This document shows positions 1-64,000 of a DNA stretch of 64,000 nt, in pieces (position 1 is the first letter of the stretch; every line of letters starts with the position of its first letter). This DNA is from Halorubrum aethiopicum. GTDB lineage: Archaea; Halobacteriota; Halobacteria; Halobacteriales; Haloferacaceae. The position numbers and the translations under genes are program-made. The notes under the pieces were generated by a model. It ran no database searches and was not told where the DNA came from. It was given only the letters and a program-made list of their open reading frames with translations. The stretch is from NCBI RefSeq assembly GCF_001542905.1, contig NZ_LOAJ01000001.1, positions 2,294,001 through 2,358,000 of the forward strand, written 5' to 3'.

Positions 1-265
1 CGGAGCGAAGCGGAGGACGGTCGGCGAGGTTGGGGAGGCGTGAGGTGCGGTCGCAGTGCTGTGGGGGGACTCAAAGGGGCAGTCGTGAGGACGACGCCCG
101 GTGAAGCAAGCACCGCAACGAAGGAGCGATAGCGACTGAGTGAGGAGCACAGCGAACCGCGCGAGTCGGGCGAGGGCGACCGCAGGGAGCCCTCGGGTGG
201 CGAACGGCGAAGCCGTGAGCCCTCGCGACTGGGGCTTTGATCGTGTGCGCTGCGGTCGTGTTCAC
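1..265 (-). repeat. Dispersed intergenic repeat, copy A (cut by window start)
   Basis: No gene is supported here. Read on the minus strand, this stretch aligns in blocks with 37333-37512 on the plus strand. Shared blocks include AAAGCCCCAGTCGCGAGG, TGTGCTCCTC, GACTGCCCCTTTGAGTCC and CGCACCTCACGCCTCCCCA. The blocks keep the same order and are separated by diverged spacers. A short hairpin with a GAA loop (ACGGC/GCCGT) lies at 204-216. The block CGCACCTCACGCCTCCCCA is the same one that recurs with one change at 61914-61932. The element probably continues left of base 1. The open frame within it is considered spurious because copy B carries a matching frame with no coding signature. Confidence 0.75.
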
Positions 266-349
266 TGCGTCGATGACGTACTACCGAACGACTGGAGCTT
301 CCGGCGTCGATCAGTCGACAACGGCGTGGATCCGAACGACGACCGCTCC

Positions 350-1369
350 TTATAGCTCCAGTCCGCGGATCGCGACGCTCCCCTCCTCGCCGTCACCCTC
401 GTCGTCCTCCTCCACCCGTCCGATCACGCGCCCGTCCGTCTCCGCCGCCAGCGACTCGGCGGCCCCGGGATCCAGCGCCGCGACGAACCCGGTCCCCATG
501 TTGAACGTTCGATGCATCTCCTCGTCGGAGACGTTCCCCTCAGACTGGACGAACCCGAAGACGGGCTGGGCGTCGAAGGGGTCGTCCACGACGTAGCGGT
601 GCGCGCCCAGTCGTGTCAGGTTCGTCCACCCGCCGCCGGTGACGTGGGCCGCGGCCCGGACGCCGCGTTCGCGCATGGGGTCAAGCAGGTCGGTGTAGAT
701 CCGGGTGGGTTCCAAGAGCGCCTCGCCGAGGGTGTCGTACCCGGCGAACGGGCACGGGTCCGTGTACTCGTGTTCGCGCGTGACGGCCTCGCGCGCGAGC
801 GTCAGCCCGTTGGAGTGGATCCCCGACGACCTCCAGCCGACGAGCGCGTCGCCCGGCTCCGCGTGCCCGTCGAAGACGCCGTCCTTCGCGGCGAGTCCGG
901 CACAGGTCCCCGCGAGGTCGAGCCCGCGGACGACCTCCGGCATCACCGCCGTCTCGCCGCCGACCAGTTCGATGTCGGCCCGCTCCGCGCCCGCGGCGAG
1001 GCCCTCGCCGACCTGCTCTGCGAACCCCTCGTCCGGCTCGTCGACCGCGAGGTAGTCGACGAACGCCACCGAGCGGACGCCGGCAGCGACGAGGTCGTTG
1101 ACGTTCATCGCGATACAGTCGATTCCGACCGTCGAGTAGTCGGCGAGCGCCTCCGCGACGAGCAGCTTCGTCCCGACGCCGTCGGTCGCCAGCGCGAGGT
1201 AGCGGTCGCCGATGTCGAGCAGGCCGGCGTAGTCGCCCTCGCCCTCGCCGACCATCCCGACCAGCGCGGCGGTCGCGGCCTCGCTCGCGTCGATGTCGAC
1301 GCCCGCGTCGGCGTACGTGAGCTCCTCGTCGTCGCCGTCGCCACCAGCGTCGCCGTCCCTTTCGGCCAT
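350..1369 (-). CDS. purM: Phosphoribosylformylglycinamidine cyclo-ligase (AIR synthetase)
   Basis: PurM converts FGAM to 5-aminoimidazole ribonucleotide with ATP, the fifth step of purine synthesis, in the cytoplasm. The 339-residue length is normal for the family. The DGVGTKL nucleotide-binding motif is at about residues 63-69, followed by the MNVNDLVAAG segment near 88, GGETAVMPE near 137 and HVTGGGW in the second half. The acidic, Gly/Asp-rich first 16 residues are a haloarchaeal feature. An A-rich stretch at 1393-1400 (T-rich on the coding strand) sits about 27 nt upstream of the ATG at 1369, which fits a leaderless transcript. purD lies far away at 53 kb, so the purine genes are not clustered. 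Confidence 0.96.
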   Translation of the reverse strand: MAERDGDAGGDGDDEELTYADAGVDIDASEAATAALVGMVGEGEGDYAGLLDIGDRYLALATDGVGTKLLVAEALADYSTVGIDCIAMNVNDLVAAGVRSVAFVDYLAVDEPDEGFAEQVGEGLAAGAERADIELVGGETAVMPEVVRGLDLAGTCAGLAAKDGVFDGHAEPGDALVGWRSSGIHSNGLTLAREAVTREHEYTDPCPFAGYDTLGEALLEPTRIYTDLLDPMRERGVRAAAHVTGGGWTNLTRLGAHRYVVDDPFDAQPVFGFVQSEGNVSDEEMHRTFNMGTGFVAALDPGAAESLAAETDGRVIGRVEEDDEGDGEEGSVAIRGLEL

Positions 1370-1456
1370 ACGCGTGTCGTGGCGCGCCGGAGCAAAAGGA
1401 CACCGCTTGTCCGCGAACGCCGGGATCCGCCGGGAACGACGGACGTCGCGGCCGAC

Positions 1457-2125
1457 TCAGAACGGCCCGCCGAAGCCGAGGCCGAGCACGAACACCAGAA
1501 GGACCGCGAGGAGCGCCGACGGGACGAACGCGACCGCCCAGACGACGCGGCTCCAGTCCAGCACCGTCCTCCCGTCGAGCGGGCCGTACGGGACGAGGTT
1601 GAACGCGGCGAGGAAGACGTTGATCGCGATCCCGCGCTCGCCGACCAGCGCCAGGACCTCACTCCCCAGCAGCGTTCCCGCGTAGAACACGGGCACGAAG
1701 AGGACCATGAGAAGCAGGTTGACGACGGGGCCGGCGAGCGCGATCCGCCCGTGTTCGCCCGCGGTGAGCCGCCCGCGGTGGTGGACCGCGCCGGGCGCGG
1801 CGAAGATGAACCCGAGCAGGGCGCTCGCCACGGCCAGAAACAGCATGCCGTTGTCCGCGCGGAACTCCGCCACCTGGTCGTAGCGGACGGCGACGACCTT
1901 GTGCGCGATCTCGTGGAGGAGGAAGCCGACGCCCGCGGTCGAGAGTCCGACGAGGAGCGGGAGCACCACGCCGGCCGCGACGATCCGGGAGACGCCGGCG
2001 CTCCCGCCGACGAAGAAGAGCGTGAACGCCACGCCGAGCGCGAGCCACGCGAGGAGCAGGTCTCTGAGTTCGGTGCCGCTGAAGTAGAGGCCGCCGATCC
2101 GGCGGCCGGCGATGTTCGTTGCCAT
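1457..2125 (-). CDS. Site-2 protease-type M50 membrane metalloprotease
   Basis: This 222-residue multi-pass membrane protein carries the zinc-binding HEIAH motif early in the second hydrophobic segment. A second conserved element, FNLVPYGPLDG, near residue 170 matches the NxxP/LDG motif that supplies the third zinc ligand. M50 enzymes cut substrates within the membrane; no substrate can be named here. It begins 4 nt after the stop of the TraB-family gene on the same strand, so the two are very likely cotranscribed. Six hydrophobic segments fit a minimal rhomboid-sized protease without PDZ or CBS domains. Confidence 0.88.
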   Translation of the reverse strand: MATNIAGRRIGGLYFSGTELRDLLLAWLALGVAFTLFFVGGSAGVSRIVAAGVVLPLLVGLSTAGVGFLLHEIAHKVVAVRYDQVAEFRADNGMLFLAVASALLGFIFAAPGAVHHRGRLTAGEHGRIALAGPVVNLLLMVLFVPVFYAGTLLGSEVLALVGERGIAINVFLAAFNLVPYGPLDGRTVLDWSRVVWAVAFVPSALLAVLLVFVLGLGFGGPF

Positions 2126-2129
2126 GGTG

Positions 2130-3869
2130 TCAGGGGGCGATCAGTCCGCGGAGCAGTTCGGCGCTGTTGCGCGCGCCCTGTATCATCAGCCTCGAGACCT
2201 CCTCGACGCCGCCGATGTCGCCGAACATCGCCGGCAGGACGTAGACGGCGAAGAGGAAGCTCGCGACGATGCTGCCGACGTTCGTCATCGCGACGACCAC
2301 GATGAGCTTGAACAGCGGCACGTCGAGCATCTCCCTGACGAGCTCGCCGGGGGGGCGCGTCTCGTCGGCCAGGAGCTCGTTGAGCGTGCCGATGTCGCCG
2401 ACGTTCACCGTCAGGTGCCGCAACTCGACGTAGCCCGTGAACCAGCCGGGCGCGAGAAGCGGGTTGATCGAGGTCATCCACGCGACCGCGCCGCCGACGC
2501 CGGCGGAGGACCACCTCGCGCCGGCGAGCTTCGCGAACCCGAACGCGAAGGCGGCGTTGATCAGGAACCACGCGCCGAACAGCCGGAGCAGGAACCCGTT
2601 CCGGACGCCCGCCATCGCGAGCAGGACGAAGAAGGCGACGAACCCGACCGTGATCCCGTAGCCGATCAGCTTCTTCCAGGGGAACCCGCGTCCGGACTCC
2701 TCGCCGACCAGGTCCGCCATCGGCGGCAGGCTGTCGGGGTTCGCGAGGTACCCCTCGATCCCCGCCCGGTGGCCCGCGCCGACGACGGCGACCACGTCGC
2801 GCCCGGCCTCCCGTAAGGCGACGAGCCGGTGGGCGATGAACGCGTCGCGCTCGTCGATGAGCGCCTCCGCGCCGCCCGGAGAGAACTGTCGGAACTCCTC
2901 CATCATCATCGTCACCACGTCGGTGTCCGTGAGCTCCTCGATGTCGATCTCCTCGATCCCGCCGTACTCCGCGTCCTCGTCGGGGCTCGCGAGCCCGAAC
3001 AGCCCGAGCAGCGCCGCGCCGACGACGCCGACGGACAGCCCGAGCGCGAGCCCGAGCCCGAGGCTCCCGATCGCCCGGACCGTGAGCCCGCCGAGGTACG
3101 TCGCGACGAGCCCGTCGGCGACGCCGGAGGCCGCCACGACGAGTCCCGCGAGCGGCCCGATCGCGGCCGCGGCGTACAGCCGGGCGTCGGGCGAGAGCCC
3201 GACCTTCCCGACCTGGTCGACGACGAGCGCGGCCGCCACCGCCGCGAGCATCCCCGCGGTCACGCTCGTCAGGAGCGGCTCGGTGACGCCGAAGGAGCCG
3301 CCGAAGAGGCCGATCGCGGGCCCGGCGATCACCCCGATCAGGATTCCGGCGACCACCCCGACGACGCGGGAGTCGGTGACGCCGAACGCGAGCCCGCCGA
3401 CCATCCGGAGCTTCTCGACCAGGGTCATGCGCGCCCAGAACCGCTGGATCGTGGTCTGGATGTCGCGGTCGACCAGCGCGACGTCGATCCCGAGTCGCTC
3501 GGCGACGTCGACGGCGGCTTTCATGTCCGCGCCGGGTTCGATGTCGAACCGCTCGCCGAGTTGGGTCTGGACGTACGAGAGCATCCAGTAGGCGAGGAAC
3601 TGAAAGACCGTGTTCCCGCGCAGCAGGTCGCTCGCGTCGAGGTCGTCGGGGGTCTCCCCCTGCATCTGCCGGTAGCGACCCTCGTCCAGTTCGACGGCGA
3701 CGACGTCGGGCTCCTCGCGTTCGATCGCCTCCTCGACCTCCTCGACGGAGCGCTCGGAGACGTGTGCGGTGCCGACGACGGTCACCGACCCGGACTCGCG
3801 GGCGTCGACGGGGGTGCTCTCGGAGGGGGCCGACGCGACGTCGGCGGGTCCCTCTGGCGTCTCTGTCAT
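2130..3869 (-). CDS. TraB/GumN family membrane protein
   Basis: The first ~230 residues form a TraB domain. GTAH is at about 33-36, VELDEGRY follows near 61, and GAGHRAG appears later, matching the family's conserved His and Glu positions. After it come several hydrophobic segments typical of the archaeal TraB-membrane fusion. The family is thought to be metalloprotease- or metal-binding-like, but the archaeal function is unknown. The ATG at 3869 was preferred over the longer open frame because the domain starts soon after and the extra N-terminus looks like upstream DNA. The gene is followed by the M50 protease with a 4-nt gap, suggesting a joint membrane proteolysis role (inference). Confidence 0.87.
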   Translation of the reverse strand: MTETPEGPADVASAPSESTPVDARESGSVTVVGTAHVSERSVEEVEEAIEREEPDVVAVELDEGRYRQMQGETPDDLDASDLLRGNTVFQFLAYWMLSYVQTQLGERFDIEPGADMKAAVDVAERLGIDVALVDRDIQTTIQRFWARMTLVEKLRMVGGLAFGVTDSRVVGVVAGILIGVIAGPAIGLFGGSFGVTEPLLTSVTAGMLAAVAAALVVDQVGKVGLSPDARLYAAAAIGPLAGLVVAASGVADGLVATYLGGLTVRAIGSLGLGLALGLSVGVVGAALLGLFGLASPDEDAEYGGIEEIDIEELTDTDVVTMMMEEFRQFSPGGAEALIDERDAFIAHRLVALREAGRDVVAVVGAGHRAGIEGYLANPDSLPPMADLVGEESGRGFPWKKLIGYGITVGFVAFFVLLAMAGVRNGFLLRLFGAWFLINAAFAFGFAKLAGARWSSAGVGGAVAWMTSINPLLAPGWFTGYVELRHLTVNVGDIGTLNELLADETRPPGELVREMLDVPLFKLIVVVAMTNVGSIVASFLFAVYVLPAMFGDIGGVEEVSRLMIQGARNSAELLRGLIAP

Positions 3870-4020
3870 CACACCGACGTACTGCGTCACGTCGTTTAGG
3901 GTTTGTGAGTCGGTATCGAGCGAGCGCGGAGCCCCGATCCCGCGGTCACCGCCCCGTCCCTCGCCGGCTCGACGCGTCGGTCCCAACAGATTTGTATCCA
4001 CACCCCGCCCATACCCGGGT

Positions 4021-4773
4021 ATGTCGCGGCTGTTGCCCTCCCTACCGGACGCCGAACCCGACGACCGCGAGCCGCGCGTCGTCGGCGTCGACGACGAGGA
4101 AGCCGACGAGCTGCTCGCGGCGCTCGGCTCCGAGACCGCTCGAAACGTCCTCTCGACGCTTCACGAGAAGCCGGCGACGACCTCCGAGCTGGCCGACGAG
4201 CTCGACACGTCGCTCCAGAACGTCCAGTATCACCTCTCGAAGCTCACCGACGCGGAGGTCGTCGACGTCATCGACACGACCTACTCGGAGAAGGGTCGCG
4301 AGATGAACGTGTACGCGCCCGCCGACGAGCCCCTCGTGTTGTTCGCGGGAAGCGAGGAGCAGTCCTCCGGGATCAAGACGGCGCTGAAGCGGCTGCTCGG
4401 CGGCTACGCGCTCCTCGGGCTCGCGGCGTTCGCCGTCCAACGCCTCGCGGCGATGGCGACCCCCGACGCCACGGCCGAGCGGTACACCGCCTCCGGCGGC
4501 GACGCCGGAACCGCCGGTACCGGCGGGGGAAACGGCGGGGGCAGCGACGTGGGGATCGCGACGGAGGAACCGGACGCGCCCTCGGCGGAGCCGACGGTGG
4601 ACGCGGAGGCGAGCGACGGGATCGTCGACGCCGTCGTCGACTCGGCGACCGATCTCCTCGTCGACCCCGCCGCGGCGCTCGGCGAGCCGGGGATCGTCTT
4701 CTTCCTGGGAGCCGCGCTCGTGTTCTCGATCGCCTGGCTCTACTGGTACCGCCGGGATCGGGCCGCGGCCTGA
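4021..4773 (+). CDS. Membrane-tethered ArsR-type winged-helix regulator
   Basis: A winged-helix domain occupies about residues 33-90, with the pattern ARNVLSTLHEKPATTSELAD then LQNVQYHLSKL, as in ArsR-type transcription factors. Two hydrophobic segments follow, one near 125-140 and one at the extreme C-terminus ending in WYRRDR. A Gly/Asp/Glu-rich linker lies between them. The protein therefore looks like a DNA-binding domain held at the membrane, with the loop between the two segments perhaps sensing outside the cell. The start at ATG 4021 was chosen because the domain begins soon after it and the region before belongs to the divergent TraB gene. It is divergent from that gene. Confidence 0.88.
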   Translation: MSRLLPSLPDAEPDDREPRVVGVDDEEADELLAALGSETARNVLSTLHEKPATTSELADELDTSLQNVQYHLSKLTDAEVVDVIDTTYSEKGREMNVYAPADEPLVLFAGSEEQSSGIKTALKRLLGGYALLGLAAFAVQRLAAMATPDATAERYTASGGDAGTAGTGGGNGGGSDVGIATEEPDAPSAEPTVDAEASDGIVDAVVDSATDLLVDPAAALGEPGIVFFLGAALVFSIAWLYWYRRDRAAA

Positions 4774-4894
4774 TCGTCGGCGGAAAGCGATCGAACGCCG
4801 GAGACTCCGGCTCCGGCGCGTCGATCGGTGATCGGATCCCGTCGCGCCCGACGACCGGGGACAGCTATTCATGCGGGTGTCACCATTCTCCCGT

Positions 4895-5347
4895 ATGGAA
4901 CACGAAGCCGAGGTCGTCGGGGTCGGAGCCGGCTCGGCACCCGGCGGCGACGTCCCGGCGGTGGTCCTGGGCGTCCGCGGCGAGTACGTCCCCATCTTCG
5001 TCAGCGGCGACCAGGCCCGCTCGATCGGCACCGTCCTCGAGGGCGAACCGTTCGACCGACCGCTCACGCACGACCTCCTCGTGGAGATGCTCACCGAGTT
5101 CGGCGGGGCGATAGACCGGGTTCGGATCGACGACCTCGCGGACGGGACCTTCTACGCGAAGGTCGACGCCGAGCGCTACGAGTCGGGCGAGCCGGAGCGG
5201 TTCGTCTTCGACGCGCGACCCTCCGACGCGCTGGCGCTGGCCGTCCGCGTCGAGTGCCCCATCGTCGTCTCCGAGGCGGTGATAGACGAGGCGGGACGCC
5301 CGCCCGACTCGATCCGCTTCGGCGACGGTCCCCGCGACGACTCGTAG
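4895..5347 (+). CDS. Bifunctional nuclease-family protein (DUF151)
   Basis: The 150-residue protein has the DUF151/BFN signature: VVLGVRGEYVPIFVSGDQA near the N-terminus, then FYAKV and the conserved FDARPSDALALAVR. BFN-type proteins have been reported to have nuclease activity in plants; the archaeal role is not established. The start ATG at 4895 was chosen over the ATG at 4871 because it leads directly into the conserved domain. Confidence 0.88.
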   Translation: MEHEAEVVGVGAGSAPGGDVPAVVLGVRGEYVPIFVSGDQARSIGTVLEGEPFDRPLTHDLLVEMLTEFGGAIDRVRIDDLADGTFYAKVDAERYESGEPERFVFDARPSDALALAVRVECPIVVSEAVIDEAGRPPDSIRFGDGPRDDS

Positions 5348-5398
5348 CCGCGGGGGTCGGAGCCGCGGGTTCAAGTGACCACCCGCCCGACCGAGGGT

Positions 5399-5932
5399 AT
5401 GAGCGATCCCGACGCGGACTCGCCGGACGCCGGGTCCGACCCGGCAGTCGCCGCGAGCGACGCGACGCTGGCCGACTCCCACACCGAGATGACCGAGATG
5501 CTCCTGCCGAACGACACCAACAACCTCGGCCGGGCGCTCGGCGGGGCGGTGTTACACTGGATGGACGTCTGCGGCGCGATAGCGGGCATGCGCTTTTCGA
5601 GCCGACAGGTGGTCACGGCGTCGATGGACCACGTCGACTTCATCGCGCCCATCGAGATGGGCGAGGTCGTCGTGATCGAGGGGTACGTCTTCAACACCGG
5701 GCGGACGAGCCTCGACGTGAAAGTCGAGGTCCACGCCGAGAACCCGCGGACCGGCGAGGAGCGTCGCACGACCGCCTCGTACTTCACGTTCGTCGCGCTC
5801 GACGAGGAGGGTCGACCGACCGAGGTGCCGGACCTCGCGTGCCCGACCGACGCGGAGGAGGCCCTCCGGACGCGCGCCGTCGAGGGACGCCGCGAACAGC
5901 TCCGCGAGGTCGTCGAGCGATACGACCTCTAA
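5399..5932 (+). CDS. Acyl-CoA thioesterase (hotdog fold, YciA-like)
   Basis: The 177-residue protein has a single hotdog domain. The conserved NDTNNLGRALGG and HWMD segments are followed by VTASMDHVDFIAPIEMGEVV, the typical substrate-tunnel strand and helix of YciA/ACOT-type thioesterases. These enzymes hydrolyse acyl-CoA to free acid and CoA. About 25 acidic, Ala-rich residues precede the domain. The gene overlaps the converging DUF123 gene by 4 nt at its 3' end. Confidence 0.92.
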   Translation: MSDPDADSPDAGSDPAVAASDATLADSHTEMTEMLLPNDTNNLGRALGGAVLHWMDVCGAIAGMRFSSRQVVTASMDHVDFIAPIEMGEVVVIEGYVFNTGRTSLDVKVEVHAENPRTGEERRTTASYFTFVALDEEGRPTEVPDLACPTDAEEALRTRAVEGRREQLREVVERYDL

Positions 5933-6453
5933 CCGGTGGATCCGGGGGCGTCGGTCCGGACCGTCGCCCCCTCCGCGTCGTACGCGCGGGCCACGCGGTC
6001 GATCAGGTCCTCGAGGCTCGCCGCCGCCGAGAGGTGGCTCGAACAGCCGCAGTCGGACGCGCCGAACCCGTCGACCGGTCCCGACGGGAGCCGCGCGGCC
6101 ACCGCGCACTCGGCGTCGACGCCCGGCGCGTGGACGACGCGGTCGATCCGCGCGTCCGTCTCGCCCAGCAGGTAGTCGACGTGCCAGTGGCGAACGTCGT
6201 GGTCGCCGCGGGCGGTCCGGCGGTGGCGTCGGACGCGCGAGAACCCGCCGGAGCCGAGCGCGCTGCCGGTGTACGCGTACGCGCCGGCGGGAAACCCCTG
6301 ATCGCCGAGCGCGCCGACGGAGACGGTCGCGGAGGACGGGAGGTCGACGAGGAGGGTGTAGGTCCCGCCGACGGCGGCGGCCGGGAGGTCGCGATCGGGT
6401 TCGGTCCGCACCGGCTCCGCCCGCGACGACGCGGCCGCGTCCGGGTCGGACAC
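5929..6453 (-). CDS. DUF123 (GIY-YIG-like) family protein
   Basis: The 174-residue protein contains the DUF123 domain: GTYTLLV, then GAYAYTGSA, then HWHVDYLL, then an acidic and Cys-bearing tail with CGCSSHL. The domain is related to the GIY-YIG nuclease fold and in some archaea is fused to endonuclease III, but no biochemical role is settled. It is 4 nt from the DCC-family gene upstream on the same strand and likely forms an operon with it. Confidence 0.87.
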   Translation of the reverse strand: MSDPDAAASSRAEPVRTEPDRDLPAAAVGGTYTLLVDLPSSATVSVGALGDQGFPAGAYAYTGSALGSGGFSRVRRHRRTARGDHDVRHWHVDYLLGETDARIDRVVHAPGVDAECAVAARLPSGPVDGFGASDCGCSSHLSAAASLEDLIDRVARAYDAEGATVRTDAPGSTG

Positions 6454-6457
6454 GGTC

Positions 6458-6892
6458 TCAGGCGGTCGGTTCCGGCGCCTCGCTCGCGGCCGGCCGGAGC
6501 GTCTCGACCAGACCGGCGGCCTCGTCGGTGAGGTCGTACTCGTCGTGGAAGTCGTCGGGGTCGCGGTCGCGCCCCGACAGCGCGCCGACGACGCCGGCGA
6601 TCCGGTCGTAGTTGTCGCGGACGAGCCCGCCGACGATCCCCGGCGTTCCCGCCCGTTCGGCGAGCTCCTCGGCCGCCGACCGCCCGGCGTACACCCTGCG
6701 CTCGTCAGGGTCGACGAGCACCATCGCGAACGGCCGCGCGCCGAACTGCGCGTCGAGGAACGGGCCGACGGGGTCGGCCTCCCACGGCACCGCTTCCACG
6801 TCGTCGAGCCGGCGGAGCGCGACCGCCGCGATCGAGCAGTACGGGCAGTCGCCGTCGAAGATCAACACCGGCGACCCGGCCACGTCGGTCAT
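6458..6892 (-). CDS. DCC-family thiol-disulfide oxidoreductase-like protein (DUF393)
   Basis: The 144-residue product begins with the DUF393 hallmark FDGDCPYC; the CPYC pair is at residues 16 and 19. The family has a thioredoxin-like arrangement and is presumed redox-active, though direct evidence is scarce. The ATG at 6892 was chosen because it places the motif at the usual distance from the start; the longer frame upstream has no family similarity. It is the promoter-proximal gene of a pair with the DUF123 gene. Confidence 0.88.
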   Translation of the reverse strand: MTDVAGSPVLIFDGDCPYCSIAAVALRRLDDVEAVPWEADPVGPFLDAQFGARPFAMVLVDPDERRVYAGRSAAEELAERAGTPGIVGGLVRDNYDRIAGVVGALSGRDRDPDDFHDEYDLTDEAAGLVETLRPAASEAPEPTA

Positions 6893-7037
6893 GCTCGGTC
6901 GTACGGTCCGGACGAACTTAAGCGGTGAACACCGCCGGGAGGGCACCGCCCGTTCGGATCGCCTCGCTCCCGCCCCGACCGCGTTCCGCGCCTCGCCGCC
7001 GCGATCCACTGAAGGGGGCGAGTTCCGTACGCGGGGT

Positions 7038-8240
7038 ATGTACTTCCCCGACGCGAACGACTGGGACCGACGCGATCCCGACGCGGTCGGGCTCGACCCG
7101 GAGGCGGTCGCGGCCGCGGTGGACTACCACAAACGCAACGGCACGCCGCACGAGCAGGTCAACTACGACTTCGCGGACCACGAGACGTGGGACGAGGCCG
7201 AGGGCGAGCACGGTCGGCGGATCGGGCCGCATCCCGTGCGTCGCGGCGGTCCCGCCGGCGTCGTGCTCAAGGACGGGTACCTAGTCGCGGAGTGGGGCGA
7301 CACTCGCCGCGTCGACCAGACGTTCAGCGTCGCCAAGAGCTTCCTCTCGGCCGTCGCGGGGATCGCCTGGGACCGCGGCGAGATCGACGACGTCGACGAC
7401 CGCGTCCGTGCGTACGTCGACGACGGCGGGTTCGAGGGCGAGCGAAACCGGGCGATCCGGTGGCGGCACCTGCTCCAACAGACCAGCGAGTGGGAGGGAA
7501 CGCTCTTCGGCAAGCCCGACGCGGTCGACCGGAACCGCGCGGTCGGGAAGAGCGACGACGCGCTCGACAAGTCGGAGACGCGCCCGCTCCGGGAGCCGGG
7601 GACGTTCTGGGAGTACAACGACGTGCGGATCAACCGGCTCGCGTTGTCCCTGCTTCGAACGGTCGGCCGTCCGCTCCCCCGCGTGCTCGCCGAGAACGTC
7701 ATGCGTCCGATCGGCGCGACCGACACGTGGGAGTGGCACGGGTACCACAACTCGACGGTCGACGTGGACGGGACGACGATGCGCAGCGTCTCCGGCGGCG
7801 GCCACTGGGGCGGCGGGCTGTGGATCTCCGCCCGCGACCTCGCTCGGGTCGGGTTGCTGTACCTCAACGACGGGAGCTGGGACGGGAAGCGACTGGTCTC
7901 GGAGGCGTGGGTCGATGCCTCGACCGAACCGTGCGACGTCAACGAGAACTACGGCTACCTGTGGTGGCTCAACACGAACCGGGCGCTGTGGCCCAGCGCG
8001 CCCGAGTCGGCGTACGCCGCGCTCGGCCACGGGCAGAACACCGTCTGGATCGATCCCGAACACGACCTCGTCGTCGTGCTCCGCTGGCTGAAGTACGATG
8101 ACGGGGATGACGGTGACGGGTACGACGAGGATGACGGCGACGGGTACGACCAGGACGGCGGCGACGGCCACGACGACGGAACCGACGCACAGCGGGAGCA
8201 GGACCGGTTCTACGCGAAACTGCTCGACGGACTCGAGTGA
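7038..8240 (+). CDS. Serine hydrolase (beta-lactamase/PBP class C family)
   Basis: The 400-residue protein has the SVAK nucleophile motif at residues 97-100. A tyrosine motif occurs as EYNDVRIN, where most relatives have YxN, and LGHGQNTVW replaces the usual KTG-like strand. It has no clear signal peptide. Relatives act as esterases or D-amino-acid peptidases; the substrate cannot be read from sequence. Near the C-terminus, between the last strand (VVVLRWL) and the last helix, there are three imperfect copies of an acidic 8-residue repeat (residues 357-380). Confidence 0.88.
   Translation: MYFPDANDWDRRDPDAVGLDPEAVAAAVDYHKRNGTPHEQVNYDFADHETWDEAEGEHGRRIGPHPVRRGGPAGVVLKDGYLVAEWGDTRRVDQTFSVAKSFLSAVAGIAWDRGEIDDVDDRVRAYVDDGGFEGERNRAIRWRHLLQQTSEWEGTLFGKPDAVDRNRAVGKSDDALDKSETRPLREPGTFWEYNDVRINRLALSLLRTVGRPLPRVLAENVMRPIGATDTWEWHGYHNSTVDVDGTTMRSVSGGGHWGGGLWISARDLARVGLLYLNDGSWDGKRLVSEAWVDASTEPCDVNENYGYLWWLNTNRALWPSAPESAYAALGHGQNTVWIDPEHDLVVVLRWLKYDDGDDGDGYDEDDGDGYDQDGGDGHDDGTDAQREQDRFYAKLLDGLE
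8106..8177 (+). repeat. Three 24-bp tandem repeats inside the serine hydrolase gene
   Basis: Units at 8106-8129, 8130-8153 and 8154-8177 encode DDGDGYDE, DDGDGYDQ and DGGDGHDD in frame. They form an acidic low-complexity insert. The unit length, a multiple of three, means copy-number change would not shift the frame. Confidence 0.85.
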
Positions 8241-8282
8241 GCCGTCGGGTCGATCGATCGGGCGCTCCGCGGAACGGCCCGG

Positions 8283-9473
8283 TCAGTCCGCCTGCGCCTC
8301 GTCCCGCTCGGCCTCGGCCTCGATCTCGGCGTCCGCCACGACGCCGTGGGAGATCGCGTCGCCGGTGTCGTCGTCGAACAGGTGGATCCGCGCGCGGTCG
8401 AGGACGATCTCGACGTCCTCCTCCTCGCTGATGTCGGTCGCGGGATCGACGCTCATCAACAGCCCCTGGCGCTCCTCGAAGTCGGTCATCCCGCCGTCGT
8501 CCGACGGGTCGAGGATCGGCTTGAGGTAGACGAAGATCTCGTCGCCCATCGGTTCGAGCACGTCGGTCGTGACGGAGAACGTCCTGCTCGGGTCCGCGGC
8601 CTCGGCGCTGTTGTCGGCGAGGTAGAGGTCCTCCGGACGGATGCCGAACTCCACCGCCTCGCCGGACGCCACGCCGTCGATCGCGGCGGTGTCGAAGGAG
8701 ACGGAGTAGCCGTTCGCGTCGAGGGTGCCGTCGCCGACGGTCGCGTCGACGAAGTTCATCGACGGCGACCCGATGAAGCCGGCGACGAACCGGTTGGCCG
8801 GCTGGTTGTAACAGACCAGCGGCGGGGCGATCTGCTGGAGCTCCCCCTTGTTGAGGACGGCGATGCGGTCGGACATCGTCATCGCCTCCGCCTGGTTGTG
8901 CGTGACGTAGATGATCGTCGTGTCCAGCTGCTTGTGGAGCCGCTGGAGCTCGGTCCGCATGTTGACGCGGAGCTTGGCGTCGAGGTTCGCCAGCGGCTCG
9001 TCCATCAGGAACACGTCCGGGTCACGGACGATCGCCCGCGCGATCGCGACGCGCTGGCGCTGCCCGCCGGACATCTCGCTCGGCATGCGGTCCAACATTC
9101 CCTGGAGCCGGACGACCCGCGCCGCCTCCTCGACGCGCTCGTCCATCTCGTCCTGCGGGAAGTTCCGCAGCCGCAGGCCGAAGGAGATGTTGTCGTACAC
9201 GTCCATGTGCGGGAACAGCGCGATGTTCTGGAACACCATCGCGATCCCGCGGTCCTTCGGCGGGAGGTTCGTCACCTCGCGGTCGCCGATCGTGATCGTC
9301 CCCGACGTGGGCTTCGTGAGCCCCGCGACCGTCTCGAGGGTCGTGGACTTCCCGCAGCCCGAGGGACCGACGAGACAGATGAACTCGCCGTCCTTCAGGT
9401 CGAGGTTCATGTTGTCGACCGCCGTTACGTCGTCGTACTGTTTCGTGACGTCCGTGAGTTTGACTCGTGCCAT
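8283..9473 (-). CDS. ABC transporter ATP-binding protein, sugar-type (MalK/UgpC-like)
   Basis: This 396-residue subunit energises sugar import through the two adjacent permeases. Walker A (GPSGCGKS) is at 36-43, the signature MSGGQ at 134-138 and Walker B (VFLMDE) at 154-159. The second half is an OB-type regulatory domain with FGIRPEDLYL, as in MalK and UgpC. The start ATG at 9473 is preceded by AAGGAG (plus strand 9479-9484), which overlaps the end of the upstream permease gene; the gap between stop and start is 2 nt. The acidic tail of about 20 residues is typical of haloarchaea. Confidence 0.94.
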   Translation of the reverse strand: MARVKLTDVTKQYDDVTAVDNMNLDLKDGEFICLVGPSGCGKSTTLETVAGLTKPTSGTITIGDREVTNLPPKDRGIAMVFQNIALFPHMDVYDNISFGLRLRNFPQDEMDERVEEAARVVRLQGMLDRMPSEMSGGQRQRVAIARAIVRDPDVFLMDEPLANLDAKLRVNMRTELQRLHKQLDTTIIYVTHNQAEAMTMSDRIAVLNKGELQQIAPPLVCYNQPANRFVAGFIGSPSMNFVDATVGDGTLDANGYSVSFDTAAIDGVASGEAVEFGIRPEDLYLADNSAEAADPSRTFSVTTDVLEPMGDEIFVYLKPILDPSDDGGMTDFEERQGLLMSVDPATDISEEEDVEIVLDRARIHLFDDDTGDAISHGVVADAEIEAEAERDEAQAD

Positions 9474-9475
9474 GG

Positions 9476-10459
9476 TTACTCCTTGAGTGCCCCCTGCGTG
9501 AGGCCGCTGATGATCTTGTCCTGTGCGACGACGACGAGGATCGCGACCGGGACGATCGCGATCAGGCTCGCCGCCGCCTGAAGGTCGTACCGGACGGTGT
9601 ACTGCGTCTGGAACGCGATGACGCCGTCGACGACCGGCGCCCACTCCGCGGCGCTGTTGCCGGTCATCAGGAAGGAGAAGAAGAACTCCGTGTACACCGT
9701 GATGAAGGTGAGGATGCCGGCGGTCGCGACGCCGGGAGCCGAAAGCGGCATGATCACGCGGAACAGCGCGCCGATCCGCGTCGTTCCCTCGACCCTGGCG
9801 GCCTCCTCGAGGCCGTCCGGGATCTGGCCGTAGAACGTCGTCAGGATGAAGATCGCGAGCGGCATGGTGAACGCGCTGAGGGGCGCGACGACCGCGCCGG
9901 GCGTCCCGTATATCTCCACCGGGAGGGTGAAGAGGCCGAGCATCGGGACCTGCTGGTTGAACGCCCGGAACAGCGGAATGAAGAGCGTCGCCGGCGGGAA
10001 GAAGCTGAGCACCAACAGGGCGAAAAGCAGCGGGGTCTTCCCGCGGAACTGTAGCCGCCCGAACGCGTACCCGGCGAGGCTCGCGACGAGGAGCACGAAC
10101 ACCGTCACCGTGAACGCGTAGAACAGGCTGTTGAACATGAACCGCGCGAACGGCACCTGCTGGAAGACCTGAACGAACGCCGACAGGTCGATCGTCTCCG
10201 GGAGGAGCGGGATGTCGGTCTGGCCGGGCGGCGCCATCGCGACGTTGAACAGCCAGTACAGCGGGAAAAGCGAGGTCGTCAACAGGACGCCGCCGAGGAA
10301 CACCAACATGACGGCGTACGCCTTCTCGGGGTTCCGAATCCAGTCGTCGGCCCACCGCTGGATGGGCGACCGGTTGTCGTCGTCCGACTCCGCTCCCGAT
10401 TCGTCTCCCGATCCGTCGAACGTTTCCGCGTCCTCGTGGTTGCGTGCGTCGATGCTCAT
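9476..10459 (-). CDS. Sugar ABC transporter permease (MalG-type)
   Basis: The 327-residue protein has six hydrophobic segments after a charged N-terminal region of about 50 residues. The EAARVEGTTRIGALFRVIMPLSAPG segment is the EAA loop that contacts the ATPase. It is the second membrane subunit of the importer and belongs to the CUT1 type. Only one base separates its ATG (10457-10459) from the stop of the upstream permease, so translation is probably coupled. Confidence 0.93.
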   Translation of the reverse strand: MSIDARNHEDAETFDGSGDESGAESDDDNRSPIQRWADDWIRNPEKAYAVMLVFLGGVLLTTSLFPLYWLFNVAMAPPGQTDIPLLPETIDLSAFVQVFQQVPFARFMFNSLFYAFTVTVFVLLVASLAGYAFGRLQFRGKTPLLFALLVLSFFPPATLFIPLFRAFNQQVPMLGLFTLPVEIYGTPGAVVAPLSAFTMPLAIFILTTFYGQIPDGLEEAARVEGTTRIGALFRVIMPLSAPGVATAGILTFITVYTEFFFSFLMTGNSAAEWAPVVDGVIAFQTQYTVRYDLQAAASLIAIVPVAILVVVAQDKIISGLTQGALKE

Positions 10460-10460
10460 G

Positions 10461-11477
10461 TTATGCTAACCCCAGGCTCTGGTTGCTCCGCCGGATGAAT
10501 CCGAGGTACACCATGATGAACAGTCCCACGACGATGGCTATCAGCACGCTCACGGCGGCCGCGGAGCCGTACTGCGTCGCGGAGCCGAACATCATTTGGG
10601 TGACGAGACACGTCATCGACGGGACGGTCGAACAGCCGACGGTGGTCGACTCGATGATGCCGTACACCCGGAGCGCGCCCATCGTCCGGAACAGCATCGC
10701 GACCATCAACACCGGGAACACCAGCGGGAACGTGATGTAGCGGAACCGCTGCCACCGCGAGGCACCCATCACGTCCGCCACCTCGTACAGGTCCTGGTTG
10801 ACGCTCTCTAAGCCCGCCAGGATCAGCAGGGCCATGAACGCCGAGGTCTTCCAGATGTCCGCAACCGTCACGATGACGAAGCCGTCGAAGGTCGTGTTGA
10901 GGGGGAGACTCGAGAAGATCCCGAGCTGCTGGAGCGGCTCGGTCAACAGGCCGTAGCCGGGCCGGAAAAGCAGGAAGAAGATCATCCCCTGGATGACGAT
11001 GGGGATCGCCCACGGGAGGATGATGAGCAGGCGGACGAGCCGCCGTCCCTTGTACTCGGCTTTCATCAGCATGGCGTAGAGGAAGCCGAGGAGCGTCTCG
11101 CCGGTGACGCTCAACACGGCGAACCCGATCGTCATGAACAGCGCCTGTTCCAGGATCGGCGTCTCGAAGGAGGGGTCGACGAACGCCGCCGGAGCCAGCG
11201 CGTTGGTGTTCGTGAGCAGCCGGACGTAGTTTTGAAGCCCGACGAACTCCCCCAGGCTGCCGCTGGCGATCACGTCGGCGAAAAACGACATCCTGATCGC
11301 CGAGGCCAGCGGCCAGAACGCGAACAGCAGCAACACGAGGAACCCCGGAGCCAACAACAGGTACGCGTACGCCTGTTCGCTCAGGTTCTCCGTCCACGTC
11401 GCGAGCCCCGACAGGACGCCGTCTCCCCCGGCCGCCGTCTCCGTTCTGCCCTGTTCAACTGCCACGGCGCTCGACAC
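10461..11477 (-). CDS. Sugar ABC transporter permease (MalF-type)
   Basis: This 338-residue membrane protein has six main hydrophobic segments. The ADVMGASRWQRFRYITFP stretch is the EAA loop of the inner-membrane component. The region between the first two segments, with NYVRLLTNTN, resembles the periplasm-facing P2-like loop of MalF-type subunits. It lies downstream of the binding-protein gene, after a 142-nt gap that has both a hairpin and an AT-rich, promoter-like stretch. Confidence 0.93.
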   Translation of the reverse strand: MSSAVAVEQGRTETAAGGDGVLSGLATWTENLSEQAYAYLLLAPGFLVLLLFAFWPLASAIRMSFFADVIASGSLGEFVGLQNYVRLLTNTNALAPAAFVDPSFETPILEQALFMTIGFAVLSVTGETLLGFLYAMLMKAEYKGRRLVRLLIILPWAIPIVIQGMIFFLLFRPGYGLLTEPLQQLGIFSSLPLNTTFDGFVIVTVADIWKTSAFMALLILAGLESVNQDLYEVADVMGASRWQRFRYITFPLVFPVLMVAMLFRTMGALRVYGIIESTTVGCSTVPSMTCLVTQMMFGSATQYGSAAAVSVLIAIVVGLFIMVYLGFIRRSNQSLGLA

Positions 11478-11531
11478 CTCCGGTGACTGCCCGCCGTTGT
11501 GGTACGAGCATCGCCCGCTCGTTTCTCGTGC

Positions 11532-11561
11532 GAATATTTATCATTATTGTATATTTCACAT
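11532..11561 (-). promoter_or_regulatory. AT-rich candidate promoter of the permease-ATPase genes
   Basis: A 30-nt stretch of about 80% A+T stands out in very GC-rich DNA, 55-84 nt upstream of the permease start. On the minus strand it contains AATATACAATAATG, which could serve as a TATA element. This would allow the permease and ATPase genes to be transcribed apart from the binding-protein gene. Confidence 0.5.
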
Positions 11562-11596
11562 GTTCTCCGGCGTTCGCGACCCCGAGAGGCCGGAGG

Positions 11597-11612
11597 GGCC
11601 GGTCAGCCGGCC
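11597..11612 (-). terminator. Hairpin between binding-protein and permease genes
   Basis: A perfect inverted repeat GGCCGG-TCAG-CCGGCC sits 8 nt after the stop codon of the binding-protein gene. It is followed at some distance by the AT-rich stretch. It may attenuate read-through or protect the 3' end of the abundant binding-protein mRNA. Confidence 0.4.
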
Positions 11613-11619
11613 GTCCCCG

Positions 11620-13044
11620 TCACGACTGTTCTTCGATGGCCGAGATCTGCTCTTGCATGGCCGTCGCCGCCTCCTGTGGCGTCTGTTCCTGCCGGAGCGC
11701 CGCGTTGACCTCGCTGGCGACGATGCTCCGCTGGTTCGGCCACACCGACGTCGTCGGCCGCGGGATCAGGTTCTCCGCCGAGTACTGGAGCGCCTCGAAG
11801 TACGGCCCGTACGTGTCGCTCTCCTCGACGTAGCTGAACAGCTCCGGCTTGGGCGGCATGTAGTTCGCCGTGTCGAACTGGTGTTGGAGCACCGAGTCCT
11901 CCCACCACGCCTTGATCACTTCCTTCGCGGACGCCATGTTGTCGGTGTAGGGGTTCATCGACATGATCCAGCCGCCCTGCGCGTGCCAGGAGCCGTTCGG
12001 GCCCGCGGGCAGCGGCATCACGCCGAGCTCCATGTCCGTGTCCTCGAAGGCGGTCACCGCCCCGCCGATGGAGTAGGTCCAGTTGCGCTGCGTGACCGCG
12101 CTCCCGCTCTCGAAGGTGGACTTCGTGTCGGGTTCGATCCAGCCGGCCACTTCCTGCGGCGAGACGCCCTGGATGTCCATCGGGGCGCTGCCCGTGCCGT
12201 GGATGATGTCCACCGCGGCCTCGATCCCGTCGATCGACTCCTCCGTGTCGAGGGTGACGGGACGGTCGCCGACCGGCCCGAAGAGGTTCTCCTGGCCGCC
12301 GAAGAACGCGCCGCCCATGCTCGTGAGGAACTCGTTGAACGTACAACACGACAGGCCGGCGTAGTTGTTCCCCTGCCAGAGGTGGCCGTACTCCACGTCC
12401 GAGGTCTGCGCCTCGGAGACGATCGACGAGAACTCCGCCCACGTCGGCGGGTCGCTCCGCCACGTCTCGAAGTCCGAGTCGCCGTAGCCCGCGTCCCGCA
12501 ACAGGTCCTTCCGGTAGGTGATGACCGGGTAGTCCGGGAAGACCGGAACCGAGTACAGGTCGCCCGTCTCGGGGTGGGTCCCCGTGTCGATCATCGACTG
12601 GACGCCCTCCTCCCTGACGCGGGCGATGAACTCCTCGTCCATCTCCTCCTCGAGGTTGACCAGGTCGCCGCGGACGATGAACGGGATCGTCCACCCGTTG
12701 TCAGTCAACACCAGGTCCGGGTCCGACTCCTCGGCGTTGATCGCGGTCCGGAGCTGCTGTTGCTTGCTGCCGGTGTCCTGTGGCGGCACGGTCATCTCGA
12801 TCGTGATCGAGTCGGGCACGCCCGCCTCGTGGAGCGCCTCCACTATCCCGGAGTCGACGAACGCGGATCCGGAGAAGACCGTGACCGTCCCGCCGATCTC
12901 GTCGCCCGACGACCCCGTCGTCGAGCCGTCGGAGCCACCGCCGCCACCCCCGGCACAGCCCGCCAGGCCGGCGGCCCCCACCGCGCCGGCGGTCGTGAGA
13001 TAGCGTCGTCTCGAGACACCACTTCCAGTGCTGTCGTCTGACAT
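11620..13044 (-). CDS. Extracellular solute-binding lipoprotein of the sugar ABC importer
   Basis: The 474-residue protein begins with a twin-arginine signal (SRRRYLTTAG) followed by a lipobox (LAGCAG), so it is exported folded and lipid-anchored. A Gly/Ser/Asp linker follows. The body matches family 1 solute-binding proteins, with conserved segments such as GTVTVFSGSAF near the start and LTDNGWTIPF and YSVPVFPDYPVITYRKDLL further in. It captures the sugar outside the cell and delivers it to the adjacent permeases. ATG 13044 was chosen because the longer start places extra residues before the Tat motif. A TATA-like element 27 nt upstream suggests a leaderless mRNA. Confidence 0.93.
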   Translation of the reverse strand: MSDDSTGSGVSRRRYLTTAGAVGAAGLAGCAGGGGGGSDGSTTGSSGDEIGGTVTVFSGSAFVDSGIVEALHEAGVPDSITIEMTVPPQDTGSKQQQLRTAINAEESDPDLVLTDNGWTIPFIVRGDLVNLEEEMDEEFIARVREEGVQSMIDTGTHPETGDLYSVPVFPDYPVITYRKDLLRDAGYGDSDFETWRSDPPTWAEFSSIVSEAQTSDVEYGHLWQGNNYAGLSCCTFNEFLTSMGGAFFGGQENLFGPVGDRPVTLDTEESIDGIEAAVDIIHGTGSAPMDIQGVSPQEVAGWIEPDTKSTFESGSAVTQRNWTYSIGGAVTAFEDTDMELGVMPLPAGPNGSWHAQGGWIMSMNPYTDNMASAKEVIKAWWEDSVLQHQFDTANYMPPKPELFSYVEESDTYGPYFEALQYSAENLIPRPTTSVWPNQRSIVASEVNAALRQEQTPQEAATAMQEQISAIEEQS

Positions 13045-13063
13045 ACCGCGACAGTAAGGAACG

Positions 13064-13078
13064 ATCATTAATATAAGT
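13064..13078 (-). promoter_or_regulatory. TATA-like promoter of the sugar ABC operon
   Basis: On the minus strand the sequence reads ACTTATATTAATGATC, centred about 27 nt before the ATG at 13044. That spacing places transcription start at or next to the start codon. Confidence 0.7.
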
Positions 13079-13216
13079 GTGGGTATTTACAACGGGTGGT
13101 GTAAACGAGTATATCCGTGGCCGTCGGACGCGAGTTCGGAACGCAGATCCCGTGATACGGTCGAAAACGCGGATTCTCTTCGAGATGAGAGGAGACGACC
13201 GCCGACGCACGCGTTC

Positions 13217-13331
13217 CGGGCGTGCGGGACCCGCGCGTTCGGGCGTGCGGGACCGTGGACGGCGCGCGCAGTCACGCCGGTCACCGTCGTCGAGTCGGTC
13301 ACCGTCGTCCAGTCAGGCACCGCCGTCGTCG
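13217..13331. repeat. Short repeats in the 13045-13423 intergenic gap
   Basis: The 379-nt gap holds no convincing gene. It contains a 15-bp direct repeat CGGGCGTGCGGGACC at 13217-13231 and 13240-13254. Three tandem 18-bp units related to CGGTCACCGTCGTCGAGT follow at 13278-13331. The sugar operon promoter lies at its left end and a T-tract terminator for the small gene 13424-13708 at its right end. Confidence 0.7.
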
Positions 13332-13375
13332 CCGCTCGCGAGAGAACGAATCGGTCCTTCTGCCGCGCCCGTTCG

Positions 13376-13381
13376 AAAAAA
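13376..13381 (-). terminator. T-tract terminator after the small gene at 13424-13708
   Basis: Six consecutive T residues on the minus strand occur about 43 nt after the stop codon. Oligo-T tracts are the known intrinsic termination signal in archaea. Confidence 0.5.
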
Positions 13382-13423
13382 GCGTGTCGTCGGAAGTCGG
13401 AATCGGTTGGATTCCGGCTCCGA

Positions 13424-13708
13424 TCAGTGCGAGTGGCCGAGCGCGTCCTCGAGCGACTGGCCGAACCGCTCCTCGAAGAGCTCCTCCGCGGTCTCGTTCA
13501 TCTCGGCGATGTCGTCGGGGACGCCGCCCTCGCTGTGGTGCGCGATGACGTGCGCCTGCTGTGCCATCGCCTGGACGATCACGTCGGTGACGACGCGGGT
13601 CGACGGCTCGCCCTGCTCGCTGAGCACGTCGACGAGGCCGGCGGGCAGTTCGAACGACTCCTCCTCGCCGTCGGGTCCGGTGACGGTGTAGGTTTCCGTG
13701 TCTCCCAT
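13424..13708 (-). CDS. Small conserved haloarchaeal protein, unknown function
   Basis: The 94-residue acidic protein begins MGDTETYTV, has a GPDGEEESFELPAG segment and a helical second half ending in GHSH. I recall similar small proteins in haloarchaea but cannot assign a function. There is no signal peptide or membrane segment. The His pair near residue 56 and the HSH end could bind metal, which would fit the neighbouring metal-ion ABC genes, but this is speculation. A longer start 24 nt upstream is possible. Confidence 0.7.
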   Translation of the reverse strand: MGDTETYTVTGPDGEEESFELPAGLVDVLSEQGEPSTRVVTDVIVQAMAQQAHVIAHHSEGGVPDDIAEMNETAEELFEERFGQSLEDALGHSH

Positions 13709-13815
13709 ACCCGCCACTCGCGGTCGGGACATAAGGGTCTGTGGAAACCGTGTTCGGGGCGCGCACGGCCGATCGGACGACGCGTGGGTCGTCGGACCGT
13801 GACGGCGAGCCGGGC

Positions 13816-14892
13816 TCACCCGTGGGCGGAGATCGCCCGGACGGAGAAGCCGGAGGCGGCGACCGCGAGGAGGTAGATCGCGATCGCGACGACCACGATC
13901 GACCCGCCGGAGGGGAGCTCGCCGCCGATCGCGACCGCGAACCCGCCGATCACCGACAGCTGGCCGAAGATCACGGAGAGGTACGTCGTCTCCCGGAAGC
14001 TCCGGGCGATCTGGGAGGCCGCGGCGACGGGAACAACGAGCATCGCGGCGACTAAGATCACGCCAAGCACCTGCATCGCGCCGACGACGACCACGGCGGT
14101 CAACACCACGAGCAGCGTGTTGTAGCCGGTCACGTTCAGCCGCGCGACGCGGGCCGCCTGCTCGTCGAAGGTGATGAAGAGCAGCTGTTTGTACGTGGCC
14201 GCGACCGCGACGACGACGACGACGGAGAGGGCGGCCATCAGCCGCGCGCCCTCGACGGTCACCACACCGAGGTTGCCGAAGAGGTACCCCTCGATGGCGA
14301 TCCCGGTGAGTCCGCGGCCGTAGCTGACGATCAGCGTCCCGACCGCGAAGCTCCCCGAGAGCATGATCGCGATGGGCACGTCGCCGTAGGCGTCCGTGCG
14401 CTCCGTGAGCCACTGGACGCCGAGCGCGCCGACGATCCCGACGACGAGCGCGACGAGCAGCAGCGGACCCTCCCACCCGGTGACCGCGTTCACGAGGAAG
14501 CCGAGCGCGACGCCGGCGAAGGCCGTGTGCGCGAGCGTCTCGCCGATGAGCGCCATCTCCCGGTGGACGAGGAACGTCCCGACGAGCGGGGCGACCACGC
14601 CGACGAGCACGCCGGTCGCCATCGACTGCCACATGAACGGGTGTCTGAACACGTTGGTCCCGAACGCGGCGTCCATCCCGCGCCCGATCGCGCGGAAGCC
14701 GGCGTACAGCTCGCCCGCGACGGGGAGGTCCTGCGCCCAGTACAGCAGCACGAACCCGATCATGGCGGCCGCGAGGAGGGCCGTGGCGGCCACGCCCGCG
14801 AGTTCGACCAGACGGCGGCGACCGCGCGTCGGGGCGGTCGCGTCGTCCGTCGCCGCCGCGTCGGTCGTCGCCTCCGAGCCCTCGCCGGTCAT
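13816..14892 (-). CDS. znuB: Zinc/manganese-type ABC transporter permease
   Basis: The 358-residue protein has 8-9 hydrophobic segments. The family signature region LVHREMALIGETLAHTAFAGVALG is present, and VVPVAAASQIARSF is also typical of ZnuB/TroC permeases. It forms the channel for a divalent metal ion. ATG 14892 overlaps the stop of the ATPase gene as ATGA, so translation is coupled. An N-terminal hydrophilic region of about 30 residues precedes the first membrane segment. Zinc is the best guess because the partner binding protein has a His-rich loop; manganese cannot be excluded. Confidence 0.93.
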   Translation of the reverse strand: MTGEGSEATTDAAATDDATAPTRGRRRLVELAGVAATALLAAAMIGFVLLYWAQDLPVAGELYAGFRAIGRGMDAAFGTNVFRHPFMWQSMATGVLVGVVAPLVGTFLVHREMALIGETLAHTAFAGVALGFLVNAVTGWEGPLLLVALVVGIVGALGVQWLTERTDAYGDVPIAIMLSGSFAVGTLIVSYGRGLTGIAIEGYLFGNLGVVTVEGARLMAALSVVVVVAVAATYKQLLFITFDEQAARVARLNVTGYNTLLVVLTAVVVVGAMQVLGVILVAAMLVVPVAAASQIARSFRETTYLSVIFGQLSVIGGFAVAIGGELPSGGSIVVVAIAIYLLAVAASGFSVRAISAHG

Positions 14893-15722
14893 GGGTGGTG
14901 GTGATGGACGACCTGCCCGGTCGCGCCGTAGGCGTCCTCGAGGGCGTCGCTCTCGACGAACGACTCGGTGTCGCCGTGGTGGTACAGTTCGGTGTTGATA
15001 CACGCCACGCGGTCGGCGCGGTCGGTGACGACGCCGATGTCGTGTTCGATCAACACGATCGTGATGCCGTCGTCGTTGAGCCGGTCGAGGAGCGCGTAGA
15101 AGGCGTCCCGGGACTCGGCGTCGACGCCGACGGTCGGCTCGTCGAGCGCGAGCAGGTCCGCCTCGCTCGCGAGGGCGCGAGCGATGTACGCGCGCTGGCG
15201 CTGGCCGCCGGAGAGCTCGTTCATCAGTCGGTCCGCGAGGTCGACGATGCCGACCGTCTCCATCGCGGCCGCGACCGCCTCCCGGTCCGCCTCGCCGAGC
15301 CGGCCGTGGCCGACGTGGGCGAACCGCCCCATCGTGACGCACTCGCGGACGGTGACCGGCATCGCGCCGCCGCGGTTCGTCGCCTGCTGGGAGACGTAGC
15401 CGATCCGGCTCCCGTCGTCGACCTCGTCTATCGGCCGGTCGAACAGCCGGACCGTCCCCTCGTCGGGAGTATGGAGGCCCAGCATGAGGTGGAGGAGCGT
15501 GGTCTTTCCGGAGCCGTTCGGCCCGACGAGCCCCAGGAAGTCGCCGGCCTCGACCGTCAGCGAGACGTCTCTCACGGCGACGGTGTCGCCGTACGCGAAC
15601 GTCACGTCCTCGAGTTCGATGACCGGGTCCACTGTGTGCCCCGACGTTGCGTCCGCCGAAGGTTTAGCTCTTCCATTCGGGGCGAGGACCCGATCGGCCC
15701 CGACGACCTGATCCGTCTCCAT
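14889..15722 (-). CDS. znuC: Zinc/manganese-type ABC transporter ATP-binding protein
   Basis: Walker A (GPNGSGKT) is at residues 67-74, the signature LSGGQ at 170-174 and Walker B (LLALDE) at 190-195. About 33 extra N-terminal residues precede the ABC domain, and the protein ends in HHHHP, which might bind metal. It drives metal uptake through the permease whose start codon overlaps its stop. Its own ATG overlaps the binding-protein stop by one base (TGATG). Confidence 0.93.
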   Translation of the reverse strand: METDQVVGADRVLAPNGRAKPSADATSGHTVDPVIELEDVTFAYGDTVAVRDVSLTVEAGDFLGLVGPNGSGKTTLLHLMLGLHTPDEGTVRLFDRPIDEVDDGSRIGYVSQQATNRGGAMPVTVRECVTMGRFAHVGHGRLGEADREAVAAAMETVGIVDLADRLMNELSGGQRQRAYIARALASEADLLALDEPTVGVDAESRDAFYALLDRLNDDGITIVLIEHDIGVVTDRADRVACINTELYHHGDTESFVESDALEDAYGATGQVVHHHHP

Positions 15723-16797
15723 CACTCCGCGCCGAGCGCGCGCCCGAAGGCGGGGACGTTGACCTCGAGCATCTGCTCGCGGTAGCCGTACCCCGCCTCG
15801 TTCCACTCCCGCGTCGACCCGCCCGCCGGCGTCACCGCCATCGTCTCCGTCGCGCCGCTGTTCTCGACGATCGTCTCCGCGAGGTTCGTCGACGCGAACC
15901 GGTCGTACAACACCACGTCGATGTCGTTGTCGTCGACGACCGCGATGGTGTCCGCGATGTCGCTGCCGCTCGGCTCGTTCTGTGGCGACACGCCGACCGG
16001 CGAGTGGATCTCGAAGCCGTACCGCTCGGCGAGGTACTGGAAGGAGTCGTGGCCCGCGAGGACGACCACGTCGCGCTCGGCGGCCTCGACGGTGGAGGCG
16101 AACGCCTCGTCGACCTCGTCGAGTTCGGCGTTGTACGCCTCGGCGTTGGCGGCGTAGTCGTCCGCGTTGTCCGGGTCCGCCTCGCCCAGTCCGGCCGCGA
16201 TCGTGTCGACGACCTCCCCTGCGAGGACCGGGTCGACCCAGACGTGCGGGTCGATCTCGCCCTCGTGGCCGTGTCCGTCCTCGCCCTCGCCCTCTTCCCC
16301 GTCGTGTGAATCGCCTTCCCCCTCGCCCGCGTGCTCGTCTTCGTGTTCCCCTCGTGTGACTCCCGGCCGTGGTCCCACGCGAGCAGCTGGTCGTCGAGAC
16401 CGTCCAGGCCGTCGATGACCGCCACCCCCTCGTAGTCGGACTCGAGCGTCGACGCGATGTCCTGCGCCCAGGTGAACTCCGGAGTGTCGAAGTAGACGAA
16501 CGCGTCGCTCGCGGCCACGTCGGTCGCCAGGGTCCCGCTCGGCTCCCACCCGTGTCCGAGCTGTCCCACGTCGACCGGGTTGGTGAACGTCGCGTGGTCG
16601 CCCGCGACCCGGTTCGACCAGTCGTAGAGGGGAAAGAACATCGCGTAGCCGGAGTCGAGCCCGCCGACCCCCCCGCCGGTTCCGTCTCCCGACCCGGATC
16701 CGCCGCCCGCACCGGCACAGCCGGCGAGCGACCCGGCGACGGCCGCCCCGAGGAGCCCCGCGCTCCGCCGCACCACCGATCTTCGCGTGTCGTCCAT
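15722..16797 (-). pseudogene. znuA: Zinc ABC transporter substrate-binding lipoprotein, frameshifted
   Basis: The N-terminal part (frame from ATG 16797) has a twin-arginine signal and a lipobox (SLAGCAG). It runs through FVYFDTPEFTWAQD to WDHGRESHEG. The C-terminal part continues in another frame from GEHEDEHAG with IDPHVWVDPVLAGE, GHDSFQYLAERYG and a normal C-terminus. The break falls in the His/Glu/Gly-rich loop expected in ZnuA, at a run of four C on the plus strand (16348-16351). One more base there restores a full protein of about 358 residues. All other family features are intact, so the defect is either recent or a sequencing error. It heads the znuABC operon. Confidence 0.88.
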
Positions 16798-16815
16798 ACC
16801 GATCGAAACGGCCGA

Positions 16816-16860
16816 TTAACACAAAAGAGTTGTTATTTCATAAGTTAGAATTAATAACTC
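16816..16860 (-). promoter_or_regulatory. AT-rich promoter and possible operator of the znu operon
   Basis: A 45-nt AT-rich stretch lies just upstream of znuA. A T-rich element is centred about 27 nt before the ATG. Upstream of it are inverted arms GTTATT (16832-16837) and AATAAC (16853-16858), with partial extension to GAGTT/AACTC. The position and symmetry fit binding of a metal-responsive repressor such as a DtxR-type SirR protein (inference). Confidence 0.5.
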
Positions 16861-16909
16861 GGATCGGCTGGGGACCGTCGAGTTAACAACGCCGGAGCGG
16901 TCGCGCCCG

Positions 16910-17887
16910 TCACGCCTCGTCGAACGCCCGACGGAGGGCGTTCACGCGGGCTTCCCACGTCTCCCGCGAGAGACGCGCCTCGGGCGCGAACGTCTCGTAG
17001 GCGTGGTACGCGCCCGGCCAGAGGTGGAACTCCGTTTCGACCCCGCCGGCGAGCAGCCGCTCCGCGTAGGCCCGCGTCTCGTCGCGGAAGACGTCGTGGG
17101 TCCCGATGTCGAGGTACGTCGGCGGCAGCCCCGAGAGGTTCTCGACCCTCCCCGGCGCGGCGTACGGCGGGAGGTCGTCCGCACCGCTCAGGTCACCGAG
17201 GTACGCCTCCCAGGCCCGAACGTTCATCTCCCGGTCCCAGATGCCGATGTCGGTCACCTGCTCGCTCGACTCGGTGGCGTTCCGGTCGTCGAGCATCGGG
17301 TAGATCAGGTGTTGGTGACACAGGTCCGGCCCGTCCTCGTCGCGCGCGCGGAGCGCCACCGCGGCCGAGAGTCCGCCGCCCGCGCTCTGTCCGCCGATCG
17401 CGATCCGGGAGTCGTCCACGTCGAAGTCCGCGGCGTTTCCCGCGACCCACTCGAGCCCGGCGTAGCAGTCGTCGACGGGGGCCGGATACGGGTGTTCGGG
17501 CGCGAGCCGGTAGTCGACCGAGACCACGACGCAGCCGACCTCGTCGACGAGCCGTTCACAGGTGGGGTCGTCCTGGTCCAGATCGCCCAACACCATGCCG
17601 CCGCCGTGGATCCAGTAGACACACGGCAGCGGTCCCTCCGCGTCGACGGGGCGATAGACGCGGAGCGGGAGGTCCTCATCTCCCGGTCCGGGGACGGTCA
17701 GGTCCTCGGATTCGACACCCGGCCGTTCCGGCATCTCGGCCAGCATCGTCTCCAGCAACTGCGTCATGCGCTCGCGCGTGGCGGGCAGGTCGTCGAAGTC
17801 GACGACGTTCGCGAGCAGGAACTCGTCCGGGATCTCCTCGAGGGCGGCCGCCAGCTCCGGATCCATCGGCGGTAGGTCTCGTGCCAT
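16910..17887 (-). CDS. Alpha/beta hydrolase, hormone-sensitive-lipase family
   Basis: The 325-residue enzyme shows the HSL-type oxyanion motif HGGG at residues 94-97 and the nucleophile elbow GQSAG at 166-170 (Ser168). The Asp in GTHDVFRDE and the His in GAYHAYE complete a likely triad. It should hydrolyse carboxylic esters in the cytoplasm; no signal peptide is present. The N-terminal cap of about 90 residues is normal. The start at 17887 leads directly into the domain. It stands alone on the minus strand. Confidence 0.92.
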   Translation of the reverse strand: MARDLPPMDPELAAALEEIPDEFLLANVVDFDDLPATRERMTQLLETMLAEMPERPGVESEDLTVPGPGDEDLPLRVYRPVDAEGPLPCVYWIHGGGMVLGDLDQDDPTCERLVDEVGCVVVSVDYRLAPEHPYPAPVDDCYAGLEWVAGNAADFDVDDSRIAIGGQSAGGGLSAAVALRARDEDGPDLCHQHLIYPMLDDRNATESSEQVTDIGIWDREMNVRAWEAYLGDLSGADDLPPYAAPGRVENLSGLPPTYLDIGTHDVFRDETRAYAERLLAGGVETEFHLWPGAYHAYETFAPEARLSRETWEARVNALRRAFDEA

Positions 17888-17989
17888 GGTACCGATCGGC
17901 TCGCTGACGCGATAAACGTCGGGATCGATCGGGTAGGTTGCCGCTACGGATCGGTCGGGTCACGGCTCGATCGGAAACGACTCCCCGGC

Positions 17990-18475
17990 CTACGACTCCG
18001 TCAGGTCCACCACCGTCGCGTCCGCCAGGTCGGCGAGTCGGTCGGGGTCGATCGGAAACACCGCGCTCGGGGTTCCCGCCGCCGCGTACACCGTCTCGAA
18101 CGTCCCGAGCGTCGGGTCCATCACGGTCGGGACCGACTCGTCGTGGCAGATCGGCGGGACGCCGCCGATGCTCCAGCCGACGACCTCGCGGATCCGCTCG
18201 GGGTCGCCCATCGAGGCGGACGACGCGCCGAAGTGCTCGGCGACGGCGTCCAGATCGAGGCGGTTCGCGCCGCTCGTGACCGCGGCGACGAGGTCGGCGT
18301 GATCGCCGCCCGAAAGCGAGACGACGATGGTCGAGGCGATCGCCGCGGTCTCACAGCCCACCGCGTCCGCCGCGGCCGCCGCCGTCTTCGTGCCGGCGTC
18401 GAACTCCAGGACCTCGAGGTCCACGCCGTACCGGTCGTTCGCCCGCTCCGCGAACTCCGAGGCTCGCTGATGCAT
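17990..18475 (-). CDS. YbaK/EbsC-type aminoacyl-tRNA editing protein
   Basis: The 161-residue product has the YbaK fold signature: CETAAIASTIVV, then GASSASMGDPERI, GWSIGGVPP and a short C-terminal VFPI segment. Such proteins remove wrongly attached amino acids, mostly from tRNA-Pro or tRNA-Cys. Which substrate applies here is not visible. ATG 18475 was chosen over a start 30 nt upstream because the family helix begins right there. Confidence 0.9.
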   Translation of the reverse strand: MHQRASEFAERANDRYGVDLEVLEFDAGTKTAAAAADAVGCETAAIASTIVVSLSGGDHADLVAAVTSGANRLDLDAVAEHFGASSASMGDPERIREVVGWSIGGVPPICHDESVPTVMDPTLGTFETVYAAAGTPSAVFPIDPDRLADLADATVVDLTES

Positions 18476-18558
18476 GCCGGATCCCGCGCGGTCGCGCGGT
18501 ATCAACCCTCGGGATGCGGTGAACGTCGGACGATCCCGAAGGCGTCACCGCGAGCGTC

Positions 18559-18591
18559 ACCTCACCGCGTCCGCGACCTCACCGCGTCCGC
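18559..18591. repeat. 17-bp tandem duplication at the 3' end of the SBDS gene
   Basis: The unit ACCTCACCGCGTCCGC occurs at 18559-18574 and again at 18576-18591. The second copy contains the stop codon of the SBDS gene, so the first copy is a duplicate of the gene's last codons. Confidence 0.85.
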
Positions 18592-19304
18592 AACTCGTTC
18601 TTGTCCTTGATGACGCGGGCGTCGCCCTCCCCGGAGGTGACCTCGTTGACGAGGTCGTAGAGGTCGTTCTGGAGCCCGGCGGGGAAGGTGAGCACGCCGA
18701 CCCACGAGCCGTCGTTCTGCCACTCCTCGCGCTCGAGGTCGCCGAACTCCCGTATCTGTGCCTGTCCGGAGCCCGCGTAGTCCGCGGGGAGTTGGACCGC
18801 CATCGTCACCTCCTCGAACCGGATGGGGATGACGGGGCGGAGCGCCTCGAGCGCGTCGTCGACCTGGTTCTCGACCGGCTCCATCGGGTCGATCTGGAAG
18901 CCCGCCTCCTCCAGCGCGCGCTCGATCCGCTCCGGCGGGTGCGGCGAGTCGTCCATCTGCGGGTTCACGGCGTTTCGCGTGATCGTGTTCACGAGCTGTC
19001 TGTGCTTTCGCTCCTGCATCTCCTCTCGCTGCTCGGCCGTGATCTGGATCTCGCCGCGCTCGACCACCTGCGGGATGATCTCCAGCGAGTCCGTCGTCCC
19101 GAAGACGGTCTCTAAGTCCTCCTCCGCGGGCCTGTCGCCCCGCGAGGCGTTCTCGAAGACGTCCTCGGCGGCGATCACCTCCTCCAGGTCGCCCTCGAAC
19201 TCGCCGCGTTTCATCGCCAGCGCGGCGTCCGGGTCGATGAGGACCTCGAACCGCTCCCCGTGTGACTCCAGCCTGGCGGTCACCGCCTCGTCGAGTGATA
19301 TCAT
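18579..19304 (-). CDS. Ribosome assembly factor, SBDS family
   Basis: The 241-residue protein is the archaeal SBDS/Sdo1 homologue, which in eukaryotes helps release the anti-association factor eIF6 from the large ribosomal subunit. Visible family segments are GERFEVLIDPDAALAMKRG and DLEEVIAAEDVF in the first domain, then REEMQERKHRQLVNTITRNAVNP, and a ferredoxin-like third domain with IRFEEVTMAVQLP. ATG 19304 gives the normal family length. A T-tract about 27 nt upstream (plus strand 19329-19333) can act as the core promoter of a leaderless mRNA. Confidence 0.95.
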   Translation of the reverse strand: MISLDEAVTARLESHGERFEVLIDPDAALAMKRGEFEGDLEEVIAAEDVFENASRGDRPAEEDLETVFGTTDSLEIIPQVVERGEIQITAEQREEMQERKHRQLVNTITRNAVNPQMDDSPHPPERIERALEEAGFQIDPMEPVENQVDDALEALRPVIPIRFEEVTMAVQLPADYAGSGQAQIREFGDLEREEWQNDGSWVGVLTFPAGLQNDLYDLVNEVTSGEGDARVIKDKNELRTR

Positions 19305-19400
19305 ACGTGACGCTACTACCCCCGCGGTAAAAAGCCTCCCGCGGCGCAGCCGGCGGCGCCGGTCCACGAGGGTCCGCCCGGTGGCTTCACACTAGTTATC

Positions 19401-19420
19401 ACATATATTTATTATATTTG
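19401..19420 (+). promoter_or_regulatory. Strong TATA-like promoter of the 19.4-23.1 kb cassette
   Basis: The 20 bases ACATATATTTATTATATTTG are almost pure A+T. The centre of the box is about 27 nt before the ATG at 19437. This predicts transcription starting at the small leader ORF and not at the GTG of the helix-hairpin-helix gene. Confidence 0.7.
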
Positions 19421-19436
19421 AAGCGTATTCTGCCGG

Positions 19437-19505
19437 ATGGCACCGAAGACGGCGCATCGAGGACTCGAACCGAACGACGAGAACGAACGCGGGTGGCGAC
19501 CGTGA
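19437..19505 (+). CDS. Leader peptide ORF (22 codons) coupled to the next gene
   Basis: ATG at 19437 opens a 22-codon frame that ends at TGA 19503-19505. The peptide starts MAPKTAHRGLE and ends ERGWRP. Its stop overlaps the GTG start (19502-19504) of the helix-hairpin-helix gene as GTGA. The ATG sits where a leaderless transcript from the upstream TATA element would begin. If real, ribosomes would reach the downstream GTG by termination-reinitiation. An alternative is that the leader is not translated and the GTG is reached directly. Confidence 0.45.
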   Translation: MAPKTAHRGLEPNDENERGWRP

Positions 19506-20389
19506 GCGATCCGGACCTCACGGACCTCGACGGCGTCGGCGAGAAGCGGGCCGAACTCCTGCGTCGCCGCGGGTACGCGACCGTCGAGTCGGTGGTGGAC
19601 GCCACCCTCGACGACCTCGTCGAGATCGACGGCATCGGACCGGCGACGGCGACCGACCTCCTCGCGTCCGCGGTGCGGCTGCTGGACACGAGCGAGCCCA
19701 CGGCGGAGACGCCGCGCGTCTCGCGCGTCGGGACCACGTTCCCCCGTTTCGAGCCGGTGACGACGTTCCCGAAACCGCGGATTCCGTTCGCGCGGCCGAC
19801 CCGAACTCCGCCGACCGTCGAGTCCGGATCGGACCGGAAACCTGCCGACTACGACGCCTCACGGCCGCCGGACGACATCATTTCGCGACCGCCGGACGAC
19901 GAGCGCCGACGCGGCGAGAGACGACGGCGGGCCGGCAGCGAGGCGGCGGTCGGCGACGCCGGGACCACGCTCGAGCTCGCGGGCCACCTGCTGGGTCGGG
20001 AGGCTGACCGACGGGGGCGCGTCGGGCATACCCCGATCGATCCCTCGGCGGTCGACGTGAACGTCACCGTCAGGTTCGCGCCCGCGTCCCGGTTCGACGT
20101 CGACGCCGCGGCGACGCTCGCGGAAGCGGGCGTTCCGGCGGCGGCGCTGAAGGCGCTCCCGAAGTTCGAGGACCGCGTTCTCGAACGGCTCGAGGAGGAC
20201 CCGTCGTTCGCCGCCGACGTCGTGGCGTCGCCCGACCTCGTGAGCGAGGCGCTCGATGACGGCGACCCGCTCTCGGACCTGTTCGCGTCGTCCGCCGGCT
20301 CTCCGCGGCGACGCCGTGACGTCGGACTCGCGCCGGTCGGCCTCGCCTCGCTGCGCGTCGGGACCGCCGACGGCCCGGGGGGTGAGTGA
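19502..20389 (+). CDS. Helix-hairpin-helix protein of an unrecognised two-gene cassette
   Basis: The 295-residue product starts with two helix-hairpin-helix motifs: LTDLDGVGEKRAELLRRRG, then LVEIDGIGPATATDLL (roughly residues 6-60). This type of domain binds DNA backbone without sequence preference, as in RadA and UvrC. The middle is Arg/Pro/Asp-rich and probably disordered. The last ~100 residues are predicted helical. A short pattern near residues 233-251 (PSFAADV then PDLV) also occurs near the C-terminus of the next protein. The GTG start was chosen because it overlaps the leader stop and precedes the domain; the GTG at 19493 is also possible. The next gene starts 3 nt after its stop, so the two form an operon. 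Confidence 0.75.
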   Translation: MSDPDLTDLDGVGEKRAELLRRRGYATVESVVDATLDDLVEIDGIGPATATDLLASAVRLLDTSEPTAETPRVSRVGTTFPRFEPVTTFPKPRIPFARPTRTPPTVESGSDRKPADYDASRPPDDIISRPPDDERRRGERRRRAGSEAAVGDAGTTLELAGHLLGREADRRGRVGHTPIDPSAVDVNVTVRFAPASRFDVDAAATLAEAGVPAAALKALPKFEDRVLERLEEDPSFAADVVASPDLVSEALDDGDPLSDLFASSAGSPRRRRDVGLAPVGLASLRVGTADGPGGE

Positions 20390-20392
20390 CCG

Positions 20393-23056
20393 ATGCGAAC
20401 GCCGTACGAAACCGGCGGCTACGACCTGGTCGTTCAGGTGTCCGAGCGGGAGTACAACGACCAGCTCGCGGCGCTGTACGCCGCGGGATCCGACGTGTTT
20501 CCGCCGCAGCTCCGCCGCACGTTCGACGCGCCCGTCGCCGGCGAGGCCAACTTCCTCTTCGACACCCCGTGGATGGCCTTCGAACGGGACCCCCAGACGC
20601 GCCGGGAGGTCGCGCGGTACGATTGGGGGGTCACGGACGCGCAACTCGCCACGACGGGCGACCGGATCACGATGTGTCTGCCGTTCAGCGAGTCCTTCGT
20701 CGCGATCGACGACGGAGCGACGGTGCGCGACCTCGACGGGACGATCCTCGTCCAGGAGTCGGTCGCCGTCCGGACGCCGCCGGCCGACGACGACGCCCGC
20801 GAGGTGGGGCTGGCCTTCGACGGCGGCGTCGACCGCATCGAGGTCGGGTTCACGCCCGAGACGGTCGGACGGCTGAACGACGCCAGCCCGTTCCTCGAGG
20901 CGGTGCTCAGGGCGGTCATCCAGGACGAGGTGACGGAGCTGTTGACGACCGACGTGCGGTGGGTCCCGCTCTCCCCGCAGCCGATCCCGCTCGGCGACGA
21001 CGACGACCCGACGGAGCCGATCGACGTGGAGACAACCCTTCTCCGGACGGGCGAGGACGCGATCGCGTTCCTCCTCCCGACTCGGGCCGCGACCGAGGGG
21101 GACGCGGCCGCCGTGGCGGCGGCGAGCACGACCCCGGAGACGCCGGTGGTCGTGCTCGTCGACGGCGAGACGCTGCTCGGGGACGTCGTCTGTCCCTCGC
21201 TCTCCGAGTCGCTCGACGCCCCCGACGGGGCCTTCGCCCGGCCGTGTCGGCTCACGCGCCCCGTGCCGCTCGACGTCTCGAACGAGGAGGAGATCGACCG
21301 GCTCGCCGTGACCGACCTCGAGGCCCGGATCGCGGACGGACACATCGCGGTTACCGGGGCGTTCGAGGGCGACGGCTCGGCGGAGGGGTTCCCGTTCGAC
21401 GTGGACGGGGACTTCCGGATCCGGGTGTACCTGGAGATCGACGACGGGGCGGTCGACCTCCGCGTCGAGATGGACGACCCGAACGTCAACGTCGACTTCC
21501 CGTGGTACGTCACGCTCGCGGCGCTCGCCCTCGGCGCGATCACGGGCGGTATCGCCGGCGTGATCCTCGCGACCGTCGCCCTCGTCGTCGCCGACGCGAT
21601 CGCGGACGGCGTCGCGAAGAGCATCGGGAAGGACGTGTTCGCGGAGCGACTCGCCGACGTCGATGACCTCTCGATCCCGATCGGGCCGGCCGCGGACGGG
21701 TTCGAGCTCACCGAGCTCGACCTGACGCCCGACGCGCTCGCGATCGGGGGGCGGCCGGTGACGGACGCGGCGCTCCCGGTCGTCGCGCGGTCGGCGCGGC
21801 AGCCGCTCGCGCCCGGAGCCGCGATCGACCTCGACACGGGGACGGTCCGGGCGGGCGTCTTCGAGGGCGCGGACCTCTCGTGGGGGACCGGCCCGAACGG
21901 TCCCGGCCTGTACGCCCGCTCCGCCGCCGTGATGGCTCCGCTCGCCGGCTCCGCCTTCGACGGCCTCACCGTGGTCGACCTCGAGCAGGCGGAGTACGAG
22001 TCCGCGGCCTTTCGGCGCCATCTCCCCGCCTCGCGGGTGCCACGGCGGACGCGGCTGTTCGGCGTCGAGTTCGGCGGCACGGTCGTGATCGCGGTCCAGA
22101 CGAGCGAGAACCGCTACGCGAAGGTCCGCTGTTCGCGGCGCGACGGTCGGCTCCGGCTCGAGTACGTCACCTACGGGCGGCCGACCCCGGAGGTCACGAT
22201 CGAGGAGCTGTCGCGCGTCACCGACTCCCGCGAGATCGAGCGCGGCACGGAGTCGTGGCCCGTCGTGAGCTGTTTCCCCTCCTTCGAGTTCGGCGGGGAG
22301 CGCGTCGGCGGCGGCCTCGAAGTGGAGGACCGATCGGAGGAGTACACGATCGACGAGGTGGCCTATCGGATCACCGCCACGGCTCGCACGCGGCTTCTCG
22401 CCTCGCCGCTCGCGGGCCACGAGTGGACGTTCGCGGGGCGACCGCTCGACGGCCGGGGTTCGTTCGCCCACGAGGGCGCGACCGTCACGTACGACGTGGC
22501 GGGCGCGACCTGCGTCCTCGAGACCGAACGGGGTGCGGGGCTCTCGGGGCACCTCTCGGTGACGGTCGCCGACGACCGCGGGCTCACGGTCGCCGACCGC
22601 GAGTGGCTCGCGTACCCCGCGACGCGAAAGACCGGCGGGATCCCGCCGGGGGCCGTCCGGGAGGCGAGCGACGAGATAGCGCGCTGTGCCGGTCCGCCGC
22701 GACGGTTCCCGCCGGACGGCCCGGGCGGGTTCGGCGGCCCGGGCGCGGACCCGGACCCGATCCCCCCGTGGGCGCTGGACGAACTCACCCAGCCCGGCCG
22801 GCTCGCCGGGGAGGTCGGGACGGACCCCGAGGTGCTCGACCGTCTCCTCGGGGAACTCGCGACGACGGACGGACGGACGACCCCGCGGACGGGGGGTCAC
22901 GACCGCGTCGGCCCCGGAGAGCCGGCGATCGATCCCGCCCGACCCGCCGTCCGCCTCGACCGCGGCCGCCTCGACGAACTCGCGCTCGACGAGCGGTCGC
23001 TCCGGGCCGCGCTCGAGCGCGGCGGGCTCTCGGTGACCGATCCGGACCGGATGTGA
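20393..23056 (+). CDS. Large protein of unknown function with a central hydrophobic hairpin
   Basis: I do not recognise a known family over the 887 residues. The N-terminus reads YDLVVQVSEREYNDQLAALY, faintly like TULIP/P47-type lipid-binding proteins. Around residues 368-405 there is one hydrophobic hairpin: PWYVTLAALALGAITGGIAG followed by VILATVALVVADAIADGVA. A later beta-rich region has TSENRYAKVR and LEYVTYG. The last ~150 residues are Pro/Gly-rich and then helical. There is no signal peptide. The start ATG has a good ribosome-binding site, GGGGGTGA (20378-20385), and lies 3 nt after the upstream gene. Its partner has DNA-binding motifs. A hydrophobic-ligand-binding role is only a weak guess. 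Confidence 0.85.
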   Translation: MRTPYETGGYDLVVQVSEREYNDQLAALYAAGSDVFPPQLRRTFDAPVAGEANFLFDTPWMAFERDPQTRREVARYDWGVTDAQLATTGDRITMCLPFSESFVAIDDGATVRDLDGTILVQESVAVRTPPADDDAREVGLAFDGGVDRIEVGFTPETVGRLNDASPFLEAVLRAVIQDEVTELLTTDVRWVPLSPQPIPLGDDDDPTEPIDVETTLLRTGEDAIAFLLPTRAATEGDAAAVAAASTTPETPVVVLVDGETLLGDVVCPSLSESLDAPDGAFARPCRLTRPVPLDVSNEEEIDRLAVTDLEARIADGHIAVTGAFEGDGSAEGFPFDVDGDFRIRVYLEIDDGAVDLRVEMDDPNVNVDFPWYVTLAALALGAITGGIAGVILATVALVVADAIADGVAKSIGKDVFAERLADVDDLSIPIGPAADGFELTELDLTPDALAIGGRPVTDAALPVVARSARQPLAPGAAIDLDTGTVRAGVFEGADLSWGTGPNGPGLYARSAAVMAPLAGSAFDGLTVVDLEQAEYESAAFRRHLPASRVPRRTRLFGVEFGGTVVIAVQTSENRYAKVRCSRRDGRLRLEYVTYGRPTPEVTIEELSRVTDSREIERGTESWPVVSCFPSFEFGGERVGGGLEVEDRSEEYTIDEVAYRITATARTRLLASPLAGHEWTFAGRPLDGRGSFAHEGATVTYDVAGATCVLETERGAGLSGHLSVTVADDRGLTVADREWLAYPATRKTGGIPPGAVREASDEIARCAGPPRRFPPDGPGGFGGPGADPDPIPPWALDELTQPGRLAGEVGTDPEVLDRLLGELATTDGRTTPRTGGHDRVGPGEPAIDPARPAVRLDRGRLDELALDERSLRAALERGGLSVTDPDRM

Positions 23057-23125
23057 CCGGTCCGCCGGGACGGACCCCGCGTCTCACGGGTGCGGGCCCG
23101 GCGTCGACGTGACCGGGACGGGACG

Positions 23126-23299
23126 CTACTCCCACTCCTCGCGACACGCCTCGCTACAGAAGTGTCGTCGCTCGACCACATCGTCCTCGACCCACGTCAC
23201 CGTCCGCCTCTCGACGCCGAGCGCGGGCTCCCCGCAGGACGCACACCGGGGCGCGGACTCCTCGTCCTCCTCGCCGAGATCGGATGTCGGATCCACCAT
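23126..23299 (-). CDS. Small zinc-finger protein
   Basis: The 57-residue product has CASCGEPA in its middle and FCSEACREEW at its end. The CxxC and CxxxC pairs are spaced as in TRASH/MYM-like zinc fingers, which in archaea are often linked to metal handling. An acidic N-terminus of about 17 residues precedes the finger. ATG 23299 was chosen because it leaves the finger alone; the open frame extends upstream without any recognisable domain. Confidence 0.82.
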   Translation of the reverse strand: MVDPTSDLGEEDEESAPRCASCGEPALGVERRTVTWVEDDVVERRHFCSEACREEWE

Positions 23300-23376
23300 A
23301 CCCGCCCGTGGGCTCGCGGCCACTTGAACCCGCGAAGCGCGGCAGTTCTGGCCGGGCGGCGGTCGTCGCTCCGTGC

Positions 23377-24825
23377 TCACTCCGCGCCGACGGTCGGGTG
23401 CGCCACGTCGAGTTCGACGTTCGCGTCCGGGTCGTCGATCGCCCGTTCGCGGCCGTCGGGCCAGCGCACGACGACGCGTTCCGGCTTCGCGTCCCCGAGT
23501 CCGAAGTGCGCGATCGGCTCCGTCTGGCAGAGGTAGCCGCCGCCGGCGTCGATCACGCGCCGCTGGGTTCCGCCGCCCGCGACGCGGAGCCGCACGGTCG
23601 CCCCGCGTGCCGGCGCGCCCTGCGGCGTCGTCGGACGGACGCGGAGCCAGCCGTTGTCGGCCGCGCCGGGCGCGGCGTACACCGAGATCGGCTGGGCCGC
23701 GACCTCCCCGTGGACGACGACGAGCTCGAGGACGCCGTCGCCGTCGAGGTCGGCGGCGACCGCGCCCGTGCCGAACCCCGTCGGCTCGGCCGCCGCGCCG
23801 ACGTCGCCGGGGACCCAGCGGGGTTCGGTCGCGTCGCCGTCGTCGGCACCGGCGGACCCCGCTCGGCCCCCCCGACCGTCCGCGACCGGGTCGACCCGCT
23901 CGAACAGCCGGCTGGCCTCGCCGAAGCCGTTACAGAACAGCTCCTGTCTCCCGTCGTTGTCGAAGTCGGCGGCGACCACTGACCGGACGCCCTCCGCCGC
24001 GCGAAGCGCCGACGGGGCGACGTCGCGGTACCGTCCCTCGGCGTCGGCCCTGAGCAGCCGGCTGTGACCCTCCCAGTTGCCGACCGCGAGCGCGAACGAC
24101 CCGCCCTCGTCGACCAGCGCGACGCCGCGCGCGTCGCCCGCGGGGTCGGCGAGGTCGGGCCCGCCGTCGACCGCCTCGTAGTGGCCCCCCTCGTTGCGGA
24201 ACAGCCGGTTCGGTCCGGCCTCGACGCCGACGAACAGGTCGGTTCCCTCCGAACAGAGCGGGCCGGGCAGCAGCGACCGGCAGCCGTCCTCGACCGCCAG
24301 CCCGACCGCGTCGGCCATGTCGGAGGCCTCGCCGTCGTCGCCGAGCTCGTAGAACGCGAGCGGCGCGCCGTAGCTGGCGACGGCGACGCCGTAGCGGCCG
24401 GTCCCGAGGCGGTCGAGCGCGGCGACGGAGCGGCCGGCCCGGAAGTTGAGCCGGTCGGCGTTGACGGGCAGCGCGAAGGTGTCGGTCCACCGGTAGGCCT
24501 CCGCCTCCAGCCGGTCGAGGAGGAGGTCGGAGTCGCCGGCGACGCCGACGCTGTTGGCGCAGTTGTGGACGTATATCTCCTCGCAGCCGTCGGCGTCGAC
24601 GTCGGCCGCGCACACGCCCATCGCGTGTCTGTCGCCGTCGGCGACGATGCCGCAGGCGGTGTCGGAAAACCTCGCCGGTCCGCCGTCCTCGCGGGCGTAC
24701 AGCCGGTTCGGCTCCCCGTATCCGGCGACGAAGACCAGCGGCCCGTCCCGACCGGGCGTCACGGCGACGCCGTACCCGCGAACCGGGTCGGCGTCGGCGA
24801 GCAGATCGGAACGGTCCGCGAACAT
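23377..24825 (-). CDS. FG-GAP/ASPIC-UnbV repeat protein (CRTAC1-like)
   Basis: The 482-residue protein has beta-propeller-type repeats with calcium-like loops DVDADGCEE, DFDNDGRQE and DLDGDGVLE. The C-terminal ~100 residues form an ASPIC/UnbV domain with GARGATVRLRV-like strands and WPDGRERAI. In other organisms these proteins are usually exported and bind calcium, but here no signal peptide is seen. Another domain seems not to be attached. Function is not known. The gene stands alone between the small zinc-finger gene and the DICT gene. Confidence 0.87.
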   Translation of the reverse strand: MFADRSDLLADADPVRGYGVAVTPGRDGPLVFVAGYGEPNRLYAREDGGPARFSDTACGIVADGDRHAMGVCAADVDADGCEEIYVHNCANSVGVAGDSDLLLDRLEAEAYRWTDTFALPVNADRLNFRAGRSVAALDRLGTGRYGVAVASYGAPLAFYELGDDGEASDMADAVGLAVEDGCRSLLPGPLCSEGTDLFVGVEAGPNRLFRNEGGHYEAVDGGPDLADPAGDARGVALVDEGGSFALAVGNWEGHSRLLRADAEGRYRDVAPSALRAAEGVRSVVAADFDNDGRQELFCNGFGEASRLFERVDPVADGRGGRAGSAGADDGDATEPRWVPGDVGAAAEPTGFGTGAVAADLDGDGVLELVVVHGEVAAQPISVYAAPGAADNGWLRVRPTTPQGAPARGATVRLRVAGGGTQRRVIDAGGGYLCQTEPIAHFGLGDAKPERVVVRWPDGRERAIDDPDANVELDVAHPTVGAE

Positions 24826-24913
24826 GACCGCCCGTCACCGCCCAGGGGTAATGAACGCACGGGTTGGAGCCGCCGCCGAAGCGGTCGGTCGATCGCTCGG
24901 TCCCGCCGCGGCG

Positions 24914-25852
24914 TCACCCAGCCGGAGTCGACAGGTTTCGCCTGATGTACCGAGTGATGGCGCGGAGTCGGTCCGGGTCGAACGTCCAGACCCCGTGCCA
25001 GACCCGCGGCTCCGTCTCCACCGCCAGCAGGGCGACCCCGCCGTTGACCCCGCGGTCGAGGTCGGTCTCCGCGTCCACGGCCGCCGGGCCGCCCGGCGGG
25101 TCGAACACGACGAACCAGCTGTCCGTGAAGTCGCTGGAGCGGCCGCCGTGGATCGTGGCCTCGAGCCCGGTCGGCGGGTCGTCGGGCACGCCGTAGAGGT
25201 GGGCGTCGACCCCGCCGTCGGCGAGGCGGTCGTACACGCGCCGCGTGCCCAGCTCGTCCTCCAGCCGCGAGAGCCGCTGGAACGACGACCGGAGCGTCCC
25301 GCCGCCGGCCGCCAGGGCGGTGCGCTCGATGAACCGCGAGATGGTGATCAAAAGCAGCTTCTGCCGGTTCGACTCGGGATAGCCGCGCAGGGTGAACACC
25401 GTGTCGTCGAGCCCGGTTATCACCGACGGCAACTCGAGGTCGCCGGGCGCGCGCGTCCCGGTGATGTACAGGTCGGAGTTCACGAACAGGATCGCGTCGC
25501 CGAGCTCCTCGAGCGTCGACCCCGCGAGGACCTCGTCGCCCTCGAGGAGCAACACGAGGTTCTCGGCGTCCGCGAGGCGGTCCCCGTCGAACGGCACCGC
25601 GTCGTGGTCGCGGAGCACGGCCGCGTCGAGGGGATGGTCGGCGATCCCGGCGGAGGCGGCGTCGACGGCGGCGTCGAGGCCGGGCGCGACGGACCCGTTC
25701 GTCTCGTTCGCGCTCCGCTCGGTCACGCGGACGGCGTCGTCGCCGAACGTGTCGACGAGCATGTCCTGGACCGGGTCCGGGTCGGTTCGATTGACGACGA
25801 CGATCGACCGCTCCGCGCTCTCGAAGCGATCGACGAGCTGTCCCAGGGTCAC
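24914..25852 (-). CDS. DICT-domain sensory protein
   Basis: The 312-residue protein looks like the DICT sensory domain known from diguanylate cyclases and two-component proteins. Characteristic parts are ERSIVVVNRT near residue 15, the ILFVNSDLYITG strand, then SRFIERTAL and, late, DSWFVVFDPPGG. There is no kinase, HTH or cyclase output domain, so signalling must go through a partner. It has no membrane segment. The ATG at 25852 is used. No co-directional partner is close; glpC downstream begins about 60 nt after its 3' end only on reading the complement. Confidence 0.8.
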   Translation of the reverse strand: MTLGQLVDRFESAERSIVVVNRTDPDPVQDMLVDTFGDDAVRVTERSANETNGSVAPGLDAAVDAASAGIADHPLDAAVLRDHDAVPFDGDRLADAENLVLLLEGDEVLAGSTLEELGDAILFVNSDLYITGTRAPGDLELPSVITGLDDTVFTLRGYPESNRQKLLLITISRFIERTALAAGGGTLRSSFQRLSRLEDELGTRRVYDRLADGGVDAHLYGVPDDPPTGLEATIHGGRSSDFTDSWFVVFDPPGGPAAVDAETDLDRGVNGGVALLAVETEPRVWHGVWTFDPDRLRAITRYIRRNLSTPAG

Positions 25853-25930
25853 GATACCCGAACCAGCCGGCTACCGAAAATAAACGTTCGTCCTTCGTTA
25901 TCGCATCTGAAAACGAGGCGACGACGCTCC

Positions 25931-27505
25931 CTACGCCACGACCGTCTCCTCGAGCAGCTGGAGCGGGTGTTCGATCTCGTAGCCGGTGCCGTGTTCCATC
26001 TGCATCGCGCAGGTCGGACACTCCGTCATCCCGACCTCGCCCTCGGCGGCCTCCATGTGATCGAACATCTCCTCGCCGATCTGCATCGACTTCTCGTACT
26101 TCTCGCTCTTCCAGCCGTAGGTGCCCGAGATCCCCGAACAGGAGTCGCCCACGTCCTCCAGTTCGACCCCGTCGACGTCGCGGAACGTCTCGACCGCCTG
26201 CCGGGCGAGCCCCTGGTTGCGGGCGTGACACGGCGCGTGATACGCGAACGACCGGTCGTCCTCGGGGCGCGCCTCCGCCAGCGCCTCGTCCAGGTCCTCG
26301 TGGATCCGGAGGTACTCGAGCGCCTCGAAGGTGTGATCGGAGACGTCCTCGATGCCGTGGATGTCGAACAGCTCGGGGTACTCCTGGCGCAGCGACATCG
26401 AACAGGAGGTACACGACGCGATCACGTCCGCGCCGTCGCCGATCGCCTCGACCAGGTTCTCGACGTTGGTCTCGGCGTGCCGGCGGGCGTCCTTGAGCAT
26501 CCCGTTCGCGAACATCGGCGTGCCCGAGCACTTCTGGGGCGGCACCATCACCTCGTAGCCGAAGTGCTCGTAGACGCGGACCATCGCCTTGCCGACCTCC
26601 GGCGTGTTGTAGTTGGAGTAACAGCCGTGGAAGTACGCCACGCGCTTGTCCGGGTTCTCGACCTGCGCGCCGCCGCGGTCGCGCCACCACTCGCGGAACG
26701 TCGTCGTCGCGAACTCGGGGAAGTCGCGCTCCTTGGGGATCCCGAGCACCTTGTCCATCGCCCAGCGGGCGGGGCCGAAGTTCATCGCGAACGAGGAGAG
26801 CCGCGGGACCACGCTCGCCAGCCGCGCCGAGGTCCGGTAGTTCGCGAGGATGCGGTTGCGGACGTACTCGACGGAGAGCTTCTCCATCTGTTCCTCGACG
26901 AACTGGCCGCGCGCCTCGTTGTGCATCTGCGAGAGCGGCACGGAGGAGGGGCAGGCGTCGTCACACCGCATACAGTTCGAACACGAGGTGATCGACTCGT
27001 CGATGTCGTGGTCCCCCTTCCGCTTGAGCCGCCACTGTTCGGGTCCCTGGAACTTCGGACCGGGGAACTCGTCGTCCACCTCCGCGACCGGACACGACGT
27101 GTCACAGGAAGTACACTTGTAACAGGAGTCGGCCCCGTCGCGGAGGTCGAGGTCGCCCTCGGGGAACACGTCGATCGGGTCGTAGGCGTCGGGGTCGAGC
27201 TCGGTCGAGTCGCTGCCGCCGGTCGCGCTCTCGACGCCCCCGTCGGTCGCGGTTCGCGGCGCGTCCGTCGCGGCCGATTCGGTCGGCTCGGCCGGCCCGT
27301 TCGCCGCGGACGACCCCGCGGAGTCGCTCCCGGCGGCTCTCGCCTCGTCCCCGTCGTCGGGGACGAATATCGCCGGGCGCTCGTCGCGACCGATCTCCGG
27401 GACGTTCGGCTGCGGCGTCCCGTCGGTTCCCCCACAGCCGCACCCGCCGTGTGGTTCGTCGGTCCCCTCCGCCTCGTCGTCGTCGTTCTCCGTGTGTCGT
27501 GTCAT
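25931..27505 (-). CDS. glpC: Anaerobic-type glycerol-3-phosphate dehydrogenase subunit C
   Basis: GlpC carries electrons from GlpA to the membrane quinone pool. The 524-residue protein has about 120 acidic, low-complexity N-terminal residues starting with GGCGCGG. Two [4Fe-4S] motifs follow, CYKCTSCDTSCP and CSNCMRCDDACP. Two CCG-type domains come next, marked by FHGCYSNYN, CSGTP, CTSCSM and CPTCAMQ. The start ATG overlaps the glpB stop by 4 nt (ATGA). It is the last gene of the glpABC operon. Confidence 0.95.
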   Translation of the reverse strand: MTRHTENDDDEAEGTDEPHGGCGCGGTDGTPQPNVPEIGRDERPAIFVPDDGDEARAAGSDSAGSSAANGPAEPTESAATDAPRTATDGGVESATGGSDSTELDPDAYDPIDVFPEGDLDLRDGADSCYKCTSCDTSCPVAEVDDEFPGPKFQGPEQWRLKRKGDHDIDESITSCSNCMRCDDACPSSVPLSQMHNEARGQFVEEQMEKLSVEYVRNRILANYRTSARLASVVPRLSSFAMNFGPARWAMDKVLGIPKERDFPEFATTTFREWWRDRGGAQVENPDKRVAYFHGCYSNYNTPEVGKAMVRVYEHFGYEVMVPPQKCSGTPMFANGMLKDARRHAETNVENLVEAIGDGADVIASCTSCSMSLRQEYPELFDIHGIEDVSDHTFEALEYLRIHEDLDEALAEARPEDDRSFAYHAPCHARNQGLARQAVETFRDVDGVELEDVGDSCSGISGTYGWKSEKYEKSMQIGEEMFDHMEAAEGEVGMTECPTCAMQMEHGTGYEIEHPLQLLEETVVA

Positions 27506-28911
27506 TGTCCAACCTCCCGTGCCGCCTCCCGGCCCGCCACGAGGCCGGTCGCGAGCGAGACGCCGCTCGCGGACTTCTCCCGTGCCACGTCCGCGCCGCC
27601 GACGACCGCGCCGGCGACCCGGACGTTCCCGTACGCCACCTCGCCGCTCTCGTCGAGCGGCCGCAGCCGCTCGTCCGGTCGCACGCCGAACCGCGCGTAC
27701 GGCTGCTCGCCGAACGCGTCGTCGACGAACCACTCGTAGCGGTCCGCCGGCTGCGGGACGTGTAAGTCGAGGACCGGCTCGCGGACGCCGTCGCGGTCCG
27801 AGTCGAGCCCCTTGCCGACCAGCCCGCCCGTCGCGAGCACGATCGCCTCCGCGCCGTAGGGCACCTCGCTGCCCTTCCGGTCCATCACGAGGCGGTCGAT
27901 CCGGTCGCCGCTCCCGTCGCCGCCTCCGCCGTCCCCGCCGCCGTCTACTTCGTACCCCACCGCGGGCGTCCCGGTCTCGAACCGGACCCCGGCGTCGTCG
28001 AGCGCGTCGTACAGCAGGTCCTCGAGGCGGAGGCCGGGCAGGCTCGGCGGCCCCATCGGGATCTCGAAGACGTCCGCGCCGAGCCGGTCGCCGAGCTCCG
28101 CGCGCACCTCCGCCGCGTGGTCGTCGCCGAGGAACGCCGGGAAGCCGACCCGCTCGACGCGGTCGACGCCGCCCTCGCCGTCGACGACGTCGTGGAGGTG
28201 CGGCCCAACCGCCTTCGCGAGCGCCTCGCGGGCCGGCGTGCCGTCGATCGGCTCGTCGCGGTCGAGCGCCTTCGCGAGGCGGGTGATCTTCGCGTCCGCG
28301 CGGAACGCCTCCGCGAACTCCACCTCCGCGCCGGCGACGTCGAAGGGGACGCCCGCCGCCGCGAGCCGGTCGGCGAACGTCCGCGCGTCGTACTCCGTGA
28401 GCGACCGGAACCCCACGATCAGGGCGGGGCGGTCGTCGCTCGCGAGCCCGGCCGCCGCCGAGGCGGGATAGCGGGCGGTCGGTTTCACGCTGCCGCCGAA
28501 GGTCGGGACGAGGGCGTTTCGGTCGGTGTGGCCCCCGAGGTACGCGTCGCCGACGAGGTCGTCGAACAGGTCGAGCCCCTCACGCAGCGCGTCCGCGCCG
28601 ACGAGCCGGTACGGATGGTCCTCGGGGAGCCGGTCGATAGCCTCGAAGGGGTCGGCGAGCGGCCCCTCCGGGTCGGGCCACTCGTCGGGGTCGAGGTTCC
28701 GGCCCGCGGTCGGCGGCCCCTCGCGCAGCGGCTTCGCCGGCTCGGTCGCGGGGAGGTAGCCGAGCGCGTCGATCAGCCCGGACGCCTGCCGCAGCGTGCT
28801 CGCCTTGTGCGAGACGAGCCGCGTGTCGGCCCCCTCGCGGGCGGCCGCGATCGCGGCCGTGATCCCGGCGATCCCCCCGCCGACGACGAGGACCTCGCTA
28901 TCGATCGCCAT
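27502..28911 (-). CDS. glpB: Anaerobic-type glycerol-3-phosphate dehydrogenase subunit B
   Basis: The 469-residue flavoprotein begins with the dinucleotide-binding motif [15 protein letters not shown]. Later segments [10 protein letters not shown] and [15 protein letters not shown] are typical of GlpB. It links GlpA to GlpC. A Gly/Asp-rich insert near residue 330 is a halophile addition. The gene overlaps glpA by 14 nt and glpC by 4 nt, so the three are one transcription unit. Confidence 0.94.
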
Positions 28912-30646
28912 GCCCGCCCCCGTCGGTCGCCGCGACGCCCGCGGCCGAGTCGTCCGAGCCGTCGACGCCGGCGGCTCCCGCCCCCGCGTCGAACGCGCCG
29001 AAGTCGACGTCGGCGTCCGTCGTCGCCGGGTCGCCGTCGCGGTTCATCGTGGTGGCGTGGAGCAGGTGGTTCAACATCGCCTGCGAGAGCTGTCGGCCCC
29101 ACAGCGCGTGTCGCTGGCCCTTCCAGCGCTCCTGGTAGAGCTCGTCCTCGGCGTCGCGCGCGACGGGCTCGGGATACTCCTGGGCCAGTTCCGAGGCGAT
29201 GCGGTGGGTACAGAAGCCGCCCTGGCAGTTCCCCATGGAGGCGCGGGTCCGCAGCCGGACCGCGTTCAGGTCGGAGCCGGCCTGTTCGATCCCGTCTCGA
29301 ACCTCCGCGCGCGTGACCCCCTCGCACTCGCAGACGACGGGGTTGGGGTCGGTGCCGGAGAGGACGTCGTCGGTGCGCGATCCGAGCCGCTGGGCGGAGC
29401 GGCGGCCGATCGGCGAGCGGATGCCGAACTCCTCCATGTAGTCGCGGAGGACGCTGAAGTCCTCGGAGCCGGGAAGCGGCGCGTCGGCGGTGTCGCAGTC
29501 GGCGTCGTAGTCGAGCTTCTCGCAGACGTGGTCGGTGATCGACTCCGCCATCATCCGGTAGGTGGTGAGCTTCCCGCCGACGATGCTCGTCATGCCGGGG
29601 AGGTCGTCGCGCTCGGCGTGGTCGAGGAGGAAGTAGTCGCGCGTGATGTCGGTGGGGTCGTCGGTGCCGGTTCCGGGCGGCTCGTAGAGGGGTCTGACGC
29701 CCCAGAACGATCGGAGCGTGCGGGCGTCCTTCAGCGCGGGCACCAGCTCCGAGAGCGTCTCGATCATCAGGTCGACCTCCCACTCCTCCTCGGGGTAGTC
29801 CTCGGGGTCGTCGACCTCCTCGTCGGTCGTTCCCAGGATACAGGCGGTCTCGTGGGGGACGACGATGTCGGCGTCGCCCTTCGGTCGACAGCGGTTGATC
29901 ACGGTGTCGACCTGCCGGGTGTTCATCACGGTCATCACGCCCTTCGACGGGCGGACCTCCACGTCGACGCCGGCCATCTCGCCGAGCTGTCCGGCCCACG
30001 CGCCGGTGGCGTTGACGACGTAGCGCGCGCGGATCTCCTCGGTCGTCCCCGGCTCGCGGTGGACGCGCTTGCCCGGGCCCGTGTCGTGTTCGATCTCGAC
30101 GCCGACGACCGCGCCGTCCTCGACGAGCACGTCCGTCACCTCGGCGTGGGTCTCGACGCGCGCGCCGTGCTCGCGGGCGTCGGCGGCGTTCGCGACGCAG
30201 AGCCGGAACGGGTCGACGGCCCCGTCGGGGACGACGATCGCCTTCTCCACGTCGCGCGCGAGGTACGGCTCCCGCCGGCGCGCCTCCTCGCCGTCGATCA
30301 CCTCCGCGGGGATGTCGCACGCGCGACACCCCTCGAGCTTCTCCTGGAAGTACTCCTCGTCGTCCTCGGGCCGCTTGACGAACATCCCGCCCGTCTCCTC
30401 GACGCAGTGGGCGGCGATGTCCCGCAGGACTCGGTTCTCCTCGATACACTCGCGCGCGCTCTTCTGGTCGGAGACGGCGTACCTCCCGCCGCTGTGGAGG
30501 AGCCCGTGCATGCGCCCGGTCGTCCCGTGCGTGAGGTTCCCCTTCTCGACGAGGACCGCGTCGAGCCCCCGCCTCGCGAGGTCCCGTATCACGCCGCAGC
30601 CGGTCGACCCCCCACCGACGACGACGACGTCCACTTGATCGTCCAT
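28898..30646 (-). CDS. glpA: Anaerobic-type glycerol-3-phosphate dehydrogenase subunit A
   Basis: GlpA oxidises glycerol-3-phosphate to dihydroxyacetone phosphate with FAD. The 582-residue protein starts with [18 protein letters not shown], the FAD-binding motif, followed by [21 protein letters not shown]-terminal BFD-like Cys domain is present ([10 protein letters not shown], then CQGGFC). The first ATG at 30646 is followed directly by the FAD motif. About 40 acidic, Ala-rich residues form a tail. It is the first gene of glpABC and is divergent from glpK. Confidence 0.96.
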
Positions 30647-30670
30647 GTCATAGCGCTTGGACCGGGATCA

Positions 30671-30681
30671 CTTTACTTTAT
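30671..30681 (-). promoter_or_regulatory. Core promoter of glpABC
   Basis: On the minus strand ATAAAGTAAAG is centred about 30 nt before the glpA ATG. It would give a very short or absent leader. It belongs to the 384-nt divergent region (30647-31030) between glpA and glpK. Confidence 0.6.
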
Positions 30682-30703
30682 CTCCTGGAGGTGCCCGATC
30701 ATA

Positions 30704-30718
30704 ACTATCAGGGATAGT
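30704..30718. promoter_or_regulatory. Perfect palindrome, candidate operator of the glp genes
   Basis: ACTATC-AGG-GATAGT is a perfect inverted repeat in the divergent glpA/glpK region. It lies just upstream of the glpABC core promoter and about 33 nt before the glpK TATA element. A regulator bound here could act on both units. The regulator is unknown; DeoR-type GlpR is one candidate by analogy with haloarchaeal sugar genes. Confidence 0.5.
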
Positions 30719-30750
30719 CATCATCTCCTGTCGGCGGGATAACCCACAGA

Positions 30751-30760
30751 TTTATATATT
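30751..30760 (+). promoter_or_regulatory. TATA element of glpK with a long leader
   Basis: TTTATATATT is followed 4 nt later by six T residues. Transcription from it would start near 30780 and leave a leader of about 250 nt before glpK. The leader contains a possible 45-codon ORF (30809-30946) preceded by AGGAAG (30797-30802). I see weak support for that ORF because its first codons are not GC3-rich. Confidence 0.55.
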
Positions 30761-31030
30761 CACCTTTTTTATGCGGCGTGGCATACGGATTTTAACAGGA
30801 AGATTATTATGGTAGTACATTATGTTCACGAATGGCGTGGTAGCTTCCGTGAAGATATGCCGTGGCGGCGACGACAGCGACCCCGCGTCCCCGGTCTGCG
30901 GGCCGGCGTGAGGCCCGGACGCGACGTTTCGGGGCGGGGAGGGTGACGGGTTCGGTCCCGGACGGATCCGGGGCACGGACGGTGGCGTCGTCGTTTCGGC
31001 CGGACCAGCGCCGCAGGAGGGATCCAGAAC

Positions 31031-32572
31031 ATGACACAGTACGTCGGTGCGATAGACCAGGGGACGACCGGAACCCGCTTCATGGTGTTCGACCACGGCG
31101 GGCAGGTCGTCGCGAACGCCTACGAACAACACGAACAGATCTACCCCAACCCGGGCTGGGTCGAACACGACCCGATAGAGATCTGGGAGAACACCCAGGA
31201 GGTCGTCCTCGACGGGCTCGCGGACGCCGGGTTGGAGGCGAACCAACTGGACGCGATCGGGATCACGAACCAGCGCGAGACCACGATCGTGTGGGACCGC
31301 GAGACCGGCAAGCCGGTCCACAACGCCTTAGTCTGGCAGGACCGCCGGACGACCGATCGGGTCGAGGAGCTCCAGGACGCGGGAATGGTCGAGGAGATCC
31401 GCGAGAAGACCGGCCTCGAGGCCGACGCGTACTTCTCCGCGACCAAGACCGAGTGGATCCTCGACAACGCCGAGCCGCTCAAGATGTCGAGCTCCCGGGG
31501 CCGTGACCTCCGCGACCGCGCCGAGGACGGCGAGCTGCTCATGGGCACGATCGACGCGTGGCTCATCTACAACCTCACGGGCAACCACATCACGGACGTG
31601 ACGAACGCGTCCCGGACGATGCTGTACAACATCCGGGACCTGGAGTGGGACGACGAGCTCCTCGCGGAGTTCGACGTGCCGAAGGAGATGGTACCGGAGG
31701 TACGCCCCTCCTCCGACGAGGACTACTACGGCCACACGGACGCGGACGGCTTCCTCGGCGAGGAGATCCCGGTCGCGGGCGCGCTCGGCGACCAGCAGGC
31801 CGCGCTGTTCGGCCAGACCTGCTTCGACGAGGGCGACGCGAAGAACACCTACGGCACCGGCTCCTTCTACCTGATGAACACCGGCACCGACGCCGTCGAG
31901 TCCGACCACGGACTCCTGACGACCATCGGCTTCCAGATGTCCGGCGAGCCCGTCCAGTACGCGCTGGAAGGGTCGATCTTCATCACCGGTGCCGCCATCG
32001 AGTGGCTCGAGGACGTCGACCTCATCAACAACGCGGCCCAGACCGCCGAGCTCGCCCGATCGGTCGACTCGACCGACGGCGTCTACATGGTCCCGGCGTT
32101 CACGGGGCTCGGCGCGCCCCACTGGGACGGCCGCGCCCGCGGCACCATCGTCGGGATGACCCGCGGCACGAGCAAGGAGCACATCGTCCGCGCGACCCTG
32201 GAGTCGATCGCCTACCAGACCCGCGACGTGGCGGAGGCGATGGAGGCCGACTCCGGCGTGGAGACGACGAGCCTCCGGGTCGACGGCGGCGCGGTGAAGA
32301 ACAACTTCCTCTGTCAGCTCCAGTCGGACATCATCCAGACGGAGATCGCCCGGCCGGAGGTCGACGAGACGACCGCGCTGGGCTCGGCGTACGCCGCCGG
32401 GCTGGCGGTCGGCTACTGGGACACGGTCGACGAGCTGCGCGACAACTGGCAGGTCGACCGCGAGTTCACTCCCGAGAAGGAGGCCGCGGAGGTCGACAAG
32501 CTGTACAGCCGCTGGGACGACGCCGTCGAGAAGTCGCTCGGCTGGGCGAGAGACGACGAGGAGGACGAGTAG
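31031..32572 (+). CDS. glpK: Glycerol kinase
   Basis: GlpK phosphorylates glycerol with ATP to glycerol-3-phosphate, the substrate of GlpABC. The 513-residue FGGY-family protein has DQGTTGTRFMVFD at its N-terminus, the substrate-binding QHEQIYPNPGWVEHDP, GALGDQQAALFGQ and GAPHWD, and DGGAVKNNFLCQ near the C-terminus. A ribosome-binding site AGGAGG (31015-31020) lies 10 nt before the ATG, in line with a leadered mRNA. The membrane-protein gene starts one base after its stop. Glycerol is a major carbon source in hypersaline waters. Confidence 0.97.
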   Translation: MTQYVGAIDQGTTGTRFMVFDHGGQVVANAYEQHEQIYPNPGWVEHDPIEIWENTQEVVLDGLADAGLEANQLDAIGITNQRETTIVWDRETGKPVHNALVWQDRRTTDRVEELQDAGMVEEIREKTGLEADAYFSATKTEWILDNAEPLKMSSSRGRDLRDRAEDGELLMGTIDAWLIYNLTGNHITDVTNASRTMLYNIRDLEWDDELLAEFDVPKEMVPEVRPSSDEDYYGHTDADGFLGEEIPVAGALGDQQAALFGQTCFDEGDAKNTYGTGSFYLMNTGTDAVESDHGLLTTIGFQMSGEPVQYALEGSIFITGAAIEWLEDVDLINNAAQTAELARSVDSTDGVYMVPAFTGLGAPHWDGRARGTIVGMTRGTSKEHIVRATLESIAYQTRDVAEAMEADSGVETTSLRVDGGAVKNNFLCQLQSDIIQTEIARPEVDETTALGSAYAAGLAVGYWDTVDELRDNWQVDREFTPEKEAAEVDKLYSRWDDAVEKSLGWARDDEEDE

Positions 32573-32573
32573 A

Positions 32574-33659
32574 ATGAGCGCTGAAGTGTCGGCATTGCTC
32601 GCGTCGGGCGAGGTGCTCGCACAGTGGAACGCCGGCTCGCTCAGTGCGGTACTCGACGTGCTGCTCAGCCCGGGCATCTGGCTCGGCGCGGCCGCGGGCG
32701 GGGCGTTCGGTGCCGCCCTCGGGGCGCTCCCGGCGTTCATCTTCACCGGGTTCCTCGTCATCGCCGGCGTCTTCGGCGGCGACGCCGCCTCCGGAGCCGG
32801 CGTCGGCGTCGGCTTCGGTCCGGTGTTCGGCCCGCACATCTCCTTCGCCGGCGGTGCGGCCGCGGCGGCGTACGCGGCGAAGAACGGCGCGATGGAGTCC
32901 GGCTTCGACTACCACAACGCGAAGGACATCGGCTTCGCGCTCGGGAGCCGTCCGGACATCCTCGCGGTCGGTGCCGGGTTCGGCGTGTTCGGGATCCTCC
33001 TCGAACAGACGCTCCGCAACCTGGCGATCCCGACGGACCCGATCGCCTTCACCGTCGTGGCCAGCGCGCTGGTCCACCGGCTGGTGTTCGGCTACTCGGT
33101 GATCGGCAACGTCAGCAGCAAGGCGAGCGGCTACTTCGACATGGGGCCGTTCGAGCGCGAGGAGATGCGAGAGGACGGCGAGGTGCCCGGCGACGGCGAC
33201 AAGGACGGGAGCGACCGGCTCGCCGTCGAGCCGTGGCTGCCGAACATGTACAAGTGGTCACACGTCGCGGCCATCGGGGCGGCCGCCGGGTTGGCGGCGT
33301 CGTACGCCGCGATCCAGACCGGGAACGTGTTCCTCGGGTTCGGCATCAGCGCGGCGACGCTTCTGTTCTTGAACCTGGGCGTCGAGCGGATCCCGGTCAC
33401 CCACCACATGACGCTGCCGGGCGCGACCGCGTGGGCCGCGTTCACCGGCGCGGGATTCAGCCCGGCCATCGGGCTGGTGGCCGGTGCCGTGTTCGGACTG
33501 CTCGGCGCGGTCATCGGCGAGGCCTTCCAGCGCGTCTTCTACGCGCACGGGGACACGCACGTGGACCCGCCCGCGGCGGCGATCTTCATCACCTCGTCGA
33601 TCCTCGCGGTGCTGGCGATCCTCGGCGTGCTCGGATCGATCTGGGTGCCCGGGACCTGA
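32574..33659 (+). CDS. Multi-pass membrane protein of the glycerol locus (GlpX-like)
   Basis: The 361-residue protein has about nine hydrophobic segments rich in Gly/Ala and an acidic cytoplasm-like loop near residue 200 with EDGEVPGDGDKDG. It does not show NPA motifs of aquaporin-type facilitators. Because it starts one base after glpK it is almost certainly cotranscribed. A role in glycerol uptake is likely but inferred from context only; a gene called glpX occupies the same position in Haloferax and is not the fructose bisphosphatase of that name. Confidence 0.82.
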   Translation: MSAEVSALLASGEVLAQWNAGSLSAVLDVLLSPGIWLGAAAGGAFGAALGALPAFIFTGFLVIAGVFGGDAASGAGVGVGFGPVFGPHISFAGGAAAAAYAAKNGAMESGFDYHNAKDIGFALGSRPDILAVGAGFGVFGILLEQTLRNLAIPTDPIAFTVVASALVHRLVFGYSVIGNVSSKASGYFDMGPFEREEMREDGEVPGDGDKDGSDRLAVEPWLPNMYKWSHVAAIGAAAGLAASYAAIQTGNVFLGFGISAATLLFLNLGVERIPVTHHMTLPGATAWAAFTGAGFSPAIGLVAGAVFGLLGAVIGEAFQRVFYAHGDTHVDPPAAAIFITSSILAVLAILGVLGSIWVPGT

Positions 33660-33675
33660 TCCCGGCTCCCGATCC

Positions 33676-34077
33676 TCAATCCGAGGGCAGCGCCGACGCA
33701 AGTGTTAGATACGCGATACTCCCGGATATGACTCCGACACCAACCGCGGTGATGAGCCGGTGACCGAGACCGAAGACGACGATAGCGGCGAGCGAGGCGG
33801 TCACCAGAGCGAGCCCGGCGGCACCGTGATGGTACTCGCCCGTGGCGGGGTGTGCGCTCAGCGGGGTCCGCTCCGCCGCCGGGACCCGCATGCTCGCGTG
33901 GTACGGGACGTACAGCCGGGTGCCGATACCGGCCGTCGCCGCGACGATCGAAGCGAACTGTACGTCACCGACGAGCCGGTTGACGGCGAGAAAGAGGCCG
34001 ATCGCCACGAACAGCGCGATCGCCTTGCTCCGCTTGTCGGCGGCGACCACCGACTCGTGGAACGGCTGTTCCGACAT
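33676..34077 (-). CDS. Small integral membrane protein
   Basis: The 133-residue product has four hydrophobic segments: two near residues 19-52 and two near 86-126. The loop between carries HPATGEYHHG. No known family is recognised. Transcription is convergent with the glycerol locus membrane protein, whose stop is 16 nt away. It is divergent from the next small membrane-protein gene. Confidence 0.75.
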   Translation of the reverse strand: MSEQPFHESVVAADKRSKAIALFVAIGLFLAVNRLVGDVQFASIVAATAGIGTRLYVPYHASMRVPAAERTPLSAHPATGEYHHGAAGLALVTASLAAIVVFGLGHRLITAVGVGVISGSIAYLTLASALPSD

Positions 34078-34240
34078 ACGCCCCGAAAAGCGGTCGGGTG
34101 GGTTAAGCCTATGGTCGAAGCGTCGCTCCCCCGGATCGGCCGGACCGTCCGAGGCGGGGGGGACGCGGGCTCGGAGGACGCGAGTCGGAGACGCGATCCG
34201 GCCCGGGTGTATTTAACCACGTCCGGGAACATCGTCGGAC

Positions 34241-34441
34241 ATGAACACGCTGGGACTCGAGAGACGCGACGGACGAAACCTGCTGCTGGTCGCGGCCGTC
34301 GTCGCGGTCGTCATGGCGGCGACCGCCGAGGGCCCGACCTGGGTTCGCCTCGTCGCCGGCGGGATCGGCGGCCTCATCAGCGGCGTCGTCTTCGTGATCT
34401 CGACGCTCCTCATCAACCGGTACAAGCCGGACCACTGGTAG
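34241..34441 (+). CDS. Small two-segment membrane protein
   Basis: The 66-residue protein has two hydrophobic segments, residues 14-29 and 35-58, ending in NRYKPDHW. A TATA-like GTATTTAACC (34207-34216) lies about 28 nt before the ATG, so the mRNA is probably leaderless. It is conserved in style with small haloarchaeal membrane proteins but no function is known. Confidence 0.72.
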   Translation: MNTLGLERRDGRNLLLVAAVVAVVMAATAEGPTWVRLVAGGIGGLISGVVFVISTLLINRYKPDHW

Positions 34442-34514
34442 CGACCCGGCGTCGGAACCGGTGGCCGGTCTCGGATTCGTATCGGTTTTATCCCCGTACC
34501 GGAGAGGTGGGAGC

Positions 34515-35684
34515 GTGAACATCGACGACCGGATCGAGCGGCGACTCGGATACGACACGGGAGCGGGCGTCTTCGTCGACTTCGACGCCGTCTCCCCGGT
34601 GTTCCACCTCGAGTCGCCGATCGGCCGCGGCCCGGCGCTCGAGCGTCTGCTCGACGCGTTCAGCCCGGCCTTCTCCGGCGCGTTGCCGCCGAGCACCTAC
34701 GTCCACGGCCCGAAGGGGAGCGGCAAGTCCGCGGTCGTCTCCGCGCTGTTCGACCGGCTCGCGACCCACAGCGGGCCGCCGCAGGCGATCCAGACGTCGA
34801 CGCGGGCGGTCGAGCCGACGCTTCCGGGGTTCGTCTACGTGGACGCCAGGCGGGCCTCGACCCGGTTCCGGCTCTATCACGACGCGCTGGCGGCCGTCGG
34901 CGACGAGACGGTGCCCGACCACGGCATCGGCACCGACGACCTCGCGGAGTCGCTCCGGGACGCGGTCCGCACGGGCCCCGACGTCGTGGTCGCGGTCGAC
35001 CACACCAACGAGCCGGAGACGCCGAGCGCGTCGACGGTCGTCGAGTGGCTCACCGACGTGAGCGGCCACATCGTGCCGGTGTGTCTCGGCCGGGAGCCGC
35101 CCGAGGAGATCGAGTGGGACCCCGACGAGTCAGTGGCGTTCTCGCGGTACCGCCGGCACGTGCTCGTCGAGCTGCTGACGAGCCGGTGTTCGACGGGGCT
35201 CGGCCGCGACGCGCTCAGCCACGACCAGGTCCGCGAGATCGGCGAGTGGGCCTCCGGCGACGCCCACGACGCGCTCGCCGCGATCGCCGGGGCCGCCATC
35301 CACGCCGAGCGCGACGGGGTCTCGACGATCCGGCCCGCGGACGTCGACGCGGGTATCGAGGAGGTCCCGAAGCCCTGCGTCACGCTGGGGCGCGTCCTCT
35401 CGCTCTCGGAGAGCCGCCGCCGCCTCCTCTACGAGCTCGTGACGCTGTCCGAGTCGGACCGGTCCTCGGTGAGCACCGCGACGGAGACGATCGCCTCCCG
35501 TCGGCGCGTCGACCTGTCGGCCTCGACGGTGCGGCGCGTGCTCTACGAGCTCGCCGACGCCGGGCTGCTCGATCGCGTGACCGTCCGGCGGAGCGACGGT
35601 AAGGGACGGCCGCCGAGCCGGCTCGTCCCGCGGTTCCCGACACACGTCTACCGCGAGCTGTTCGACCGGTCGGCGCGCGCCTGA
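34515..35684 (+). CDS. Orc1/Cdc6-like AAA protein with winged-helix domain
   Basis: The 389-residue protein has Walker A (GPKGSGKS) at residues 65-72. Where Walker B is expected the sequence is DVVVAVDHTNE, so the usual catalytic Glu after Asp is His. The C-terminal ~100 residues form a winged helix, with LSASTVRRVLYELADAGLLDRV. It resembles archaeal Orc1/Cdc6 initiators but is divergent. I found no origin-recognition repeats nearby, so a regulatory role is at least as likely. GTG 34515 was chosen because TTTTATCC lies about 27 nt upstream, and the domain begins soon after. Confidence 0.8.
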   Translation: MNIDDRIERRLGYDTGAGVFVDFDAVSPVFHLESPIGRGPALERLLDAFSPAFSGALPPSTYVHGPKGSGKSAVVSALFDRLATHSGPPQAIQTSTRAVEPTLPGFVYVDARRASTRFRLYHDALAAVGDETVPDHGIGTDDLAESLRDAVRTGPDVVVAVDHTNEPETPSASTVVEWLTDVSGHIVPVCLGREPPEEIEWDPDESVAFSRYRRHVLVELLTSRCSTGLGRDALSHDQVREIGEWASGDAHDALAAIAGAAIHAERDGVSTIRPADVDAGIEEVPKPCVTLGRVLSLSESRRRLLYELVTLSESDRSSVSTATETIASRRRVDLSASTVRRVLYELADAGLLDRVTVRRSDGKGRPPSRLVPRFPTHVYRELFDRSARA

Positions 35685-35758
35685 GCCGGCTCCCCGGTTG
35701 CTCTCCTTCTCCCTCGCCGAACGGAAGACAGTTGCCGCCGGCGACCCGGCGTGTCCAC

Positions 35759-36442
35759 ATGGTTCCGCCCCTCGCGCTCGACATCGACGGGACGCTGACG
35801 ACGCCGGACGGCCGCCTCGACGCTCGGGTCTTCGAGCTGTTGCCCGACTGGGAGGCCCCCGTGGCGCTCGCGACCGGCAAGGCGTTCCCGTACCCGGTGG
35901 CGCTCGCGGGGTTCCTCGGCCGCGACGCGACCGTGATCGCGGAGAACGGCGGGGTCGTCCACGTCGACGACGAGACGACGATCCTCGGGGACCCGGCGAC
36001 CGCGCGCGCCGTGGTCGAGACGTTCCTCGAGCGCGGCGGCGACCTGGGCTGGGGCGGGGACGAGACGGTGAACCGGTGGCGCGAGACGGAGGTGGCGGTC
36101 TCCGTCGACGCCGACGAGGCGCTGTTGCGCGAGGTCGCCGCGGCCGCGGGCGGCGTGGAGGTCGTCGACACCGGCTACGCGTTCCACGTCAAATCGCCGG
36201 ACGTGAGCAAGGGCGAGGGGCTCGTGCGGGTCGCCGAGGCGCTCGATCTCGACCCGGGCGAGTTCGTCGCGGTCGGCGACAGCGAGAACGACGTCTCGAC
36301 GTTCGAGGTCGCCGGCGACTCCTACGCCGTCGCCAACGCGGACGAGGCGGCGACCGCGGCCGCCGACGTCGTCCTCGAGGCGGGATACATGGACGGTACC
36401 GCGGCAGTTCTGGAGGCCCTGCGGGCGGGTCGAGAGCCGTGA
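35759..36442 (+). CDS. Phosphoglycolate phosphatase (archaeal HAD type)
   Basis: The 227-residue HAD-superfamily enzyme has the catalytic DIDGTLT at its N-terminus, ALATGKAFPYP as motif II, KGEGLVRVAE with the motif III lysine, and VGDSENDVSTF as motif IV. A C2-type cap lies in the middle. Archaeal members dephosphorylate 2-phosphoglycolate. ATG 35759 was preferred because it puts the catalytic motif 10 residues in. It is convergent with the RNase P gene. Confidence 0.9.
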   Translation: MVPPLALDIDGTLTTPDGRLDARVFELLPDWEAPVALATGKAFPYPVALAGFLGRDATVIAENGGVVHVDDETTILGDPATARAVVETFLERGGDLGWGGDETVNRWRETEVAVSVDADEALLREVAAAAGGVEVVDTGYAFHVKSPDVSKGEGLVRVAEALDLDPGEFVAVGDSENDVSTFEVAGDSYAVANADEAATAAADVVLEAGYMDGTAAVLEALRAGREP

Positions 36443-36449
36443 TCGCCGG

Positions 36450-36728
36450 TCAGTGGTAGGGGTACCGCCCGGTCGCGCCGCACTCGCGACAGCGGACGAC
36501 GACCCGTCCGGGACCGAGCCGGACCCGGCTCGTCTTCCCCGGTCGGAGGTACACGTCGCAGTCGTCGCAGGTCTTCCGCTCGAACTCGCGGGGGACGCCA
36601 CAGCGGTTCCGCTCGGCGATCCGCCTCGCCAGACGGACGTACTCCCGGGCGCGGTCGTACTCGTCGTCGACGACCGCCTCGCGGGCGAGCCCGAACAGCC
36701 GCTCGATCCGTTCCTCGGGGATCCCCAT
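36450..36728 (-). CDS. rnp4: Ribonuclease P protein component 4 (Rpp21 homologue)
   Basis: RNase P matures the 5' ends of tRNAs; Rnp4 is the Rpp21 homologue that works with other protein subunits on the RNA. The 92-residue protein begins with two Arg-rich helices (IPEERIERLFGLAREAV, then YVRLARRIAERNRCG). A zinc ribbon follows, CDDCDVYLRP and CRECGATG. ATG 36728 gives the usual family length; an upstream ATG at 36749 would add seven basic residues. It is divergent from the Trm112-like gene. Confidence 0.88.
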   Translation of the reverse strand: MGIPEERIERLFGLAREAVVDDEYDRAREYVRLARRIAERNRCGVPREFERKTCDDCDVYLRPGKTSRVRLGPGRVVVRCRECGATGRYPYH

Positions 36729-36908
36729 GCGCTTCCGGTGTCCCCGCATCGCAAAGGCGTTGTCGTCCGCGACCGAAGCCGGAGTCGTCCGGAGCCGTCC
36801 AAAGCCGTCTAGAGCCGTCCGGAACCGGATCCGCCGGATCGGGGCCTTTCGGTCGATCCGCTCCACCGACCCGCATCCTTTTTGAACGGTCCACGCCAAC
36901 CCGCCTCC

Positions 36909-37112
36909 ATGAAGGAATCCCTGATGGACGTGATCTGCTGTCCGCTCGACAAGGCCGACCTCGAACTCGACGTCGACGAGCGGGACGACGAGGAGATCCT
37001 GGAGGGGACGCTCACGTGTACCGAGTGCGACGAGGTCTACCCGATCGAGGACGGGATCCCGAACCTCCTCCCGCCGGACATGCGCGAGGAGGAGGAAGAA
37101 GCGGCGGCCTGA
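36909..37112 (+). CDS. Trm112-like zinc-ribbon protein
   Basis: The 67-residue protein begins MKESLMDVICCPLDKADLEL and has CTECDEVYPIEDGIPNLLP, the Trm112/UPF0434 fold. In archaea Trm112 activates several methyltransferases that modify tRNA and translation factors. The first Cys pair is CCP. The last residues are an acidic, Ala-ended tail whose coding DNA lies in a tandem repeat. The gene is divergent from rnp4; a T-tract at 36878-36883 may serve as its promoter. Confidence 0.9.
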   Translation: MKESLMDVICCPLDKADLELDVDERDDEEILEGTLTCTECDEVYPIEDGIPNLLPPDMREEEEEAAA

Positions 37113-37143
37113 AGAAGCGGCGGCCTGAAGCAGGCGGCGGCCT
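37095..37143 (+). repeat. 16-bp tandem repeat across the Trm112-like stop codon
   Basis: GAAGAAGCGGCGGCCT occurs at 37095-37110 and 37111-37126, with a 17-bp variant at 37127-37143. The first unit contains the last codons and part of the stop codon. Copies are therefore duplicates of the gene end. Confidence 0.85.
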
Positions 37144-37332
37144 GAGCCGGGATACTCGCGGGTATCGGTGGATCCAAGACCGTCCTCTCGTTCCCTCGGA
37201 CGGGGGGATCCCGTGGAACACGACGGGAGTTCACTTCGGCATCGGGGAGGTGAACGGTCGAGTAGAATCCGCTTGCTAGTTGTACGGGTGTTTCGTGAGA
37301 GAATCAGATGGATAGAGGCGGATCGTTGCTGA

Positions 37333-37571
37333 CGCGGTGAACACTCACAAAGCCCCAGTCGCGAGGAGGCCGTACGCTCGTTGTGCTCCTCGCTCAGTCA
37401 CTTCGTTCCTTCGCTGCGGTGCTTTCGTCGCCTACGGCCTCCTCGCGACTGCCCCTTTGAGTCCCACCCGCACAGCACAGCCCCGCACCTCACGCCTCCC
37501 CAGCCTCGCCACTCGCGCTTTTCAAGCGCTCGTGGCGTCCCTCGCGGGCTCCTCGCGAGCCGATGGCTCGC
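37333..37571 (+). repeat. Dispersed intergenic repeat, copy B
   Basis: The 491-nt gap between the Trm112-like gene's repeat and the thioredoxin gene has no supported gene. Its central part matches copy A block by block: AAAGCCCCAGTCGCGAGG, TTGTGCTCCTC, GACTGCCCCTTTGAGTCC and CGCACCTCACGCCTCCCCAG. Two hairpins with three-base loops follow at 37515-37529 (GCGCTT-TTC-AAGCGC) and 37555-37571 (GCGAGCC-GAT-GGCTCGC). The long open frame that covers it matches the equally unsupported frame in copy A and should not be annotated. In 37144-37332 I see nothing. Confidence 0.8.
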
Positions 37572-37634
37572 TCGGAGGCGCGCCACCGCACCGGCGATCG
37601 CTCACTCCTTCGCCCGTAGTGACCGATCGATCGA

Positions 37635-38018
37635 CTACGCCGTCGCCTCGACGTCCGCGAGGTCGCGGGCGAGCGCCTCGGCGATGGAGACGTCCGCGTC
37701 CTCGACGAATCGCGCGAGTTCCTCGCCGTCGGCGTCCTCGACGACGACGGTCGGGATCAGTTCGATCCCGTACTCCTCGACGCCGGGACCCTCCTTGCCG
37801 TTCGGTCCCTTCGTCACCGGGAACGCCTCGATCCGGTCGTCGGGCACGCCGGCGGCCGCGAGCGCGGCTCCGAACGCCGGAAGCTGCCGTTGACAGTCGC
37901 CACACCAGTCGCCGCCCCACACCTTGAACCGGTAGCCGTCGGCCGCGAGCGCGTCCAGTACCGCCTCGTCGAGCCCCTCCGCGTCCGCGTCGCCGGGCGA
38001 GAGCGTTTCGAGCGTCAT
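37635..38018 (-). CDS. Thioredoxin-family protein
   Basis: The 127-residue protein has the active-site WCGDC near residue 36, preceded by FKVWGGD, and the cis-Pro segment LIPTVVV near residue 90. It should reduce disulfides or transfer electrons in the cytoplasm; there is no signal. ATG 38018 was chosen because the domain begins soon after. The frameshifted nitric oxide reductase gene is divergent from it. Confidence 0.9.
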   Translation of the reverse strand: MTLETLSPGDADAEGLDEAVLDALAADGYRFKVWGGDWCGDCQRQLPAFGAALAAAGVPDDRIEAFPVTKGPNGKEGPGVEEYGIELIPTVVVEDADGEELARFVEDADVSIAEALARDLADVEATA

Positions 38019-38170
38019 GTCCCGCCGTACGTCGCCGAGGCTTGTAAACGGCGCGTCGGTGGCAACCGGTCGCATCCCCGTCAGCGACCTCCCGTCTCCC
38101 ACCGAGCGGGAACCCGGTCGAACATGTTGCCGCCAAGGTGATTGTCGGAGCGGAGACGATCCCCGGCCGT

Positions 38171-40458
38171 ATGCGACTCACACGCGAGACCATCGCGAAA
38201 GTCATCGTCGCGGCGTTCCTGTTGAACCTCGTCGTCATGGGTGCCGGCGCGTGGTTCGCCTACCAGGAGGCCCCGCCGATCCCCGAGGAGGTGGTCGGTC
38301 CCGACGGCGAGACGGTCGTCACCGACGAGGGGATACAGGACGGCAAAGCGGCGTTCCAGCAGTACGGACTGATGAACCACGGGTCGATCCTCGGCAACGG
38401 GGCCTACTACGGCGAGGACTACACCGCCGAGACCCTGGAGCTGAAGGCCCAACACATGCGCGAGTACTACGCCGACGCCGAGTACGGCGCGGCGTACGAC
38501 GAACTCGATTCGGGCGACCGGGCGCGCGTCGACGCGCTCGTCCGCGAGGAGCTCGACGCAGCCCACGACGGCGGCGAGGTCGTCGAGTACTCCGCGGCGG
38601 AGGCGTACGCCCACGAGCAGGTGCGGGAGACGTACGTGGCCCGGTACCACGACGGCGACCACGCCCGCGGCGTGCCGGAGGGGATGATCGAGTCCTCGGC
38701 GGAGGCGGAGTCGTTCGCGGACTTCGCGCTCTGGACCGCCTGGTTCTCCCACACCGACCGCCCCGGAAGCGACAACTCCTACACCAACGAGTGGCCCTAC
38801 TCGCCCGCCGCCGGCAACGACGCCACCGGCGCGGCGATGATCTGGAGCGTCGTCGCGATGGTGCTTCTCGTCGGCGCGGCCGGCGCGGCGATCCTGCTGT
38901 ACAAGTCGGTGAAGCTCCCGGAACCGAGCGCGGAGGGGATCGCGGTTCCCGAACCCGGCGACGTGAGCGTCTTCCCGAGCCAGCGCGCCGCGCTCCGGTT
39001 CGTGCCCGTGGCCGCCGGGCTGTTCCTCGCGCAGGTCCTCCTCGGCGGTCTGCTGGCGCACTTCTACATCGAGCGAGCCGGCTTCTTCGGGATCGAGCGG
39101 ATCCTCGGCGTCCACGTCCTCCAGCTCCTCCCCTTCTCCATCGCGAAGACGTGGCACATCGATCTGGGGATCCTCTGGATCGCCTCCACGTGGCTCGGCG
39201 CCGGGCTCTTCCTCCCGCCGCTTCTCACCGGCCACGAGCCGAAGCGTCAGGGGACGTACGTGAACGTCCTGCTCGGCGCGCTCGTCGTCGTCGTGGTCGG
39301 CGGCATGGGCGGGATCTGGCTCGGCGCGAACGGCTACCTCCCCGGCGAGCTCTGGTGGCTGCTCGGCAACGAGGGGCTCGAGTACCTCGAGGTCGGGAAG
39401 GTGTGGCAGGGCGGCCTGCTCGTCGGCTTCCTCCTGTGGGCCGTCCTCGCGGTCCGCGGGCTGAAACCGCTGCTCGACCGCGAGCCGGTCTACGGGCTCG
39501 CGCACATGATCCTCTACGCCGGCGGCTCGATCACCCTGCTCTTCGTCGCCGGGTTCATGTTCACGCCGACGACGAACATCGCCGTCACGGAGTTCTGGCG
39601 GTGGTGGGTCGTCCACATGTGGGTCGAGGGGCCTTCGAGTTCTTCATCGTCGCGATCATCGGGCTCACCCTGGTGTCGATGAACCTCCTCACGCGCCGCA
39701 GCGCCGAGAAGGCCGTCATGCTCCAGGCGCTCCTGGTGATGGGAACCGGCGTCATCGGCGTCTCACACCACTACTGGTGGATCGGGATGCCCGACTACTG
39801 GGTGCCGATCGGCAGCGTCTTCTCCACGCTCGAGCTGCTTCCCCTGATCTTCATTCTCTACGAGGCCATCGGCCAGTACCGGGCGATGGGCGAGGCGGGC
39901 TTCCCGTATACGATCCCCTTCATGTTCATCGTCGCCAGCGGGGTCTGGAACTTCGTCGGCGCGGGCGTGCTCGGCTTCTTCATCAACCTCCCGCTCGTCA
40001 ACTACTACGAGCACGGGACCTACCTCACCGTGGGCCACGCGCACGCCGCGATGTTCGGCGCGTTCGGCTTCCTCGCGCTCGGGATGGTCGCGTACATGCT
40101 CCAGCTCTCAATCGACCCCGACCGCTGGGACCCCTCGTGGCTCCGCGCGTCGTTCTGGTGTTGGAACGTCGGGCTCGCGCTCATGGTGTTCGTCTCCGTG
40201 CTCCCCGTCGGCTTCCTCCAGCTCGACGTCGCGTTCACGGAGGGGTACGCGGCCGCCCGGAGCCTCGCGTTCTACGAGCGCCCGCTGGTCCAGACGCTGT
40301 TCTGGGCCAGACTGCCGGGCGACACGCTGATCATCGCGGGGACCGCGATCTACGCCGCCGACCTGGTCCGAAAGCGGTTCGTCCTCCGGCGCTCCGAGGA
40401 CGACCCCGCGGTCGACGACATGGCGGTCGCGGAGGGTATCGTCGGCGACGACGACTGA
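38171..40458 (+). pseudogene. norB: Nitric oxide reductase large subunit (quinol type), frameshifted
   Basis: NorB reduces NO to N2O at a haem-iron site in the membrane. The first ~480 residues have the qNOR-type extracellular domain with FQQYGLMNHGSILGNGAYYG, then HVLQLLPFSIAKTWH. At HMWVEG the frame changes; the rest continues one frame over with FEFFIVAIIGL, VSHHYWWIGMPDYW (the metal-binding His pair) and HAHAAMFGAFGFLALG. One extra G in the run 39628-39631 would fuse the two parts into 763 residues. All ligands survive, so loss of function rests on one base. No clear TATA element; an 8-bp palindrome AACATGTT at 38121-38128 is a possible regulator site. Confidence 0.9.
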
Positions 40459-40553
40459 CGCCTCCCGGCCGGCTCCCGTCGGCGGGCCGGTCCGACCCCG
40501 TCGCTTGCCGCAGTCCGTCGGGCATTTGAGTCGCCGGCGTCTCCGTCGATCCG

Positions 40554-41468
40554 ATGGACGAGGACATCCTGGAGGGGCTCGGATCGCCGCTGGTCCGAGT
40601 GGATTCGCCGCCGGGAACGACGGTCGCCGCGAAGGTCGAGTCGCGCAATCCGGGCGGTTCCGCGAAGGACCGCCCGGCGCTGTACATGATCGAGGCCGCG
40701 GAGCGGGACGGCGAACTCGAATCGGGAGACGGCATCGTCGAGCCCACCTCGGGCAACACGGGCATCGGCATGGCGATGGTCGGCGCGGTGAAGGGGTACG
40801 ACGTGAGGCTCGTGATCCCCGAGGGGAAGTCGGTCGAGCGCCGTCGACTGATGCGGGCGTACGGCGCGACCGTCGAGGTCGTCGACGGCGACATCTCCGC
40901 GGCGAAGGCCCGCGCCGACGAGCTCGAACGCGAGGAGGGGATGGTCCAGCTCCGCCAGTTCGAGAACCCCGCGAACCCGCGGGCCCACTACGAGACGACC
41001 GGTCCGGAGGTGCTCGAGCAGGTCGGCGACCGCACCGTCGACGCGTTCGTCGCCGGCGTCGGCACCGGCGGGACGCTCTCGGGGATCGGCCGGCGCCTGC
41101 GCGAGGCGTTCCCCGAGGTGCGGATCGACGCGGTCGAGCCGGCCGGCAGCGCCGTGCTCTCCGGCGAGGCGGTGACCGGCGACGACTTCCAGGGGATGGG
41201 TCCCGGCTTCGTCGCGGAGAACCTCGACCGCGAGCTGATCGACGACGTCCACGTCGTCGACCTCGAGGCGGCCGAAGCCGAGTGTCGCCGACTGGCGCGC
41301 GAGGAGGGGATCCTCGTCGGGCAGTCCTCCGGCGCGTCGAACCTCGCCGCGAAGGACGTCGCCGAGGAGCTCCGCGAGTCCGGGGCCTACGCGGGCGAGG
41401 AGCCGCTCGTGGTCACCGTCTTCTGGGACAGCGGCGAGCGCTACCTCACCGCCGGGACGTTCGATTGA
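40554..41468 (+). CDS. cysK: Cysteine synthase (PLP-dependent)
   Basis: The 304-residue enzyme makes cysteine from O-acetylserine or a related donor and sulfide. The PLP lysine lies in NPGGSAKDRPA; PTSGNTGIGMAM binds the substrate and GVGTGGTLSGIGRRL the cofactor phosphate. SSGASN near the C-terminus is a further family mark. CysK and CysM cannot be separated with certainty. ATG 40554 was used; it is the first residue of the domain. The gene is separated by about 95 nt from the nitric oxide reductase gene. Confidence 0.92.
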   Translation: MDEDILEGLGSPLVRVDSPPGTTVAAKVESRNPGGSAKDRPALYMIEAAERDGELESGDGIVEPTSGNTGIGMAMVGAVKGYDVRLVIPEGKSVERRRLMRAYGATVEVVDGDISAAKARADELEREEGMVQLRQFENPANPRAHYETTGPEVLEQVGDRTVDAFVAGVGTGGTLSGIGRRLREAFPEVRIDAVEPAGSAVLSGEAVTGDDFQGMGPGFVAENLDRELIDDVHVVDLEAAEAECRRLAREEGILVGQSSGASNLAAKDVAEELRESGAYAGEEPLVVTVFWDSGERYLTAGTFD

Positions 41469-41483
41469 CGGTCCGTCCGAGTC

Positions 41484-42194
41484 TCACTCCAACAGGATCG
41501 AAAAGCCCCACCGCGCCGACGACTCCGGCTCCGCGTCGCTCCCGACGACCGAGAGGGTGGTCTCGAACCGGTACTCGCCGACCGGGAGACAGCCGTCCGC
41601 CTCGGGCGTGGCGTAGAGGTCGACCGGGCGCTCGCTCGACTCGCCGGCACCGATCTCGAACGTCCGGTACTCCTCGGTCGTGGCGATCCCCTCCTCGAGC
41701 CGCCAGCAGTCGGGCTCCGCGGGGTAGTCGCCGTCCGCCGGGAGCAGCACGAGGAACCCGTCGTCGTCGGCGACGTACTCGAAGTGAACGGCTCGGCCCT
41801 CGCCGACCCTGACGGGCTCCTCGCCCGCGTTCGACAGCGTCGTCCGGAGGCGGGGCGGGTGGTCCTCCGTGGCCGCCTCGCGGACGACCTCGACGGACGG
41901 CTCGATCGGGAGGTCGACGTCGTCGTCGACGGAGACGAGCGTGACGCCCGGACCGCCCGTCCCCGAGGGCCGCGTCCCGCCGGAGTCGTCGCCGTCGTCG
42001 GAGCCCGGAAGGTCGTCCGATCCGTCGCCGTCGCTCCCGTCACCACCGTTGCTCCCGTCACCACCGTCGCTCGGCCGACCGACGCAGCCGGCGAGTCCGC
42101 CCAGCGCGACGCAGCCGAGCCCCCCGAGTCCGCCGACGCCGCGAAGGTAGCGTCGCCTCGTCGGGGTTTCGAGCCCCGACATACGCCGAGTCAT
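41484..42194 (-). CDS. Tat-exported lipoprotein of unknown function
   Basis: The 236-residue product has a twin-arginine signal (TRRRYLRGVG) followed by a hydrophobic stretch and the lipobox LAGC. A Gly/Ser/Asp linker of about 40 residues leads to a beta-rich domain. It is likely lipid-anchored on the outside of the cell. The ATG at 42194 was chosen because GGGATATCTC is centred about 28 nt upstream; the ATG at 42182 would also give a valid signal. I do not recognise the domain. Confidence 0.82.
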   Translation of the reverse strand: MTRRMSGLETPTRRRYLRGVGGLGGLGCVALGGLAGCVGRPSDGGDGSNGGDGSDGDGSDDLPGSDDGDDSGGTRPSGTGGPGVTLVSVDDDVDLPIEPSVEVVREAATEDHPPRLRTTLSNAGEEPVRVGEGRAVHFEYVADDDGFLVLLPADGDYPAEPDCWRLEEGIATTEEYRTFEIGAGESSERPVDLYATPEADGCLPVGEYRFETTLSVVGSDAEPESSARWGFSILLE

Positions 42195-42206
42195 ACCGTC
42201 GGTATG
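42192..42206. promoter_or_regulatory. Palindrome overlapping the lipoprotein start codon
   Basis: CATACCG-T-CGGTATG is a perfect inverted repeat that includes the start codon at 42194. It could be an operator or chance. Confidence 0.3.
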
Positions 42207-42301
42207 GCGCGGCCGGGAGATATCCCTGTCGGCGGATCGGGTGTGTGAATTGCTCGCATAGCCGCTTCGATCTTTACTCGGTCGGGAACGGAGAGGGAGT
42301 C

Positions 42302-43483
42302 ATGGAACGCACGCGTCGCTCGACGATCGGGTCCCTCGCCGCCCTCGGAGCCGCCGGACTCGCGGGCTGTCTGGACGAGGGGATCGTCGGCTCCGTCGGG
42401 GAACGGGACGGCGAGGGCGACGCCGCCGAGGGGGACGGCTCCGCCGAGGGGGACGCTCCGGGCGAAGGGCGCGGGCCGCCGACCGCGGACGGCTCCCGTC
42501 ACCTGGCGTACGACCTCGACGCCCTGCTCGAGGAGTCGCTGAGCGGGGGCGTCGGTCAGGACGGGATCCCGTCGATCGACGACCCCGCGTTCGCCCCGAT
42601 CGGGGAGACGAGCCTCGTCGCCGACGCGCCCGTCTTCGGCGTCGTCCGCGGCGGCGAGGCGAAGGCGTACCCCCAACACGTGCTCGTCCACCACGAGATC
42701 GTCAACGACACCGTCGGCGGCGACCGCGTCGCCGTGACGTACTGTCCGCTGACCGGCACCGCACAGGGGTTCGAGCGCGGCGAGACCACCTTCGGCGTCT
42801 CCGGACGGCTGGTCAACTCGAACCTGATCATGTACGACCGGGCGACGGAGAGCTGGTGGCCCCAGATGCTCGCCACGGCGATCGACGGCCCGATGCGCGG
42901 CGAGACCCTCCGCGAGTTCCGGGTCGTCTGGACGACCGTCGGCGAGTGGCGCGCGGCGCACCCGGACTCGCGGATCTTGACCGACGACACGGGATACGTC
43001 CGACGGTACGAGAACGATCCGTACGGGCTCTACGCGCCTCTCGGCGGGTACTACGCCAGCGAGGGGACGCTGTTCCCCGCGCTCTCGGACCCCGAGGAGG
43101 GGCACCCCAAGTCGGTCGTGATCGGCGCGCGAACCGCCGGCGGCGCGGTCGCGTTCGACAAGGAGACGCTGCTCGCGGAGCGGGTTCTCTCGGGGACGCT
43201 CCGGCCGAGCGGCGAGGCCGCGGTCGCCGTCGCGGACCCGGCGCTGTCGACGGCGTACGTGTACCTGAACCCGGAGGGCGCGGCCGTGGAGCCCGACGGG
43301 GACGGCTACCGCGTCGAGGGGAACGACGCCGGGGGCGCGGTGGGGAGCGAGGGCGGTGTCGACGCCGACGACCTCTCGCTCGAACGGGTCCTCGCGTTCG
43401 ACGCGATGTGGTTCGCGTGGGCGGGCTTTCATCCCGACACGGGCTTCGCCGGCGAGCACACCGGGGCCGGGTATGGCCGCTGA
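42302..43483 (+). CDS. DUF3179-domain exported protein
   Basis: The 393-residue protein starts with a signal ending in the lipobox LAGCLDEG. An acidic linker is followed by the DUF3179 domain: FGVVRGGEAKAYPQHVLVHHEIVND, VTYCPLTGTAQGF, and WPQMLATAIDGP. Such proteins are exported and have no proven function. The domain has a single conserved Cys (YCPL). ATG 42302 was chosen to match the signal. The membrane-protein gene overlaps its end by 11 nt. Confidence 0.88.
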   Translation: MERTRRSTIGSLAALGAAGLAGCLDEGIVGSVGERDGEGDAAEGDGSAEGDAPGEGRGPPTADGSRHLAYDLDALLEESLSGGVGQDGIPSIDDPAFAPIGETSLVADAPVFGVVRGGEAKAYPQHVLVHHEIVNDTVGGDRVAVTYCPLTGTAQGFERGETTFGVSGRLVNSNLIMYDRATESWWPQMLATAIDGPMRGETLREFRVVWTTVGEWRAAHPDSRILTDDTGYVRRYENDPYGLYAPLGGYYASEGTLFPALSDPEEGHPKSVVIGARTAGGAVAFDKETLLAERVLSGTLRPSGEAAVAVADPALSTAYVYLNPEGAAVEPDGDGYRVEGNDAGGAVGSEGGVDADDLSLERVLAFDAMWFAWAGFHPDTGFAGEHTGAGYGR

Positions 43484-44144
43484 GACCGCCTCGCCGACGC
43501 GAGCGCCGGTCGCGTGGCTCTCCGGGCTCGTCCGCCGGACCGCGTTCGCGGTCCGCGCCTCGCTCTCGCGCCGGGACGGGCGGGCGACGCTCGGGATCGT
43601 CGGGGGCGTCTACTTCGTCCTCTACAGCGTCGGCCTCGGACACCTCGGCCGGCGCAGCGGCAGTGCGGTCCGGCGGCGCGCCGGCGGCGGGTCGACCCCG
43701 CTCGTCGATCTGTTCGTGGCGAGCGACCCGCTCGCGACCGCGACCCGCCGGGTCGCGCCGTTTCAGTACGAGCCGATCGCGCTGGCTTCCGCGGGCCCCG
43801 TGGAGTACCTGTTCGCGCCGGTCAACGCCGCGATCGGGGTCGGACTCGCGCTGCTCGTGGGCGTCACGCTCGCGGTCTCGGTCGTCGCCTGGCGCGGTCC
43901 CTCGGCGTGTCGGATCGGGGCCGGCGCCGGCGCGGTCGCGGGGGTGCCCGGACTCGTCTCCGGCTTCGTCTGTTGCGGTCCGACGATACTGCTCGTGATC
44001 GGCGTTCAGGCGTCGGCGGGGCTGCTCGCGGCCCTTCAGTGGTTCCTCCCGCTGGCGGTGGCGAGCCTGCTCGTCACCCTGCTCTGGGTCGGGAGCCGGG
44101 TCGATCCCGAGGCGGTCCGACAGACGGGCGATCCGACCAAGTGA
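43473..44144 (+). CDS. Integral membrane protein coupled to the DUF3179 gene
   Basis: The 223-residue protein has about five hydrophobic segments, one with FVCCGPTILLVIG. The start ATG 43473 lies within the last codons of the DUF3179 gene (11-nt overlap), so the two are translated from one mRNA. No family is recognised. The CC pair in a membrane segment may be functional. A joint role with the exported DUF3179 protein is likely. Confidence 0.8.
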   Translation: MAAETASPTRAPVAWLSGLVRRTAFAVRASLSRRDGRATLGIVGGVYFVLYSVGLGHLGRRSGSAVRRRAGGGSTPLVDLFVASDPLATATRRVAPFQYEPIALASAGPVEYLFAPVNAAIGVGLALLVGVTLAVSVVAWRGPSACRIGAGAGAVAGVPGLVSGFVCCGPTILLVIGVQASAGLLAALQWFLPLAVASLLVTLLWVGSRVDPEAVRQTGDPTK

Positions 44145-44220
44145 CGGCGATTCACGCGACAGGCGACGGTTCAATCGGCCGGTAGACGACGGTTTATTAT
44201 CGGGTCTCGGTACCACCAAG

Positions 44221-45453
44221 GTGAAGCGTGAACCGCACACTCGAGCGGTCGGAGCGACGGACTCGACGACGGTGGTCGGCGTGAACTGGCGGTACCGCCA
44301 CACCGTCCTGACGCTGTGTATGCTCGCCTTCTTCGTGACGTACTTTGCCCGGCTGGCGATCAGCCCGGTCGTCCCGTTCATCACCGCCGACTTCGACGTC
44401 TCGAACACCGCGGTCGGCGTGGCGCTCTCGGGGATGTGGCTCGCGTACGGCCTCTCGCAGTTCCCGAGCGGCATCCTCGCCGACCGGTTCGGCGAGCGCC
44501 GGGTGATCCTCGTCGCGGTCGGCGGGACGACCGCCGCGAGCCTGCTGCTCGCGCTCGCGCCGGTGTTCCCCGCGTTCGTCCTGATCGCGTTCCTCCTCGG
44601 GCTCGTCGCCGGGCTCCACTACGCGGTGGCGACGACGCTCTTGTCGCGGACGTTCGACGACCTCGGCACCGCGGTGGGGCTCCACTCGATCGGCGGCCCG
44701 CTGGCGGGGCTCGTCGCGCCGGTCGCCGCCGCGTGGGTCGGCGTCCGCTACGGCTGGCGGCCGGGCGTGGCGCTCGCCGCGCTCGTCGGCGTCCCCATCT
44801 TCGCGGTCTTCGCCTGGCGGATCCGGCCGACCGAGCCGCGCCGCCCCGACCAGCCGATGCGCGACCGGTTGCGGCTCGGGCCGCTCGTCGAACTCCTCTC
44901 GCGGCCGAGCGTCCTCCTGCCGCTCGCGATCGCGACGATCGGCACCTACGTCACGCAGGGCGTCATCTCGTTTCTCCCGACGTTCCTCGTCGACTTCCGG
45001 GGGTACTCGCCGTCGTTCGCGGGCGGCGTCTTCTCCGCGTTCTTCGTCGTCCGCGCTGGCGCGCAGGTCGCCATCGGGCGGCTCTCGGACCGGGCCGGCC
45101 GGGACGGCGCGATCGGCATGGCGATGCTCTCGGGTGCTCTCGGCGCGGCCGGCTTCGTGGCGCTGCCCGGGTACGTCGGCCTCGCGGTCGCCGTCCTGCT
45201 CGCGGGGTTCGGATCGAGCTTCTTCTCCGCCATCGATCCGCGGTTCATGGACGCGATGAGCGAGACCGAGCGGGGAGCCGGCTTCGGACTCGTCCGAACC
45301 GTCTACACCGTCATCGGATCGGCGGGGTCGGTCGGCGTCGGCCTCACCGCTGACCTGTTCGGCTGGGCGGTCTCCTTCGGCGTCCTCGCCGGCCTCTTCG
45401 GCGTCGCGTTCCTCGTGATCGCCGCGAACGCGCTCCTCGGAACCGGCTACTGA
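44221..45453 (+). CDS. Major facilitator superfamily transporter
   Basis: The 410-residue protein has 12 membrane segments. The MFS motif GILADRFGERRVILV follows the second segment, and the second half has RLSDRAGRDGAIG in the matching place. The substrate is not visible. GTG 44221 was chosen because GTTTATTATC is centred about 27 nt upstream; a later GTG at 44281 is possible. The gene ends 62 nt from the convergent acetamidase gene, and the gap contains a tandem repeat. Confidence 0.9.
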   Translation: MKREPHTRAVGATDSTTVVGVNWRYRHTVLTLCMLAFFVTYFARLAISPVVPFITADFDVSNTAVGVALSGMWLAYGLSQFPSGILADRFGERRVILVAVGGTTAASLLLALAPVFPAFVLIAFLLGLVAGLHYAVATTLLSRTFDDLGTAVGLHSIGGPLAGLVAPVAAAWVGVRYGWRPGVALAALVGVPIFAVFAWRIRPTEPRRPDQPMRDRLRLGPLVELLSRPSVLLPLAIATIGTYVTQGVISFLPTFLVDFRGYSPSFAGGVFSAFFVVRAGAQVAIGRLSDRAGRDGAIGMAMLSGALGAAGFVALPGYVGLAVAVLLAGFGSSFFSAIDPRFMDAMSETERGAGFGLVRTVYTVIGSAGSVGVGLTADLFGWAVSFGVLAGLFGVAFLVIAANALLGTGY

Positions 45454-45470
45454 GACCGCCCGGAGACCCG

Positions 45471-45514
45471 CCTCCGACCTCCGTCGCCTCCGACCTCCGT
45501 CGCCTTCGACCTCC
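45471..45514. repeat. 16-bp tandem repeat after the acetamidase gene
   Basis: CCTCCGACCTCCGTCG is present twice (45471-45486 and 45487-45502), then a partial third copy at 45503-45514. The array ends directly at the stop codon of the acetamidase gene. Confidence 0.85.
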
Positions 45515-46507
45515 CTACTCGTCCGGGAAGATGCTCTCGGGGATGTACGCAGAGACGGTCCAGTTGGGCGCGTCAACGACCTCGCTCACCTTCAGGTCCA
45601 TCGCGGCCGAACAGAGGATGTACGCCTCCCCGCGCGTGAGCCCGCGGTGCTCGGCGAGGTGGTCGATCATGTGGCGGGTCGCCTTCTTCGTCGCCTCCAT
45701 CAGGTCGTCCGCGATCCCGGTCGTGCCGTACATGGGCTCGTCGCGTCCGGTCGGCGTGAACGGGCCGGTCGTCTCGAACTGCGGCTGCTCGATCGACAGG
45801 TCCTCCCTGAGCGTGAAGCGCGCCGTGACGAACATCGGGGCCTCGATGCCGGTGACGCACACCTCGCCGTCGCCCTGCGCGGCGTGACAGTCGGCCGTCG
45901 AGAAGAGCCCGCCGGCGACCTCGACGGGGAGGTACACGGTCGACCCCGCGGTCATGTGTTTCACGTCCATGTTCCCGCCCACCGAGCGCGGCGGGAGCGT
46001 GTCGTGTTCGCCGTCCTCGCCGGGCGCGAGCCCGATCACGCCGGGGAAGGGGTCGAGCGGTACCTCGATCCCGTTCACGAAGTGGCCCACGTCGCCCTGG
46101 AGGTCCCAGACGTGGACGTCGGCGTCGGGGAAGTCCTCGGGTAACAGTCCGAGGCCCATCTCTCCCGGCATGAACCCGGTGTACCCCCACCCCTTGTGTT
46201 GGAAGTCGAGGAGGTCGACCTGGATGGCGTCGCCGGGTTCCGCGCCCTCGACCGCGACGGGGCCCGTGAGCGGGTGGACCGGGTCGAAGCTCACGTTCGC
46301 GAAGTCCTCGGCGGTCGACTCCGTGTCGAGCTGTCGGTCGACCGCGTCGCGGCACTCGAACCGGACCACGTCGCCGTCGGAGACGGTCAGAACCGGGTCC
46401 AGCGAGTTGTCCCAGGACCGGTGGACGTTGCGTTCGGCGTCCGAGAGGTGATAGTCGATCGTGTAGTCGCGCTTCTCGCTCCCGCCGTCGCCGTCCGTGC
46501 GTGTCAT
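45515..46507 (-). CDS. Acetamidase/formamidase family amidase
   Basis: The 330-residue enzyme of the FmdA/AmdA family hydrolyses small amides to ammonia and an acid. Family segments are visible: NPVHPLTGPV-like (VHPLTGPVAVEGAEPGD), GGNMDVKHMTAGSTVYLPV, and FSTADCHAAQGDGEVC, which contains a conserved metal-binding region. It could release ammonia for nitrogen supply. The ATG at 46507 is preceded about 30 nt upstream by GATTTTAAGTC, so the mRNA is probably leaderless. No nitrogen regulator or transporter is adjacent. Confidence 0.9.
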   Translation of the reverse strand: MTRTDGDGGSEKRDYTIDYHLSDAERNVHRSWDNSLDPVLTVSDGDVVRFECRDAVDRQLDTESTAEDFANVSFDPVHPLTGPVAVEGAEPGDAIQVDLLDFQHKGWGYTGFMPGEMGLGLLPEDFPDADVHVWDLQGDVGHFVNGIEVPLDPFPGVIGLAPGEDGEHDTLPPRSVGGNMDVKHMTAGSTVYLPVEVAGGLFSTADCHAAQGDGEVCVTGIEAPMFVTARFTLREDLSIEQPQFETTGPFTPTGRDEPMYGTTGIADDLMEATKKATRHMIDHLAEHRGLTRGEAYILCSAAMDLKVSEVVDAPNWTVSAYIPESIFPDE

Positions 46508-46636
46508 ACACTATCGAAATGATCGGCGGCCGACTTAAAATCGACCGGACCGGCCGGTTCCGCTCCGCACGGGTCGATTCTCGCGGGACGCCGACGCCAC
46601 CGCAAGGTACGTGTTCCCAGCCGCCTCACCTCCGAC

Positions 46637-47410
46637 GTGTACGACTACCACGTCCACTCGACGTACTCGGACGGGTCGTTCCTCGAATGGATGGTCTCGT
46701 CGGCGGAGGCGGCCGGGCTGGAGGGGATCGGGATCGCCGACCACTGCTCCGTGATCCCCGACGAGAACGCGGAACGACGGAAGCGACTCCTCGGATTCAA
46801 TCTCGACGCGACCTACGAGCGCCGACGGGAGGCGATCGACGACGCCCGCGAGCGCGCCGGAATCGCCGTCTTCGACGCGGTCGAGATGGATTATCACCCC
46901 GACCACGAGGACGCCATCCGGACGTTCCTCGCGGAGACGGGGTTCGACTATGCGGTCGGGAGCGTCCACGACCTCGAGGGCGTCAACGTCCATACCCGCT
47001 CGTACTTCGCGGAGCGGTCGGAGGCGGAGCGTCGCGACCTCGTCGACCGCTACTTCGAGAAGCTGGTCGCGCTGATCGATTCCGAACTGTTCGCGATCGC
47101 CGCCCATCCCGACCTAGTCGAGCGGAACCCGCACCTCCGCGGGTTCGCGACGACCGACCACTACGAGCGGGTCGCGGCCGCCTTCGAGCGCTCGCCGACG
47201 GTGCCGGAGATCAACGCCGGCCGGCTGCTCGACGAGTACGGGGAGTTCCACCCCGCACCCGCGTTCCTCGACGCGCTCGTCGAACGCGGGGTGGAGGTGA
47301 CCGTCGGAACGGACAGCCACGAGCCGGAAGAGATCGAGCCGCGGGCGACCGGGATCCGCGAGGAACTGGACGATCGCGGCCTCGAACCGGTCGAGATCGA
47401 CGTTCGGTGA
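46637..47410 (+). CDS. PHP-domain phosphoesterase (histidinol-phosphatase-like)
   Basis: The 257-residue protein starts with the PHP motif DYHVHSTYSDGS. IADHC, the EMDYHPDHE segment and SVHD follow, then AAHPDLVERN and GTDSHEPEE, which together give the metal ligands of PHP enzymes. It could be histidinol phosphatase or another phosphatase; there are no his genes nearby. The start is GTG 46637, encoding the first residue of the domain. Confidence 0.88.
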   Translation: MYDYHVHSTYSDGSFLEWMVSSAEAAGLEGIGIADHCSVIPDENAERRKRLLGFNLDATYERRREAIDDARERAGIAVFDAVEMDYHPDHEDAIRTFLAETGFDYAVGSVHDLEGVNVHTRSYFAERSEAERRDLVDRYFEKLVALIDSELFAIAAHPDLVERNPHLRGFATTDHYERVAAAFERSPTVPEINAGRLLDEYGEFHPAPAFLDALVERGVEVTVGTDSHEPEEIEPRATGIREELDDRGLEPVEIDVR

Positions 47411-47471
47411 GGTCGTCTCCGAGCGAAGCTACGCCGGATCGAACGCCGATAGACTCGCTCCGCTCGTCCAT

Positions 47472-47603
47472 CGAGCTCGACTTCGGCTTACGCCTCGTCG
47501 AACGACGCATCGCTTCGCGCTGCTGGCTCGACGAAGCTATGCTTCGTCGAACACCGGAAATCAAAGATTTCCGAGCTCGACTTCGGCTTACGCCTCGTCG
47601 AAC
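47472..47603 (+). repeat. 32-bp direct repeat and three-base-loop hairpins
   Basis: A 32-bp sequence starting CGAGCTCGACTTCGG and ending CGTCGAAC is found at 47472-47503 and again exactly 100 bp later at 47572-47603. The second copy includes the stop codon and last codons of the dehydratase gene. Between them are two hairpins with three-base loops: TCGACGAAGC-TAT-GCTTCGTCGA (47528-47550) and CGGAAATC-AAA-GATTTCCG (47555-47573). Confidence 0.9.
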
Positions 47604-48826
47604 AGCTCCTCGCCCTCGACCATGTGCTCCTCGACGGCGTCCAGGTTCAGGGTGAGACCGAGACCGGGCCCCTCCGGCACCTCGATGTAGCCGTCCTCGA
47701 TGACGTCCTCCTCGACGAGGTCCTCCCACCAGCCGAGCTCGTAGGAGTGGTACTCGACGGCGAGCGAGTTCGGGATCGACGCGCCGACGTGGGCCGCCGC
47801 CATCGTCGCGACCGGTGAGGCGACGTTGTGCATCGCGACCGGCACGTAGTACTGGTTCGCCACGTCCGCGATCTTCCGCGTCTCGCGCATCCCGCCGACC
47901 TTCGGCAGGTCCGGCGCGACGATGTCGACCGCCTGGTTCTCGATGAGCCGGCGGAGTTCGGTGACGCGGTAGCGGTTCTCGCCGACCGCGATCGGGGTCG
48001 ACGTGCTCTTCGTGACCTCCTCTTGAACCTCCAGGTTCTCCGGCGGCACGGGGTCCTCGAGCCACCAGACGTCGTTCCCGTTGATGGCCTCCGCCAGCCG
48101 CTTCGCGGAGCCGCCCGAGAACGTCCAGTGACAGTCGAAGGCGACGTCGGCCTCGTCTTTCACGCGTTCGGTGACCTTCTCGACGATCTCCGCCTTGTGA
48201 CGGATCTCGCCGGGACGGAGGTGTCGGTTTGCGCGGTCCTTCTCGAGTCCCGACGGGACGTCGAGGTCGAACTTGAGCGCGTCGTAGCCGAGCTCGTGGA
48301 CGACGCGTTCGGCCTCGTCGGCACACGCCTCGGGGTCCGCCTCCTCCTCCGTGTGACAGTCGCAGTAGACGCGCATCCGGTCGCGGTACTTCCCGCCGAG
48401 CAGCTGGTAGGCGGGCACGTCGAGGACCTTGCCCGCGACGTCGTGAAGCGCCACCTCGATCCCGGAGATGGCCGTGACGGTGACGCCCTCGACGGAGCCC
48501 TCGCCGGACATCTTCTGGATGAGGTGCTCGTAGAGGCGGTCGATGTCGAGCGGGTTCTCGCCGACGACGAACGGCTTCATCCGCTCTATCAGTTCGGGCA
48601 CGCCCGCGCCCCAGTACGCCTCGCCGGTGCCGACCACGCCGGCGTCGGTGTAGACGCGCACGAGCGTCCACGGGAAGTTCCCGTCGACCATCGTCGTCTG
48701 GACGTCCGTGATCTCGAGGTCCCGGTCGCCACCGCGCGAGCGGGTTGCGTCCATCGTCTCGGCGGAGAGCTCCCGCATCGTGTACTCCGCGTTCGGGTCG
48801 TGAAGCGACTCGTAGTTCCTGCTCAT
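47588..48826 (-). CDS. Enolase-superfamily sugar-acid dehydratase (gluconate/xylonate type)
   Basis: The 412-residue protein belongs to the mandelate racemase/muconate lactonising branch. Metal ligands are visible in FDCHWTFSGG (Asp), WWLEDPVPPEN (Glu) and VGENRYR (Glu). The base residue is in ALKFDLDVP (Lys) and PVAMHNVASP carries the catalytic His. Overall it resembles haloarchaeal D-gluconate dehydratase and D-xylonate dehydratase, which make 2-keto-3-deoxy sugar acids. The two cannot be separated by eye. Start ATG 48826; a promoter box is not obvious. Confidence 0.87.
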   Translation of the reverse strand: MSRNYESLHDPNAEYTMRELSAETMDATRSRGGDRDLEITDVQTTMVDGNFPWTLVRVYTDAGVVGTGEAYWGAGVPELIERMKPFVVGENPLDIDRLYEHLIQKMSGEGSVEGVTVTAISGIEVALHDVAGKVLDVPAYQLLGGKYRDRMRVYCDCHTEEEADPEACADEAERVVHELGYDALKFDLDVPSGLEKDRANRHLRPGEIRHKAEIVEKVTERVKDEADVAFDCHWTFSGGSAKRLAEAINGNDVWWLEDPVPPENLEVQEEVTKSTSTPIAVGENRYRVTELRRLIENQAVDIVAPDLPKVGGMRETRKIADVANQYYVPVAMHNVASPVATMAAAHVGASIPNSLAVEYHSYELGWWEDLVEEDVIEDGYIEVPEGPGLGLTLNLDAVEEHMVEGEELFDEA

Positions 48827-49012
48827 GTCGGGCCGTTAATTCGGATCACAGTAAGCGTTTATGCTCCGTCCTCGACACGAGCGCTCGGCCGCGGGGAGGG
48901 GAAGAGAACGAGCGAATCGGGAGGGCGAAGGCGGCGCAAGGGAACCGGATCGACGCGAAAAACGCGGAGAGAAAGGGGGAGCGTTTTCCTTACTCCCCCT
49001 CGAACGGGTCGT

Positions 49013-49468
49013 ATGGTCGAGGTAACCGAGTCGCTCACCTGCCTGTTTACCGCGGAGATCGAAGCGGACGGCGAGGGGGGATACGTCCTGTCGGTGCCGA
49101 AACGCGAGATCGAACACGGGGCCGTGGTCGCCGGAGAGACGTATCGAGTCGCGATGATCGATCCCGACGGACGGGCCACGGGCGACGGGGATCGAACCCG
49201 GACCTCGCGGGGTTCGAACGGGGCCGCCCGGTCGGGCGGCGGAGCCGGCGGAGGCGGTGCCGGCCGGGCCGACTCCGGGCCGCCGGTCAAGGAGGGCGAG
49301 GTCCGCGACGTGACGATCGAGACGCTCGGCGACAAGGGCGACGGCATCGCGAAGATCGAGCGAGGCTACGTCGTCATCGTTCCCGACGCCGAACTCGGCG
49401 ACGAGGTCACCGTGGAGATCACGAGCGTCCGCGAGAACGTCTCGTTCGCGTCGGTTCTCGGGGAGTAG
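49013..49468 (+). CDS. TRAM-domain protein
   Basis: The 151-residue protein carries a C-terminal TRAM domain with GEVRDVTIETLGDKGDGIAK, GYVVIVPDAELGDEV and VRENVSFASV, a fold that binds RNA. An N-terminal part of about 45 residues, including YRVAMID, is separated by a Gly/Ser-rich linker. Haloarchaea have several small TRAM proteins suspected to act as RNA chaperones. ATG 49013 was chosen; TTTTCCTTA about 27 nt upstream suggests a leaderless mRNA. Confidence 0.88.
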   Translation: MVEVTESLTCLFTAEIEADGEGGYVLSVPKREIEHGAVVAGETYRVAMIDPDGRATGDGDRTRTSRGSNGAARSGGGAGGGGAGRADSGPPVKEGEVRDVTIETLGDKGDGIAKIERGYVVIVPDAELGDEVTVEITSVRENVSFASVLGE

Positions 49469-49495
49469 CGCTCTCCCGGCGTCGGCGACGGCGGA

Positions 49496-50578
49496 TCAGG
49501 AGAACAGCCGCCGGAGGTGTTCACGCGAGAGGAACGACGAGGGGCGGTCCATGTGGACGCCGATCTCGCCCGAGAGCGCCCGCAGCCCGAGATGCTGGAT
49601 CGGTTCGGGAAGCGAGTAGCACGCCCGGATCAGCTTCCCGAGCCGGATCTCGGTCGCCAGCTCGTCGCGCCAGCCCGCCTCGTAGGCGGCGAGGGTTCCC
49701 GGATCCGCGGGATCGACGGTCGCCGCGGCGACATCCGCGGCGGTCATCCCGTAGAGGATCCCGCCGCCCGTGAACGGCTTCGTCTGGGCGGCGGCGTCGC
49801 CGATCAGGAGGACGCGATCGGTCGTCACCGAGTCCGGCGGACCGATCGGGATCGCCCCCGAACAGAAGCGCTCGGTGTCGGCCCCGTACGCCTCGGTCAG
49901 CCGGTCGAACCGGGCCGACACGTCCTCGCCGGGGGGCGCGGCGAGCCCGTACTCGACGCCGGCGTCGCCGCGGGGGATCCGCCACGCGAAGAAGCGCGGC
50001 GCGGTGAGGTGGACGTCGACGTAGTCGCGGTCGTCCGGTTCCGGGTCGAACGCGAGCACGCCGTGGAGGAGCTCCTCCGGCTCGTCGATCCCGACCTCGC
50101 GGCGCACGCGGGAGGTCGGCCCGTCGCAGCCGGCGACCATCCGCGCCTCGACGGTCTCGGTGCCGCCGCCGGCGACGCTGACCTCGACGACGACGCGGTC
50201 CGCGCGCTCGTCGATCCCGGTGACGGTGTGGCCCTCCCGGACCTCCGCTCCCGCGTCGCGGGCGCAGTCGGCGAGCGCGCGGTCGAGCCCGACGCGATCG
50301 ATGACGTTCGAGACCTCCTCGCGCTTGTAGAACCGGTACGGCGTCGATCCCGGCCCGCCGACGTGAAAGCGCGCGCCGAATATCCGGTTCTGGAACAGCT
50401 CCTCTCTCGCGGCCTCGGGGACGTACTCCCAGACGTCGGTCGAGACGTGTCCGGAGCAGGCCAGCGGCTCGCCGACCTCGCCCTTCTCGAAGGCGACCAC
50501 GTCGTATCCCTCCTCGGCCGCCTGGCGGGCGAACCGCGAACCGGGCGGTCCCGCACCGACGACGACGAAGTCGTACAT
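49496..50578 (-). CDS. Geranylgeranyl-reductase-family flavoprotein
   Basis: The 360-residue protein begins with the FAD motif VVVGAGPPGSRFARQAAEEG. The segment LACSGHVS is characteristic of geranylgeranyl reductases, which saturate isoprenoid chains of archaeal lipids. RVLLIGDAAAQTKPFTGGGI is the second FAD motif. Whether lipids or another isoprenoid are the substrate is not known. An AT-rich element (CAATTAAATA) is about 27 nt before the ATG. It is divergent from the DUF255 gene's 3' end. Confidence 0.9.
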   Translation of the reverse strand: MYDFVVVGAGPPGSRFARQAAEEGYDVVAFEKGEVGEPLACSGHVSTDVWEYVPEAAREELFQNRIFGARFHVGGPGSTPYRFYKREEVSNVIDRVGLDRALADCARDAGAEVREGHTVTGIDERADRVVVEVSVAGGGTETVEARMVAGCDGPTSRVRREVGIDEPEELLHGVLAFDPEPDDRDYVDVHLTAPRFFAWRIPRGDAGVEYGLAAPPGEDVSARFDRLTEAYGADTERFCSGAIPIGPPDSVTTDRVLLIGDAAAQTKPFTGGGILYGMTAADVAAATVDPADPGTLAAYEAGWRDELATEIRLGKLIRACYSLPEPIQHLGLRALSGEIGVHMDRPSSFLSREHLRRLFS

Positions 50579-50662
50579 GCTCGTGACGAGGCCGCCCGCG
50601 TATTTAATTGGGCCGTCGTCGAGCGCCGGTCGGTCGACCGCCGCGTCCCGGGAGGTCGTCAG

Positions 50663-52858
50663 TCACTCGCGGTCCGCGAGCCACTCGAGCGCCGCGTCGA
50701 GGTCGGTCTCGGGCGGCGAACACGTGAACCCCTCACAGACGTAGACGGTCGGCTCGTCGCCGTCGGCGTCGCGGCCCCTCCAGACCGGCGGCGCGTCGTC
50801 GAGGCCGAGCCGATCGAGCCACTCGTCGAGTCCGGAGTCGGTCGGCGGGCGACGCGCGACGACGGCACCGGGGAGATAGCGCTCCGCGAGCGTCTCCCGC
50901 CACTCGGCCGGCATCTCCTCGGCCGCGACCGTCACCTCGATCCCGCCGGTCTCGACGCGCTCGGCCGCGCGGACCAGCGAGACGTGCTCGAGCGGACTCG
51001 CACGGATCCGGTCGGCGTGGACGGCCACCACTCGCTCGGCGATCTCGCGGAACCGGTCGTCGGTCCGGAACCCGTCGAGGACCGCGAGCGTCTCCGCCGC
51101 GACACCGAGACTCGAGGGGGTCGAGCGGTCCGCGAACTCCTGTGGCCGGGCGAAGAGCGTCCCGTCGCCCTCCGGGTTCGTTCCGCTCGTCCCCGCCGAT
51201 GTAACGCCCTCGGGATCGCGCGTGAAGTAGATCGTCCCCGAGTCCGGGTCGTAGAAGTCGTCGACGAGCGCCTCGGCCAACTCCAGCGCGAACGCGACCG
51301 CGTCGACGTCGCCCGTGGCGGAGTACACGTCGAACGCGCCGCGCGCGAGGAACGCGTAGTCGTCGAGGTAGCCCGGTCCGGCCACGTCGCCGTCGAGCCA
51401 TCTGCGGTCGAGCCGACCCGCCTCGGCGTCGTACAGTCTGTCCCGACAGAACGCGAGCGCCTCCGCGGCCAGGTCGGCGTACGACTCGCCCAACACGTCC
51501 CCCGCGGCCGCGAACGCCGAGATCGCTCGCCCGTTCCACGACGCCAATACCTTCTCGTCGCGGGCGGGTCGGGGACGCTCCTCGCGAGCCTCGAAGAGGG
51601 CGGTCCGGGATTCGAGGAGGATCTCCCCGATCTCGGCCTCGGATCGGTCGTACTCCGCCGCCAGCTCCGCGATCGAGGCCGCGAGCGTCGGCACCGTCGT
51701 CCCGCGCTCGAAGTTCCCGCCGGGTTCGATCCCGTACCGGGCCCGCGCGATCGACGCCGCCGGCTCCTCGAGGACGGCGTCGACCTCCTCGGGCGTCCAC
51801 GCGTAGAACGCGCCCTCGACCCGCTCGTCCGGGTCGTCGCCGGCGCGGCTCGGGGGTTGCCGGCTGCGCGCGTCGAGCGTGCTGAAGAATCCCCCGTCCG
51901 GATGGCGGAGCTCCCGCTCGAGGAACGCCAGCGACTCGGCGGCCACCCGGGCGTAGCCGACATCGCCGGTCAGCCGGTAGCCGTCGAGGTAGACCATGGG
52001 TAGCTCCGCGTTGTCGTACAGCATCTTCTCGAAGTGGGGGATCGTCCACTCGCGGTCGACCGCGTAGCGGTGGAACCCCCCGCCGATCTGGTCGTACATC
52101 CCGCCGGCGGCCATCCCGTCGAGCGTTCGCGTCGCCGCGCGCAGGAGCTCCTCGCGGCCGCTCCGCGCGGCCGCCCGCATCAGGAGGTCCACGCGACCCG
52201 GCATCGGGAACTTCGGACCGCTCGCGCCGAAGCCGCCGTACTCGTCGTCGACGCTCCGCATCGCCGTCGCGGCCGCCTCGTCGAGGAGTCCCGAACCGGG
52301 CGGGTCGCTCGCGCCCGAGGGGTCGGGGACGGACTCGAGTTCGTCGCGCGCGCTCGCGGTCCACTGCTCGGCGCGGCGCTCCATCTCCTCGCGCTGCTCG
52401 GGGTCGCTCCACGAGTCGGCGATCCGGCGACACAACTCCGGGAACGAGGGGTGGTTCCCCCGCGGTTCCGGCGGGAAGTAGGTCCCGACGTAGAACGGCT
52501 TGCCGTCGGGGGTACACCACGCCGACAGCGGCCACCCGCCGCCGCCCGTGACGAGCTGTGAGACCGTCATGAAGGTGCTGTCGACGTCGGGACGCTCCTC
52601 GCGGTCGACCTTGATCGGGACGAACGACTCGTTGAGCAGCGCCGCCGTCTCCTCGTCGGCGAAGCTCTCCTCCTCCATGACGTGACACCAGTGACACGCG
52701 GAGTAGCCGATGGAGACGAACACCGGCACGTCGTGCTCGCGAGCGCGCTCGAACGCCTCCTCGCCCCACGGCTGCCAGTTCACCGGGTTGTCGGCGTGCT
52801 GCTGGAGGTACGGGCTCGGCTCCCCGTCGAGCCGGTTCCGTTCGGTCGGCTGTGACAT
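50663..52858 (-). CDS. Thioredoxin-domain protein (DUF255/YyaL family)
   Basis: The 731-residue protein has the DUF255 thioredoxin-like N-terminal domain with [15 protein letters not shown] at about residues 53-67. A large alpha/alpha-barrel follows with [24 protein letters not shown] and [14 protein letters not shown]. The family resembles SPATA20 and N-acyl-glucosamine epimerases; its activity is not known. ATG 52858 was chosen over the longer frame because the family starts with similar residues ([20 protein letters not shown]) just after it. A T-tract at 52880-52884 may be the promoter. Confidence 0.92.
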
Positions 52859-53012
52859 GGGCCGGATTGGCCCGCGCGTCGGAAAAACCCCGCTACACGG
52901 AGCGCGGTCCGGCGTCGTGACTCCGAGAGCGAGCCAGGAAGATCCACGGACGTGGATCGATAGGTCGACCGAGAGGGAAAGAGTTACACTACGATGCGGG
53001 TATCCGTCGCGC

Positions 53013-54296
53013 ATGACGGAGACCGTGCTCTTAGTCGGCGGCGGCGGGCGCGAACACGCCATCGCCCGAGCGCTCGCCGACGACTGTTCGCTGTACGCCT
53101 GCGCGAGCAACCGAAACCCCGGCATCCGGCGGCTCGCGGACGGCCTCGAGACGGTCGAGGAGACCGACGCGGACGGGATCGCCGCCTTCGCGACCGAGGT
53201 GGACGCGGACCTCGCGGTCATCGGTCCGGAGTCCGCGCTCGAGGCCGGCGTTGCGGACGCACTGGACGACGCCGGCGTGTACGCGTTCGGCCCGCGGGAG
53301 GCGGAGGCGCGGCTGGAGACGGACAAGGCGTACCAGCGCCGGTTCATGCGCGAGGCGGACGTGCCCGGCTGTCCGGACTTCGAGGTCTTCGACGACATGG
53401 ACGCCGCCTGCGCGTACATCGACGAGTACGACGGCGACCTCGCGGTGAAGCCCGCCGGCCTCACCGGCGGCAAGGGCGTGAAGGTGATCGGCGACCAGGT
53501 CACCGCCGAGGAGGCGAAGACGTACCTCCGGGAGTCCGGCTACGACCGGGTCGTCCTCGAGGAGCGGCTGGTCGGCGAGGAGTTCACCGTCCAGGCGTTC
53601 GTCGCCGACGGCGAGTTCCGCGCGACGCCGGCGGTCCAGGACCACAAGCGCGCCTACGAGGGCGACGAGGGGCCGAACACTGGCGGAATGGGCTCGTACT
53701 CGGACACCGGACCCTCGCTGCCGTTCATGGAAGACGGCGACTACGAGGCGGCGCTCGACGTGCTCGACGCCGTCGTCGACGCGCTCCCCGACTACAAGGG
53801 CGTCCTCTACGGTCAGTTCATGCTGACCGCGACGGGACCGAAGGTGGTCGAGTTCAACGCGCGGTTCGGCGACCCGGAGGCGATGAACACGCTGCCGGTC
53901 CTCGAGACGCCGTTCATCGACGTGTTGACCGCCGCCCGCGACGGCGACGCGCTGCCGGAACTCGAGTTCTCCGGGGAGGCGACCGTGTGTAAGTACGCCG
54001 TTCCGGACGGGTACCCGACGGACCCCGACGGCGGCGCGCGGATCGCGGTCGACGAGGAGAGCGTCGGCGACGCGCTGCTCTACTACGCGAGCGTCGACGA
54101 GCGCGAGGACGGGATCTACACGACCACGTCGCGGTCGTTCGCGGTCGTCGGCCGCGGCGACTCCATCGCGGCCGCGGAGGCCGAGGCGGACGCGGCGCTG
54201 TCGGCGGCGGGAGACCGCGTCCGGATCCGTCACGACATCGGGAAGCCGGAACTGCTCGAGAAACGGACCGAACACATGGCCGAGCTCCGGGAGTAG
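53013..54296 (+). CDS. purD: Phosphoribosylamine-glycine ligase (GAR synthetase)
   Basis: PurD joins phosphoribosylamine and glycine with ATP, the second step of purine synthesis. The 427-residue ATP-grasp enzyme starts with [56 protein letters not shown] and [11 protein letters not shown] are all family motifs. ATG 53013 is right at the beginning of the domain. The region before the ATG has GAGTTACACT about 27 nt upstream, which could be a weak TATA element. Confidence 0.97.
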
Positions 54297-54552
54297 TCGG
54301 TGCGGAGCGGACGGATCCGCGTCCGGCGGGAACGGAAGTGGCGAGCAGGCGGTCTCCGCTCCTCACGGCGGTCGACCGCGCACCCGTCCAGGCCTGCCGT
54401 GAGCCGTCGGTTCGGCGTGAGCGGTCTGTGGCGGTATCCGGTTTGAACCCTCGGCGTCTCGGGGTGGGGTGACATGGTCGCGGCGGTCGGCCGATCCGGA
54501 CGGGCGCTCCCCGGAAGCGAGCCTTTTACTCCCACGCCGCGAACGGACGGGC

Positions 54553-55164
54553 GTGAGCGACGAGGACACGACGGACGGGGCCGACTCGGCCGAGGGTGAC
54601 GACGACGGCCGGAAGCTGGGGAGCGGGACGCGCGCCGACCGGCTGGAGCGTCACCGGACCGGCGGGGTTCGGAACTCGCTGTGGTCGTGGCCCGACGCCA
54701 AGTCGCCGCTCGTCGTCGTGCGCAACTACCTCGTGATCGTCCTCGCGCGGGTCTGTCCGAGCCTTCGGCTCAAGAACCGGCTGCTCTCGTGGATCGGCGT
54801 GACGGTCGGGGCGGGCGTCTCCTGGGGACTCGAGTCGACGCCCGACGTGTTCTGGCCCGAGCGGATCACCGTCGGCAACGACGCGATCGTCGGCTACGAC
54901 GCCACGCTGTTGTGTCACGAGTTCCTCCGGGACGAGTACCGTCTCGGAGACGTGGTGATCGGAGACGGCGCGATGATCGGCGCGGGCGCGATCGTCCTTC
55001 CGGGCGTCACGGTCGGGGAGGGCGCGCGCGTCGCCGCCAACTCGCTCGTGGCCGAGGACGTCCCGCCGCGGACGACGGTGGCGGGCGTGCCCGCCGAAGT
55101 CGTTTCCAGCGCGGGCGGCGAGGACGACGCGAACGCGAAACCGGGCGGGTCGACGGCCTCCTAG
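54553..55164 (+). CDS. Left-handed beta-helix acyltransferase
   Basis: The 203-residue protein has hexapeptide repeats in its second half, e.g. IGDGAMIGAGAIVLPGVTVG and ARVAANSLVAEDVPP, ending in TTVAGVPAEVV, as in maltose O-acetyltransferase-like enzymes. About 60 N-terminal residues are hydrophilic and a hydrophobic helix precedes the repeats (NYLVIVLARV). Its acceptor is unknown. GTG 54553 was chosen because CCTTTTACTCC lies about 27 nt before it. The 256-nt gap upstream shows no gene. Confidence 0.85.
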   Translation: MSDEDTTDGADSAEGDDDGRKLGSGTRADRLERHRTGGVRNSLWSWPDAKSPLVVVRNYLVIVLARVCPSLRLKNRLLSWIGVTVGAGVSWGLESTPDVFWPERITVGNDAIVGYDATLLCHEFLRDEYRLGDVVIGDGAMIGAGAIVLPGVTVGEGARVAANSLVAEDVPPRTTVAGVPAEVVSSAGGEDDANAKPGGSTAS

Positions 55165-55505
55165 GCGTCCCCGCTCCCGACGCCGTCCGCGTCGTCGGCC
55201 CCGCCGTCGGCCGGTTCGTTTCCGTCCGTTTTCTCCCCCGTCTCTCCGGCCCCGTCCTCCGCCTCGACGATGTGCGCCTCGGTGCTCACCGCGTCGAGAT
55301 CGACGCCAACCTCCTCCGCGACGGCGTCCAGGACCGCCCGCTGTTCGGCCATCTCGTTTTCGAGCGCCTGGACGCGCTCCGAGGTGTCGAGCACCGTCGT
55401 CTGCGTCTCTTCGACCTCCGTCCGGAGTTCGTTGATCTTCTGGTACGTTCGCTCCGCCCTGTCGGCGAGCGTCTGGATCTTCTTCGCCGTGTCGCCGAAT
55501 CCCAT
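55161..55505 (-). CDS. Small coiled-coil protein (DUF5798-like)
   Basis: The 114-residue protein starts MGFGDTAKKIQTLADRAE and forms a long heptad-bearing helix to about residue 65, with LRTEVEETQTTVLDTSERVQ. An acidic, Gly/Asp-rich tail follows. Similar small proteins occur across haloarchaea. No function is known. Its stop overlaps that of the converging acyltransferase gene by 4 nt (CCTAGG). Confidence 0.8.
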   Translation of the reverse strand: MGFGDTAKKIQTLADRAERTYQKINELRTEVEETQTTVLDTSERVQALENEMAEQRAVLDAVAEEVGVDLDAVSTEAHIVEAEDGAGETGEKTDGNEPADGGADDADGVGSGDA

Positions 55506-55629
55506 ACCGGTGCGTCGTCCCGGCGCTACCTGTGTTTTTCCGTTCGTCGCGGAGTGGATCGGGCCGGAGGACCCCGCTGATCTCCCGGATCGACGATGGA
55601 CTTTTCTCCGAACCCGGCCAGGGATCGAT

Positions 55630-56427
55630 GTGAGCGCCGACCGGATCCTGTTGACGAACGACGACGGCATCGACGCCGTCGGTCTGAGAGCCGTCCACGA
55701 CGCGCTCGACGACGAGTACGACGTGGTGACGGTGGCTCCGACCGGCGACCGCTCGTCGGTCGGTCGGGCGCTCTCGGACGGCGTGACGGTCTCGGAACAC
55801 GAGCTCGGCTACGCGGTCGACGGGACGCCCGTCGACTGCGTCGTCGCGGGGCTGGACGAACTCGTCCCCGACGCGGACTGCGTCGTCGCCGGCTGTAACG
55901 AGGGCGCGAACCTCGGGTCGTACGTCCTCGGTCGCTCGGGCACCGTCTCGGCCGCGGTGGAGGCCGCGTTCTTCGGCGTCCCGGCGGTGGCGACGTCGAT
56001 GTACGTTCCGGGCGACGAGGACTGGTGGCGGCGCGAGCTGGAGGCGGGAGAGTTCGATCACGCCGCCCGCGCCACGCGGTACCTCCTCGACAACGCGTTC
56101 GACGCCGGCGTGTTCGAGGAGGTCGACTACCTGAACGTGAACGCGCCGATCGCGGAGGGCGATCCGGCACCGATGCGGATCACGCGTCCGTCCGACTGGT
56201 ACGGTATGACCGCCGAACACGACGGAAACGGCGAGGTCACCTTCGACGACCCGATCTGGGGACGGATGACCGAGACGGACGTGCCGGACTCCGTCGGCAC
56301 CGACCGCCGGGCCGTGGTCGACGGGGAGGTGTCGGTCTCGCCGCTCACCGTTCCGCACGGCGTCGCGGCGAACGGCGCGCTCGACGGGCTCGCCGAGCGG
56401 TACGGCGGTCGCGACTCGAGGGACTGA
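55630..56427 (+). CDS. surE: 5'/3'-nucleotidase SurE
   Basis: SurE removes phosphate from nucleoside monophosphates in stress conditions. The 265-residue protein starts with ILLTNDDGIDAVGLRA, the metal-binding DD motif. APTGDRSSVGRALS and GCNEGANLGSYVLGRSGTVSAAVEA are the other family blocks. The first-residue codon is GTG 55630; an upstream CTTTTCTCC element about 27 nt before the start supports it. grpE is convergent and ends 12 nt away. Confidence 0.94.
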   Translation: MSADRILLTNDDGIDAVGLRAVHDALDDEYDVVTVAPTGDRSSVGRALSDGVTVSEHELGYAVDGTPVDCVVAGLDELVPDADCVVAGCNEGANLGSYVLGRSGTVSAAVEAAFFGVPAVATSMYVPGDEDWWRRELEAGEFDHAARATRYLLDNAFDAGVFEEVDYLNVNAPIAEGDPAPMRITRPSDWYGMTAEHDGNGEVTFDDPIWGRMTETDVPDSVGTDRRAVVDGEVSVSPLTVPHGVAANGALDGLAERYGGRDSRD

Positions 56428-56439
56428 TCGGGGCGCTCG

Positions 56440-57126
56440 TCACTCGCCGCCGTCGCTGACCGTCACCTGCGCCTCGCTAATGACGCGGTCGCCCATCTCG
56501 TAGCCGGGCTCGTACACCTCGTGGACGGTGCCGTCGGGTTGGTCGCTGTCGACGCGGAGCATGACCTGGTGACGCGCCGGGTCGACCTCCTCGCCGGGCT
56601 CCGGCTCGATCGGTTCGACGCCCTCGTCGGCGAGCACCTCGTCGAACTTCTCGAGGGTCGACTCAACGCCCGGGCGGATGTCGCTGCCGTCCTCTTGGTC
56701 GAGCGCCCGGACGAGGTCGTTTCTGACCGGCGCGATCCGCTCGACGAGCGACTCGGAGGCCCGCTCGCGGATCTCCTCGCGCTTGCGTTTGGCCCGCTGT
56801 TTGTAGTTGCTGAAGTCGGCGCGGACGCGCGCGAGCTTGCTCGTCAGCTCGTCGATCTCCTCGCGTTTCTCGTCGAGTTCGGACTCCAGATCGGCCACCT
56901 CCTCGGCGAGCGCCTCGTCGTGTTCGGCGACGCGGTCGGCGAGGGTTGGCTCGTCCGCGTCGCTCCCGTCCGTGGCGTCGGCGGCCGTCGCGTCGGCGGT
57001 CTCGGCCGCATCGGCGGTCTCGGCCGTGTCGGCCGCATCGGCCGCATCGGCCGCGTCGCCGGCGTCCTCGGCTGTCGCGTCGGGTTCCCTCTGTGATCCG
57101 ACCTCGACGGCGTCGTCGTCGCTCAT
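56440..57126 (-). CDS. grpE: Nucleotide exchange factor GrpE
   Basis: GrpE releases ADP from the chaperone DnaK. The 228-residue protein has the long coiled-coil (VADLESELDEKREEIDELTS) and the beta-domain with NDLVRALDQEDG, QVMLRVDS and VYEPGYEMGDRVISEAQV. About 60 residues at the N-terminus are an Ala/Asp/Thr-rich repeat not seen in bacterial GrpE. dnaK is not next to it in this window, although grpE and dnaK are often adjacent in archaea. The ATG at 57126 begins the acidic region. Confidence 0.94.
   Translation of the reverse strand: MSDDDAVEVGSQREPDATAEDAGDAADAADAADTAETADAAETADATAADATDGSDADEPTLADRVAEHDEALAEEVADLESELDEKREEIDELTSKLARVRADFSNYKQRAKRKREEIRERASESLVERIAPVRNDLVRALDQEDGSDIRPGVESTLEKFDEVLADEGVEPIEPEPGEEVDPARHQVMLRVDSDQPDGTVHEVYEPGYEMGDRVISEAQVTVSDGGE
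56974..57066 (-). repeat. 9-bp-period repeats encoding the GrpE N-terminal tract
   Basis: Units related to GCATCGGCC and GTCTCGGCC (plus-strand reading) recur with a 9-bp period, encoding Ala/Asp/Thr triplets such as DAA, DTA and ETA. The period keeps the reading frame. Confidence 0.8.
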
Positions 57127-57263
57127 GTCCGATCGGAGGCCGTGGGCGTGTATAAGCGTTGTAGAACGCGGTCGATCGAGGGGTTCGGCCGGCACGCGAG
57201 TTCTTCGGTTCGACCGACCGCGACCTGCCGGGTTACTTATTCCGGCGTGGCCTACGGTCGGTG

Positions 57264-59108
57264 ATGACCGCACCGAACCGGAACACGCTGTGGGCGCGGG
57301 CGATGATCGACGAACTCGTCGCCGCGGGCGTGGACGCCGTCGTCGTCTCGCCCGGCAGCCGCTCGACGCCGCTGACGGTCGCCGCCGCGCGCCACGAGGA
57401 TCTCCACCTGTTCTCACAGCTCGACGAGCGCTCCGCCGCCTACTTTGCTCTGGGCCGCGCGCGCCGGACGGGCCGCGTGACACCGCTCGTCTGTACCTCC
57501 GGCACCGCCGCCGCCAACTACCACCCCGCGGTGATGGAGGCGGACAACGCCCGGGTGCCGCTTTTAGCGCTCACCGCCGACCGGCCGCCGGAACTCCGCG
57601 ACTCCGGGGCCAACCAGACCGCCGACCAGGAGAAGCTGTACGGCGACGCGGTCCGCCTCTACAAGGACCTCCCCGAGCCGGCGGCGAACGCCCGCGCGCT
57701 CCGCTCGCTCCGGACCACGGTCGCCCGCGCGGTGGCGGCCGCGGAGGGCGCGGACGCCGGCCCCGTCCACCTGAACGTCCCGTTCGCGAAGCCGCTCGAA
57801 CCCACGCCGGTCGAGGGCGATGTCCCCGACGACCTCGACCCGGTCGCGGAGGCGGGTCGCGAGGGGCCGTACGTCGACGTGACCCCGGGGTCGCCGGAGC
57901 CGGAGGAGACGGCGCTCCGGGCGCTCGCCGAGGCGTGTTCCACGCACCGCGGGCTGATCGTGGCCGGACCCGCCGACCCGCCGGGGCTCGATCCGGAGGC
58001 GGTCACGGCGCTGTCCCACGCCACGGGGTACCCGATCCTCGCCGACCCGCTCTCGGGACTCCGGTTCGGCGGACACACGCGGGTCGCGCCGGTGATCGGG
58101 GCCTACGACGCGTACCTCTCGGCGGCGGTCGCGGGCGACGACGACTGGACCGACCCTGAGGTCGTGGTCCGGCTCGGCGCGTCCCCTACGTCGAAGCGGC
58201 TCCGGAAGTACCTCGCCGACACCGGCGCGGACCAGTACGCGGTCGACCCCGCGGGACGGTGGCGCGAGGCCGAGTTCGCGGCGACCGACCTCGTCGTCGC
58301 CGAGCCGAACCGCCTCTGTGCCCGCCTCTCGCGGCTCGTCGCCGGCGGCGGGGATCCGGACTGGCGCGAGCGGTGGGAGGCGGCGGACCGGGTCGCCCGC
58401 GAGTTCCACCGGGGGAATTTCGACGCCGACGGCGACGACCCGGAGGCCCCTGGCGGGTTCCACGAGGGCGACGTGCTCCGCGTCGTCGCCGAGGAGGTCC
58501 CGGATCCGTCGACGCTGTTCGTCTCCAACTCGATGCCGGTCCGCGACCTCGACCGGTTCGTCCCGCCGTCGACGACGAACCTCACGGTCCTCGGCAACCG
58601 CGGCGTCTCCGGGATCGACGGGATCGTCTCGAGCGCGCTCGGCGCGGGCTCCGCGACGACCGACGACCTCACGCTCGTCGTCGGCGACCTCGCGCTGTAT
58701 CACGACACGAACGGCCTGCTCGCGATCGACCGGTGCGACGTCGAGGTCACGGTCGTGCTCGTCAACAACGACGGCGGCGGGATCTTCCACGCGCTCCCGA
58801 TCGAGTCGTTCGACCCGCCCTTCACGTCCGAGTTCAAGACGCCACACGGGATCGAGTTCGAGCCGATGGCCGACCTCCACGGGCTCGAGTACGCCCGGAT
58901 CGACGCCTGGCCCGGATCGGGTGAGGGATCGGGCGACGGGTCCGAATCGGCGACGACTGACCCGACCGGCGCACTCGCCAAAGCGTACCGCCGCGCGCGC
59001 GACGCGGACGGCTCCCACCTGATCGAGGTGCGGACCGACGCCGAGTCGAGCCACCGGACGCGCGAGCGGCTGGCGGCGGCCGTCGAGCGCGCGGTTCACG
59101 GCGAGTGA
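57264..59108 (+). CDS. menD: Menaquinone synthesis enzyme MenD (SEPHCHC synthase)
   Basis: MenD adds a succinyl semialdehyde unit from 2-oxoglutarate to isochorismate using thiamine diphosphate. The 614-residue protein begins with NRNTLWARAMIDELVAAGVD. VVVSPGSRSTPL and LDERSAAYFALG are family-defining. CTSGTAAANYHPAVMEA and GDLALYHDTNGLLA with NNDGGGIFHALP bind the cofactor. Menaquinone carries electrons in haloarchaeal respiration, including from GlpABC. The ATG at 57264 was chosen over GTG 57261 because GTTACTTATT lies about 27 nt upstream. Confidence 0.96.
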   Translation: MTAPNRNTLWARAMIDELVAAGVDAVVVSPGSRSTPLTVAAARHEDLHLFSQLDERSAAYFALGRARRTGRVTPLVCTSGTAAANYHPAVMEADNARVPLLALTADRPPELRDSGANQTADQEKLYGDAVRLYKDLPEPAANARALRSLRTTVARAVAAAEGADAGPVHLNVPFAKPLEPTPVEGDVPDDLDPVAEAGREGPYVDVTPGSPEPEETALRALAEACSTHRGLIVAGPADPPGLDPEAVTALSHATGYPILADPLSGLRFGGHTRVAPVIGAYDAYLSAAVAGDDDWTDPEVVVRLGASPTSKRLRKYLADTGADQYAVDPAGRWREAEFAATDLVVAEPNRLCARLSRLVAGGGDPDWRERWEAADRVAREFHRGNFDADGDDPEAPGGFHEGDVLRVVAEEVPDPSTLFVSNSMPVRDLDRFVPPSTTNLTVLGNRGVSGIDGIVSSALGAGSATTDDLTLVVGDLALYHDTNGLLAIDRCDVEVTVVLVNNDGGGIFHALPIESFDPPFTSEFKTPHGIEFEPMADLHGLEYARIDAWPGSGEGSGDGSESATTDPTGALAKAYRRARDADGSHLIEVRTDAESSHRTRERLAAAVERAVHGE

Positions 59109-59180
59109 ACTGGATGCGAATGATCCGAGGAGATCCAGCGAGTGTGGGTTCTCTGGACCGCTGACGACGGCAGAACCCGC

Positions 59181-59522
59181 TCAGACGGATATATACCCGA
59201 TCGTACGTGTCGCTACGTCCTCGATGCGTTCATCGGTGAGAGAAGTCATGCGGAATTCCACCTCGGTAGCGCTGTTGAGGGTCGCGAGCGACCACGGAAG
59301 GACGTGACTTCGCCTCCCGAGCGGATCGCCCTCGTAGTCGTCGTCTCGAAGCGTGAGTGACTCGTCGTGGTAGGACTTCGTCGATATCAGGACCGTGACG
59401 AGCTGTAGACCGTGGCTAGGGAGTCGAGGCGCTCCCAAAACGAGCATCGGGCGACCCTTATCGGAAAGCGGATCGATCCCTCAGACGATGTCGCCGCGTT
59501 CCAGTTGGTCAAACGTGGTCAC
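59181..59522 (-). pseudogene. MazF/PemK-like toxin gene with an early stop codon
   Basis: The frame starts at GTG 59522, whose GTGA overlaps the stop of the antitoxin gene. It reads TTFDQLERGDIV, then TGA at 59481-59483 (codon 14), then GIDPLSDKGRPMLVLGAPRL and a complete C-terminal part to TIGYISV. Relatives have Trp where the TGA lies, so a TGG to TGA change is the likely cause. The remaining frame shows MazF/PemK-like features (the GDxVW strand and the RPMLVLG strand). Reinitiation at ATG 59447 would lack the first strand. Total length without the stop would be 113 residues. Confidence 0.72.
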
Positions 59523-59878
59523 CGCACCTTCTCCATGTCGTCGGTCCGAAGCTCCTCGAGACGTTCCTCACTGTATTGTTCGTCCGCAGTCTCGTGGTGG
59601 CGATGAAGCCGGTACGCGGCTCGAAGCCGATCCTCGTCGTCCGTGATCGCCCAATACGGACGCTTGTGTCGCACCAGCTCCCGTTCCTTCAGCCGCGAGA
59701 GGATCGCGCTGACCGCGTCGGTGTCCAATCCAAGCCGTTCGGCTATCGTCGCCGCCTTCCACGCGCGGTCGTCGTTCTCGTCGAGGAACGACACGATCCG
59801 CTCGGTGTCGTTCCGCTCCTCGAACTCGTCGTCGTCCGCGTCCTCGAACTCGTCGATGTCGATGGTACCGCTCGACAT
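59519..59878 (-). CDS. Winged-helix antitoxin (MarR-like) of the MazF-type module
   Basis: The 119-residue protein has an acidic N-terminus and a winged-helix domain, roughly residues 27-75: RIVSFLDENDDRAWKAATIAERLGLD and AVSAILSRLKERELVRHKRPYWAI. Its stop codon overlaps the start of the toxin gene by GTGA, a standard arrangement for toxin-antitoxin pairs. It should bind its own promoter and probably the toxin. CTATTCTT about 27 nt upstream of the ATG is a likely promoter. It is divergent from the DUF2797 gene. Confidence 0.78.
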   Translation of the reverse strand: MSSGTIDIDEFEDADDDEFEERNDTERIVSFLDENDDRAWKAATIAERLGLDTDAVSAILSRLKERELVRHKRPYWAITDDEDRLRAAYRLHRHHETADEQYSEERLEELRTDDMEKVR

Positions 59879-59994
59879 GAACGGGTGTTGGTACCGTTGA
59901 AGAATAGTTGTTTGGGACGTTTGTTAGTTGGTCGAGAGCGAGTTTCGTCCCATCGGTGCGAACGTTATTAGTCGCCGACTCCCCTATCTCGACC

Positions 59995-60789
59995 GTGCAA
60001 GTCGTCGGGTACGAGGCGGACGAAGTCGGTGACGAGGGGAAGTCCGGAAGCGGCGCGGCCGGCGGCGGGCTCTACGTCGCCGACGGCGACGACGTGGAGT
60101 TCGTCGAGGCGGCCCCCGGCACGGACCTCTCCTTCGGACTCGGCGACCGTCGGTGTGCCGGGACGGTCCACGACGGGGGTCACGTCCCCTGCGACGCCGA
60201 CGCGGCCCCCTACTGTGACGCACACTCGAGCGTCTGGGTGTGCGCGCGGTGTACCGGGACGTGTCTCAAGGACGAGATGGACTGCCACGAGGAGCACGCC
60301 ATGTACCTCGCGGCGTTCGCGCCCGACACGTTCAAGGTGGGCGTCACCCGGCTGTGGCGGCTCGAGACGCGCCTCCGCGAGCAGGGGGCCGACCGGGCGG
60401 CCCACGTCCGGACGTTCCCCGACGGCCGGGTCGCCCGCGAGGTCGAGGCCGAGCTCGCAAGCGGACCGGACCTGGTCGATCGCGTCCGGGTGCCGACGAA
60501 GCTCGACGGCTTCGGCCGGGACGTCGACGCCGCGGCGTGGGAGGCCTTGGTCGAGCGGTTCGACCCGATCGATCGGTTCGACTTCGAGTACGGGCTCGAC
60601 CTCGCGGACCGACCGGTCGCGGAGACGATGGCGGCGGGGACGGTCCGCGGCTGGAAGGGGCGGGTGCTGGTGCTCGACCGAAACGGGTCGACGTACGCGG
60701 TCGACGCCCGGTCGCTGGTGGGATACGAGTTGACCGAGGAGGTACCCGATCGCGACCTCCAGTCGAGTCTGGGCGCGTTCGGCGGATGA
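59995..60789 (+). CDS. DUF2797 protein (GIY-YIG-like, Cys-rich)
   Basis: The 264-residue protein has a Cys/His-rich segment CARCTGTCLKDEMDCHEEHAM at about residues 81-101 after an N-terminal beta region. It is followed by YLAAFAPDTFKVGVTRLWRLETRLREQGA, which resembles a GIY-YIG nuclease core. The family role is unknown, but a nucleic-acid-processing function is likely. GTG 59995 was chosen because TTATTAGTC is centred about 27 nt upstream, and the longer open frame has no family match. Confidence 0.87.
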   Translation: MQVVGYEADEVGDEGKSGSGAAGGGLYVADGDDVEFVEAAPGTDLSFGLGDRRCAGTVHDGGHVPCDADAAPYCDAHSSVWVCARCTGTCLKDEMDCHEEHAMYLAAFAPDTFKVGVTRLWRLETRLREQGADRAAHVRTFPDGRVAREVEAELASGPDLVDRVRVPTKLDGFGRDVDAAAWEALVERFDPIDRFDFEYGLDLADRPVAETMAAGTVRGWKGRVLVLDRNGSTYAVDARSLVGYELTEEVPDRDLQSSLGAFGG

Positions 60790-60889
60790 CTCGAGGCCGG
60801 CGAGTTCGGACGCGCTCATTGCCGGAGATAGACAATATATTTCAGTCATAGAAAGACATATTTGCTCGAACGTCGTTTGGACGGACGTG

Positions 60890-61405
60890 ATGGACGACCC
60901 TCGTCGCGACGGTCCGCCTCCGTTCGATAAACCGTTCGAGGGCGAGGACACGAAACAGCGCGTGTACGGAGCGGTACTTCACGCGCGCGAGCCGATGACG
61001 GCCGCCGAGATCGCCGACCGGGCGGACTGTTCGGCGGAGTCGGCGCGGACGCATCTCTCCTTTTATGCCGACCTCGGCATCGTCGTCCGCCACGAGGGTC
61101 GGCCGGTCCGGTACGAACGCAACGACGACTACTTCGAGTGGCGACGGGTGAACACGCTGGCGCGGGAACGCACCCTCGACGAGCTACAGTCCGGCGTCTC
61201 GGAGTTGACGGACCGGATCGAGGCGTTTCGCGACGAATACGACGCTGATTCGCCCGCCGCCGTCGACGTCCTCGCGTTCGACGCGGGACGGATCGACGAC
61301 GTGTACGCGGACCTCGGCGAGTGGGCCACCGCCATCGAGGAGCGTCGCCTCCACGAACGCGCCCGGCGAAAGGTCGCCGGCTCGACGGCTCCGTCACACG
61401 GCTAA
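60890..61405 (+). CDS. Winged-helix regulator of a two-gene module
   Basis: The 171-residue protein has a winged helix at about residues 20-75, EDTKQRVYGAVLHAREPMTAAEIADRA then ESARTHLSFYADLGIVVRHEG. A long helix-rich second half includes RVNTLARERTLDELQSGVSELTDRIE and may dimerise. The start is ATG 60890 or the adjacent GTG 60887. ACATATTTGC about 27 nt upstream suggests a leaderless mRNA. The next gene starts 2 nt after its stop, so the two are an operon. Confidence 0.82.
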   Translation: MDDPRRDGPPPFDKPFEGEDTKQRVYGAVLHAREPMTAAEIADRADCSAESARTHLSFYADLGIVVRHEGRPVRYERNDDYFEWRRVNTLARERTLDELQSGVSELTDRIEAFRDEYDADSPAAVDVLAFDAGRIDDVYADLGEWATAIEERRLHERARRKVAGSTAPSHG

Positions 61406-61407
61406 CG

Positions 61408-61839
61408 ATGGTGCCGGCCGACGACGGGGCGAGCCCCGCACCGATAGACCGATCCGTCTTGGCACGGATCCGATCCCGGTTTTCCGGGAGTCGGCTGACC
61501 GAATCCGCGGAGATCGTGGAGGACGGAAACAGCCATCTCCGGATCGACCTCTCCGACGAGTACTACCCGAGCGACGCCTCGGCTCGCATCGAGATCCGCT
61601 GGTATCGCAACGACGACTTCTCCGTTCACTACCGGGAGGACCGACGAGACGGGACGTGGGAGTGTCGGTGGGACCGCCACCCGAACGTACACAACACGCG
61701 GAGCCACTACCATCCGCCCCCGGACGCGGCGACGCCCGAGGCGCGGGACGCGCAGTGGCCGGACGACCATCGAGACGTGTGTCGTCTCGTCGCGGATCGC
61801 CTCGAGGAACGTATCGAGACGCTGTGGGAACGACGATAA
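61408..61839 (+). CDS. Conserved protein with HxHPPP motif, partner of the winged-helix gene
   Basis: The 143-residue protein has RIDLSDEYYPSDASARIEIRWYRNDDFSVHY and then RWDRHPNVHNTRSHYHPPP at about residues 90-108, followed by a C-terminal helix ending in LWERR. The RxDRHxN...HxHPPP string looks like a catalytic or metal site. The domain is not one I recognise. Coupling to a winged-helix gene suggests a toxin-antitoxin-like module, but there is no direct evidence. Confidence 0.75.
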   Translation: MVPADDGASPAPIDRSVLARIRSRFSGSRLTESAEIVEDGNSHLRIDLSDEYYPSDASARIEIRWYRNDDFSVHYREDRRDGTWECRWDRHPNVHNTRSHYHPPPDAATPEARDAQWPDDHRDVCRLVADRLEERIETLWERR

Positions 61840-61885
61840 TGGACACGGGCTCCCTACACCCGGCAGGGCGGCCGGAGCGGTCCCC

Positions 61886-62152
61886 TCGGACTTCTGTCCC
61901 GCACGACTCCGCCCCGCACCTCACACCTCCCCAGCCTCGCTGCTCGCGGCTCGCGGCTTCGCCGCTCGCTTATCGAGGTACTCACCTCGTTCGTACCTCG
62001 CCACGCTCGCCGCGTCCAGCGAGAATCGAAGATTCTCTGGCAGCCGGCGGCTCCGCCGCCGGCGACCTCGTGGGTTGCTCGCGCCCTGCCGGGCGCTCTC
62101 AGGCGCAGGGCGAGAGCGAAGCTCTCGCTTGAAGCCGGCGCAAAGCGCCGGC
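61886..62152 (+). repeat. Dispersed intergenic repeat, copy C, with six hairpins
   Basis: The gap 61840-62208 has no supported gene. It contains the block CCCCGCACCTCACACCTCCC shared with copies A and B. A row of perfect hairpins follows: 61953-61965 (TTC loop), 62021-62037 (GAA loop), 62043-62063 (nine-base-pair stem, TCC loop), 62081-62096 (TGCC loop), 62110-62128 (GAA loop) and 62134-62152 (AAA loop). The open frames here are considered spurious. Confidence 0.8.
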
Positions 62153-62208
62153 GACGCCACCGGGTTCGCTTTATGAACGATCGTCGTCGTCGCCTCGCTC
62201 CGAGACGC

Positions 62209-63255
62209 TCACTGCCCGATCCCGTTCGCGGAGATGATCCGCCGGACGCCGAGATACGCCACGGCCGCGAGCGTGGCGTAGACGGCGACGGTCAGCGTCG
62301 TCGCCGGGTCGGCGCTGTCGATGGCGAGTCGCGCGACCGCGTTCGTCGGGCCGCCCGCCATCGCGGTCGCGCCGCCGAAGAGGACGAGCACGGCGACCGA
62401 GTAGAGGAACTGGGCGGCCCGGCGGTCGGGCGCGGCCGCGGCGATCCCCGCGGCGACCCCGACGACCAGCGTCGTCAGCGCGGTCATGAGGAGGAGGATC
62501 GTCGGGACGTTGGCGACCGACGTCCCGTTGAGTTCGAGGAGCAGGAGCCACAGCAGGGCCTGTCCGGGCGCGATCGCGACCGCCGCGAGCGCCTTCCCGT
62601 CGACGATCTCGCCGATCGTCACGGGCGCGACCCGCAGCAGCTCGAGCGTCCCGCGATCCAACTCCTCCGTGATCGAGTCGACGACGAGCGACCCCGAGAT
62701 GAACACGGGAAGGAACACCAACACCGGGATCAACACGGTGTAGGTGAACGTGAAGTACGGGCTGGAGCCGGTCGATTCGGGGACGGGGAGCGGCGGCCGG
62801 GTCAGCGACTCCGCCCGCTCGACGCGCTCGATCCGCTCGTAGGTGCGCAACAGGTCCCGCAGCTGGACGACGATCACCGTGGTCTCGACGGTGGCGTCGG
62901 GCGCGGTCACCGCGACCGATATCCGCCCCGAGTCCTCCCGCGTCGCTATCGCCACCGCGTCGACGGCGTTTCCGTCGAAGGCGTTCCGGGCGGCGGCGGC
63001 GTCCTCGTAGGGCGTCACCGACGCGCCGGGCACCTCCGCGGCGGCGCGTTCGAGGTCCGCGATCGCGTCGCCGGCGGCCGCGACCTCGACCTCCGCGCCG
63101 TCGAGCGCGCCGGGGTCGTACATCGAGACGAGCCCGACGACGAGGAACGACGAGAACGCGGCGATGAACAGCTGGATCGCGATCGCGAGCAGGATCGTCT
63201 TCTCCGCGCGGAGCCCGGCGATCTCGCGTCTCGCGACCGTGAGTCGGCTACCCAT
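62209..63255 (-). CDS. ABC-2-type transporter permease
   Basis: The 348-residue membrane protein starts MGSRLTVARREIAGLRAEK, which is typical of ABC-2 permeases, and has one N-terminal segment, a soluble extracellular part of about 130 residues, and five or six C-terminal segments including LIPVLVFLPVFISGSLVVDSI and LDRGTLELLRVAPV. ABC-2 systems usually export lipids, drugs or proteins; no ATPase gene lies downstream in the window, and it probably lies upstream, beyond the right edge. Its start overlaps the upstream gene by 8 nt. Confidence 0.9.
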   Translation of the reverse strand: MGSRLTVARREIAGLRAEKTILLAIAIQLFIAAFSSFLVVGLVSMYDPGALDGAEVEVAAAGDAIADLERAAAEVPGASVTPYEDAAAARNAFDGNAVDAVAIATREDSGRISVAVTAPDATVETTVIVVQLRDLLRTYERIERVERAESLTRPPLPVPESTGSSPYFTFTYTVLIPVLVFLPVFISGSLVVDSITEELDRGTLELLRVAPVTIGEIVDGKALAAVAIAPGQALLWLLLLELNGTSVANVPTILLLMTALTTLVVGVAAGIAAAAPDRRAAQFLYSVAVLVLFGGATAMAGGPTNAVARLAIDSADPATTLTVAVYATLAAVAYLGVRRIISANGIGQ

Positions 63256-64000
63256 GGAGGCTCACCACCCCGAAGTTGTACGCGGCGTGGACCAGCGTTG
63301 CGGCCGCGAGCGCGAGGACGTACCTCGTCCGGTCCCGTCGCGCGCCGACCGCCGACAGCGACGCGGTGACGCCGTGGAGCGCGAGCGGCGCGAGGAAGAG
63401 CCCGGCGAGGAGGAGCGGCGAGAGCCCCGCCACGCCCGCGACGGAGCCGAAGGCGGCGCGGCCGACGTACAGCTCCGTGAGCCCGACCGCCTGGACCACC
63501 GCGGTCGCCTTCTCCGCGAGGAAGAAGCCGAGCCCGGAGGCGAGCCCGACCGCGAGCGCGACCCGGTCGGTCCGGGCGAAGACGCCGCGTTCGAACCCGG
63601 CGTAGAGGTGGACGCTCTTCGCGACCTCCTCGACGAACGCGATGACGACGAGCAGAACGGGGATCGAGACGGTGATCGGCAGCGCGAACAGCACCGCGAC
63701 CGCGAGCAGCTCCGCGACGAAGACGAACGGGATCGTACACGCGGTGAGGAACGCGACCGCGGCGGGCCCGCGGGCCCGTCTCGGGATCCGGGCCGCGACC
63801 CCCGTCGCCGGCGACTCGCGGACGCCCTCGCCGACCGCCGAGAGCCGGACCGCGAGCGCGTCGAGGAACTTGCGGGTCACCGGCTTCTGGGTGAACAGGT
63901 CCTCCTCGCGGTAGACGCCGAGCCCGAGCCCGAAGAGCAGGGCGGCGGCGACCGCGGTCGGCCCGGTCGCGAACAGGAACTCGCCGACCGAGATCGCCTC
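63248..64000 (-). CDS. PrsW-type intramembrane protease, N-terminal part beyond the window
   Basis: The frame is open to base 64000, so only the C-terminal 250 residues are seen. Eight or so hydrophobic segments are present. FVEEVAKS fits the EExxK-type signature of PrsW glutamic peptidases, with later HGVTASLS and LVHAAYNFG providing His-containing motifs of the CPBP/PrsW group. It is followed by the ABC-2 permease with an 8-nt overlap, so the two are cotranscribed. The internal GTG at 63880 is not the start because the frame before it also encodes membrane-like sequence. Confidence 0.85.
   Translation of the reverse strand, partial: EAISVGEFLFATGPTAVAAALLFGLGLGVYREEDLFTQKPVTRKFLDALAVRLSAVGEGVRESPATGVAARIPRRARGPAAVAFLTACTIPFVFVAELLAVAVLFALPITVSIPVLLVVIAFVEEVAKSVHLYAGFERGVFARTDRVALAVGLASGLGFFLAEKATAVVQAVGLTELYVGRAAFGSVAGVAGLSPLLLAGLFLAPLALHGVTASLSAVGARRDRTRYVLALAAATLVHAAYNFGVVSLHG

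Follow-up and report, generated by a model that had tools for sequence, protein, structure and literature searches.

The native roles of the P47 and OrfX proteins are poorly understood, and the best-studied members are encoded next to bacterial toxin genes. OrfX1, OrfX2, and P47 are reported to associate with lipids in vitro; for OrfX2 and P47, this property has been attributed to their TULIP domains (PMC7020563). A remote-homology survey published in 2019 reported bacterial and fungal homologues of P47 and left archaea unmentioned (PMC6791001). In the literature that we searched, a limited library, no archaeal P47 homologue was mentioned. Here, we describe a haloarchaeal gene pair that is best explained overall as an accessory cassette, in which a P47/OrfX2-type TULIP protein (gene B) is encoded together with a dedicated partner protein (gene A); we regard this explanation as reasonably probable.

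The pair is located in a window of 64,000 nucleotides, the whole stretch of DNA that was analysed, which belongs to a haloarchaeal genome of 3.3 Mb. An earlier note, made from the sequence of the window, had listed two ORFs at 19502-23056 with a 3-nt gap between them, and both ORFs were found on the + strand at these coordinates with this intergenic distance. Gene A (19502-20389, + strand) has a GTG start and encodes a 295-aa protein composed of an N-terminal (HhH)2 domain, a low-complexity charged linker, and a C-terminal core; its start at 19502 is backed by the alignment with its relatives. Gene B (20393-23056, + strand) has an ATG start and encodes an 887-aa protein, in which a predicted P47-like tandem TULIP half is followed by a C-terminal beta-sandwich half. 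When the window was compared with the Halobellus captivus copy, gene B had a dN/dS of approximately 0.35 and gene A one of approximately 0.65, indicating purifying selection on both. Therefore, both ORFs are real genes rather than chance ORFs. A TATA-like AT-rich element (19405-19425, + strand) lies 5' of the operon, and a similar one, ATATATTTATTACAAATTGAG, occurs at the same place in H. captivus; this element is a candidate promoter of the gene pair.

Full-length relatives of gene B were present in 5 of the 391 genomes of a class-wide sample and in 4 of the 170 Haloferacaceae genomes. Seven copies are known, the window included. The H. captivus copy (L021, genome G335) shares 74% identity with gene B of the window; it comes from a close relative that has the same locus and belongs to the same genus as the window in the whole-genome set. 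The identity is 49% for L017 (G085) and for L035, which is carried on a Haloplanus rubicundus plasmid, 39% for L018 of Natronobiforma, 29-30% for L019 (G141), and 28% for L020 (G399). The carriers span several families of the order, and most members of the window's genus are without the cassette. A broader search, which sampled 227 genomes from across the phylum in a draw that left out known carriers, returned only the copy of the window. The genome-contig scan relied on two short peptide patterns only, by which distant relatives, bacterial ones included, could be missed.

Gene A and gene B co-diverge, and their pairing is obligate. The co-occurrence of both genes in other genomes had been proposed beforehand as a test, and all seven copies of gene B were found with gene A directly upstream. 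Since the gaps between the two genes range from -4 to +3 nt, the two are likely to be translationally coupled. Among 224 genomes, the gene A core had strong matches only beside gene B, the next best ones being marginal with E-values of 6e-4 or worse. Moreover, the gene A core and gene B have correlated pairwise distances, with an r of 0.82 that was reached by 1 of 5040 permutations. The flanks of the loci differ between genera and no third gene is common to the seven loci, indicating that the module consists of these two genes alone. In nine other Halobellus genomes, the flanking genes SBDS and DUF7576 are directly adjacent with neither cassette gene between them, and the spacer is 39 bp in the closest cassette-free Halobellus genome; the presence or absence of the cassette at this site is clean. 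No integrase or transposase directly adjoins the cassette in the window, and no target-site duplication was seen when the insertion junction was inspected by eye. A virus or phage origin was considered and rejected, since no relative was found in virus contigs or phage records. The pair is a real, self-contained module, and its rarity together with the plasmid copy marks it as an accessory trait.

A link of the pair to DUF2589/PASTA genes was also rejected. A PASTA-domain protein and a DUF2589-like protein are encoded 3' of the pair in L020 (12762-14251), and elsewhere in the window's genome, a run of four genes includes two DUF2589 genes (L082, 4800-6051). The latter are far from the cassette, DUF2589 genes also occur in a cassette-free Halobellus genome, and no DUF2589 gene scored above the cut-off in five of the seven genomes that carry the pair. 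Two other regions of the window deserve a record. The gene of a zinc-transporter-type binding protein (15722-16797, - strand) is split between two frames within a His/acid-rich stretch near 16350, and it is intact in H. captivus as one 359-aa frame; the split in the window is a frameshift or a sequencing error. The interval from an ASPIC/UnbV FG-GAP gene to a glpC-like gene (23377-25900 in the window; L059-L067) is variable among the Halobellus genomes, and contains a gene with a DICT domain, one for a putative secreted protein, or a block of antiporter-like genes for large membrane proteins.

The (HhH)2 domain of gene A spans residues 5-56 (19514-19669, + strand) and matches Pfam HHH_5 with an E-value of 5.9e-11. 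The two HhH motifs claimed for this protein by the earlier note are both present, with the GhG hairpins GVG and GIG in the window, and together they form one (HhH)2 unit. The same residues match the models of the N-terminal (HhH)2 domains of RadA and haloarchaeal L32e. However, this likeness stops after the HhH head; the linker and the C-terminal core match nothing, and the (HhH)2 head is not universal among the gene A copies. It is present in six of the seven copies and intact, with both GhG hairpins, in four; L020 and L035 each have one altered hairpin. In L019, gene A is a core-only protein of 140 aa from which the head is absent, and no HhH remnant was seen in the six frames 5' of this short gene. 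With no head in L019 and an altered one in L020 and L035, the predicted DNA binding, although perhaps useful to gene A, cannot be its essential or invariant function. Judged from the alignment (A8), the invariant part of gene A is the C-terminal core of approximately 145 residues (residues 149-295; 19946-20389, + strand), which is kept in all seven partners. The helical motif W(L/I)..DP..A...DP..A in this core (19946-20389) resembles ribosomal-peptide leader-type helices, and one of the seven gene A members matches Pfam Frankia_peptide at a non-significant E-value of 0.026.

No significant family match was obtained for gene B by sequence in Pfam, NCBIfam, PHROGs, PADLOC, or PDB, whether single sequences or profiles were used. 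The pair, which the earlier note could not place in a known pathway, is a conserved operon without an annotated family. None of the seven gene B members matched the PF06597 (Clostridium_P47) profile at E<=10, and no gene among 145 haloarchaeal genomes scored above the curated cut-off of this profile; by the family's own profile, gene B lies outside PF06597. The composition of gene B is acidic and haloarchaeal (17% D+E versus 9% K+R). A hydropathy scan revealed a single hydrophobic stretch around residues 372-409, where the 19-residue hydropathy reaches 2.33, and no hydrophobic or signal-peptide-like N-terminus. Weak profile matches in Natrialbaceae (L012-L015) were rejected as gene B, because they share only a small beta domain (residues 463-599) and carry NHL-type repeats. 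This small domain (AVRT..NYAKV), for which no Pfam match was found, recurs in NHL-type Natrialbaceae proteins of approximately 690 aa (L022, 7551-9620; L023-L025).

The fold of gene B was predicted with two AlphaFold2 models, one of the full-length protein built from the window protein and five relatives, and the other of residues 1-463 built from the window protein and six relatives. Both models are of modest confidence, with a mean pLDDT of 61 and pTM values of 0.31 and 0.43. The comparison of the full-length model with the PDB gave just five matches at E<=0.001, namely P47 (twice), OrfX2, LBP, and BPI. The model of residues 1-463 gave 11 matches at this threshold, all of them P47, OrfX2, LBP, or BPI, with a best E-value of 1.4e-7, probabilities of 0.95-1.00, and more than 420 aligned columns each. 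The P47 and OrfX2 structures, which were the top matches, aligned over 420-445 columns with a probability of 1.00, at pTM values of 0.31-0.43 and TM-scores of 0.13-0.28. The single-domain TULIPs SPLUNC1, bovine BSP30, and YceB ranked next after these tandem matches. A TULIP or P47 fold had been suggested beforehand for this protein, and the comparison of the predicted models bears this out, the top PDB matches all being TULIP proteins.

It is nevertheless conceivable that gene B is an unrelated beta protein, and that the TULIP match is an artefact of a low-confidence, beta-rich model. The low pTM values, the TM-scores below 0.3 to TULIP matches that reach E<=0.001, and the lack of a sequence match to Clostridium_P47 are in keeping with such an artefact. 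However, the two models were built from different inputs and both placed the same TULIP set on top over the whole tandem length. Furthermore, the comparison of the residue 1-463 model with a library of predicted viral structures yielded no match at E<=0.001, which indicates that the TULIP match is specific to that fold. We therefore consider the artefact improbable. The global TM-scores to the TULIP matches were 0.15-0.28 (0.25-0.28 to P47) and the rmsd to P47 was near 18 A, so that the TULIP fold of gene B is not proven; these low scores probably reflect an uncertain placement of the two domains relative to each other. Taken as a prediction, the tandem TULIP fold of the N-terminal half (residues 1-463) is strongly indicated but not certain.

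The first predicted TULIP-like domain covers approximately residues 10-191 (20420-20965, + strand; model m06bf139b1255, boundaries approximate), with a helix at 18-30, strands at 39-153, and helices at 155-188. The second predicted one covers approximately residues 215-463 (21035-21781, + strand), with long curved strands at 301-368 followed by helices at 371-421. Within the modest confidence of the model, this order of strands and helices fits the sheet-round-helix layout of TULIP domains. Residues 464-756 (approximately; 21782-22660, + strand) are predicted to form C-terminal beta domains, the last of which is Ig/PKD-like. The pLDDT is mostly 80-95 over residues 470-520 and 601-760 and lower between them, and the Ig and PKD matches have probabilities of 0.98-1.00 at E-values of 0.14 or worse. 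Residues 768-887, where the pLDDT is below 50, are probably disordered.

The single hydrophobic hairpin that had been noted in the 887-residue protein does exist; by the models and by hydropathy, it is a Gly-rich helical hairpin at about residues 371-421 (21503-21655, + strand). In the models, its helices (371-384 and 387-421) follow the long strands of domain 2, and the hairpin would thus form part of TULIP-like domain 2. Five of the seven gene B copies have a strong hairpin, whereas it is weak in L020 and missing in L019. The earlier note had paired a DNA-binding protein with a possibly membrane- or lipid-interacting partner. Taken as the core of the system, such a pairing would make gene B a hairpin-anchored membrane protein and gene A a tie of DNA to the membrane, for example in plasmid or chromosome positioning. 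The Gly-rich hydrophobic hairpin of 40-50 residues, found in five copies, and the (HhH)2 head, which is intact in four, could serve such a tether. However, the HhH head is missing in L019 and has one altered hairpin in L020 and L035, the hydrophobic hairpin is absent or weak in two of these same copies, and the models show it as a helical part after the domain 2 sheet. This picture of the core is therefore not supported, and we consider it distinctly improbable. Since the hairpin lies in the TULIP-like domain 2 and two of the seven relatives have a weak one or none, a membrane anchor is unlikely; a helix pair that lines or caps the groove would be a better fit than an obligatory anchor.

With the TULIP-type reading, gene B would be a soluble and presumably cytoplasmic tandem TULIP-type protein, for which lipid binding is suggested by the predicted fold, and its hairpin would pack inside the lipid groove of domain 2 or cover it. 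Gene A would most likely bind or stabilise gene B through its C-terminal core, and the dispensable (HhH)2 head may tether such a complex to the surface of a nucleic acid or a protein. As a strain-specific trait, the two proteins together would most likely sequester or carry a membrane lipid or an isoprenoid; this cellular function of the pair is inferred.

The cassette could also take part in conflicts, either among strains or against viruses. As an antagonistic or anti-virus module, its P47-like protein would help to deliver or neutralise a hydrophobic toxin, or act on a membrane; this is a statement on the biological role, and it is compatible with the TULIP fold. The cassette is rare and patchy, shows clean presence/absence, and has one plasmid copy, as a conflict module might, and P47/OrfX genes adjoin toxin genes in several bacteria (PMC7020563). 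However, a search of the PADLOC defence models with the members of both genes gave no match at E<=1, no conserved third gene accompanies the pair at any of the seven loci, and the cassette was not found in virus contigs or phage records. In addition, no toxin-like Pfam match was found among the scanned neighbours of the loci. We consider the conflict module rather unlikely. The lipid-handling cassette may tentatively be taken one step further, as the first archaeal P47-type TULIP system, in which a mobile tandem TULIP protein and its obligate HhH-tethered partner would handle intracellular isoprenoid ether lipids, or some other hydrophobic compound of the cell interior, separately from toxins; this is a possibility that we hold with some reserve. 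If true, it would extend the P47-like fold to archaea, and a harmless archaeal relative with one obligate partner and toxin-free surroundings would be a clean system for the study of P47-like TULIP function.

Compared with the known systems, BPI and LBP (PDB 1ewf, 1bp1, 4m4d) are the next-best fold matches of gene B and have paired TULIP domains, as predicted for gene B. However, they are animal proteins that are secreted by means of signal peptides and have their domains arranged head to head, and no sequence similarity to gene B is detectable. The clostridial P47 (PF06597; PDB 5wix, 6ekt) and OrfX2 (6ekv, 8fbf) share with gene B the predicted tandem TULIP-like fold over approximately 420-460 residues, the small operon with a partner protein, and the occurrence on plasmids (one copy of the cassette). 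In contrast to them, gene B shows only about 10% identity in the structural alignment, has no PF06597 match, and carries extra beta-sandwich domains and a disordered tail. The partner in the cassette is an HhH protein rather than an OrfX protein, and the host is archaeal. Whereas the orfX/p47 clusters are often located beside toxin genes, the cassette has no toxin-like gene among its scanned neighbours, and only gene A is constantly adjacent to gene B. In its predicted fold, gene B most resembles P47, and we class the cassette as an archaeal variant of the P47-like TULIP systems.
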